A DNA stretch of 40,859 bases, from the NCBI GenBank assembly GCA_018646705.1, contig JABGUG010000004.1, positions 1 to 40,859 of the forward strand, given 5' to 3'. Position numbers and translations under genes: made by a program. This stretch comes from Candidatus Parcubacteria bacterium (lineage in GTDB: Bacteria; Patescibacteriota; Patescibacteriia; Magasanikbacterales; UBA922). Shown one piece after another: positions 1 to 40,859 of this stretch (position 1 is its first letter; each line of letters opens with the position of its first letter). Under the pieces are notes generated by a model. That model was given only the letters and a program-made list of their open reading frames with translations. It was not told the DNA's origin and searched no databases.

Positions 1-6882: not shown

Positions 6883-7917
6883 TTAAATATGTCTTTGTTT
6901 TCCAACCCTCTTTTCAGCCATTTCTTCACCAATAAGACCGTCTTTCAAAAGTTGCTTCACTGAATTATCCATTGTTACCATTCCCTCTTTTGCTCCAGTC
7001 TGAATAGCACTATAGATTTGAGGTATGTTATTTTCTTTAATAAGATTTGATATAGCTGGAGTATTAACCAAAATTTCACGTGCAACCACTCGTGAACCCT
7101 GCACAGAAGGCATAAGCTGCTGAGCAACAATCCCTCTAAGTACGCCTCCTAATTGTATCAAAACTTGCTTTTGGCGTGACCCCTCAAATACGTCCACAAT
7201 GCGTTCTACGGCTTCTGCAGCTGTGGAGGTGTGTAGAGTTGAAAATACCAAATGACCAGTCTCAGCAGCAGTAAGAGCTGTTGCAATAGTCTCTGGATCA
7301 CGCATCTCGCCCACAAGAATAACATCTGGGTCTTGGCGCAACACATGCTTGAGGGCTTCGTCAAATGAGTGGGTGTCAGTACCTATTTCACGCTGCTCCA
7401 CAAGACTTTCTTTATCTTTAAACAAAAATTCTATAGGATCCTCGATTGTCACAATATGTGCTTTGCGTTTCTTGTTTATCTCTTCAACCATACTAGCAAG
7501 CGTAGTTGATTTACCATGACCAGTCGGCCCAACAACCAAAACAAGTCCATCTAATAAATTGGTAAAATCATTCAAGACAGGTTCAAAACGTAATTCTTCT
7601 GGTGATGGAATTTCAGAAGGAATCATACGAGCGGCAAGCCCTATATGACCCTCTTGTCGATGTAAATTTACACGAAAACGAATGCCTTTTATTTCAAGAC
7701 CAAAATCTAATTCTAATTTTTCTTGAAATTTCTTTTTTTGTTCTGCTGAGATAAGTCCAAGTATTGCTGTCTCAAGCTCTTTTGGTGGTAAAACCTTATC
7801 CTCCATTTCTTGCAATTCTCCCTGAATACGCAGAGACGGTTTTTCATCTCCTACAAGATGAAGATCAGATGCTCCCTGCTTTACAGCATCTTCAAAATAT
7901 AACTTAATAGATTTCAT
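6883..7917 (-). CDS. pilT: PilT-type type IV pilus retraction ATPase
   Basis: Hexameric cytoplasmic ATPase that disassembles type IV pilus fibres. The 344 residues match the family. The N-terminal PAS-like domain contains ASDLHL at 16-21. The Walker A motif is GPTGHGKST (130-138), with His where Ser is usual, and an Asp-box region TIEDPIEFLF follows at about 157. Walker B is in DPDVILVGEMRD (about 197-207), and the His box is in TGHLVFSTLHTS (about 220-231). AIQTG near 305 belongs to the C-terminal retraction motif. It is a lone gene here, without pilin, PilB or PilC neighbours, between a palindromic repeat and a divergent gene at 8045. Confidence 0.93.
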   Translation of the reverse strand: MKSIKLYFEDAVKQGASDLHLVGDEKPSLRIQGELQEMEDKVLPPKELETAILGLISAEQKKKFQEKLELDFGLEIKGIRFRVNLHRQEGHIGLAARMIPSEIPSPEELRFEPVLNDFTNLLDGLVLVVGPTGHGKSTTLASMVEEINKKRKAHIVTIEDPIEFLFKDKESLVEQREIGTDTHSFDEALKHVLRQDPDVILVGEMRDPETIATALTAAETGHLVFSTLHTSTAAEAVERIVDVFEGSRQKQVLIQLGGVLRGIVAQQLMPSVQGSRVVAREILVNTPAISNLIKENNIPQIYSAIQTGAKEGMVTMDNSVKQLLKDGLIGEEMAEKRVGKQRHI

Positions 7918-7991
7918 AGAAAAAGCTTAAAAGGCCTGAAAAGGCTTATAATGCTTATATTTTACCATATTGAACTACTTCAGGGCAATGA

Positions 7992-8020
7992 TTGATTTAT
8001 ATAAGTCAAAAAGGTAAAAT
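7992..8020 (+). promoter_or_regulatory. Promoter for the swivel-domain protein gene
   Basis: TTGATT (7992-7997), 17-base spacer, TAAAAT (8015-8020), giving a start near 8027 and a leader of under 20 bases before the ATG at 8045. Confidence 0.5.
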
Positions 8021-8044
8021 TGATATATCTTATTAACAAATTTT

Positions 8045-9133
8045 ATGGATCTCTCAAAATTATACAAAAAACAAATTTCAATGCATGACTGGTTTGATCA
8101 AATCGACCACAAAGATGCAGCTGCTATACGCGAGGAAGACTACGCGCGCCAAGCCAGACTAAAGCAGCTTGATGAAATTATTGACTTACCTTATGATAAA
8201 CCAGACATATTTAGTTCAGATGACATTTTGAATAAGACAGATAGATTTAATATCCTATTCAATGAGAGAAAAGATAAAAAATGTAGACTGAGACTTGTAC
8301 CTCTGACAAAAGATACTCAAAAATTACGAACTGTCGGAAGGACAATACATGAATCAGTTGAATGGTTCAAAGAACAAGATATCGATCCAAAAAATTATGA
8401 ACTTCATTTTCTTAGTTTTACTGATAACCCTGAGTGGGCAACTATTTTTGTAATAAATAATAATGGTATTTTTGGTGAAGCTGTGTTTGGTGGACACAAT
8501 CAACTTACACAAGGTTTTCATGAGAAAAAGCCAATCACATTTTCTTTTGACTTCACATCCTGGAAATTGAGTGAAGAAAATGAAAATATTCTTGGGCATT
8601 TACAAAAAATAATGGACTATCTCTATGTCCCCGATTCTACAAAACAAGAAAGGTTACATGACACACTTGGAGCAGACTGTGTTCAGAATTATATAACAGG
8701 ATATTTTGAAACAGTTTCAGATGCGTCTATCCCGTTGCAATTCATTGATTACAATCGTGTACTTGGAAAATTATACAAAGATGTACAAATTACACCTTCA
8801 CAAAATAATCAAAATAGTATCACCGGCCAAACTGGTTCACCAGGAGTTACAACAGGAAAAGTTCGTATAATTTCTCCGGAGCAAATATCAGAAACAAATC
8901 TAAATCCTGATGAAATTCTTGTTTGTGATGTGACAAGTCCAGACTATGTTCCACTAATGAAACAAGCTGCTGCAATTATTACAGACCGAGGAGGAATCTT
9001 GAGCCATGCAGCAATTGTCAGTCGTGAAATGAACAAACCATGTATAGTAGGAACTGGAAATGCAACAAAGATTTTGAAAAATGTACAAGAAATAAGAGTT
9101 AATGCTGATAACGGAACGGTTAAAATTTTATAA
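8045..9133 (+). CDS. PEP-utilising-enzyme mobile-domain protein with reduced ATP-grasp-like N-terminus
   Basis: The C-terminal part (about residues 262-362) is the swivelling phosphohistidine domain of PEP synthase, pyruvate phosphate dikinase and related phosphotransferases. It shows GSPGVTTGKVRI, then TDRGGILSHAAIVSRE with the phospho-acceptor histidine at H321, then KPCIVGTGNAT. Upstream, residues about 75-180 (FVINNNGIFGEAVFGGHN at about 135-152) look like a remnant of the nucleotide-binding half of the PEP-synthase ATP-grasp domain. There is no C-terminal TIM barrel for pyruvate/PEP, and at 362 residues it is well under half the size of PEP synthase. The substrate is therefore unknown; rifampin phosphotransferase is the nearest architectural idea, but its drug-binding domain is missing. 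Single-gene unit with promoter and terminator. Confidence 0.8.
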   Translation: MDLSKLYKKQISMHDWFDQIDHKDAAAIREEDYARQARLKQLDEIIDLPYDKPDIFSSDDILNKTDRFNILFNERKDKKCRLRLVPLTKDTQKLRTVGRTIHESVEWFKEQDIDPKNYELHFLSFTDNPEWATIFVINNNGIFGEAVFGGHNQLTQGFHEKKPITFSFDFTSWKLSEENENILGHLQKIMDYLYVPDSTKQERLHDTLGADCVQNYITGYFETVSDASIPLQFIDYNRVLGKLYKDVQITPSQNNQNSITGQTGSPGVTTGKVRIISPEQISETNLNPDEILVCDVTSPDYVPLMKQAAAIITDRGGILSHAAIVSREMNKPCIVGTGNATKILKNVQEIRVNADNGTVKIL

Positions 9134-9150
9134 ATTTATTGTGCATATAT

Positions 9151-9182
9151 AAAAAACCAGTGGATTACCACTGGTTTTTTTA
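9151..9182 (+). terminator. Intrinsic terminator after the swivel-domain gene
   Basis: Stem AAAACCAGTGG / CCACTGGTTTT, loop ATTA, followed by a T-run. It can also act on the convergent minus-strand gene ending at 9223. Confidence 0.8.
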
Positions 9183-9222
9183 TTTATAGAAACTATGAAC
9201 TAAGAACACTTAACTGTTAAAA

Positions 9223-9534
9223 CTATTTACTATTTTTTAATTTCTTCCACTGTGCTTTGACCACTTTTTCAATCATATCACGCATACCATCAACTAAATC
9301 ATTTTCAACTGCATATTTATTTACCACAGTCTCAACAGCTTTGTAATATTTAGTCTTTGTCATCTTGTCCCACTGCTCTGAAGCCAGTGCCTTATCCTTT
9401 ACTTCCGAATACACGTCAGCAGCATGATCAAGAAGTTGATCACGTGTTTCTTTTCCTTTTTTAGTGGTGTTAAGCCACATCATGCCCGCACCAAGAAGCC
9501 CTCCCAAAAATAAACCTTTTTTAAATTTGCCCAT
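9223..9534 (-). CDS. YtxH-like small membrane-associated protein
   Basis: 103 residues starting MGKFKKGLFLGGLLGAGMMW, a glycine-rich hydrophobic segment (about 7-22) followed by TTKKGKETRDQLLDHA. This arrangement is typical of the YtxH family, stress-associated proteins with an N-terminal membrane segment and an amphipathic helical remainder. The rest is highly charged and helical. The function of YtxH proteins is poorly defined. It is the last minus-strand gene of the long glycan block, but a 69-base palindrome (9541-9609) separates it from the glycosyltransferase upstream, so it may be a separate unit. Confidence 0.75.
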   Translation of the reverse strand: MGKFKKGLFLGGLLGAGMMWLNTTKKGKETRDQLLDHAADVYSEVKDKALASEQWDKMTKTKYYKAVETVVNKYAVENDLVDGMRDMIEKVVKAQWKKLKNSK

Positions 9535-9540
9535 AAAATT

Positions 9541-9609
9541 AAGTTAAAAGTTTTTAAAGTTCATAAAGTTTTTAAAGTACTTTACAAACTTTATGAACTT
9601 TCTAACTTT
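9541..9609. repeat. Long near-perfect inverted repeat
   Basis: AAAGTTCATAAAGTTT (9556-9571) pairs exactly with AAACTTTATGAACTTT (9586-9601). The inside contains the self-complementary TAAAGTACTTTA (9573-9584), and the outside adds AAGTTA / TAACTT. This 16 bp perfect stem with extensions lies in the gap between the GT4 gene and the YtxH-like gene. There is no strong T-run on the minus strand, so it is not an obvious terminator. Confidence 0.75.
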
Positions 9610-9637
9610 GAGAACCTTAGATAGTATACCAAAGTAA

Positions 9638-10828
9638 TCACCTACTCACAAGCTCGTTATATACACTATCTAATCTTTCAACTATACGTTCCCATGCATA
9701 TTTTTCTTCTACAATACCACGTGCATTTTGTTTCCATTCAAATTGATCTGTATCTTTTGAAAAATACCCGGCAATTGCATCACGTAATTCGTGTGCATTA
9801 CCTGGTCCAAATATTAATCCCCCATCTTCCGCAACAGTTCTTACTCCTGGTAGATTACTTGCAAGCACAGGAACACCACTTGCCATAGCCTCTAGAAGAA
9901 CCATACCAAATGCCTCTCCACGATTTATAGAAGGTAAAACGAATAAATCTCCCATACTATAATAATAAGGCAATTCCTCATCTGACACTTTACCCACAAA
10001 ACGTACATTCTTTAATCCATATCCTTTTGCCCTAAACATAAACTGTTCTTTTAGTTCTCCGTCACCAACAAGCACAACTTGTAAATCAATATCTTCTTTT
10101 TTCAAAAGTAATAAAGCTTCAAGTAAAATAGGAATTCCTTTGAAATAGTGAGCCCCATCCATTCCACCAACAAACACAATGGTCGGAAGCTCTGAATTTA
10201 AGCCATGTTTTTTGAAAAGCGCTTCGGGTAATTCACGTGGATGAAATCTATTTGCATCTACACCAAATGGAAGTTCAATCCATTTATCTGTGTTTTCTTT
10301 GAATATTTCGCGCGCGTCACTAGCTTCTATATAATCAAACGAGCTTGCAATAATCTTATCAGCTGAATTCAAAATGCGTGGCATCCAGTATTTGGCATAA
10401 TATTTAAAAACCAAACCCTTCCAACCACCACTACGTGTATCCATATGATAAGTTATAACAAGTGGTTTGTGTGGATTTCTCAATTTCCATTTACGCACCA
10501 TATTTGCTGTTCCAAAAAAAGGATAATGTAAATGTACTATATCAAAATCATCAAGTTCATTTTTTACTTGTGGCATATATGCCGCATTTCCATAGCTCAG
10601 AGGAGTTTTAAGTCGTTTAGCATAATCAATCTCTTCTTGTAGCTCTTCTGAATGTGTATGCGCCTCAGGAGCTTCTTCTGAGCGTATTTCTTTGCGTTCA
10701 TAATACTTCGGAGTGAGCACCATCACCTCATGACCTAAACCTGACAAATATCCGGCAGTCTGAAAAACGACATTTCCCATGCCGCCAAAATAAGGTGGAT
10801 ATGTGCTTACTATATGAGCGATTTTCAT
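9638..10828 (-). CDS. GT4-family glycosyltransferase
   Basis: A 396-residue retaining glycosyltransferase of the GT-B fold, acting in the cytoplasm on a lipid-linked acceptor. The N-terminal half opens MKIAHIVSTYPPYFGGMGNV, whose glycine-rich loop contacts the acceptor. The C-terminal donor-binding half includes FVGGMDGAHYFKG (about 219-231) and the E-x7-E motif EAFGMVLLE at 305-313, followed by SGVPVLASNLPG. Donor and linkage cannot be read from sequence. It starts only 5 bases after the stop of the DUF2304 gene upstream, so the run from the epimerase-like gene at 12907 through 11859 and 11157 to here is probably one operon. Confidence 0.9.
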   Translation of the reverse strand: MKIAHIVSTYPPYFGGMGNVVFQTAGYLSGLGHEVMVLTPKYYERKEIRSEEAPEAHTHSEELQEEIDYAKRLKTPLSYGNAAYMPQVKNELDDFDIVHLHYPFFGTANMVRKWKLRNPHKPLVITYHMDTRSGGWKGLVFKYYAKYWMPRILNSADKIIASSFDYIEASDAREIFKENTDKWIELPFGVDANRFHPRELPEALFKKHGLNSELPTIVFVGGMDGAHYFKGIPILLEALLLLKKEDIDLQVVLVGDGELKEQFMFRAKGYGLKNVRFVGKVSDEELPYYYSMGDLFVLPSINRGEAFGMVLLEAMASGVPVLASNLPGVRTVAEDGGLIFGPGNAHELRDAIAGYFSKDTDQFEWKQNARGIVEEKYAWERIVERLDSVYNELVSR

Positions 10829-10833
10829 AAATA

Positions 10834-11157
10834 TTATTCTTTGAGTGCTTTTCCCCTGACAACTTTAGTCACATCGCGTTTAAGTTCTTCAAACTTAACA
10901 TGTAGTCTAAATAAGATAAAAAAGATAAGAGCAAACGCAATATACATTACAAAATCAACACCTCGTCCAATACCAAAATTATTTGCGATTTGTTGGACTG
11001 AATTTGGCCATATTACAACTACACCAGCTATAAACCAAAATAAAATCCAAAATAAAGTTCCTTTTGGACCAAGTAAACCTTCTCTCTTCTTACCAAGAAC
11101 ATTTGCGATTGCAAACAAAGCAAAAAGAATAAAAAGAATTTGAAAAATTAATAGCAT
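10834..11157 (-). CDS. DUF2304 family membrane protein
   Basis: 107 residues with three hydrophobic segments (about 2-20, 34-52 and 69-88) and a charged C-terminus (HVKFEELKRDVTKVVRGKAL). DUF2304 proteins are typically found next to DPM1/GtrB-like GT2 enzymes and are thought to work with them at the membrane, possibly as part of a polyprenyl-phosphate-sugar system. The GT2 gene directly upstream (11197-11859) fits that pairing. The molecular function is unproven. The family call rests on size, topology, the GPKGTLFWILFWFIAG segment and context. Confidence 0.75.
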   Translation of the reverse strand: MLLIFQILFILFALFAIANVLGKKREGLLGPKGTLFWILFWFIAGVVVIWPNSVQQIANNFGIGRGVDFVMYIAFALIFFILFRLHVKFEELKRDVTKVVRGKALKE

Positions 11158-11196
11158 ATTTTTGAAAATTAATGAATAAGTTGACTAGATATTTTT

Positions 11197-11859
11197 TTAC
11201 TTTCTCACCACTTTACCCCACAACAAGTCCCTTACTATCTTAAATCCACCGGTTGCACTTTGTCCATACTCATGGTACGTCACTTTTACAGGAAATTCAA
11301 TATATTTTAAATTATGTTTTTTCGTAAGTGCAAGAATTTCTGTTGCATGAGCCATGCGATCTTGTGAAATTATTATCTTATTCAATGCTCGTTTATTTAA
11401 TATGCGAAATCCATTATGTACGTCCGTTAAACGCACCGCACCAAAAATAATATTTACCAAATGACCAATTGGTGACAATATATATCGTTTAAACCATGGC
11501 ATATTTGAACGATTATCAAGAAAACGTGACCCAAATAATATATCTGCCTTTTCTTTTTTTAAACTTTCAAAAGCTGGTATTACATCTTCTACATGAAATT
11601 GTCCATCCCCATCAAAATGTAATACATAGTCAGCATTAATCTTGCGTGCGTATTCATGTCCAGTTTCTAGCGCAGCGCCTTGTCCCAAATTAATTTTATG
11701 ATTCAATACAACAGCCCCAGCTTTTCGCCCATCCTCAGATGTATTATCCACAGAAGCATCATCGACCACTATAACCTTATCAACGTGTTCAAAAAGACTC
11801 TGGACTACAGAGCCTATTCTTTTCTCTTCATTGTATGCAGGCACAATAGCAACAAACAT
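11197..11859 (-). CDS. GT2 glycosyltransferase, dolichyl/polyprenyl-phosphate-mannose-synthase-like
   Basis: About 220 residues, beginning MFVAIVPAYNEEKRIGSVVQ, the standard GT2 nucleotide-binding start. It then shows VIVVDDASVDNT (about 29-40), NLGQGAALETG, and FDGDGQF with the DxD metal/nucleotide motif near residue 82. Short GT2 enzymes of this kind transfer a sugar from a nucleotide donor to polyprenyl phosphate on the cytoplasmic face. The ATG at 11859 is chosen; a TTG five codons upstream (11874) is possible but adds residues before the conserved strand. The gene follows the SDR gene ending at 11876 with a gap of 16 bases from this ATG, and precedes the DUF2304 gene. Confidence 0.9.
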   Translation of the reverse strand: MFVAIVPAYNEEKRIGSVVQSLFEHVDKVIVVDDASVDNTSEDGRKAGAVVLNHKINLGQGAALETGHEYARKINADYVLHFDGDGQFHVEDVIPAFESLKKEKADILFGSRFLDNRSNMPWFKRYILSPIGHLVNIIFGAVRLTDVHNGFRILNKRALNKIIISQDRMAHATEILALTKKHNLKYIEFPVKVTYHEYGQSATGGFKIVRDLLWGKVVRK

Positions 11860-11875
11860 GGATACAAATTTCAAA

Positions 11876-12907
11876 TTATTTTGAATGGTTATTTAACGAA
11901 AGCATTTCTTTATTCGCAAGTGTATAATCAATAGTACGTTGCAAACCTTCTTCAAGCCTGACGAGAGGAATCCAACCTAGATTGTCTTTCGCACGACGCA
12001 AATCTGGCAAACCTTTTTTTGTCAAAAATACTAGAGGATCTTCATAAACAACACGTGAAGACGAACTTGTCATTTCAACTATTTTTTGAGCGACTTCAGT
12101 CATCTTGTACGGCTCATCAAGACCTAAATTTACAAGGCTTACCTCTGGGTCAGTACCCATAAGTCGAACTATTCCATCTACCATATCAGTTACAAAACAA
12201 AGTGATTGTTGCATCTCTCCATCTCCATAAATAGTGAGATCCTTACCCTCAAGAGCATTCAAAATAAAGTCAGGAATTAGTAAGCCATCACGTAATTTCA
12301 TACGAGGACCATACGTACTAAATATACGTGCTATTTTTGCATCAAGTCCGTAAACCTGCCTATAAGTTTCAACACATGTTTCAGCAAAACGCTTTCCTTC
12401 ATCGTAACATCCACGTGGAGATAGGTGATGTACAATTCCTTCATCATCTTCTGAAAGAGTATCGCCATTTTCTGGTGGATTACCATACACTACTGAACTT
12501 GAACCAAATACATACTTTGCCTTATATTCAACAGCTAAATCAAGTGTATTGAGCATGGCACGTGAATTTGCCCAAAGTGAATGAATTTTTAAATCCTCAA
12601 AATTCTTTGGGCTTGTAGGACAAGCAAGATGATAAATTTCTTGAATACCTTGAAATTTTACTTTGAACTTATCTAATTCTGGAAAACTATTTAGGTCAAT
12701 CGGTTGATTTACATCATATTTTATAAATTCAAAATCTGGATATTGAAGCAGATGTTGAATATTGTGAATATGTGAATTGGACAAATCGTCCATACATATT
12801 ACTTTTGCTTCTTTGAGAAGCCTTTCGCAAACATGCGAACCCAAAAAACCAACACCCCCTGTAACCAGGACGTTTTTCTTTTCAAAAATAGGTGCATCAC
12901 CAATCAT
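11876..12907 (-). CDS. UDP-glucuronate decarboxylase-like SDR (UDP-xylose synthase family)
   Basis: A 343-residue extended short-chain dehydrogenase. It has the NAD-binding GGVGFLGSH at 17-25 (GxxGxxG), LACPTSPKNF at about 94-103 (compare CPASP of UDP-xylose synthases), FGSSSVVYG, and CYDEGKRFAET with the catalytic Tyr168 and Lys172 in the same context as in UXS enzymes. The family oxidises UDP-glucuronate at C4, decarboxylates it and reduces it to UDP-xylose. UDP-glucuronate could come from the dehydrogenases at 18534 or 28892. Assignment to decarboxylase rather than epimerase rests on the CPTSP and CYDEGKR motifs and is probable, not certain. First gene of the 9.6-12.9 kb minus operon. Confidence 0.82.
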   Translation of the reverse strand: MIGDAPIFEKKNVLVTGGVGFLGSHVCERLLKEAKVICMDDLSNSHIHNIQHLLQYPDFEFIKYDVNQPIDLNSFPELDKFKVKFQGIQEIYHLACPTSPKNFEDLKIHSLWANSRAMLNTLDLAVEYKAKYVFGSSSVVYGNPPENGDTLSEDDEGIVHHLSPRGCYDEGKRFAETCVETYRQVYGLDAKIARIFSTYGPRMKLRDGLLIPDFILNALEGKDLTIYGDGEMQQSLCFVTDMVDGIVRLMGTDPEVSLVNLGLDEPYKMTEVAQKIVEMTSSSSRVVYEDPLVFLTKKGLPDLRRAKDNLGWIPLVRLEEGLQRTIDYTLANKEMLSLNNHSK

Positions 12908-12955
12908 AAAATTTAAAATAAAAAGTTTATAAAATAATTATTTGACTTAGGTCTT

Positions 12956-15010
12956 TTACAACTGTGTTACCAAAATAGGACCTCCTATAAACGCATCAAA
13001 CGCATACCATTCTTCAAGAAGTCTCCCTCTACTTGAATACATACGCACGGGCATCTCACCATCCTGAGGAGTGATAACAAGTTCATTATTTCCATTTCCA
13101 TTGTAATCAAATACATCAATATATATTCCTTGTTTATAAGAAGCTGGATAAGCCCTAAAACTCACGACAGGACTTCCATCTTGCTCATATGCATATATAC
13201 GTGCCTGCTTTCCTGCACGTGCACTGATAATATATTCATCAGCACCGTCATTGTCTACGTCCCCAACAGATACGTAATCACCCTGCACACCTTCAATCCA
13301 AAAAGCATCAATTGAATAAAATGATTCTGCTTCTAAACGTTCTATAAAGGTAGTTCCATCATATATATACACAAGTACAATATCATAAACTTCCCAAACT
13401 TCATCATAAACAACATCTACTGACACTCCTTCATGAGCCTCGTCAATTAAAAAATCTATAAGAGATCCATCTAATTTAAAAACATAAACATAGACCTCGT
13501 CAGCTTGTTTTGGTGACAAGAGTATTTCTGGCTCATAAGCACCTAGAACATCACCCACTGCCATATCATACACGCCTTTAGCTTCAAACTCCCAACGGTC
13601 CAGACGTCTAAAATTACTGTCATAAATACTCACCAGATGCACTCCTTCGCTTTTTTGACGTAGTGTAGCATAGCGAACAGAACCGTTCTGTAACTCAAAA
13701 CGCTCGATATCTTCTAAATTTTCAAAAGCAAGACGTTTGACCACATATGTATCATCTTTTCCTATAGTACGTTTTTCATATTCTCCAGTCTGAGATGCCA
13801 CAAACATCATGCGATCATCTCCACTGTACAATTGAGGTGTTTCATTATTTTTTGGTGTGGTAATTTGTTTTTTTGGTACAGATTCTACAGGAGTTTCAAT
13901 TTTCTCTCCAGCGGCAAATTTTACAGCATTATCTATTTGCAATAATCCTGCACCAAATAAATTTGCATAAACCTCTTCATTTTGACCAGGTGTATGCTGA
14001 ACTGTGGATGTTAGTGCATTAATTAATTCAGCAGGACCCCAAGACGGTTGCAAACTTTTTAGTAATGCTGCAGCACCACTTACCAAAGGTGTTGAAAATG
14101 ATGTACCATTCCAACCATCGTCTTGTGAATATGTATTATTTAAATCGTTTTCTGGAGATAAAAATAATGTTGATTTTATACCTACACCAGGAGCAGTAAT
14201 ATCAATACAATCTGAACCGGAATTAGAAAAAATAGCCAAATGATGTGCCTCAGTCATAGCAGATGTACCAATAACCTTTTCAATAGAATCGTCTTCGTCT
14301 ATACATACTGGATAACGTGGGCTTTCATTTAAAAAAATAAGGTTATTACCAGCCGCTGCAACCACTAATACATCATTATCATAAGCATAATCAATTGCGA
14401 TAATAATATCTTCTACATCTCCAGTTCCAACCATGCTGACATTTATAATATGGGCTCCATTGTTAACTGCGTAATATATAGCGTCAGCCAAAGGAGCAAG
14501 ATCACCGGTTCCGCTATTACCGAGAACCTTCAAATTCATAAGTTTAACATCCCAATTCACTCCAACACCATCTCTTCCATTATTTCCCTTTGCGCCAATA
14601 ATACCTGCTACAACGGTTCCATGATTAAATATGGCATCCTCTTTTTCTCTTTCTGTTAGATGTGTTAAGTCTGGGCGTGGATTATTATCATCATCCAAAA
14701 AATTCCATCCATACACATCATCAATATATCCATTATTATCATCATCAATGCCGTTATTTATAGTCTCTTTTTCATTTTTCCATACATTGTCACGCAAATC
14801 CGGATGAAATATATCAAATCCATTATCAATAATAGCAACAACCACATCTTTTGATCCAGTAGTATAATCCCATGCCTCATACAAACCAGTGTGTTCATAT
14901 GACCATTGTTCTGTGAATGGATCATTTGGCATCTGAGCAAAAGTTGCCAAAGGAAATAATAAAAAACCAAAAAGAATTGATGTTATAAAATATTGATGTA
15001 TTTTACTCAT
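12956..15010 (-). CDS. Secreted subtilisin-family serine protease with C-terminal repeat region
   Basis: 684 residues. Residues 1-25 form a signal peptide ending LATFAQ. The S8 catalytic domain has Asp62 in AIIDNGFDIFHPDL, His130 in NHGTVVAGIIG, Asn222 of the oxyanion hole in AAAGNN, and Ser304 in NGTSFSTPLVSGAAALL. An Asp/Asn-rich insert (NNGIDDDNNGYIDD, about 86-99) looks calcium-binding. The C-terminal region (about 400-684) has FG-GAP/VCBS-like units, such as GDVDNDGADEYIISA and DYNGNGNNELVITP, suggesting a beta-propeller. It should act outside the cell, perhaps in processing surface proteins or in nutrient scavenging. It lies inside the glycan locus but has no sugar-related domain. Confidence 0.92.
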   Translation of the reverse strand: MSKIHQYFITSILFGFLLFPLATFAQMPNDPFTEQWSYEHTGLYEAWDYTTGSKDVVVAIIDNGFDIFHPDLRDNVWKNEKETINNGIDDDNNGYIDDVYGWNFLDDDNNPRPDLTHLTEREKEDAIFNHGTVVAGIIGAKGNNGRDGVGVNWDVKLMNLKVLGNSGTGDLAPLADAIYYAVNNGAHIINVSMVGTGDVEDIIIAIDYAYDNDVLVVAAAGNNLIFLNESPRYPVCIDEDDSIEKVIGTSAMTEAHHLAIFSNSGSDCIDITAPGVGIKSTLFLSPENDLNNTYSQDDGWNGTSFSTPLVSGAAALLKSLQPSWGPAELINALTSTVQHTPGQNEEVYANLFGAGLLQIDNAVKFAAGEKIETPVESVPKKQITTPKNNETPQLYSGDDRMMFVASQTGEYEKRTIGKDDTYVVKRLAFENLEDIERFELQNGSVRYATLRQKSEGVHLVSIYDSNFRRLDRWEFEAKGVYDMAVGDVLGAYEPEILLSPKQADEVYVYVFKLDGSLIDFLIDEAHEGVSVDVVYDEVWEVYDIVLVYIYDGTTFIERLEAESFYSIDAFWIEGVQGDYVSVGDVDNDGADEYIISARAGKQARIYAYEQDGSPVVSFRAYPASYKQGIYIDVFDYNGNGNNELVITPQDGEMPVRMYSSRGRLLEEWYAFDAFIGGPILVTQL

Positions 15011-15026
15011 ATAATTAGTTATACGC

Positions 15027-15055
15027 TTGTATTTTTACGTTTATTATGCTATAAA
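15027..15055 (+). promoter_or_regulatory. Promoter for the priming transferase operon
   Basis: TTGTAT (15027-15032), 17-base spacer, TATAAA (15050-15055), in the divergent gap between the protease and the priming transferase; predicted start about 45 bases before the ATG at 15106. Confidence 0.5.
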
Positions 15056-15105
15056 TAACCATGCTAGTATAGCAGATTTACATAAAATTGACCAATTCTA
15101 AAAAC

Positions 15106-16485
15106 ATGTATCGATTCAAACAACTCATCCTACTTGGTGGCGACCTAATTGCCTTTTTTTGTGCTTTTTTGTTGAGCCTCTCATTGCGCAATTTTGATAT
15201 ACCAGATATCGAAAAAGTGACTTCAAACTTGAGTCTGTTCTTTTTTGTTTTTCTATTGTGGATTGTTATAAACTACATAAACGGTCTTTACGATTTGAAG
15301 CTCATCCATGCAGAAGATCGCTACAAACGTATATTTGGAACTGCACTTTTCTCCTTTATTGCAGGCGTAGCATTTTTCTATATTCTACCAAGTCGAAATA
15401 TTACCCCAAAGACAATTCTTGTACTTACAGTCATTTTTGGATATGTATTTGCTGCGGGTTGGCGTGGTCTATACAACATTCTTATTGGAGATAAAAAGCT
15501 AAAAACACGTATATTGTTTCTCGGATATACAAAGGAAGTTAAAGAACTCTTGGATATACTTAAAAAAGAACCAAACATTGGCTATCAAGCCTGTGTTCTT
15601 ATTGATCCAGAACACATAATAAAATCGCAAGATCATCCAAATATTGATGTATATCACAATCTTACCGCCCTTCGACCTTCTATTACTACAAATCATATAA
15701 ATACAATTGTAACATCACCACATCTAGATGAAAAAGCAGATGTTATGAGAGAAATGTATGAACTACTATTTTGGCCAGTAAACATTGTCGACCTTACATC
15801 ATTTTATGAAACAATTACTGGACGAATCCCTCCAGCCACTTTTTCTGAAAGTTGGTTTATAAAAAATATCCGCAACACAGAACGCCCAGTCTATAATAAA
15901 TTCAGACGTTTATTTGATATATTCTCTGCAATGTGTTTTGGTATTATATTTCTTGTTTTATCACCGTTACTCATACTTGGTATAAAATACACATCAAAAG
16001 GACCTGTATTTTTCAAACAAAAAAGGATCGGTGAAGGTGAGACTATATTTTGGATGTATAAATTACGTACTATGTATGCACTATCAGAAGATGGAAGTGC
16101 TGAAACCAAAGGAGCAGAATTTGCAAAAAAAGACGATAAACGCATCACATGGGTTGGTAAATTTTTGCGCAAAACAAGACTGGATGAATTACCTCAGGCA
16201 TGGAACCTACTCAAAGGAGACATAACGCTTATTGGACCACGACCTGAACGTCCTGAAATTGTGGAAAAGCTCATGGAACAAATGCCGTATTATCCATTAC
16301 GACATACTGTAAAACCTGGTATTACTGGTTGGGCTGCTGTACACCAACACTACACTGACACACTTGAAACATCACTACAAAAACTTCAATACGACCTATT
16401 CTATATAAAAAATAGATCCTTCATAATGGACCTGTCTATTGTACTTAAAACAATCAGAGTTGTATTACGAGGGATGGGGCAATAA
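15106..16485 (+). CDS. Polyprenyl-phosphate sugar-1-phosphate transferase (priming glycosyltransferase)
   Basis: Starts glycan assembly by moving a sugar-1-phosphate from a nucleotide donor to undecaprenyl phosphate. At 459 residues it has the large WcaJ/WbaP layout. Several transmembrane helices lie in residues 5-125, followed by a CoA-binding-like cytoplasmic linker (ILFLGYTKEVKELLDIL, about 136-152). The C-terminal PglC-like catalytic domain (about 265-459) has RRLFDIFSA, the membrane re-entrant hairpin, GPVFFKQKRIG, YKLRTM, TRLDELPQ (the Asp-Glu catalytic pair, about 360-361), GPRPERPE and PGITGWA. The ATG at 15106 is preferred to a TTG six codons upstream. It forms a two-gene plus-strand unit with the acyltransferase 17 bases downstream, the only plus-strand genes in the locus. 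Confidence 0.93.
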   Translation: MYRFKQLILLGGDLIAFFCAFLLSLSLRNFDIPDIEKVTSNLSLFFFVFLLWIVINYINGLYDLKLIHAEDRYKRIFGTALFSFIAGVAFFYILPSRNITPKTILVLTVIFGYVFAAGWRGLYNILIGDKKLKTRILFLGYTKEVKELLDILKKEPNIGYQACVLIDPEHIIKSQDHPNIDVYHNLTALRPSITTNHINTIVTSPHLDEKADVMREMYELLFWPVNIVDLTSFYETITGRIPPATFSESWFIKNIRNTERPVYNKFRRLFDIFSAMCFGIIFLVLSPLLILGIKYTSKGPVFFKQKRIGEGETIFWMYKLRTMYALSEDGSAETKGAEFAKKDDKRITWVGKFLRKTRLDELPQAWNLLKGDITLIGPRPERPEIVEKLMEQMPYYPLRHTVKPGITGWAAVHQHYTDTLETSLQKLQYDLFYIKNRSFIMDLSIVLKTIRVVLRGMGQ

Positions 16486-16502
16486 AATTATATAGAATCA
16501 AC

Positions 16503-17552
16503 ATGAAAAATCGTAACTTTCCAATTGATTTTTTAAGAACACTTGGACTGTTTGCTATAATCTTAGCACACGTGTCCCCACCCCTGTTTATTTCCCAATT
16601 AAGAAGCTTTGATGTGCCTTTGATGGTAATACTTTCTGGATTTGTATTTGCTCTGACAAAAAAAACTGATGAAACGGAATTCAAATTAAACACCTACATT
16701 AAAAACCGCTTTATCCGCCTGGTCGTACCTGTGTGGGTTTTTTTATCTTTTTTCTTTCCTCTTGTATTTATATCAGCACAAATTTTGAACATACCATTTC
16801 CATTTGATGGACCAAAGATATTATCAACTTATCTACTATGGGAAGGAATTGGCTTTGTGTGGATTATAAGGATTTTCTTAATGATGTCTCTATTTGGACC
16901 GCTTTTTATTAAAAAAATAGATAAATTTAAAAATAAATTAAAAACAATTTTTATACTTTACATATTATATGAAATATCTTTTTTCCTATATTCTAAAATA
17001 TTCTTTCACATAAATGACACGATGGAAGAAATAATTAGAAAATCTATTTTTTATTTAATTCCTTATTTACTATTTTTTGCTTATGGAGTATATTTCAAAA
17101 AAATAAAACAAAAGACACTTTCATATATTATTTTTCTACTAACATCGCTCTTGATTTTTGGTATAGAATATAACTTTCTGAAATATGGAACATATCCTAA
17201 GTTTCAACATTTCAAATACCCAGCAAGTAGCTTCTATACTGTATATGCACTATTAATATCTACGCTACTATTAAAAAATTTAGATATATTTGAAAAAATA
17301 AAATCTTATAAATTTAGAAAACTAATTCATTTTATTGGATCTTACACACTGTGGATTTATCTATGGCATATTCCTATTACACTTTTCTTACACTTCGCAG
17401 GATTCGATTATGTATTTACTAAATATATTATAATTATTTCTATCTCAGTCTTTATTGTATTTATTCAACAAAAATTACTTAACTTCTTTCTTAAAAGAAG
17501 TGTGGTTTTAAAAAATAAAGAAGAGGCTCTTAAGACTATATTTATTGGGTAA
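16503..17552 (+). CDS. Membrane acyltransferase, acyltransferase-3 (OafA-like) family
   Basis: 349 residues, mostly hydrophobic, with about ten predicted membrane helices. The N-terminus NFPIDFLRTLGLFAIILAHV carries the family's Arg12 and conserved His23, and the C-terminus IGSYTLWIYLWHIPI is typical of the last helices. These enzymes transfer acetyl or other acyl groups to exported or lipid-linked sugars. The gene is very AT-rich even for this genome. It immediately follows the priming transferase and ends at a shared bidirectional terminator. Confidence 0.85.
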   Translation: MKNRNFPIDFLRTLGLFAIILAHVSPPLFISQLRSFDVPLMVILSGFVFALTKKTDETEFKLNTYIKNRFIRLVVPVWVFLSFFFPLVFISAQILNIPFPFDGPKILSTYLLWEGIGFVWIIRIFLMMSLFGPLFIKKIDKFKNKLKTIFILYILYEISFFLYSKIFFHINDTMEEIIRKSIFYLIPYLLFFAYGVYFKKIKQKTLSYIIFLLTSLLIFGIEYNFLKYGTYPKFQHFKYPASSFYTVYALLISTLLLKNLDIFEKIKSYKFRKLIHFIGSYTLWIYLWHIPITLFLHFAGFDYVFTKYIIIISISVFIVFIQQKLLNFFLKRSVVLKNKEEALKTIFIG

Positions 17553-17563
17553 GCTTATTAAAA

Positions 17564-17594
17564 TAAAAAATATACACTTTTGTGTATATTTTTT
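17564..17594. terminator. Bidirectional intrinsic terminator
   Basis: Stem AAAATATACAC / GTGTATATTTT with loop TTTT, between convergent genes ending at 17552 (plus) and 17612 (minus). A- and T-runs on both sides allow termination in either direction. Confidence 0.75.
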
Positions 17595-17611
17595 ATATAT
17601 CTAATATTAAT

Positions 17612-18529
17612 TTACATTCCCCACTCTTTTTTCAACTCCTCAATCCCACGCTCTAATGTAACTGTAGGTTCCCACCCAAGGAGCTCTTTTGCCTTTGTAT
17701 TATCTGCTTCAGTATAGCGCACGTCACCAACGCGTGGATCAATATTTTTAAACTCTCCACCAATAAGCTTAACAATGTCATTCACTGAATGTGGGTTTTT
17801 GTTTCCAATATTAATTGTCTCACCTTTTCCTACGTTATCTTTTGTCATTGCAAGAATATTTGCCTGAGCAACATCTGAGACATGTGTATAATCACGATAA
17901 TACTCACCATCTCCACACACTGTCATTGGTTCACCATTTTTTATTTGTTTTAAAAACTTAGCTATCACAAGTGCATATGCTCCATCTGGATCTGCATATG
18001 GACCATATACATTGAAATAAACTAAACTTACTGTTTCAAGATTATATAATTCTGAAAATAATCTGCAATAATGTTCGCCAACATACTTATGAAGTGCATA
18101 TGGTGCAATTGGCTTTTTTATTACATCATTTTCTGCAAGTGGATATACTTCTTTTGGTTGATCACCATAGGTTGAGGATGAAGAAGAAAACACTACACGC
18201 TTTACTCCATTGTCACGAGCTGCGAGAAGTACATTCAATGTTCCATTTATATTTACATCATGTGTTTCCTGAGGATGTTCTACAGAAAAACTAACACGTG
18301 GCAATGCAGCCATATGAAATACACCATCAATTCCTTGCATCGCTTTATTTAGATCATCCATATTACGGATGTCTCCTTCGATATACTCTGCCTCTCCTTG
18401 AATACGCTCTTCCTTTTTACCACCGGCATAGTTATCAATAATACGAACCTGATGCCCTTCACCGAGCAATTGTTTAGTCAAATTTGTGCCGATAAATCCG
18501 GCTCCACCTGTTATAAGATAATGTGACAT
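17612..18529 (-). CDS. NAD-dependent nucleotide-sugar epimerase (GalE/UDP-GlcA 4-epimerase-like)
   Basis: A 305-residue extended SDR. The cofactor loop is GGAGFIGTN at 8-16, HMAALPRVSFSVEHP lies at about 72-86, the Ser triad region is VVFSSSSSTYG (about 112-122), and the catalytic Tyr144/Lys148 lie in YALHKYVGE. The NVYGPYADPDGAYALV segment and the domain order match UDP-hexose or UDP-hexuronate 4-epimerases. It lies four bases downstream of a UDP-glucose dehydrogenase gene, which makes UDP-glucuronate to UDP-galacturonate conversion an attractive guess, but UDP-glucose or UDP-GlcNAc cannot be excluded. Confidence 0.85.
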   Translation of the reverse strand: MSHYLITGGAGFIGTNLTKQLLGEGHQVRIIDNYAGGKKEERIQGEAEYIEGDIRNMDDLNKAMQGIDGVFHMAALPRVSFSVEHPQETHDVNINGTLNVLLAARDNGVKRVVFSSSSSTYGDQPKEVYPLAENDVIKKPIAPYALHKYVGEHYCRLFSELYNLETVSLVYFNVYGPYADPDGAYALVIAKFLKQIKNGEPMTVCGDGEYYRDYTHVSDVAQANILAMTKDNVGKGETINIGNKNPHSVNDIVKLIGGEFKNIDPRVGDVRYTEADNTKAKELLGWEPTVTLERGIEELKKEWGM

Positions 18530-18533
18530 ATAA

Positions 18534-19925
18534 TTATTTTTTACCTTTTATAAAAGGAGATCCAACAGCTATAACTTCAAATCCCGCTTCACGTAAATCA
18601 TTATAACGATGTTGTAACATACGACGGCCATCCATGATAAGTGGTTTTTCTTTCTTGAGCTCAGGAATTATAGCGTCAGCCAATCCTCTAAATTGTGGCC
18701 AATCAGTTGCAATAATAATTACATCACAATCTTTTATTGCTTCGAATTCGTGACTGTGGTATATAAACTGGTCATTTTCTTCAAACACTAGCTTGAAATT
18801 ATCCATCGCAGCAGGATCATATATATGCACTTCCTCAACTTGTTTTTCTTTCAAAAAATGTCCTATATCAATACTTGGTGAATTTCTAATATCATTTGTA
18901 TCGCGTTTAAATGCAGTACCAATGAGCGCCACCTTCTTATTGGTCCAATCAAACCCTGCTTCTTTTTCTGCACGTCCAATAAACATTTCGAGCTGACGTT
19001 TATTTGCCAAATGAGTTTCACTTACCAGTGTCGCACCTTGTCCTGCAGTTTGTAATTGATGTGACAAAGAACGTGAATCTTTTATAAAACAACTTCCACC
19101 AGCATATAGACTGTCATAAAGACCCCACGTACCTATGCGAGGATCTGTAGCCAAAACCTTTCTAAGACTTTCATAATTCAAATCATCAAATGTCTCACAC
19201 GTACGTCCAACCACATCAAAACAAATTGCTAATTTATTAAACAATGTAAAATTTGCTAAAAGTTTTCCTGCTGCAGCCTCTTTTGGATTTACTTCAATAT
19301 ATGTGACTGTAGGAGAATCATAAAATCTCTGATACATGCGGCGCATTATTTCAAAGTCTTTTTCTTTCCATGCACCGACAACTACACGATCTGGTCGCAA
19401 GGACCCTTCAATAGCTTTTCCTTCGACTAAAAATTCTGGATTAGAAACAACTCCATAATTTTTTACTCCAGCGGCATCCATTATTTCTTGAGTTTTATTT
19501 ACCATGTCGATAGGTACAGTGCTTTTGTTAATGATAACAATATATTTTTCTTGAATACCTTTGTTTCTTTTTACCAAAGCTTGAGATAATTTTTCTGCTG
19601 CATCGAAATAATAGGTCAAATTACTTTCCCCTGTCTCACCTATTTCTGGAGTTGGAAGACACATAAAAATTCCATCGCAAGTATCTAGGAAAGTTTCAAC
19701 TTTATTATAATCTAGAGTGAATTCAATACGCTCTTTATTACGTACCAAAAGATCCCCTAGCCCATCTTCAAAAAGGCAAGCTTCTACTGTATCACGATCT
19801 CCTGAGCCAAGCATTTTGACCTTATTCTCATCTATGTCATATACAAGGACATTATGTCCAGAAGCAGCTGAAATAGCTGCTGAGCAAGCCCCTACGAAGC
19901 CTGAGCCAATGTATAAAATATTCAT
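18534..19925 (-). CDS. UDP-glucose 6-dehydrogenase, eukaryote-type
   Basis: 463 residues; oxidises UDP-glucose to UDP-glucuronate using two NAD+. The start MNILYIGSGFVGACSAA is the Rossmann loop, and MCLPTPEIGETGESNLTYYF resembles the animal/plant UGDH nucleotide region. STVPIDM lies at about 135-141 and NPEFLVEGKAI at about 162-172. The catalytic cysteine is C279 in GGSCFIKDSRSL, where Ile replaces the usual Pro after Phe. The C-terminal NAD/sugar domain includes GTAFKRDTNDIRNSPS. It is followed by the epimerase and preceded by a glycosyltransferase, all minus strand and closely spaced. Confidence 0.88.
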   Translation of the reverse strand: MNILYIGSGFVGACSAAISAASGHNVLVYDIDENKVKMLGSGDRDTVEACLFEDGLGDLLVRNKERIEFTLDYNKVETFLDTCDGIFMCLPTPEIGETGESNLTYYFDAAEKLSQALVKRNKGIQEKYIVIINKSTVPIDMVNKTQEIMDAAGVKNYGVVSNPEFLVEGKAIEGSLRPDRVVVGAWKEKDFEIMRRMYQRFYDSPTVTYIEVNPKEAAAGKLLANFTLFNKLAICFDVVGRTCETFDDLNYESLRKVLATDPRIGTWGLYDSLYAGGSCFIKDSRSLSHQLQTAGQGATLVSETHLANKRQLEMFIGRAEKEAGFDWTNKKVALIGTAFKRDTNDIRNSPSIDIGHFLKEKQVEEVHIYDPAAMDNFKLVFEENDQFIYHSHEFEAIKDCDVIIIATDWPQFRGLADAIIPELKKEKPLIMDGRRMLQHRYNDLREAGFEVIAVGSPFIKGKK

Positions 19926-19934
19926 AAATTGATA

Positions 19935-21023
19935 TTAACTATGTTTGGATATATAGTGTAACTTATCAGACATCACTTTGCAAGTATAGCGTTCGAGAAC
20001 TAATTCGCGACCCTGTGCAGATATTTTTTTTGCCAAATCTACATCATTTTTTAATAAATCAATTTTTTTGCGCAAATCATCTACAGATCCTGGATTATAG
20101 AAAAGGCAATGGACCTCATCCTCAAAAAGTTCTCTCAATGATGGAGCATCAGAAACAATAACAGGCCTACCACAAGCGAGCGCCTGCAACAAACAGCTCA
20201 AACCAGAAGACTCTGTTTTCAAAGCAATGCTTGGTACCACAACCATACGTGACTGATTGTATAGATTATTCACCTCTGCATTTGAAATACCAGACACAAT
20301 TACAATGGAATCACCATGCTCGTGTTCTACATGTTTTTTTGTAACCAATATAGTCTGCTCGTCACCTCTCATGGCATTTGTAAGTGTGGCGAAATCACGA
20401 TTCATGTCATTCCCAATCGACATAATATCATATTTAATATCCTCATCTTCCTGCTTCCAAAAATCTACATCCACACCAAAAATCCATGTATGTATTTTTT
20501 TTCTATCAATCTTATATTCTTTCGCAAGTGCATCGGATGCCGCATCAGAAAGAGTAAGTATATGATCTGCTCGACGCAATAACGCTGATACAAACCATCT
20601 CAAAGGATATATATTTTTAAAATATACTATACGCTCTGACAAACTCATTACAACTGCATGAATTTTTTTCTTTCTTAGAAAACCAAACAAACGCCAAAAT
20701 AAAATTCCAACTGACACCTGATCATATGTACATACTATCTCATCTGCCCATTTAATATCTTTTTTATATTTTAAATATATATCTATTGGCAAACCAATAC
20801 GAACATACTTTGCAAATGCCACCTCAAAAATCCATGTGAGTCTACGTATACCTGTGCGCTTACCAAATCGAGGAGCGTTTATAAAACGCACATCATATTT
20901 TGAACGATCAAGATCTTTCATACCCCACAAAAATTCTGCAGGCTCTTTTACCTTTCCATCATTAATAAGCCCAATGTCTTCCATTGGTGTACGAAATATA
21001 AATAATATTTTTATTTTTTCCAT
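19935..21023 (-). CDS. GT4-like glycosyltransferase
   Basis: 362 residues with a GT-B layout. The N-terminal half is less conserved (ILFIFRTPMEDIGLINDGK). The C-terminal donor-binding half is clear, with YDIMSIGNDMNRDFATL (about 198-214), SGLSCLLQALACGRPVIVSD and LRELFEDEVHCLFYNPGSVDD. The usual E-x7-E becomes E(SSGLSCLLQ), so the second glutamate is replaced by Gln, as in some family members. Acceptor and donor are unknown. It ends nine bases before the UDP-glucose dehydrogenase gene and starts directly after the GT2 gene stop at 21025, so translation is probably coupled. Confidence 0.82.
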   Translation of the reverse strand: MEKIKILFIFRTPMEDIGLINDGKVKEPAEFLWGMKDLDRSKYDVRFINAPRFGKRTGIRRLTWIFEVAFAKYVRIGLPIDIYLKYKKDIKWADEIVCTYDQVSVGILFWRLFGFLRKKKIHAVVMSLSERIVYFKNIYPLRWFVSALLRRADHILTLSDAASDALAKEYKIDRKKIHTWIFGVDVDFWKQEDEDIKYDIMSIGNDMNRDFATLTNAMRGDEQTILVTKKHVEHEHGDSIVIVSGISNAEVNNLYNQSRMVVVPSIALKTESSGLSCLLQALACGRPVIVSDAPSLRELFEDEVHCLFYNPGSVDDLRKKIDLLKNDVDLAKKISAQGRELVLERYTCKVMSDKLHYISKHS

Positions 21024-21024
21024 A

Positions 21025-21855
21025 CTAATTTGTTTTTATATACTTTTTGTTTTCCAAACGGTTACGCCATAACACCAGTGGAATTTCAACTCCAATACTT
21101 GTCTTACATGTTTGTGCAAGCCAAAAATTAAAATCTCTGTCAGCCCCTCTACCTCTTCCTGATGGCCAAACACGTTCATACAATTGTCTAAAACGAACTC
21201 CTTCTAAAACAGACTTTTTAAACATTGGCATGCTCGCAGCCAAAGGATAAGAATCCCAAGATCTCAAGTATTTCCTATCTAGCCTATGAACAATAGAAGA
21301 TAAATAATTACCTTCCTCATTCCTTGAAAATGGATATTTTAAAAATCCTTTTTTATTTTTTTGTGCAAGTTTCAAAATAGTTTTAGTATCGACCAGCCCT
21401 ACTGTATCCATGTCTACATCATACATAGTGGTATTTAGATCATCTCTATATTTACGCCAATCTACAACAACATGATCACTTTTGTATTTCTCCATTGCGT
21501 ACAATTGAATTTCAAAACGATTTGCATGCGACCCATCATCAGCATCCTGAAATGTAATAAGTTCACCTTTAGACAAAGACATTCCGTAATTACGTGCAAG
21601 CCATCCAGCATTTATATTGTCTCCTTTTTTGTTAATACGTTCTTTATCTTCTTCTTCCAAAATTACATATCTAATTCGTGTGTCATTTTTTACAAAAGAT
21701 CCCACAACTTCCGCTGTATCATCAATACTATGGTCATCAACAATTATAAGCTCCCAATTCTTATACGTCTGAGCCTGTACAGCCTTAATAGCCTGGACAA
21801 TATAGGGCCCATCGTTGTGACACGGCATGATGACAGAAATGAGAGGGTGTTGCAT
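21025..21855 (-). CDS. GT2-family glycosyltransferase
   Basis: 276 residues beginning with PLISVIMPCHNDGPYIVQAI, then ELIIVDDHSIDDTAEVV (about 35-51) and the donor/metal motif FQDADDGSH (about 98-106), typical of inverting GT-A enzymes of family 2. The C-terminal part contains RVWPSGRGRGADRDFNFWLA, which may form the acceptor-side catalytic region. It should add one sugar to the lipid-linked chain in the cytoplasm. It lies 17 bases after the GtrA gene on the same strand. Confidence 0.9.
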   Translation of the reverse strand: MQHPLISVIMPCHNDGPYIVQAIKAVQAQTYKNWELIIVDDHSIDDTAEVVGSFVKNDTRIRYVILEEEDKERINKKGDNINAGWLARNYGMSLSKGELITFQDADDGSHANRFEIQLYAMEKYKSDHVVVDWRKYRDDLNTTMYDVDMDTVGLVDTKTILKLAQKNKKGFLKYPFSRNEEGNYLSSIVHRLDRKYLRSWDSYPLAASMPMFKKSVLEGVRFRQLYERVWPSGRGRGADRDFNFWLAQTCKTSIGVEIPLVLWRNRLENKKYIKTN

Positions 21856-21872
21856 AAAAATTATTTGCGATA

Positions 21873-22256
21873 TTATTTGCTAAATGACCATGATTTATGA
21901 GCAACAAACGTAATAGGCACGATCAGCATAAGAGCAACAATCTGACTTGCTGCGACATGCCAATGTAAAATATCAATAAAAATATATAAAAATATATAAT
22001 TAAGTAGGAACATTACAACGTATACCATAACAAATTTACCAAAAGTTTCAGAATGTTGTTTTTTACTTCTAAATGTAAATCGTCTATTCCATATATAAGA
22101 ATTGATTATTCCAAATATGTATTCAACAACTAGCGCAAGTGCATAATGCATAGATAAAAAATACAAACATGCAATATACACTCCATATCCCAATGCAGTA
22201 TTTATACTTCCTATCACTACAAACATTATAAATTGTCTATTTAAAAAACGTTTCAT
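21873..22256 (-). CDS. GtrA-family polyprenyl-linked sugar flippase-like membrane protein
   Basis: 127 residues with four transmembrane helices. The family pattern is visible: FVVIGSINTALGYGVY, then EYIFGIINSYIWNRRFTF, and a last helix followed by HKSWSFSK. GtrA proteins are believed to help move polyprenyl-phosphate-linked sugars across the membrane and usually partner with a GtrB-type GT2. The candidate partner is at 22997-23917, one gene away. The start ATG overlaps the TGA stop of the methyltransferase upstream (ATGA at 22256-22253), indicating translational coupling. Confidence 0.9.
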   Translation of the reverse strand: MKRFLNRQFIMFVVIGSINTALGYGVYIACLYFLSMHYALALVVEYIFGIINSYIWNRRFTFRSKKQHSETFGKFVMVYVVMFLLNYIFLYIFIDILHWHVAASQIVALMLIVPITFVAHKSWSFSK

Positions 22257-22990
22257 TTTTTTGCAACAATAAATAATGAGCTACCAAAAGGCAAGGATAA
22301 AAAAGGAATAATCTTATTTTCTGCCATACCCATTGCACGCAATGACCTGTCAACTATTTTTGGAAGTTCTTGCAAATCTGACTCCATACTCTTGTCTTTT
22401 TTAAAATATTCAAATATTTTTTTTATGAAAAGTATACAAAAAACATGAGGGAGTCTGTAAGTAGCTTTTTGTATATTAAAACCAATCTTTTCCATGTCAT
22501 TTTTTAATTTATTTTTACGATATCTACGCACACCTGACACCTGTCTGTCATGTATACGCCTTAATATAGAAAAAGCTGGCACATTTAGTATCACAATCCC
22601 ACCAGGCTTCAACGAATGATATATATTTTTAAGTACACCCACGTCATCCTTAACAGCTTTGTGATACAAAACATCTAATGATACAACAACGTCATACATA
22701 TTAGAAGTAGGATTCCACAAATTCACATCTTGCTGCTGAACATTTGAAAGACCTCGTTTTTTACAAAACTCTACGGCCTTATCTGCATAATCAAAACCTT
22801 CTACATCACCATATGCTGACAATTTTTTCATCATTCTTCCTGTTCCGCAGCCAACGTCAAGTATAAATATGTCTTCTTTCTTATCTTTCACATACTTTCT
22901 TACATAAAACAAAACAATTGAATCAAGAACACCATACCACCAGTATGACTCTTCGTGTTCAAACATGTTACCATATTCATCTTCTTGCAT
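22253..22990 (-). CDS. Class I SAM-dependent methyltransferase
   Basis: 245 residues. The SAM-binding motif I is DVGCGTGRMMKKLS at about 44-57, followed by VEGFDYADKAVEFC, VVSLDVLYH (motif IV region) and LKPGGIVILNVPA (about 128-140). The first residues EDEYGNMFEHEESYWWYGV are of the type seen in methyltransferases of sugar and lipid loci. The target is unknown, possibly a sugar hydroxyl or a lipid carrier. It sits between the GtrB-like and GtrA genes and overlaps the latter by four bases. Confidence 0.88.
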   Translation of the reverse strand: MQEDEYGNMFEHEESYWWYGVLDSIVLFYVRKYVKDKKEDIFILDVGCGTGRMMKKLSAYGDVEGFDYADKAVEFCKKRGLSNVQQQDVNLWNPTSNMYDVVVSLDVLYHKAVKDDVGVLKNIYHSLKPGGIVILNVPAFSILRRIHDRQVSGVRRYRKNKLKNDMEKIGFNIQKATYRLPHVFCILFIKKIFEYFKKDKSMESDLQELPKIVDRSLRAMGMAENKIIPFLSLPFGSSLFIVAKK

Positions 22991-22996
22991 GTAATT

Positions 22997-23917
22997 CTAT
23001 TCAAACGATTCTCTTATAGTATATTGAGGGGTTTTATTTTGTGATAAAAACATGCGCCCTAAATATTCACCCATGACTCCAACGGAGATTAATTGAATAC
23101 CAGATAACATCAAAACAGCAATCAAAAGCGACGGATAACCAAGTGGGAGCGAAGGATTAGTAAATTTTTCATACACAACGAATATACCTAAAAGAAAAGC
23201 ACCTGCTGCAAAAAGAAATCCTACAGCAATCATTATACGAAGCGGCAATATAGAAAAATTGATAAACATATTGGACCACAATGATACCAATTTTTTGAGT
23301 GTATAATTTGATTTCCCAATTTCGCGTGATGCATGCTCTACTTTAATTTTTCCTATATGACGTGTGGTGCGCAAAATAAGTCCATCAATATAAGGAAATG
23401 GTAATTTATATGAAATTATATTATTTATTGTAAAACGATTTATCACCTTAAAACTAGATAGATATAGATCTTTTGGTTTTTGTAGCATTGTATTTGCCAC
23501 CTTGTCATTGAAAGAACTACCCAAATTACGAAAACGTGAATGTTTTTTCTCTTCATAGTAAGTATAAACAACATCGTAATCATTCTCACTAATATATTTG
23601 ATAAGTTTTATTACTTCACTAATTGGATTTTGAAAATCATCATCCATTATAATCGCATAATCACCCGTACATTTATTGAGGCCAGCCATGACTGCATTAT
23701 GTTCACCTACATTTTTTGCCAAACTATAAAATTTAACATTTTCAGAAAAATGCTTTTGTACATCTACACAGACATCTCTGGAATTATCTGGTGAAAAATC
23801 ATTTACCAACACGATTTCTAAATCGTACGATTGGCCAACTTTTTCGATCAAACCTTTCACCAATCGCTCGACACTTTCAGATCCATTGTATACAGGTATA
23901 ACAATTGAAACACGCAT
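22997..23917 (-). CDS. GtrB/ArnC-like polyprenyl-phosphate glycosyltransferase
   Basis: 306 residues. The GT2 catalytic domain starts MRVSIVIPVYNGSESVERLV, with VLVNDFSPDNS (about 36-46) and IIMDDDFQNP (metal-binding Asp at 92-94). Two C-terminal transmembrane helices (about 226-248 and 262-284) are followed by EYLGRMF. This is the layout of enzymes that load a sugar onto polyprenyl phosphate, such as GtrB, ArnC or DPM. With GtrA at 21873 it makes a probable module for delivering a sugar to the outer face of the membrane. It is two bases from the aminotransferase stop upstream. Confidence 0.9.
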   Translation of the reverse strand: MRVSIVIPVYNGSESVERLVKGLIEKVGQSYDLEIVLVNDFSPDNSRDVCVDVQKHFSENVKFYSLAKNVGEHNAVMAGLNKCTGDYAIIMDDDFQNPISEVIKLIKYISENDYDVVYTYYEEKKHSRFRNLGSSFNDKVANTMLQKPKDLYLSSFKVINRFTINNIISYKLPFPYIDGLILRTTRHIGKIKVEHASREIGKSNYTLKKLVSLWSNMFINFSILPLRIMIAVGFLFAAGAFLLGIFVVYEKFTNPSLPLGYPSLLIAVLMLSGIQLISVGVMGEYLGRMFLSQNKTPQYTIRESFE

Positions 23918-23919
23918 AT

Positions 23920-25005
23920 TTAATTATCAAAATTATTAATAGTTGAAATTATATACTCTACTTGCTCATCTTTTAATTCTGGGTATATAGGAATACTTAC
24001 GATTCTGTCTGCAAACTCAATTGCATTTGTATATTCACCATCTTTTTTCCATACAAACGCTTTTTGTTCATGAATTGGTATTGGAAAATGAATCAAAGTT
24101 TTAATTCCATTTTCTTCCATATACTCCATGAATTGGTCTCTTTTGTCTGTCTTGATAACAAACAAATGATAAACACCCTCACCATAAGAGCGTTCTGAGA
24201 GTGTTTCAACCCCTATAAGTTCACCCTTGTATTTCTGAGCAATATTTCGACGTATATTATTATCTTTATCTAAATGAGAAAGCTTCACACGTAATATTGC
24301 TGCTTGCATTTCATCAAGTCTACTATTAATCCCTATGCTATCATGCGTATAACGAGAGGTTTGTCCATAATTTCTCATTGCTATCAACTGATTGTATATT
24401 TCATCACTATCTGTAGTGATAGCACCTCCATCACCATATGCACCAAGATTTTTAGTGGGATAAAAAGAAAATGCAGCACAGCTCCCTATTGAGCCCACCT
24501 TTTTTTCTTTATATACAGCACCCGCAGCTTGAGCACAATCCTCTACTATAGTTAAATTGTGTTTGTCTGCAATAAGCTTAATAGCATCTATATCACAACT
24601 CTGTCCATAAAGATGAACCGGCACAATAGCTTTTGTCTTTGGTGTAATATATTGTTCAATCTTTGATACGTCTATCAAACCATCTTCCTTATGCACATCC
24701 ACAAGAACTGGCACAGCACCAGACTGGGCAATTGCCGTAATTGTTGGATATGCTGTTATATCTGTCGTAATAACTTCATCGCCAGGATGGATTCCAAGTG
24801 CCATAAGACTAAGAGCAATTGCCTCTGTACCAGACGCGACACCAATACAATACTTTGTGCCAATATAAGAAGCAAATTCTTGCTCAAAAGCTTTCACCTC
24901 ATTTCCCAAAATATACCAACCACTATCAAGAACACGATGAACGGCCTCATCTATCTCGCCTTTCAAGTTACTATATTGAGTTTTAAAATCTACAAATGGA
25001 ATCAT
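23920..25005 (-). CDS. DegT/DnrJ/EryC1-family sugar aminotransferase (FdtB/QdtB-like)
   Basis: A 361-residue PLP enzyme that aminates a keto-sugar nucleotide. It starts [20 protein letters not shown], has the phosphate-binding [13 protein letters not shown] at about 55-67 and the cofactor aspartate D156 in [10 protein letters not shown]. The PLP-forming lysine is K185 in [15 protein letters not shown], and the family end pattern is [12 protein letters not shown]. The gene directly upstream is a 3,4-ketoisomerase-like cupin, so the likely substrate is dTDP-3-keto-6-deoxyhexose and the product a 3-amino-3,6-dideoxyhexose. One base separates the two genes. The specific symbol depends on the sugar and is left open. 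Confidence 0.9.
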
Positions 25006-25006
25006 A

Positions 25007-25441
25007 TTATTTTTTTATATGTTTGAGAAATTCATCATAATCTCGCATATAGTCAGACTCATCATACCAATCTGATGCCAACACGAGCATAATACAATTA
25101 TTCTTAAAATTTGTCATGGTGTGCCATAATTCTGGCCCAAGATATACACCGACACCTGGATCATCTACTATTATCTCCTGTTTAGTTTTACCATCATCAA
25201 GAGACAAGGTAAATGAACCATTTATACAAAAAATGGCTTGCTTGAGAGATTTGTGAGCATGTTTACCTCGAACAACATCTTCGTGATTTACTAAGTTATA
25301 AATATGATATATACGCTTTACATCAAAAGGTATGTGCTTACCACATTCTGCAATAGATAAAACACCATCAAAACCATCTTTTACAGATTGCAGCTCGATG
25401 AGTCCTGAATTACTAACTATGATTTTTTTATCCATATTCAT
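25007..25441 (-). CDS. FdtA/QdtA-like dTDP-4-oxo-6-deoxyhexose 3,4-ketoisomerase (WxcM-like cupin)
   Basis: A 144-residue single-domain cupin. The signature [20 protein letters not shown] (about 58-77) carries the catalytic histidines H61 and H63. [13 protein letters not shown] and the C-terminal [14 protein letters not shown] are hallmarks of the FdtA/QdtA family. The reaction moves the keto group from C4 to C3 of dTDP-4-keto-6-deoxyglucose. The product is the substrate of the aminotransferase that follows. ATG at 25441 is used; a second in-frame ATG lies two codons in. A promoter with an overlapping palindrome precedes it. Confidence 0.9.
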
Positions 25442-25479
25442 TTATATTAATTGGATTACTTTTACTAATCAAAGACCTT

Positions 25480-25493
25480 ACTGTAAATACAGT
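25480..25493. promoter_or_regulatory. Perfect 14-bp palindrome over the cupin promoter, candidate operator
   Basis: ACTGTAAATACAGT is fully self-complementary and overlaps the -10 (TAAACT) of the promoter at 25491-25519 on its downstream side. A repressor bound here would block initiation of the amino-sugar operon. The halves CTGTA/TACAG recur as the stem ends of the 1329-1352 repeat. Confidence 0.5.
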
Positions 25494-25519
25494 TTACCAA
25501 TATAAAAACAATAAATCAA
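25491..25519 (-). promoter_or_regulatory. Promoter for the cupin-aminotransferase operon
   Basis: On the minus strand, TTGATT (25519-25514), 17-base spacer, TAAACT (25496-25491). It lies directly after the stop of the membrane-protein gene, about 50 bases before the cupin ATG. Confidence 0.5.
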
Positions 25520-25520
25520 C

Positions 25521-27251
25521 TTACCCACCACCTAGGTCAATTTGACCCAACTCTCTTAAACTTGCATATTTTTTATCAAATAACACATCGTATTCTTCTA
25601 CAGAAAATTCCTTGTATTCTAAATCTGAATTTAGTGCATAGACAAAAATAATTTCTTCTTCTTTGTCTACTACAGATGCAACTCTTTTATAATTTTCGTT
25701 CTCTTCAAGATATTTTTTTACTTCTTCATGATTTTCATATTTTACAATATCAGGATATTTTTGTATGTAAGAATCAGTAAATAAAATAATTACAGAAGGA
25801 GGCTCTACAATATCTTTCATATTTTTACTAATACGCCTCCCAATATGCATTGTCGGTCCTTGCCCATACGAAGTGTGAAATACTATATCTTTTTGCCTTA
25901 ACCAACTATCTTCTTTTGATATAAATGGCATTGGTGAAATATCCAAATAATCTTGTATAACAAATCCAAGTGTCTTAATACCCAGATCTCTATGGAAACC
26001 AAAGTGATATGGACACCAAATAGACTGACAAGCTCTAGGAAAAGGAAACCACCCTTGGCGAGTCAATAAATTATCTGGTGTATAGCCTATATTGTATAAA
26101 GTTATTTGCAAAAAACCACATATTATCAAAAATAAAAAAACTATATATTTGTATATTTTTTTTATATTTAGATCACCAACTGTATATATAATTAAAATAA
26201 TACCAGGGAAAAATAATTCATTTACACGAGCTCCTGTACCTCCACCAACAAGTATCAACAATATAAACACGAGTACAAAATATAACAAACTAGTAAATAA
26301 AAAATTATTTTTTCTTGTTTTTTTAATTTTATAAAACAATATAATTGCCGCAACGATCATCGCGGGAAATAACACAATTCCTAATAAACCTAAACCATGT
26401 GACCCTAAATGTAAAAGTATATCTGGTTTATAATATTTTATTTGTGAAGTCTTACTAAACAATTTCGCAATTACCCCATACTCACCACCAAAACGGTCAT
26501 ACCCAATATAGCCCATCCCAAGGAGACCTATAAATGTAGTAATAGGAAACAATACCCAAGGGGACCAAATTATGTTCTTAAAAAATGTAGAAAATGTATC
26601 TTTCCAATTTTTAAATTTATTATAATAAAAAACCAATATATAGAGTATAAAAAAAATACCACTAAAGAAAAAAGTGGGTGTTGAAAAAATAAGTACTGAC
26701 GAAAGAATACAAAAATATATAAAATTCTTTTTTTCTCGTGTTTCTAAAAACTTATTCAAATAATATAAACCTGCAAAAAAAATAGGATAGAAATAGATTG
26801 ACCACCACGCAGCCTTAACCTGCATAATATAGTAAGGCACAGTACTAATAAGTAATGTGTACCAAAAAGCTTTTTTTATGTCAATTATACGTTTCAATAT
26901 TACATAATTCAACGCTGTTAGTAAAAAACCAGCCAAAATAAATATAAAACCTGCGACCTCCTTATTTATTGGAATATGAAATAAATCTACTACATAAAAA
27001 AATGGAAATAAAATTATAGGTCTCAAGGCACCATGGACATTTTTTAAAAGCTGCACTAGTGGATTTACAAACAATGCATCCACTCCCAAACTAAAAGAAA
27101 AATCCGAATTAACCAGTCGTAAAACCTTTATCAATTGCATCGAGGTGTCTTGGTGTAAATTTATAGCAAATGGACGAAATGTATATGATGCAAACAATAT
27201 AAATAATATGCACAAAAGAATAAAAGATAAATTCAGTCGTTTTTTGTACAT
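25521..27251 (-). CDS. Polytopic membrane protein, probable GT-C glycosyltransferase
   Basis: 576 residues with about ten or more hydrophobic helices up to roughly residue 385 and a C-terminal soluble part of about 190 residues that should be outside the cell. The first loop after helix 1 contains INLHQDTSMQLIK, with an acidic residue where GT-C enzymes (ArnT/PMT-like) carry their catalytic Asp. Such enzymes use polyprenyl-phosphate sugars as donors, and two gene modules here could make them. Close motif matches are lacking, so an O-antigen-polymerase-like role is the main alternative. AT-rich; 15 bases downstream of the GT2 gene at 27267. Confidence 0.6.
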   Translation of the reverse strand: MYKKRLNLSFILLCILFILFASYTFRPFAINLHQDTSMQLIKVLRLVNSDFSFSLGVDALFVNPLVQLLKNVHGALRPIILFPFFYVVDLFHIPINKEVAGFIFILAGFLLTALNYVILKRIIDIKKAFWYTLLISTVPYYIMQVKAAWWSIYFYPIFFAGLYYLNKFLETREKKNFIYFCILSSVLIFSTPTFFFSGIFFILYILVFYYNKFKNWKDTFSTFFKNIIWSPWVLFPITTFIGLLGMGYIGYDRFGGEYGVIAKLFSKTSQIKYYKPDILLHLGSHGLGLLGIVLFPAMIVAAIILFYKIKKTRKNNFLFTSLLYFVLVFILLILVGGGTGARVNELFFPGIILIIYTVGDLNIKKIYKYIVFLFLIICGFLQITLYNIGYTPDNLLTRQGWFPFPRACQSIWCPYHFGFHRDLGIKTLGFVIQDYLDISPMPFISKEDSWLRQKDIVFHTSYGQGPTMHIGRRISKNMKDIVEPPSVIILFTDSYIQKYPDIVKYENHEEVKKYLEENENYKRVASVVDKEEEIIFVYALNSDLEYKEFSVEEYDVLFDKKYASLRELGQIDLGGG

Positions 27252-27266
27252 ATATTATTTTCTATT

Positions 27267-28157
27267 TTAATATTTGAAAGGATTGATTTCTTTTTCACAC
27301 CATCTATCTCTATCAAATGAATAAGTCAATAATTTATAACTATAAATATTCAATATAGGAATAAACTTATACCAAGAGGAAGGAATCATAGCAAAAACAG
27401 GTCGTAACAACTTTTTACATACAAAATACAAACCTGAATAGAATTTATATTTTGTACCTATCTTTTTTCTCATTTTAGATAAATGTATTTCACTTGGTCC
27501 CAAAAAACATTTTTCATCACTTACACTTTTACTTTGTTTCCCTTTTCTAAAAGCGCCTAACGGAACATCTACATGATAATGATCTGTTTCCATAAAAAAA
27601 CGTGTCCATAATTCTGTATCAAATGCCCAACCTTTAGACAAAGTGGCCCCCGTTTTTTCCCAAAGTGATCTACGCCAAAATGTAGACTCTTGTTGAATAA
27701 TTTTCCAATCCCCTATCAAAAAATCATATTTATTCTTTAAGCGCAGATTACTTTTCACTAATTCTGAGGTAGAATTAATAGTACTCTCCATTCCTGTTAA
27801 CCACTCGACCCTCTCGTTACCTGCAAAAATTTTAGCTATCCTAAATAAACTTCCTGGCAAAAGAATATCATCGCTATTTAACCAGCCCATTATTTCACCC
27901 GTTCCCTTTTTCAATCCATAATTAAGTGCGATTGTTGGAGTGTCCCTATATCCTTCCATACGCTCACACACGGTGAGTTTATTTTTATATTTTTGTATAA
28001 TATCCCAACTTCCATCAGTACTACCATCGTCAATCACAATGTATTCCAAATTTGGATAATTTTGTGACAAGATAGATTCAATCGTCTCTGCAATAAAATC
28101 TGCATGATTATAACACGCTGTTACCAATGAAATTTTTGGATATTTTTCCTCAGACAT
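27267..28157 (-). CDS. GT2-family glycosyltransferase
   Basis: 296 residues. PKISLVTACYNHADFIAETI and EYIVIDDGSTDGSWDIIQKY are the canonical GT2 start, LNYGLKKGTGEIMGWLNSDD carries the metal-binding region (NSDD, about 93-96), and ESTFWRRSLWEKTG follows as in many capsule/O-antigen transferases. It belongs to the close-packed minus-strand run and lies 11 bases after the FkbM-like gene. Donor and acceptor unknown. Confidence 0.9.
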   Translation of the reverse strand: MSEEKYPKISLVTACYNHADFIAETIESILSQNYPNLEYIVIDDGSTDGSWDIIQKYKNKLTVCERMEGYRDTPTIALNYGLKKGTGEIMGWLNSDDILLPGSLFRIAKIFAGNERVEWLTGMESTINSTSELVKSNLRLKNKYDFLIGDWKIIQQESTFWRRSLWEKTGATLSKGWAFDTELWTRFFMETDHYHVDVPLGAFRKGKQSKSVSDEKCFLGPSEIHLSKMRKKIGTKYKFYSGLYFVCKKLLRPVFAMIPSSWYKFIPILNIYSYKLLTYSFDRDRWCEKEINPFKY

Positions 28158-28168
28158 AACACTATTTA

Positions 28169-28888
28169 CTATTTCTTAAAAAAACCAAGCTCATTTTCCA
28201 TTTTCAATTTCCAATTAAAAAGAAATCTACCACTATAATCTTTCCTGCAATAAAACACATTTCCTATATGAAGCACTGGCACATAGCCTGCTTTGTCCAT
28301 AATATCAATTTGTTCTTGCAAATTTTTGTCAGAAGAAGAATCAATCTCTGCAATAACAAATATAGGTGAATATTTATCCCAATCTATTGCAGATAAGACA
28401 TCATTATCCCCACCATCTATATCAATAGATAAAAATCCAATATCTTTTGGAATATTGTATTGTGACAATACATCATTTACATGAATAATCTCAGATTTCA
28501 ATCCTGAAAAATGACCGTACCAATTTATTGTACCTTCTGCTGTTGTCTCACAACCAACTGCATAATTACTTATTTTAACTTTGTCATTAGTTGAATATAA
28601 ATTTTCTATTTTTTTAAATGCTTCTTCAAATGGCTCAATCAATAAAGCATTGAAATTATGTTTTTCAATCAATAAACGACTATTACTTCCATTAATACCA
28701 TCATTGGCACCTATATCAATAACATACTTTGGCAAAGATGGAATTTTTTTAACTATAAATTCCAGGACTCCGTCCTCTCCATTTTCTGAATAAATATCGT
28801 ATCGAAATATAGGGAAGGCCAGCCTCTTTCTTGTTATGCCAAAAAATTTTAATATTTTAAGTATGATATTTTTAATATTTTTTTTCAT
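28169..28888 (-). CDS. FkbM-like SAM-dependent methyltransferase
   Basis: 239 residues. The SAM-binding loop is YVIDIGANDGINGSNSRLL at about 55-73, followed by ALLIEPFEEAFKKIENLYS and, at about 152-163, FLSIDIDGGDND. These match FkbM-type methyltransferases, which O-methylate sugars or polyketides and are frequent in surface-glycan loci. A basic, partly hydrophobic N-terminus (KKNIKNIILKILKFFGITRK) may bind the membrane. It lies three bases after the dehydrogenase stop upstream. Confidence 0.85.
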   Translation of the reverse strand: MKKNIKNIILKILKFFGITRKRLAFPIFRYDIYSENGEDGVLEFIVKKIPSLPKYVIDIGANDGINGSNSRLLIEKHNFNALLIEPFEEAFKKIENLYSTNDKVKISNYAVGCETTAEGTINWYGHFSGLKSEIIHVNDVLSQYNIPKDIGFLSIDIDGGDNDVLSAIDWDKYSPIFVIAEIDSSSDKNLQEQIDIMDKAGYVPVLHIGNVFYCRKDYSGRFLFNWKLKMENELGFFKK

Positions 28889-28891
28889 AAT

Positions 28892-30199
28892 TTATTTAAT
28901 CCCAAATGAAATATAGGTTGAATTATTTCCAAATGTATCCTGATCAAACTGTCGCCACGGATCTACAACAACTTTATTATCAAATGCACCTAATAATTTT
29001 GGCAAAGCTTCTAATTCTTTATCCATGTTACTCAAAAATAATAGAGAGCTTTTTTCTACACATTCATTTAAATCTTCACAATAATATACTCTGTCACCCA
29101 AAAATTCTTTGGCGTGAGAATGACCATGTGATTCAAATACATTTACTTTGTACCCATCTTCTGACAATTGTTGAGCTATAGATATTGCTTGAGATTCTTC
29201 ACAAAAATATGTACCAGGTTTATAGCTTAGACCTATAATACCAACTGAACCGCCATTTTCTACATTGTCTTTAATATATTTGATAGCTCTATTAATGATT
29301 GTTTTGTTATATTCATCAGTACGATCTGCGTACGGGGCATTCACACCTCTTTTCTTTGCCATATATGAAAATGCACGATTATCTCGTGGAAAGCATGGTC
29401 CACCAAACCCAAGCCCACCTCTCAAATAATATTTTCCTATACGCTTGTCACTTCCAATAGCGTTCGTTACATCATCAACATCTACACCAGGAATATTTTC
29501 TGCAATTTCAGCAAGCATATTAGCGTATGTAATTTTCATAGTTAAAAAAGAATTCACACTAATCTTTGTAAGTTCCGCTGATTTTATACTCATTCTTCTG
29601 GATGGAGCGCTATTGTCTGTTACAGAATTATAAAAATCTTCCAATATATCTCCAGCTCTCTCATCACACTCACCCACTAATAAAAAATCTGGATTTAATA
29701 AATCATGCACAACAGTTCCTATTGCAATAAACTCTGGACTATAACAAAATCCAAAATCTTGTCCACATTTTTTTCCAGAAAATTTTTCTAACACTGAGAT
29801 AACCTCTTCTTCACAAACCCCAGGGAGAAGAGTGCTTGTCAAAACTACTAAATGATACCTCTCCTTTTCTTTTAATGCGACTCCAATGCTTTCACACGAC
29901 TTTTGAACATAACGAGATGTGAAACCGCCGGTTTCGTCAGTTGGTGTAGGAACAATGATAAATGTAATATCGCTGTTTTTTATTGCATCGCTATAATCGA
30001 TTGTTGCGCGAAGCCTACCTTCACTTTTGTTAATATATTCTGCAAGATCTTTTTCGTCAACAGGTGCTTTTCCATTGTTAATTGCATCTACAAAATCCTG
30101 ATTTATATCTACACCTACAACATTATGTCCTTTACTTGCATAAGCTGCGGCCATACAAGATCCAAGCTTACCAAGTCCAATTATTGATATATTTTTCAT
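28892..30199 (-). CDS. UDP-glucose/GDP-mannose dehydrogenase family protein, second copy
   Basis: 435 residues of the nucleotide-sugar dehydrogenase family. The Rossmann loop is SIIGLGKLGSCMAAAYASKG (4-23), with VPTPTDETGGF (about 83-93) and YSPEFIAIGTVV (about 153-164). The catalytic cysteine is C269 in GFGGPCFPRDN, and GLSYKPGT lies in the C-terminal domain. It is clearly different from the dehydrogenase at 18534 (shorter, GPCFPRD instead of GSCFIKD), so it may act on another sugar such as a UDP-N-acetylhexosamine or GDP-mannose. Product: an NDP-uronic acid for the glycan. Confidence 0.88.
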   Translation of the reverse strand: MKNISIIGLGKLGSCMAAAYASKGHNVVGVDINQDFVDAINNGKAPVDEKDLAEYINKSEGRLRATIDYSDAIKNSDITFIIVPTPTDETGGFTSRYVQKSCESIGVALKEKERYHLVVLTSTLLPGVCEEEVISVLEKFSGKKCGQDFGFCYSPEFIAIGTVVHDLLNPDFLLVGECDERAGDILEDFYNSVTDNSAPSRRMSIKSAELTKISVNSFLTMKITYANMLAEIAENIPGVDVDDVTNAIGSDKRIGKYYLRGGLGFGGPCFPRDNRAFSYMAKKRGVNAPYADRTDEYNKTIINRAIKYIKDNVENGGSVGIIGLSYKPGTYFCEESQAISIAQQLSEDGYKVNVFESHGHSHAKEFLGDRVYYCEDLNECVEKSSLLFLSNMDKELEALPKLLGAFDNKVVVDPWRQFDQDTFGNNSTYISFGIK

Positions 30200-30208
30200 A
30201 AATAAAAA

Positions 30209-31033
30209 TTACTTTTTTATTGCTGTTACACACAAATGCCACCCAAATGATCTCTCTAAGAGACGAAACAATGATTTTGGCATAAAACGAAAATACCAAA
30301 CTTTCTTATATTCATATTTTTTGTATTCTGGAATAGAAAATGGAAATATATGGTCCACAAATATATCTTTTATTTCAAAGCCTTCCAATAATTTTTTTAC
30401 TTCTTTTCGACTATAATAATAAGTTACTGGAGATCCTACCTGAGCCTCTGAATATTTTGGCACTAATTCTTTTATCTTCCAAAATTGAAATTTTCCATAT
30501 CTCATAATTATCCACAAAACTTTCCAAGAGAATTTATAATATACCATTATCTTAAACGTTCCACCCTTTGGAAGATATTTTTTTATCTTCTCCACCACTA
30601 CTTCTGGATGAGGTGTGTGGTGTATAACACCAAATGAATATACCAAATCATATTGTTTGACAGGGACTATTTCGTCTAGTTTTTCAGCGTTTGCGACATA
30701 AAAATCTACCTGATCATGCAAACCAAACACATGAGCACGTTTCTCTGCCATTTTTACAGACTCTTTGGAGAGATCCACGGCTGTAACTCGTGCCCCTGCA
30801 CGCAAAAAACTGATTGTGTCCGTTCCCAAACCGCACCCTACCTCCATAACTTTTTTACCTTCCCATTTATCAAACTCTGCAAAACCAGGAATATGCGGCT
30901 CTACAAAATATTTTCTTTTCTCCACTTCATCAAAATATTCTTTTGTACCTATATCCTTATTTGAATGCCTGATATTACAAGGCCTGTCATTCCAATAATT
31001 CCTCACGTCTTCGACCGTTTTCCCATTTGTCAT
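30209..31033 (-). CDS. Class I SAM-dependent methyltransferase
   Basis: 274 residues with motif I VMEVGCGLGTDTISFLRAGA (about 61-80), VTAVDLSKESV, DLVYSFGVIHHTPHPEVVVE (about 129-148) and LPKGGTFKIMVYY. The N-terminus VRNYWNDRPCNIRHS is a pattern I associate with methyltransferases of polysaccharide loci. Probably modifies a sugar. It lies nine bases upstream of the dehydrogenase and three after the glycosyltransferase, in one long operon. Confidence 0.88.
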   Translation of the reverse strand: MTNGKTVEDVRNYWNDRPCNIRHSNKDIGTKEYFDEVEKRKYFVEPHIPGFAEFDKWEGKKVMEVGCGLGTDTISFLRAGARVTAVDLSKESVKMAEKRAHVFGLHDQVDFYVANAEKLDEIVPVKQYDLVYSFGVIHHTPHPEVVVEKIKKYLPKGGTFKIMVYYKFSWKVLWIIMRYGKFQFWKIKELVPKYSEAQVGSPVTYYYSRKEVKKLLEGFEIKDIFVDHIFPFSIPEYKKYEYKKVWYFRFMPKSLFRLLERSFGWHLCVTAIKK

Positions 31034-31036
31034 ATA

Positions 31037-32080
31037 TTATAAATTTAATAATTTAGATATCTGATCCCATGTATGTTCTTTTGTAAAAATTCTTGTAGAT
31101 TCATGTGCTCTATTCCCAATCTCTTCGAGTACAGAGTCTTCTTCACCGAGGGCCTGCTCTATTTTTTGTAAAAGAGATTTTTTATTTCGATCCTTTGCTA
31201 AAAAGCAATTACTTTCATTCATCCACTCAAGTCCTCCGCCCATAGCAAAGGTTATCACAGTACAACCAAGCAAAGCAGCCTCCACAGGAGGCATTGGAAA
31301 ACCAAGTAAATTGCCTTTTGGTATTATCCATTTTACTCGATTGCGCTCCTGATCACGAAATGTAGAACTTAATATTTTTTTTATAAAACCCTTAATTCTA
31401 TTCTTAAAAATTCCTTTTGTTATTCCTCTGTCTATGGAAATAAAAAATTTGTGTCTAGCCAATGCTTTAAAAAAATCCTCTTCATGAAAAGGCTGTTTCA
31501 TTACAGTTATTTTATTTTTTTCACTAAACTTTTTAAGTATATGGGGTATATATTCCTGTCCACGTCTGGCAAGAATCAATACTCCTTCTTTTTTTATATG
31601 ACTTTTTTCTTTATTAAATTTTTGCAATGCCTCTATATCGAAAAAAGGATGGGCTATTTTGATATTATTTAAATTGTATTTTTTACCTATATAATTTGCA
31701 CACGACTTACTCACATTCCAATGCTGTGTGTATGGATTATTTTTTTTGAATACTTCATCCCCTGCTAAATCTGCTCCAACAGGTATAGAAGCACCGTGTT
31801 GCCAAAAAATCCTAGTTTTATTAATTTTTTTCTTCGCTAAGTCTACAAAAAACTTTGCAGGCCAAAAATCAATTGTTATATCATCCTCCTGAAGCATTTT
31901 TTCATACTCTCTGCATCTAAGAACGGGCGCTGCATTATTCAAAAAAGTTGCTTGTCCACTATCATCTGCAGTAACGACAAAACTCTCAAACCCTTTGGCG
32001 CGAAACAAACAAGCAACCTCATTCATTACTTTTGTGCCACCACTAGGACTGTTTGAACTTCCGGTAATAAAAACTCGCAT
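31037..32080 (-). CDS. GT4-like glycosyltransferase
   Basis: 347 residues. N-terminal MRVFITGSSNSPSGGTKVMN supplies the glycine-rich acceptor loop. The donor half has KEGVLILARRGQEYIPHIL (about 163-181) and GFPMPPVEAALLGCTVITFA, a variant of the E-x7-E zone that keeps the second glutamate, then GGGLEWMNESNCFLAKD. A divergent member, probably retaining. It is three bases from the methyltransferase downstream and seven from the NadE-like gene upstream. Confidence 0.78.
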   Translation of the reverse strand: MRVFITGSSNSPSGGTKVMNEVACLFRAKGFESFVVTADDSGQATFLNNAAPVLRCREYEKMLQEDDITIDFWPAKFFVDLAKKKINKTRIFWQHGASIPVGADLAGDEVFKKNNPYTQHWNVSKSCANYIGKKYNLNNIKIAHPFFDIEALQKFNKEKSHIKKEGVLILARRGQEYIPHILKKFSEKNKITVMKQPFHEEDFFKALARHKFFISIDRGITKGIFKNRIKGFIKKILSSTFRDQERNRVKWIIPKGNLLGFPMPPVEAALLGCTVITFAMGGGLEWMNESNCFLAKDRNKKSLLQKIEQALGEEDSVLEEIGNRAHESTRIFTKEHTWDQISKLLNL

Positions 32081-32087
32081 ATCGTCT

Positions 32088-33188
32088 CTATTTTAATTTT
32101 TCAACGACTAAATCAAGAGTTTTCAATCCTAAATCATCTCGCTCAATTACTGAACCGATTGAGCCTTTCTCCCTTTTCCATATTGAACCTGGACTACACA
32201 TCTGCTTCACAAGTCCATCCACCACTTCTTGTGATGCATAGTCTGAATCAATATACTCGGCACCAACTTTTACAAATAAATCACTATCTAATCTTAAACC
32301 ATTTTTAACAGCGTGACATATGACAGCGTCTAAATGTGGGTAATGAACACCTTTAAAAGCGTCGACGTCCCCACCCTCTTTTTCGTCTAGTGATTTATGA
32401 ATCTCGAGCCCATCCGTTGGCTTGGCACCAAGTGTTTTTTCAGGAACACCCAGCGCATATGCTATGGCAGGCAATTCTAAACCTTTAAGAATATTTTGAA
32501 TAGGGCCAAATGCACCAACATCTCCCATAAGTGTCCAAAATGCCATATATAATTCTGATAAATTATCAGTAGACATGACATATGATCCAGACTGTGTTGT
32601 CCCAAAAAAATTCACAATCATTCTCATTCTTGCCTTTACATTACCAAAACCACGACGCAACTCCTCTTCATTAAATTTAAAATCTTCGGCCAGCGGACTC
32701 AAGGATTTTTTAAACTCATCTAAAATATTATTCAAATTTTCTATTACTACATATCGTATCCCAAATGTTTGAGCTGTTTGACTTGCACGTAAATTATGTT
32801 CTGGATTGCTATATAGTGGTAAACCATAAGAAACCACATCAAACTCAATACCTAAATCTTTACTCAACTTTACAGCTTTACCAAGTAATCCACATACAGT
32901 TGCACTATCGAGACCACCAGAATTTCCTACGAACACTCGCTTCATTTTGTTTTCATTGTTGTATCTCAAAATTTCAACCACAGCACAAAAAATAACCTTG
33001 GCAATGTCTTCGTTATCTAAAAAATATGAATAGTCATGACTGTATGAAGAGAATTTATTTATGTCTTCTTTTGTAACAACTTGTAAATCAAAATATCTTG
33101 ACCAAAGATCTTTCTGACTTGAGTCGAACTCATTCCACATTTCAATTGCTTTTTTTGATAAATTTATTTTTGATAATATTTCTTGCAT
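32088..33188 (-). CDS. NAD+ synthetase (NadE)-like ATP-dependent amidotransferase
   Basis: About 366 residues. The PP-loop ATPase motif SGGLDSATVCGLL lies at about 90-102 (counting from the ATG). GNVKARMRMIVNFFG, STDNLSELYMAFWTLMGDVG and FGPIQNILKGLELPAIAYALG follow in the NadE order, then KPTDGLEI. The family adenylates nicotinate adenine dinucleotide and amidates it with ammonia; no glutaminase domain is present. The first 85 residues are unlike compact NadE. Its place between methyltransferase and glycosyltransferase genes suggests either simple co-location or amidation of a glycan carboxylate. ATG at 33188 is chosen; a GTG at 33206 overlaps the upstream stop and is a real alternative. Confidence 0.82.
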   Translation of the reverse strand: MQEILSKINLSKKAIEMWNEFDSSQKDLWSRYFDLQVVTKEDINKFSSYSHDYSYFLDNEDIAKVIFCAVVEILRYNNENKMKRVFVGNSGGLDSATVCGLLGKAVKLSKDLGIEFDVVSYGLPLYSNPEHNLRASQTAQTFGIRYVVIENLNNILDEFKKSLSPLAEDFKFNEEELRRGFGNVKARMRMIVNFFGTTQSGSYVMSTDNLSELYMAFWTLMGDVGAFGPIQNILKGLELPAIAYALGVPEKTLGAKPTDGLEIHKSLDEKEGGDVDAFKGVHYPHLDAVICHAVKNGLRLDSDLFVKVGAEYIDSDYASQEVVDGLVKQMCSPGSIWKREKGSIGSVIERDDLGLKTLDLVVEKLK

Positions 33189-33205
33189 ATTGTTTAATTT
33201 AATCA

Positions 33206-33907
33206 CTAATTCTTTTTTAATACTAATGTAAAACCACTCTTTTCATAAATTCCAAAGCCTAATCTTAATTTTATCAAATGTAATAGATAAAACATCTTAT
33301 TTAACAAACTGTCTTTGTTACCAAAACTTTTTATAGGAATATCCTGAGTAAAAGTATGTCTATAAACAAGATTCTCTTTTTTGTAAGATGAACTGATAAT
33401 GGTAGATGTGGAACTATCACTAATACCATTTACCAGATATTTAAGAAGGACTGCTGGATTATAAGGTTTAATATGAGAAAAATCATTATAAAATCCAGTA
33501 TACATCAACGGGGCACTAATAATTAAAATACCTCCTGGTTTTAATATTCTGTCTAGTTCTTTTATAAACTCATAAGCATCGCTATACTCCAAATGTTCAA
33601 TTACATGACTACAGTGTATGACATCAAAGAAATTATTTGAAAAATCAAATACTTTGGGAATCTTGTGATTAAATACATTTTTATATTTTTCTCTCAATTT
33701 TTCACAAGACATTTCGTTTCCATCCAGTAGATATATATCCTTTTTATCTACATAATCTGCAAAAGCACCATCACCTGCACCGATATCTAAAATCTTTTTA
33801 TCCTCTTCACAATATTTTTTTGCTATGTCGAAAAATGGCTTTCTATTAAAAGTAGCATATGTTCTAAAATCAGAATATCTTTTCTTAAATAACTTCAAAA
33901 TTTCCAT
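33206..33907 (-). CDS. Class I SAM-dependent methyltransferase
   Basis: 233 residues. Motif I is ILDIGAGDGAFADYV (about 40-54), with DIYLLDGNEMSCEKL, then DVIHCSHVIEHLEYSDAYEF and ILKPGGILIISAPLMYTGF (about 122-140). The motif order is that of Methyltransf_11-type enzymes, common for sugar O- or N-methylation. The stop TAG touches a possible GTG start of the NadE-like gene, indicating coupling. It follows the CotH-domain gene by 11 bases. Confidence 0.88.
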   Translation of the reverse strand: MEILKLFKKRYSDFRTYATFNRKPFFDIAKKYCEEDKKILDIGAGDGAFADYVDKKDIYLLDGNEMSCEKLREKYKNVFNHKIPKVFDFSNNFFDVIHCSHVIEHLEYSDAYEFIKELDRILKPGGILIISAPLMYTGFYNDFSHIKPYNPAVLLKYLVNGISDSSTSTIISSSYKKENLVYRHTFTQDIPIKSFGNKDSLLNKMFYLLHLIKLRLGFGIYEKSGFTLVLKKN

Positions 33908-33918
33908 ATAAAAATTTA

Positions 33919-36540
33919 TTAATATAATTTTGACACCACACCAGACTTATTACCAAGAATCTTTTCGTCGTCCCAAAAAAGGGTGGAGCCGTCTTCAATT
34001 ATAAATCTATTATCTACATTATCTAAGCTTACATTGTATACTACAATTTCAGCACCACCAAACTCCGATTTCTTCTGGTATGCTGCAAATCCGTATCGCA
34101 CATCTTTTAATTTAACACCTTGTAAAGAAACATGTGATTTATCCTTAGACGCAACACCTACGTAAGATGATTCTATAATAATATTTTGAGCATTCACCTC
34201 ACTTCTTTCTCCTATGCTAATTGCTTTATCACTTATTGACTCAAGATAAATGTTTTCTAACCAAACATTACTTCCTGAAAAATCAAGGGCATCTCCATTC
34301 GTATCTTCATCACCAATTGAAATAAAATGCGAATTATAAAGCCTTCCTACTGAAAAATCGAAGTCAATTGCATCTGCTAGACTATTCTTGATAGTCAAAT
34401 TTTCAATATCAAATTTTGAACGAATTATATTAATATAATCATCTCCATAATAGTTTGATGATGCGATAACGTGTTTCATAGAAACTGGGGACTCATAAAA
34501 TGTAATCGCTCCTGATATTGAAAAACCTTTTTTTTGTGGAGCAGACAAACCGTCAAATATGGTATGTTCGATAGTAGATGTCGCTCCAGCACCTATTACA
34601 CTTACTCCAAATCCGGTACTATCACTCGATATAATCTCTATAGGCACTTGCTGTGTACCCTTAAATTTTATAGGCGAATATGAAAAAATATGTGCTCGAT
34701 TTAATAGATCAATCTTAGCACCCTCATGAACAATCAAAGTATATCCTGCAGGAATTACAACCTCGTGATTAAGCTTCCATTCCCCCGTATGCACATGTAT
34801 TTCTTTCACATCTTCGTTAACATCAAAAAAGTTAACGCTCTGTATATTACCTTTTTGACTTAAACGTTCAATATCTGCATCAAGCCCAGATACACCTTCC
34901 CAATAAGAAAATCTGGCTACCTGTGTGTTATTTCCACCAAATACAGAATACGTGATAGACAAACCCTTTATATCAAATTCTTCTTTACTTACTCCTAATG
35001 ATGTCTGTAGATCAGTAAAATAAATCAATTCTTGATCCTTATGTGCCTGCAACACAACGGGATTTTGAGATAAATCAATAATTTTGTCAAAATATTTAAT
35101 TTCAACTAACTCGACTGGGAGATAATCTACATTCCCAAATTTAAAAGAAATATTACCACTTGTATCAATATCATCTACATAGGCATATATACGATCCTCT
35201 GCTTCCAAAACTCTTTTTATAAAAGCTTTATTTTCATATAGCGTATCTTTGGATCTAAAAATATAATATGGATGACTTCTGTATATTTTTTTTAAATTCT
35301 TCTCAAGGTCTTCATCTATTTCACCAAAAAAATCTTCCAATTCTTTACCATTTGAAACATCTTCAAGCGCGGCAACATAACTCTTGTAAAAAATTGGATC
35401 ATTAAATACTTGATCGATCCACGACATCTTATCATATTTCTTTTTTTCATCAAAAATAATTTCTTTTTGAGCTCCTACCAATCTCTGTGTTCTAACGATA
35501 AGCTGATTATCATAACCTACGGGTTCTAGTAGTCCAGTAATCGGATTATAATAAAATCTTATATTTTCAGTATCCAAAATATGGTACTGTCCCATCAGGT
35601 CTGACATTGCAAAAAGTTTAGCAAGCTTAGTAGTATTAAAAACTTCATGTGTTTTTAAATCACCCCTCCTAAATAATTCCAAAAGAGTTTGAGCACGATC
35701 AAACAGTTCGACTCTATCCTTATTTTCTTCTTTTGAATCATTATACAAGCCTGAATTAAACGCATCTACAAAACTAGTTGAATAACTCATGTCTCTTCCG
35801 ATCAAAATTCTCCAATAACTGTCAGTATCAAAACGTACAATGGGTCCTTCTTTATATTTATTATTTTCAATAAGACGCTTTTCAAAATGCTCTTCAAGTG
35901 CATAAACTCCTGCATTTTTTCCATTTATATATACTTTTACAAATTCATATCTAAGACCTATAAGATCATTATAAGATAAAAATTTATGAAACATCCATTC
36001 ATTTAAATAATCTCTTGTTTGTGGTTGTTGCACTGAAAAACTTTTCATACCATACACAGTATCATCGCCTTTCATTTTAACTCTAAAAGACCATTTGTAA
36101 GGATGGGCCCAATGATCTCTATTATCCCCTTTTAATCGTACTTCAACTGGTGAGGCTTCTCCACCCTGAGTCAATGTTGCAGAAACAAAATCATCGTCAG
36201 AACTTAATAAATAATTGTAATTAAGAGCATCTTCTCTTTTTGAAAGTAATTTTTGATAATTTTCATATTCAATATCAATACGCAGTGTATCGATGTGTTC
36301 AAAAAAACTCGATGTATAATGTGGGATTATACCAAAATTAGTACGGATAACATCCTTCGAAGTTTCAATTCCGATTCGTCTTACAAATGAAATAGAATAA
36401 AGACCAGAAGCTATTAATATAAAAAATATCGAACCAAATAAAAAGAAAATCTTCAATTTAAAAAAGCCAGAACTATCAAAATTACTAGTCTTTGAATTGC
36501 CCTTTCTTTTATTGTTTTTTATATTTATTTTACTATCCAT
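33919..36540 (-). CDS. Membrane-anchored CotH-kinase-domain protein with C-terminal parallel beta-helix
   Basis: 873 residues, the longest gene here. A basic cytoplasmic tail (1-27) and one transmembrane helix (about 29-52) leave the rest outside. Residues about 80-460 form a CotH-like domain: RLKGDNRDHWAHPYKWSFRV (about 135-154), SVQQPQTRDYLNEW, YEFVKVYINGKNAGVYALEEHF (about 198-219), and GLLEPVGYDNQLI with D344 in the position of the metal-binding Asp. CotH proteins are atypical secretory-pathway kinases that phosphorylate spore-coat proteins in Bacillus. Residues about 590-860 repeat short beta strands (SHFISIGDEDTNGDALDFSG, ENIYLESISDKAISIGER), as in right-handed parallel beta-helices that bind or cleave polysaccharide. 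It could modify or anchor the glycan at the surface. Confidence 0.85.
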   Translation of the reverse strand: MDSKINIKNNKRKGNSKTSNFDSSGFFKLKIFFLFGSIFFILIASGLYSISFVRRIGIETSKDVIRTNFGIIPHYTSSFFEHIDTLRIDIEYENYQKLLSKREDALNYNYLLSSDDDFVSATLTQGGEASPVEVRLKGDNRDHWAHPYKWSFRVKMKGDDTVYGMKSFSVQQPQTRDYLNEWMFHKFLSYNDLIGLRYEFVKVYINGKNAGVYALEEHFEKRLIENNKYKEGPIVRFDTDSYWRILIGRDMSYSTSFVDAFNSGLYNDSKEENKDRVELFDRAQTLLELFRRGDLKTHEVFNTTKLAKLFAMSDLMGQYHILDTENIRFYYNPITGLLEPVGYDNQLIVRTQRLVGAQKEIIFDEKKKYDKMSWIDQVFNDPIFYKSYVAALEDVSNGKELEDFFGEIDEDLEKNLKKIYRSHPYYIFRSKDTLYENKAFIKRVLEAEDRIYAYVDDIDTSGNISFKFGNVDYLPVELVEIKYFDKIIDLSQNPVVLQAHKDQELIYFTDLQTSLGVSKEEFDIKGLSITYSVFGGNNTQVARFSYWEGVSGLDADIERLSQKGNIQSVNFFDVNEDVKEIHVHTGEWKLNHEVVIPAGYTLIVHEGAKIDLLNRAHIFSYSPIKFKGTQQVPIEIISSDSTGFGVSVIGAGATSTIEHTIFDGLSAPQKKGFSISGAITFYESPVSMKHVIASSNYYGDDYINIIRSKFDIENLTIKNSLADAIDFDFSVGRLYNSHFISIGDEDTNGDALDFSGSNVWLENIYLESISDKAISIGERSEVNAQNIIIESSYVGVASKDKSHVSLQGVKLKDVRYGFAAYQKKSEFGGAEIVVYNVSLDNVDNRFIIEDGSTLFWDDEKILGNKSGVVSKLY

Positions 36541-36566
36541 ATAAAATATAAATACTCGTAAAATTA

Positions 36567-38117
36567 TCAGTTTTTTTTCTTTAAAATAAGCTTATTATAG
36601 GTCAATCTACTAAGAGTGTCAATCACTACTTTCCTTTCATCCTCAAGCAAAGAAAACTTAAATACAAGCCATAAAAACACAAAAAATACACAACCAGCAA
36701 GAACTAATTGTGCATACATATTGACTACAAATAATATACCTACGTACATTAAAATAAAAAATAGACTAGGAACCAAAAGACCAATTATAATACGTTTTAA
36801 TTCATTAAAAGGAGATATATCTATATGACGTTTTAACTGCCTAGGTAATGAAATAGCAACAGTACATAAATTTGCCGTTACTGTGCCTATGGCCACACCA
36901 ACTATTCCTATTTTTGATACTAAAATAATTGATATTGATAAATTTATTATCGTTTCAAAAATACTTGGGACAAGTTGGTTTTTTTGCAAAAACATGGCAT
37001 TTATAAAAACCCAATGAGACCCAGACCACGTGATAACCATGAAAGTAAGACAAAAAACCCCCACCAATAAATAGCTATCAAATAATTCTACCCCAACCCA
37101 TAGGCTGATAATTTGTCTGGAAAATAATAATATAAACAATAATATAGAATATTTACTTATTATATTTAAACGCAATATTTGAGAATATTTACTTGCAAGT
37201 GCCTTAAAATTTTTTTCGCCAAACAATCCAGTAATTATTGGATAACTTGATGTTGCTATAGGTAAGGCGGCACACGGCAATTTAAACAACTTATATCCAA
37301 TTGAATATATTGCAACACTTGCGACTCCGACATAGTGAGACAAAACAATATTATCACTCATCATGACCACAGCAGTCGTAATAGATAAAACGAAAAAAAC
37401 AAAACTATGCTCTCTTAATTCATAAAGATGTCTAAATATTTTGGCTTTTAGTACAAAAGAAAACCATTTATGTTTTTTGTAAAAATAAAAAAGAAAAGAT
37501 GATAATTTCAATATATTATAAAGTCCTTGAAATACTGCGATTGCAAAAATACTTGGAGAACCTAAAAGAAATAAAATAAATGTTACGGAGTATAAAAGAG
37601 TTCCTATACCATTTCCAATATTAAATTCTACAACCTCGTTCATTCCATGATATAAAGAACGTATGGTTCCACCAAACAAAACATTAACTGATGCAAAAAT
37701 TATCATTATAATAAATAAATCTCTTGTTTTATCATACAAATGAATGGAATCCTTTAGAAAAAAACTTACATCTATAATTCCAGAAAGAATTGAAAAAACC
37801 AAAAACAAAACGATTGGGATTATAAGTAAAGCAAAGAAAGCAACCGCACCTGAAAAAATTTCATTTATTGAATTCCATTTCTTTTCAACTCGAAAATAGC
37901 TTATCTTATTGGTTACAGCCGTAGTTACCCCAAAATCAGTCAGGCCAATAAAACCTGTGATAGAAAGAACAAGGGCATATAGCCCGTACATGTCCATACC
38001 AACAGCCTTTAACATTAAAGGCACTGTGATAATTGAAGCCAGGAGAGACACGACCATCTGTATGGATCCAGTGGCTGCACCTGATATTATTCTTTTTACA
38101 CCATGTTTATTTGACAC
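36567..38117 (-). CDS. Wzx-type oligosaccharide flippase (polysaccharide biosynthesis protein)
   Basis: 516 residues with about 12-14 predicted membrane helices. It opens with SGAATGSIQMVVSLLASIITVPLMLKAVG and DMYGLYALVLSITGFIGLTDFG, the standard first helices of the MATE/MOP-superfamily flippases that move undecaprenyl-linked oligosaccharides outward. The start codon is GTG at 38117, which keeps the first helix whole; the next ATG would truncate it. This is the only lipid-linked-oligosaccharide exporter in the window, and no ABC-2 transporter is seen. It lies 52 bases after the HTH regulator and 26 before the CotH-domain gene. Confidence 0.92.
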   Translation of the reverse strand: MSNKHGVKRIISGAATGSIQMVVSLLASIITVPLMLKAVGMDMYGLYALVLSITGFIGLTDFGVTTAVTNKISYFRVEKKWNSINEIFSGAVAFFALLIIPIVLFLVFSILSGIIDVSFFLKDSIHLYDKTRDLFIIMIIFASVNVLFGGTIRSLYHGMNEVVEFNIGNGIGTLLYSVTFILFLLGSPSIFAIAVFQGLYNILKLSSFLFYFYKKHKWFSFVLKAKIFRHLYELREHSFVFFVLSITTAVVMMSDNIVLSHYVGVASVAIYSIGYKLFKLPCAALPIATSSYPIITGLFGEKNFKALASKYSQILRLNIISKYSILLFILLFSRQIISLWVGVELFDSYLLVGVFCLTFMVITWSGSHWVFINAMFLQKNQLVPSIFETIINLSISIILVSKIGIVGVAIGTVTANLCTVAISLPRQLKRHIDISPFNELKRIIIGLLVPSLFFILMYVGILFVVNMYAQLVLAGCVFFVFLWLVFKFSLLEDERKVVIDTLSRLTYNKLILKKKN

Positions 38118-38169
38118 AAAATATTATTTTAATTCGTATTTTTACAAAAATTGTTTAAATAAATATAAT

Positions 38170-38415
38170 TTACCAATTTTTAACACGTTTCTTTGTTTTT
38201 TCCTTTATTGATTTGTATGCTTTTGTAGCCTTACGATCCACTTCTGGTGAAAGCATACGCAAAAGCTCATGGCCTAAAATTCGGTATTGGCCACCAATTT
38301 TATTGGTGCGTATAAGACCTTGCTTTATAAGACGCTTCACAGTGCTTTTACTCACTTTCAGAAGTGTCTCTACTTCAGCTGTGGTATATACTTCATTAGG
38401 TTTAATCTCACCCAT
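38170..38415 (-). CDS. MerR/BldC/excisionase-like helix-turn-helix DNA-binding protein
   Basis: 81 residues. VYTTAEVETLLKVSKSTVKR is a winged helix-turn-helix of the MerR/excisionase type (about 9-28). KQGLIRTNKIGGQYRILGHE is the wing with the typical GGxxRI turn, and the tail is strongly basic (KAYKSIKEKTKKRVKN). There is no dimerisation coiled coil or effector domain, so it resembles BldC or phage excisionases. ATG at 38415 is used; a TTG two codons upstream is less likely. With no integrase nearby, a local transcription regulator is the better reading; direct repeats upstream of it may be its sites. Confidence 0.85.
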   Translation of the reverse strand: MGEIKPNEVYTTAEVETLLKVSKSTVKRLIKQGLIRTNKIGGQYRILGHELLRMLSPEVDRKATKAYKSIKEKTKKRVKNW

Positions 38416-38440
38416 ATTCAAAATAAAAAGTAATAATTAT

Positions 38441-38470
38441 ATATTACCACATAGGTTCACTAAGTGTCAA
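38441..38470 (-). promoter_or_regulatory. Promoter of the HTH regulator gene
   Basis: On the minus strand, TTGACA at 38470-38465 and TAATAT at 38446-38441 with an 18-base spacer, inside the 59-base gap after the gene ending at 38481. Confidence 0.5.
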
Positions 38471-38480
38471 CAGGTGTCAA
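38465..38480. repeat. Two TGTCAA direct repeats 10 bp apart, candidate operator
   Basis: TGTCAA at 38465-38470 and again at 38475-38480, so identical faces lie one helical turn apart. Read on the minus strand these are two TTGACA words, the nearer one being the -35 of the HTH gene promoter. BldC-type MerR proteins bind head-to-tail direct repeats, so autoregulation is plausible. Confidence 0.45.
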
Positions 38481-39548
38481 TTATGTCTTAAATTCGTGTA
38501 TGTTGAGCTCTTTTTCAATCCCAAGTATTTGGGCAATTATACTTACTCCCCATAGAAATAACACGGTACCGTGCATATCGGGCTCCTTATACCCACGAGA
38601 CAAACGAGCTCCATAATAGCGAGTATTTGCCTTATGTTCAAAAAAAGAAAAACCGCCTTTATCTTTGTAATAATATTTCTTATACAACTCTAAACGTCTC
38701 TTTACAAAAGAAACGATTTCTTCGTGTCTATACTGCCCATCAGTAGCGATATTTGCATACTTCAACACATACAAAATATTAAAATTATCACACGCTTGTT
38801 TATCATGCTGAGATTTTAAACACACATCTATCAAACCTTTTGGGTTGTGCAATTTTACCTTATCAATCACATTCATACCTGTGATGACTTTCATAGCACC
38901 GTTGATACGATCTTGCAAACTAGCACCCTCAGAATACCAGAGACCATCCTCCCTTTCTACATTTTTGAGCCAATCTTGTGCCGCATCTAATAAGACTTCC
39001 TTATCTTTGAGGGTGCTCGTATGTAAAAAGAATATCAAAATACTATAATGAGCACCTGCGTGCCACGGACGTGTCCAATTTAATTTTGAAAGATATTTTT
39101 CAATCCCCTCTTTATCATTTGGAAGTGATTTTGGATATTTAGAAATAATGCTTTGATCAAACAACCGAAGAGACGATATGGACTGGCGTGTTTCACCAAG
39201 TTTTGTATACATACCAACAGCATGATTCCAATCTCTATATCTCAAACCATTAAACAAACTTCTGGGTGAAGACAACAAACGAACAAGTGGATCAAAATAT
39301 AACCCTGATCTATTCTCAAATGTCTGTATATATTTTTGAACCTCTTTGATTTCTTCTACAAACTGATCTTGCAAATTAAGTGTATATACAATTTTTAGAA
39401 AAAAAGTTGCCTGCCCAAGTCCCCAATGCACACGCTCACCAAAAAAATCTCCTGAATAGGAATACTTAAAAAATCCCGGACGACTTTTTCCTTTCATTTC
39501 CCTCAAAAAATGAGACGTTTCTTTTTTTAATTCAAAGACCCACTCCAT
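38481..39548 (-). CDS. Unassigned mostly helical protein, possibly alpha/alpha-toroid
   Basis: 355 residues, no signal peptide or membrane helix. I do not recognise a family. Features seen are paired helices separated by Gly/aromatic-rich turns (WGLGQATFFLKIVYTL, NWTRPWHAGAHYSILIFF, REDGLWYSEGASLQDRINGA, DKGGFSFFEHKANTRYYGAR, EPDMHGTVLFLWGVSIIAQI). This pattern is reminiscent of alpha/alpha-barrel enzymes such as terpenoid-cyclase-like, glucuronyl-epimerase or lyase folds. Conserved-looking polar aromatics (WH, HY, RY, DMHG) could line an active site. It lies between a GT4 gene and the HTH regulator in the glycan locus, so a carbohydrate-active role is a guess only. Confidence 0.6.
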   Translation of the reverse strand: MEWVFELKKETSHFLREMKGKSRPGFFKYSYSGDFFGERVHWGLGQATFFLKIVYTLNLQDQFVEEIKEVQKYIQTFENRSGLYFDPLVRLLSSPRSLFNGLRYRDWNHAVGMYTKLGETRQSISSLRLFDQSIISKYPKSLPNDKEGIEKYLSKLNWTRPWHAGAHYSILIFFLHTSTLKDKEVLLDAAQDWLKNVEREDGLWYSEGASLQDRINGAMKVITGMNVIDKVKLHNPKGLIDVCLKSQHDKQACDNFNILYVLKYANIATDGQYRHEEIVSFVKRRLELYKKYYYKDKGGFSFFEHKANTRYYGARLSRGYKEPDMHGTVLFLWGVSIIAQILGIEKELNIHEFKT

Positions 39549-39561
39549 ACATATTTTATTA

Positions 39562-40635
39562 TTACTTTAGCAACCTTAGTATTCTTCTTACTCTCCACAC
39601 TTTGTCATAGAAAAAAGAATATATTCTGATAAAAAAAATCTTTCCAATTTTCTTTTCTTTTCTGAACGCATACTTGTCTCTGTCCTTATATAATTTTGTT
39701 AATGATTCATAATATTCCTGCCCCATTTTTGAAGAGATTCTGTCATATTCTTTTACTTTTTCTACATACATATCATAGTCACGATACATCTCCATTATTT
39801 TTTCTTCAAAATTATATTCATTAAATTCTAGACCATATCCTTCACAATATTCTTTGAATGCACCTGAATCAATATACAAGAGTGGCATACCACACAGTGC
39901 ACCTTCCACATGGTGCATACCTGCTGGTTCATTACGAGACCCTGTTATGTACAAATCGTGTTTCTTTAACTCATCACCAAGCTCTTTACCAGATATTGGG
40001 GAAATCAATTTTGTGTTTTTATATTCTAAATTTTTCGGATAATTTCCAATATATGTAAATTCAAATTTATCACCAAATTCGCTACTGCCCAACAATTTAT
40101 CTAGTCTCTGATAAAAATCATGTCCTTTCAAAAATTGTCCGCCCCAATGATGTGTGACTATTTTCATCTTGCTCTTTTTGTCCCAAAACTTTTTGTTCTC
40201 TGTGTTAAATATTTCCTCTGGAACACCATGCAAAATTACCTGTGATGGCTTATCTTTGTCCAAACCATTTTTTTCCAACAGAGGTTTCAGCCAGCTTGCC
40301 ACGAAAATTACAAAATCGGCGTGATTACATGCATTTACCAAAAGCTTATTCATATAATGTGTACCTTTTCTCTCATCACACTCGTGGATACCTTGTATTA
40401 TAATCGTTTTGGGATGCTTTAATTTATATATAAATGCATTAAAAAAAGAATACGACGAAGATTGCATCAAAAATGGAAAAGGGTTAACATGCAAAACAAT
40501 GTCAATATCTTTGTCATTTAAATCATTTACCACTTCGATTCCTTTGCTAACCAAAAAATCAGAAACAGTGTTCGCAAATATGGCACCTCCACCAAAAGGA
40601 CCTTCTACTTTCTTTATGCTCAAACTTACTTTCAT
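39562..40635 (-). CDS. GT4-like glycosyltransferase
   Basis: 357 residues of GT-B type. MKVSLSIKKVEGPFGGGAIF contains the acceptor-side glycine loop. The donor half shows MKIVTHHWGGQFLKGHDFYQ (about 162-181), FTYIGNYPKN, and ITGSRNEPAGMHHVEGALCGMPLLYIDSG, where the glutamates of EPAGMHHVE form the E-x7-E motif. Donor and acceptor unknown. Its ATG overlaps the TGA stop of the upstream glycosyltransferase (ATGA at 40635-40632), so the two are translationally coupled. Confidence 0.85.
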   Translation of the reverse strand: MKVSLSIKKVEGPFGGGAIFANTVSDFLVSKGIEVVNDLNDKDIDIVLHVNPFPFLMQSSSYSFFNAFIYKLKHPKTIIIQGIHECDERKGTHYMNKLLVNACNHADFVIFVASWLKPLLEKNGLDKDKPSQVILHGVPEEIFNTENKKFWDKKSKMKIVTHHWGGQFLKGHDFYQRLDKLLGSSEFGDKFEFTYIGNYPKNLEYKNTKLISPISGKELGDELKKHDLYITGSRNEPAGMHHVEGALCGMPLLYIDSGAFKEYCEGYGLEFNEYNFEEKIMEMYRDYDMYVEKVKEYDRISSKMGQEYYESLTKLYKDRDKYAFRKEKKIGKIFFIRIYSFFYDKVWRVRRILRLLK

Positions 40636-40859
40636 ATTAATTTCTTATAAATATGTTCAAAATATATTTCTGATATTTTATCCCAACTATATTTTTGTAC
40701 ATCTTTTAGTCCACCAGATATACATTTTTCTTTTACTTCTTGATTATTTAAAATATGTGAGACCTTTTCTAGAATATCATCCACATCCTCTACTTCTGTC
40801 AAAAATCCATTTTCACCATTTTTTATAAGATCGGCAGGCATACCAACTTTTGTAGAAAC
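40632..40859 (-). CDS. Partial GT4-like glycosyltransferase, C-terminal end only
   Basis: The frame is open from the right window edge to a TGA at 40634-40632, so only the last 75 residues are present. VSTKVGMPADLIKNGENGFL followed by TEVEDVDDILEKVSHIL is the donor-side end of a GT4 enzyme (compare the common VGGxPExIxxGxxGxLV pattern), and KYSWDKISEIYFEHIYKKLI is the usual last helix. An internal ATG at 40841 is not the true start. The gene continues outside the window. Confidence 0.85.
   Translation of the reverse strand, partial: VSTKVGMPADLIKNGENGFLTEVEDVDDILEKVSHILNNQEVKEKCISGGLKDVQKYSWDKISEIYFEHIYKKLI

Follow-up and report, generated by a model that had tools for sequence, protein, structure and literature searches.

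The gene at positions 33919-36540 (minus strand) of the window, i.e. the whole 40,859-nucleotide stretch of DNA that was analysed, encodes a membrane-anchored protein in which a CotH kinase-like fold is joined to a right-handed parallel β-helix. The protein belongs to a family whose usual genetic unit is a cassette of DUF4956 (a membrane protein), CotH–β-helix and VTC (a polyphosphate polymerase) genes, and the loss of the catalytic aspartate from its CotH part looks, on sequence grounds, like a property of the CotH–β-helix clade. Taken as a whole, the explanation we prefer, to which about even weight is given, is that of an anchored surface factor whose target is an exported polymer and which is either pseudokinase-like or a transferase of non-canonical type.

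Operon setting and domain architecture

The open reading frame, which has an ATG start and encodes 873 residues, was identified by its Pfam CotH match and a structural model; it lies directly downstream of a flippase gene (MatE; 36567-38117, ORF list and Pfam), exactly as the preliminary description had it, with a gap of 26 bases, and is separated by 11 bases from the start of the next operon gene, which encodes a SAM methyltransferase (33206-33907). These genes, and all features of the protein given below, are on the minus strand. They form part of a tight, single-strand glycan operon, including glycosyltransferases, two UDP-sugar dehydrogenases, a DegT aminotransferase, FkbM and other methyltransferases and the flippase, and the neighbouring genes thus bear out the assignment to a glycan locus. 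Two further glycan-operon proteins have no Pfam match (25521-27251, 576 residues; 38481-39548, 355 residues), and a 372-residue NAD-synthase-like protein (32088-33206) is also encoded within the operon. The window also encodes TruB, RNase Y and a penicillin-binding protein, which mark its source as bacterial; among the window proteins that were scanned, none matched a Pfam family of Pel (pelDEAFG). The source genome is 1.04 Mb in size. The G+C content of the CotH–β-helix gene (about 29-32%) is like that of its surroundings, giving no compositional sign of recent transfer. An IMG/VR scan gave one short fragment only, hence no indication that the gene is viral, and a PHROGs search gave no match; a plasmid search with the window protein gave none either.

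An AlphaFold2 model (built with 39 relatives aligned; pLDDT 87.6) and hydropathy both place a single transmembrane helix at the N terminus (residues 25-55; 36376-36468), hydropathy giving no second membrane segment. Because there is a single anchor and the N terminus is basic, it can be inferred that the positively charged side of the helix is inside and the remainder of the protein outside. The CotH kinase-like fold follows (residues 85-445; 35206-36288). It is identified by Pfam (PF08757, 36.1 bits against a cut-off of 23.8, E 6.9e-9, residues 149-426), by a search of the family profile against solved structures, which matched Bacillus cereus CotH (5jd9/5jda, E 1.4e-11), and by Foldseek, the top match of the model being B. 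cereus CotH 5jd9 (E 7.9e-13, TM by target 0.67); querying the PDB directly with the sequence of this one protein gave no match. A β-sandwich domain without a family match comes next in the model (residues 451-543; 34912-35190), and then the pectate-lyase/GH28-like parallel β-helix (residues 572-862; 33955-34827), which is evident from the strand repeat of the model and from Foldseek, where the next matches were to β-helix polysaccharide enzymes (GH87, polygalacturonases and the alginate epimerase AlgG). For the window protein itself Pfam gives only weak β-helix matches, whereas the CotH match is above cut-off; in 40 family members Beta_helix was detected in 23 and Pect-lyase in 15. The anchor and the two domains named in the preliminary description are therefore confirmed; the β-sandwich between the two domains had been overlooked.

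Apparent loss of the catalytic Asp and the β-helix ladder

The active-site stretch of the CotH fold, as defined by profile alignments and by the relatives' columns, runs from H320 to D344 (35509-35583). A profile alignment sets NFDGFVHN...PWD of B. cereus CotH against YHILDTEN...GYD of the window protein, such that I321 takes the position of the catalytic Asp228, an assignment made from distant profile alignments as opposed to residue-level structural superposition. In the same alignment N326 corresponds to Asn233 and D344, 23 residues on from I321, to Asp251; the 23-residue Asp228–Asp251 spacing agrees with the B. cereus sequence. K149 is also kept. The proposal that D344 is an active-site residue holds, in that it aligns with the metal-binding Asp251 of Bacillus subtilis CotH, and N326 is likewise kept, but the change of Asp228 to I321 leaves an intact kinase unsupported. 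Of the loss of kinase active-site residues, which the preliminary description had itself set as a refuting finding, half is thus observed.

The same change is found beyond the window copy. None of 70 clade relatives has an aspartate at the catalytic column, and only three have one anywhere between H320 and N326, with H320 (68/70), N326 (64/70) and D344 (64/70) being conserved. By contrast, CotHs of VTC-linked loci in Pseudobutyrivibrio, Planococcus and Nonomuraea retain, by eye, N-x-D at the site; DUF4956 was detected at the first two of these loci. It is because of this difference that the loss looks particular to the β-helix clade, rather than the result of damage in the window copy. D323, present in the window copy two residues past I321, could in principle fill the Asp228 site there. 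With Ile at the catalytic position and no aspartate there in the 70 relatives, an ordinary CotH-type Ser/Thr kinase is unlikely.

In some order-level relatives the CotH–β-helix gene is preceded by a gene for a short CotH (556-575 residues) without a β-helix (L033:7329-9056, L034:9870-11540 and L028:7421-9094). The L033 and L034 proteins retain HQDWGHN at the active site, with the aspartate one place off the CotH register; the L028 protein has neither the active-site histidine nor the aspartate.

The strongest conservation of the entire protein is in the β-helix, where alignments of relatives reveal a polar ladder of invariant or nearly invariant residues on successive rungs (34069-34440). D723, D726, D728, D750 and S802 are conserved in all 80 sequences aligned and D701, N704, S755, D771, G777, E778, S780, K799, D800, K823 and K824 in 79 of them, D753 and K772 completing the ladder; its conservation was also read in the 40-member set. 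The residues recur every ~22-25 positions, with one set per rung, and should thus line one face. With this ladder, the β-helix is the probable polymer-handling part. The order D723, D750, D771-K772-x-x-S-x-G, K799 resembles, by eye, the Asp / Asp-Asp / His / Arg-x-Lys order of GH28, the Asp and Lys positions being plausible and the catalytic histidine of GH28 being replaced by lysine in the family. The Pfam GH28 match (residues 709-790) scores 15.2 bits, below the cut-off of 22.9, and the β-helix profile found rhamnogalacturonase and exopolygalacturonase in the PDB at E about 1 only. The GH28-like order and spacing are, as a sequence resemblance, a lead. Matches of the same profile to insect-virus capsid structures were dismissed as chance.

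The DUF4956/VTC cassette and the window copy

A contig scan with the single window protein found no relatives, unlike a search with the β-helix alignment, which located 356 places encoding relatives in one-per-species GTDB genomes. The best 80 of these 356 are from Patescibacteria, Omnitrophota, Bacteroidota (mostly Saprospiraceae), Planctomycetota, Woesearchaeota, Pacearchaeota, SAR11-type and Prochlorococcus single cells, and others. CotH is fused to the β-helix in all but a few of the full-length genes sampled, across many phyla, including DPANN archaea. The literature, as far as searched, yielded neither a description of the CotH–β-helix family nor biochemical work on any of its proteins.

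Full-length genes flanked by 2.5 kb or more per side numbered 59; of these, 48 have DUF4956 next to them and 33 have VTC as well as DUF4956, the identities of VTC and DUF4956 having been checked by Pfam in order-level relatives. Across 287 genomes of the phylum, CotH occurs in 19, VTC in 19 and DUF4956 in 20, with all three in 16; CotH coincides with DUF4956 in 18 genomes, where 1.3 were expected, and with VTC in 16, again against 1.3, kinship being ignored. The survey thus alters two expectations of the preliminary description, i.e. the fusion is not peculiar to the window locus, being the central gene of a widespread cassette, and a conserved partnership with the Wzx flippase is rejected, a homologue of the window flippase being found beside none of ~80 relatives examined. 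On plasmid pNP95 of Pseudobutyrivibrio xylanivorans (L147), CotH, polyphosphate polymerase and DUF4956 genes adjoin one another in a glycan cluster that is, as far as annotated, outside Pel. In many Saprospiraceae (e.g. L065:10895-13660, L071:10815-13526 and L093:10810-13536) a protein of ~900 residues is encoded after DUF4956 and CotH–β-helix, at the place expected for VTC. Culturable relatives with DUF4956 and CotH–β-helix genes include Flavilitoribacter nigricans DSM 23189 and Phaeodactylibacter (L094, L087).

The window itself encodes neither VTC nor DUF4956, so the three-gene adjacency is absent from it. The source genome has one of each, both beside a second CotH–β-helix gene on contig C34 (locus L032:13101-17300), in which the 900-residue paralogue is followed by VTC and DUF4956; all three families thus occur together in the genome. 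The family tree groups the C34 paralogue with sequences from the window's own order. It puts the window gene elsewhere, in a cosmopolitan clade that contains neither the paralogue nor any relative sampled from that order; the nearest neighbour of the window gene there is a Woesearchaeota sequence (support 95, with long branches that make the exact sister unsure). Four other copies of the window type are present in the phylum sample, all near sugar-nucleotide genes; DUF4956 is adjacent in all four and VTC in three, the fourth being cut by its contig end. The window copy is hence an unusual stand-alone member in a flippase-containing glycan operon, and, with neither partner of the cassette next to it, may have taken on a different role.

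Possible functions and relation to known systems

In the explanation that we prefer, one N-terminal helix would anchor the protein, with the CotH fold, the β-sandwich and the β-helix facing outwards. The family would help an exported glycan or polymer to mature or to become attached to the surface, and the β-helix, with its conserved acid/lysine ladder, would handle that polymer. Because the metal-site Asp and the Asn are kept and the catalytic Asp lost, the CotH part may be a ligand-binding pseudokinase, or, if it has any catalytic activity, a transferase with altered chemistry. The window copy may act on the glycan of its operon alone, or may share the VTC/DUF4956 pair encoded with the C34 paralogue. 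A surface-polymer function is the most economical reading of the operon context and the fold analogies; against it, there are β-helices of the same fold that act simply in binding or as structural elements.

It is possible, but doubtful, that the protein is purely structural or adhesive, with both domains having degenerated from enzymes and serving to hold on to the cell's surface glycan or to another cell. Patescibacteria with small genomes are generally regarded as living in attachment to a host cell, and the membrane anchor, the missing catalytic Asp and the sub-threshold GH28 score would all suit such a role; the invariance across phyla of polar β-helix positions, e.g. D723, D726, D728, D750 and S802, is, however, beyond what is expected of a plain scaffold, and the tight co-occurrence with VTC and DUF4956 suggests a biochemical pathway. 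The view of the preliminary description, that of a CotH-type kinase active outside the cytoplasm and phosphorylating either the glycan that is exported or a protein of the surface, appears unlikely. Pseudokinase-like folds can be active, e.g. SelO, and the CotH match above cut-off, the retention of D344, N326 and K149, and the Asp in the catalytic stretch of some of the short partner CotHs and of the Firmicute cassette CotHs are consistent with activity, but the window copy has Ile at the catalytic position, all 70 clade relatives have a non-Asp residue there, and ATP is not expected outside the membrane. The D228Q mutant of B. subtilis CotH, the equivalent Gln change, is reported to be inactive, as is D251A (PMC7821199).

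A surface enzyme that cleaves polysaccharide, in the manner of a GH28-like hydrolase or a lyase cutting back the polymer as it is exported, and has CotH as a binding domain, is a sharper form of the preferred explanation, not its opposite, and is advanced here only tentatively. The rung motif order as read by eye, the weak Pfam GH28 match, the Foldseek matches to polygalacturonases and the finding that SIR_1591, an accessory gene product of the Streptococcus intermedius Pel operon, is an active glycoside hydrolase (PMC12345266) point towards it; the sub-threshold GH28 score, the substitution of Lys for the GH28 His and the E-values of about 1 in the PDB profile search point away. A more elaborate proposal, which we consider decidedly improbable, is that the cassette constitutes a system for surface polymers that is uncharacterised and spans phyla, in bacteria as well as DPANN archaea. 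VTC would make polyphosphate, which would be passed through the membrane to the Asp228-less CotH; CotH would then use it in place of ATP when modifying the exported glycan that the β-helix holds.

CotH folds are usually annotated as kinases, so a large clade without the catalytic Asp implies that hundreds of annotations may mislead. The cassette hints that surface polymers may be completed by a system common to many organisms. Its linkage gives grounds for testing whether polyphosphate or phosphorylated intermediates take part as such polymers mature, and is relevant to the question of how phosphorylation could proceed outside the membrane, where there is little ATP.

Compared with the CotH kinases (PF08757; B. 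subtilis and B. cereus CotH, 5jd9 and 5jda), the window protein has the same fold and keeps the Asn233 and Asp251 positions, but is without the catalytic Asp228 and is fused to a membrane anchor, a β-sandwich and a β-helix; since its host is not a spore former, spore-coat substrates are not expected. With polygalacturonases and AlgG (pectate-lyase-like/GH28) it has in common a right-handed parallel β-helix and, plausibly, conserved Asp and Lys on successive rungs, although it falls below the family cut-offs and its residue set differs, including Lys for the GH28 His.

The closest precedent for the gene set is in Gram-positive Pel exopolysaccharide operons, of which CotH, polyphosphate polymerase and DUF4956 are accessory genes (PMC7112168). 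In S. intermedius, Pel rose when the DUF4956-type gene was deleted and fell when the CotH gene was; either deletion cut aggregation in artificial sputum by more than half (PMC12345266). The same work did not find the synteny of the three genes outside Pel loci, a remark against which the linkage of VTC and DUF4956 observed here runs. The S. intermedius set (SIR_1592-1594) thus has the same three kinds of protein in one cassette beside exopolysaccharide genes, and differs in that its CotH ends in FN3 (PMC12345266) and lies beside pelDEADAFG, whereas the window copy is without both partners in cis, and the present family ends in a β-helix and extends over many phyla.
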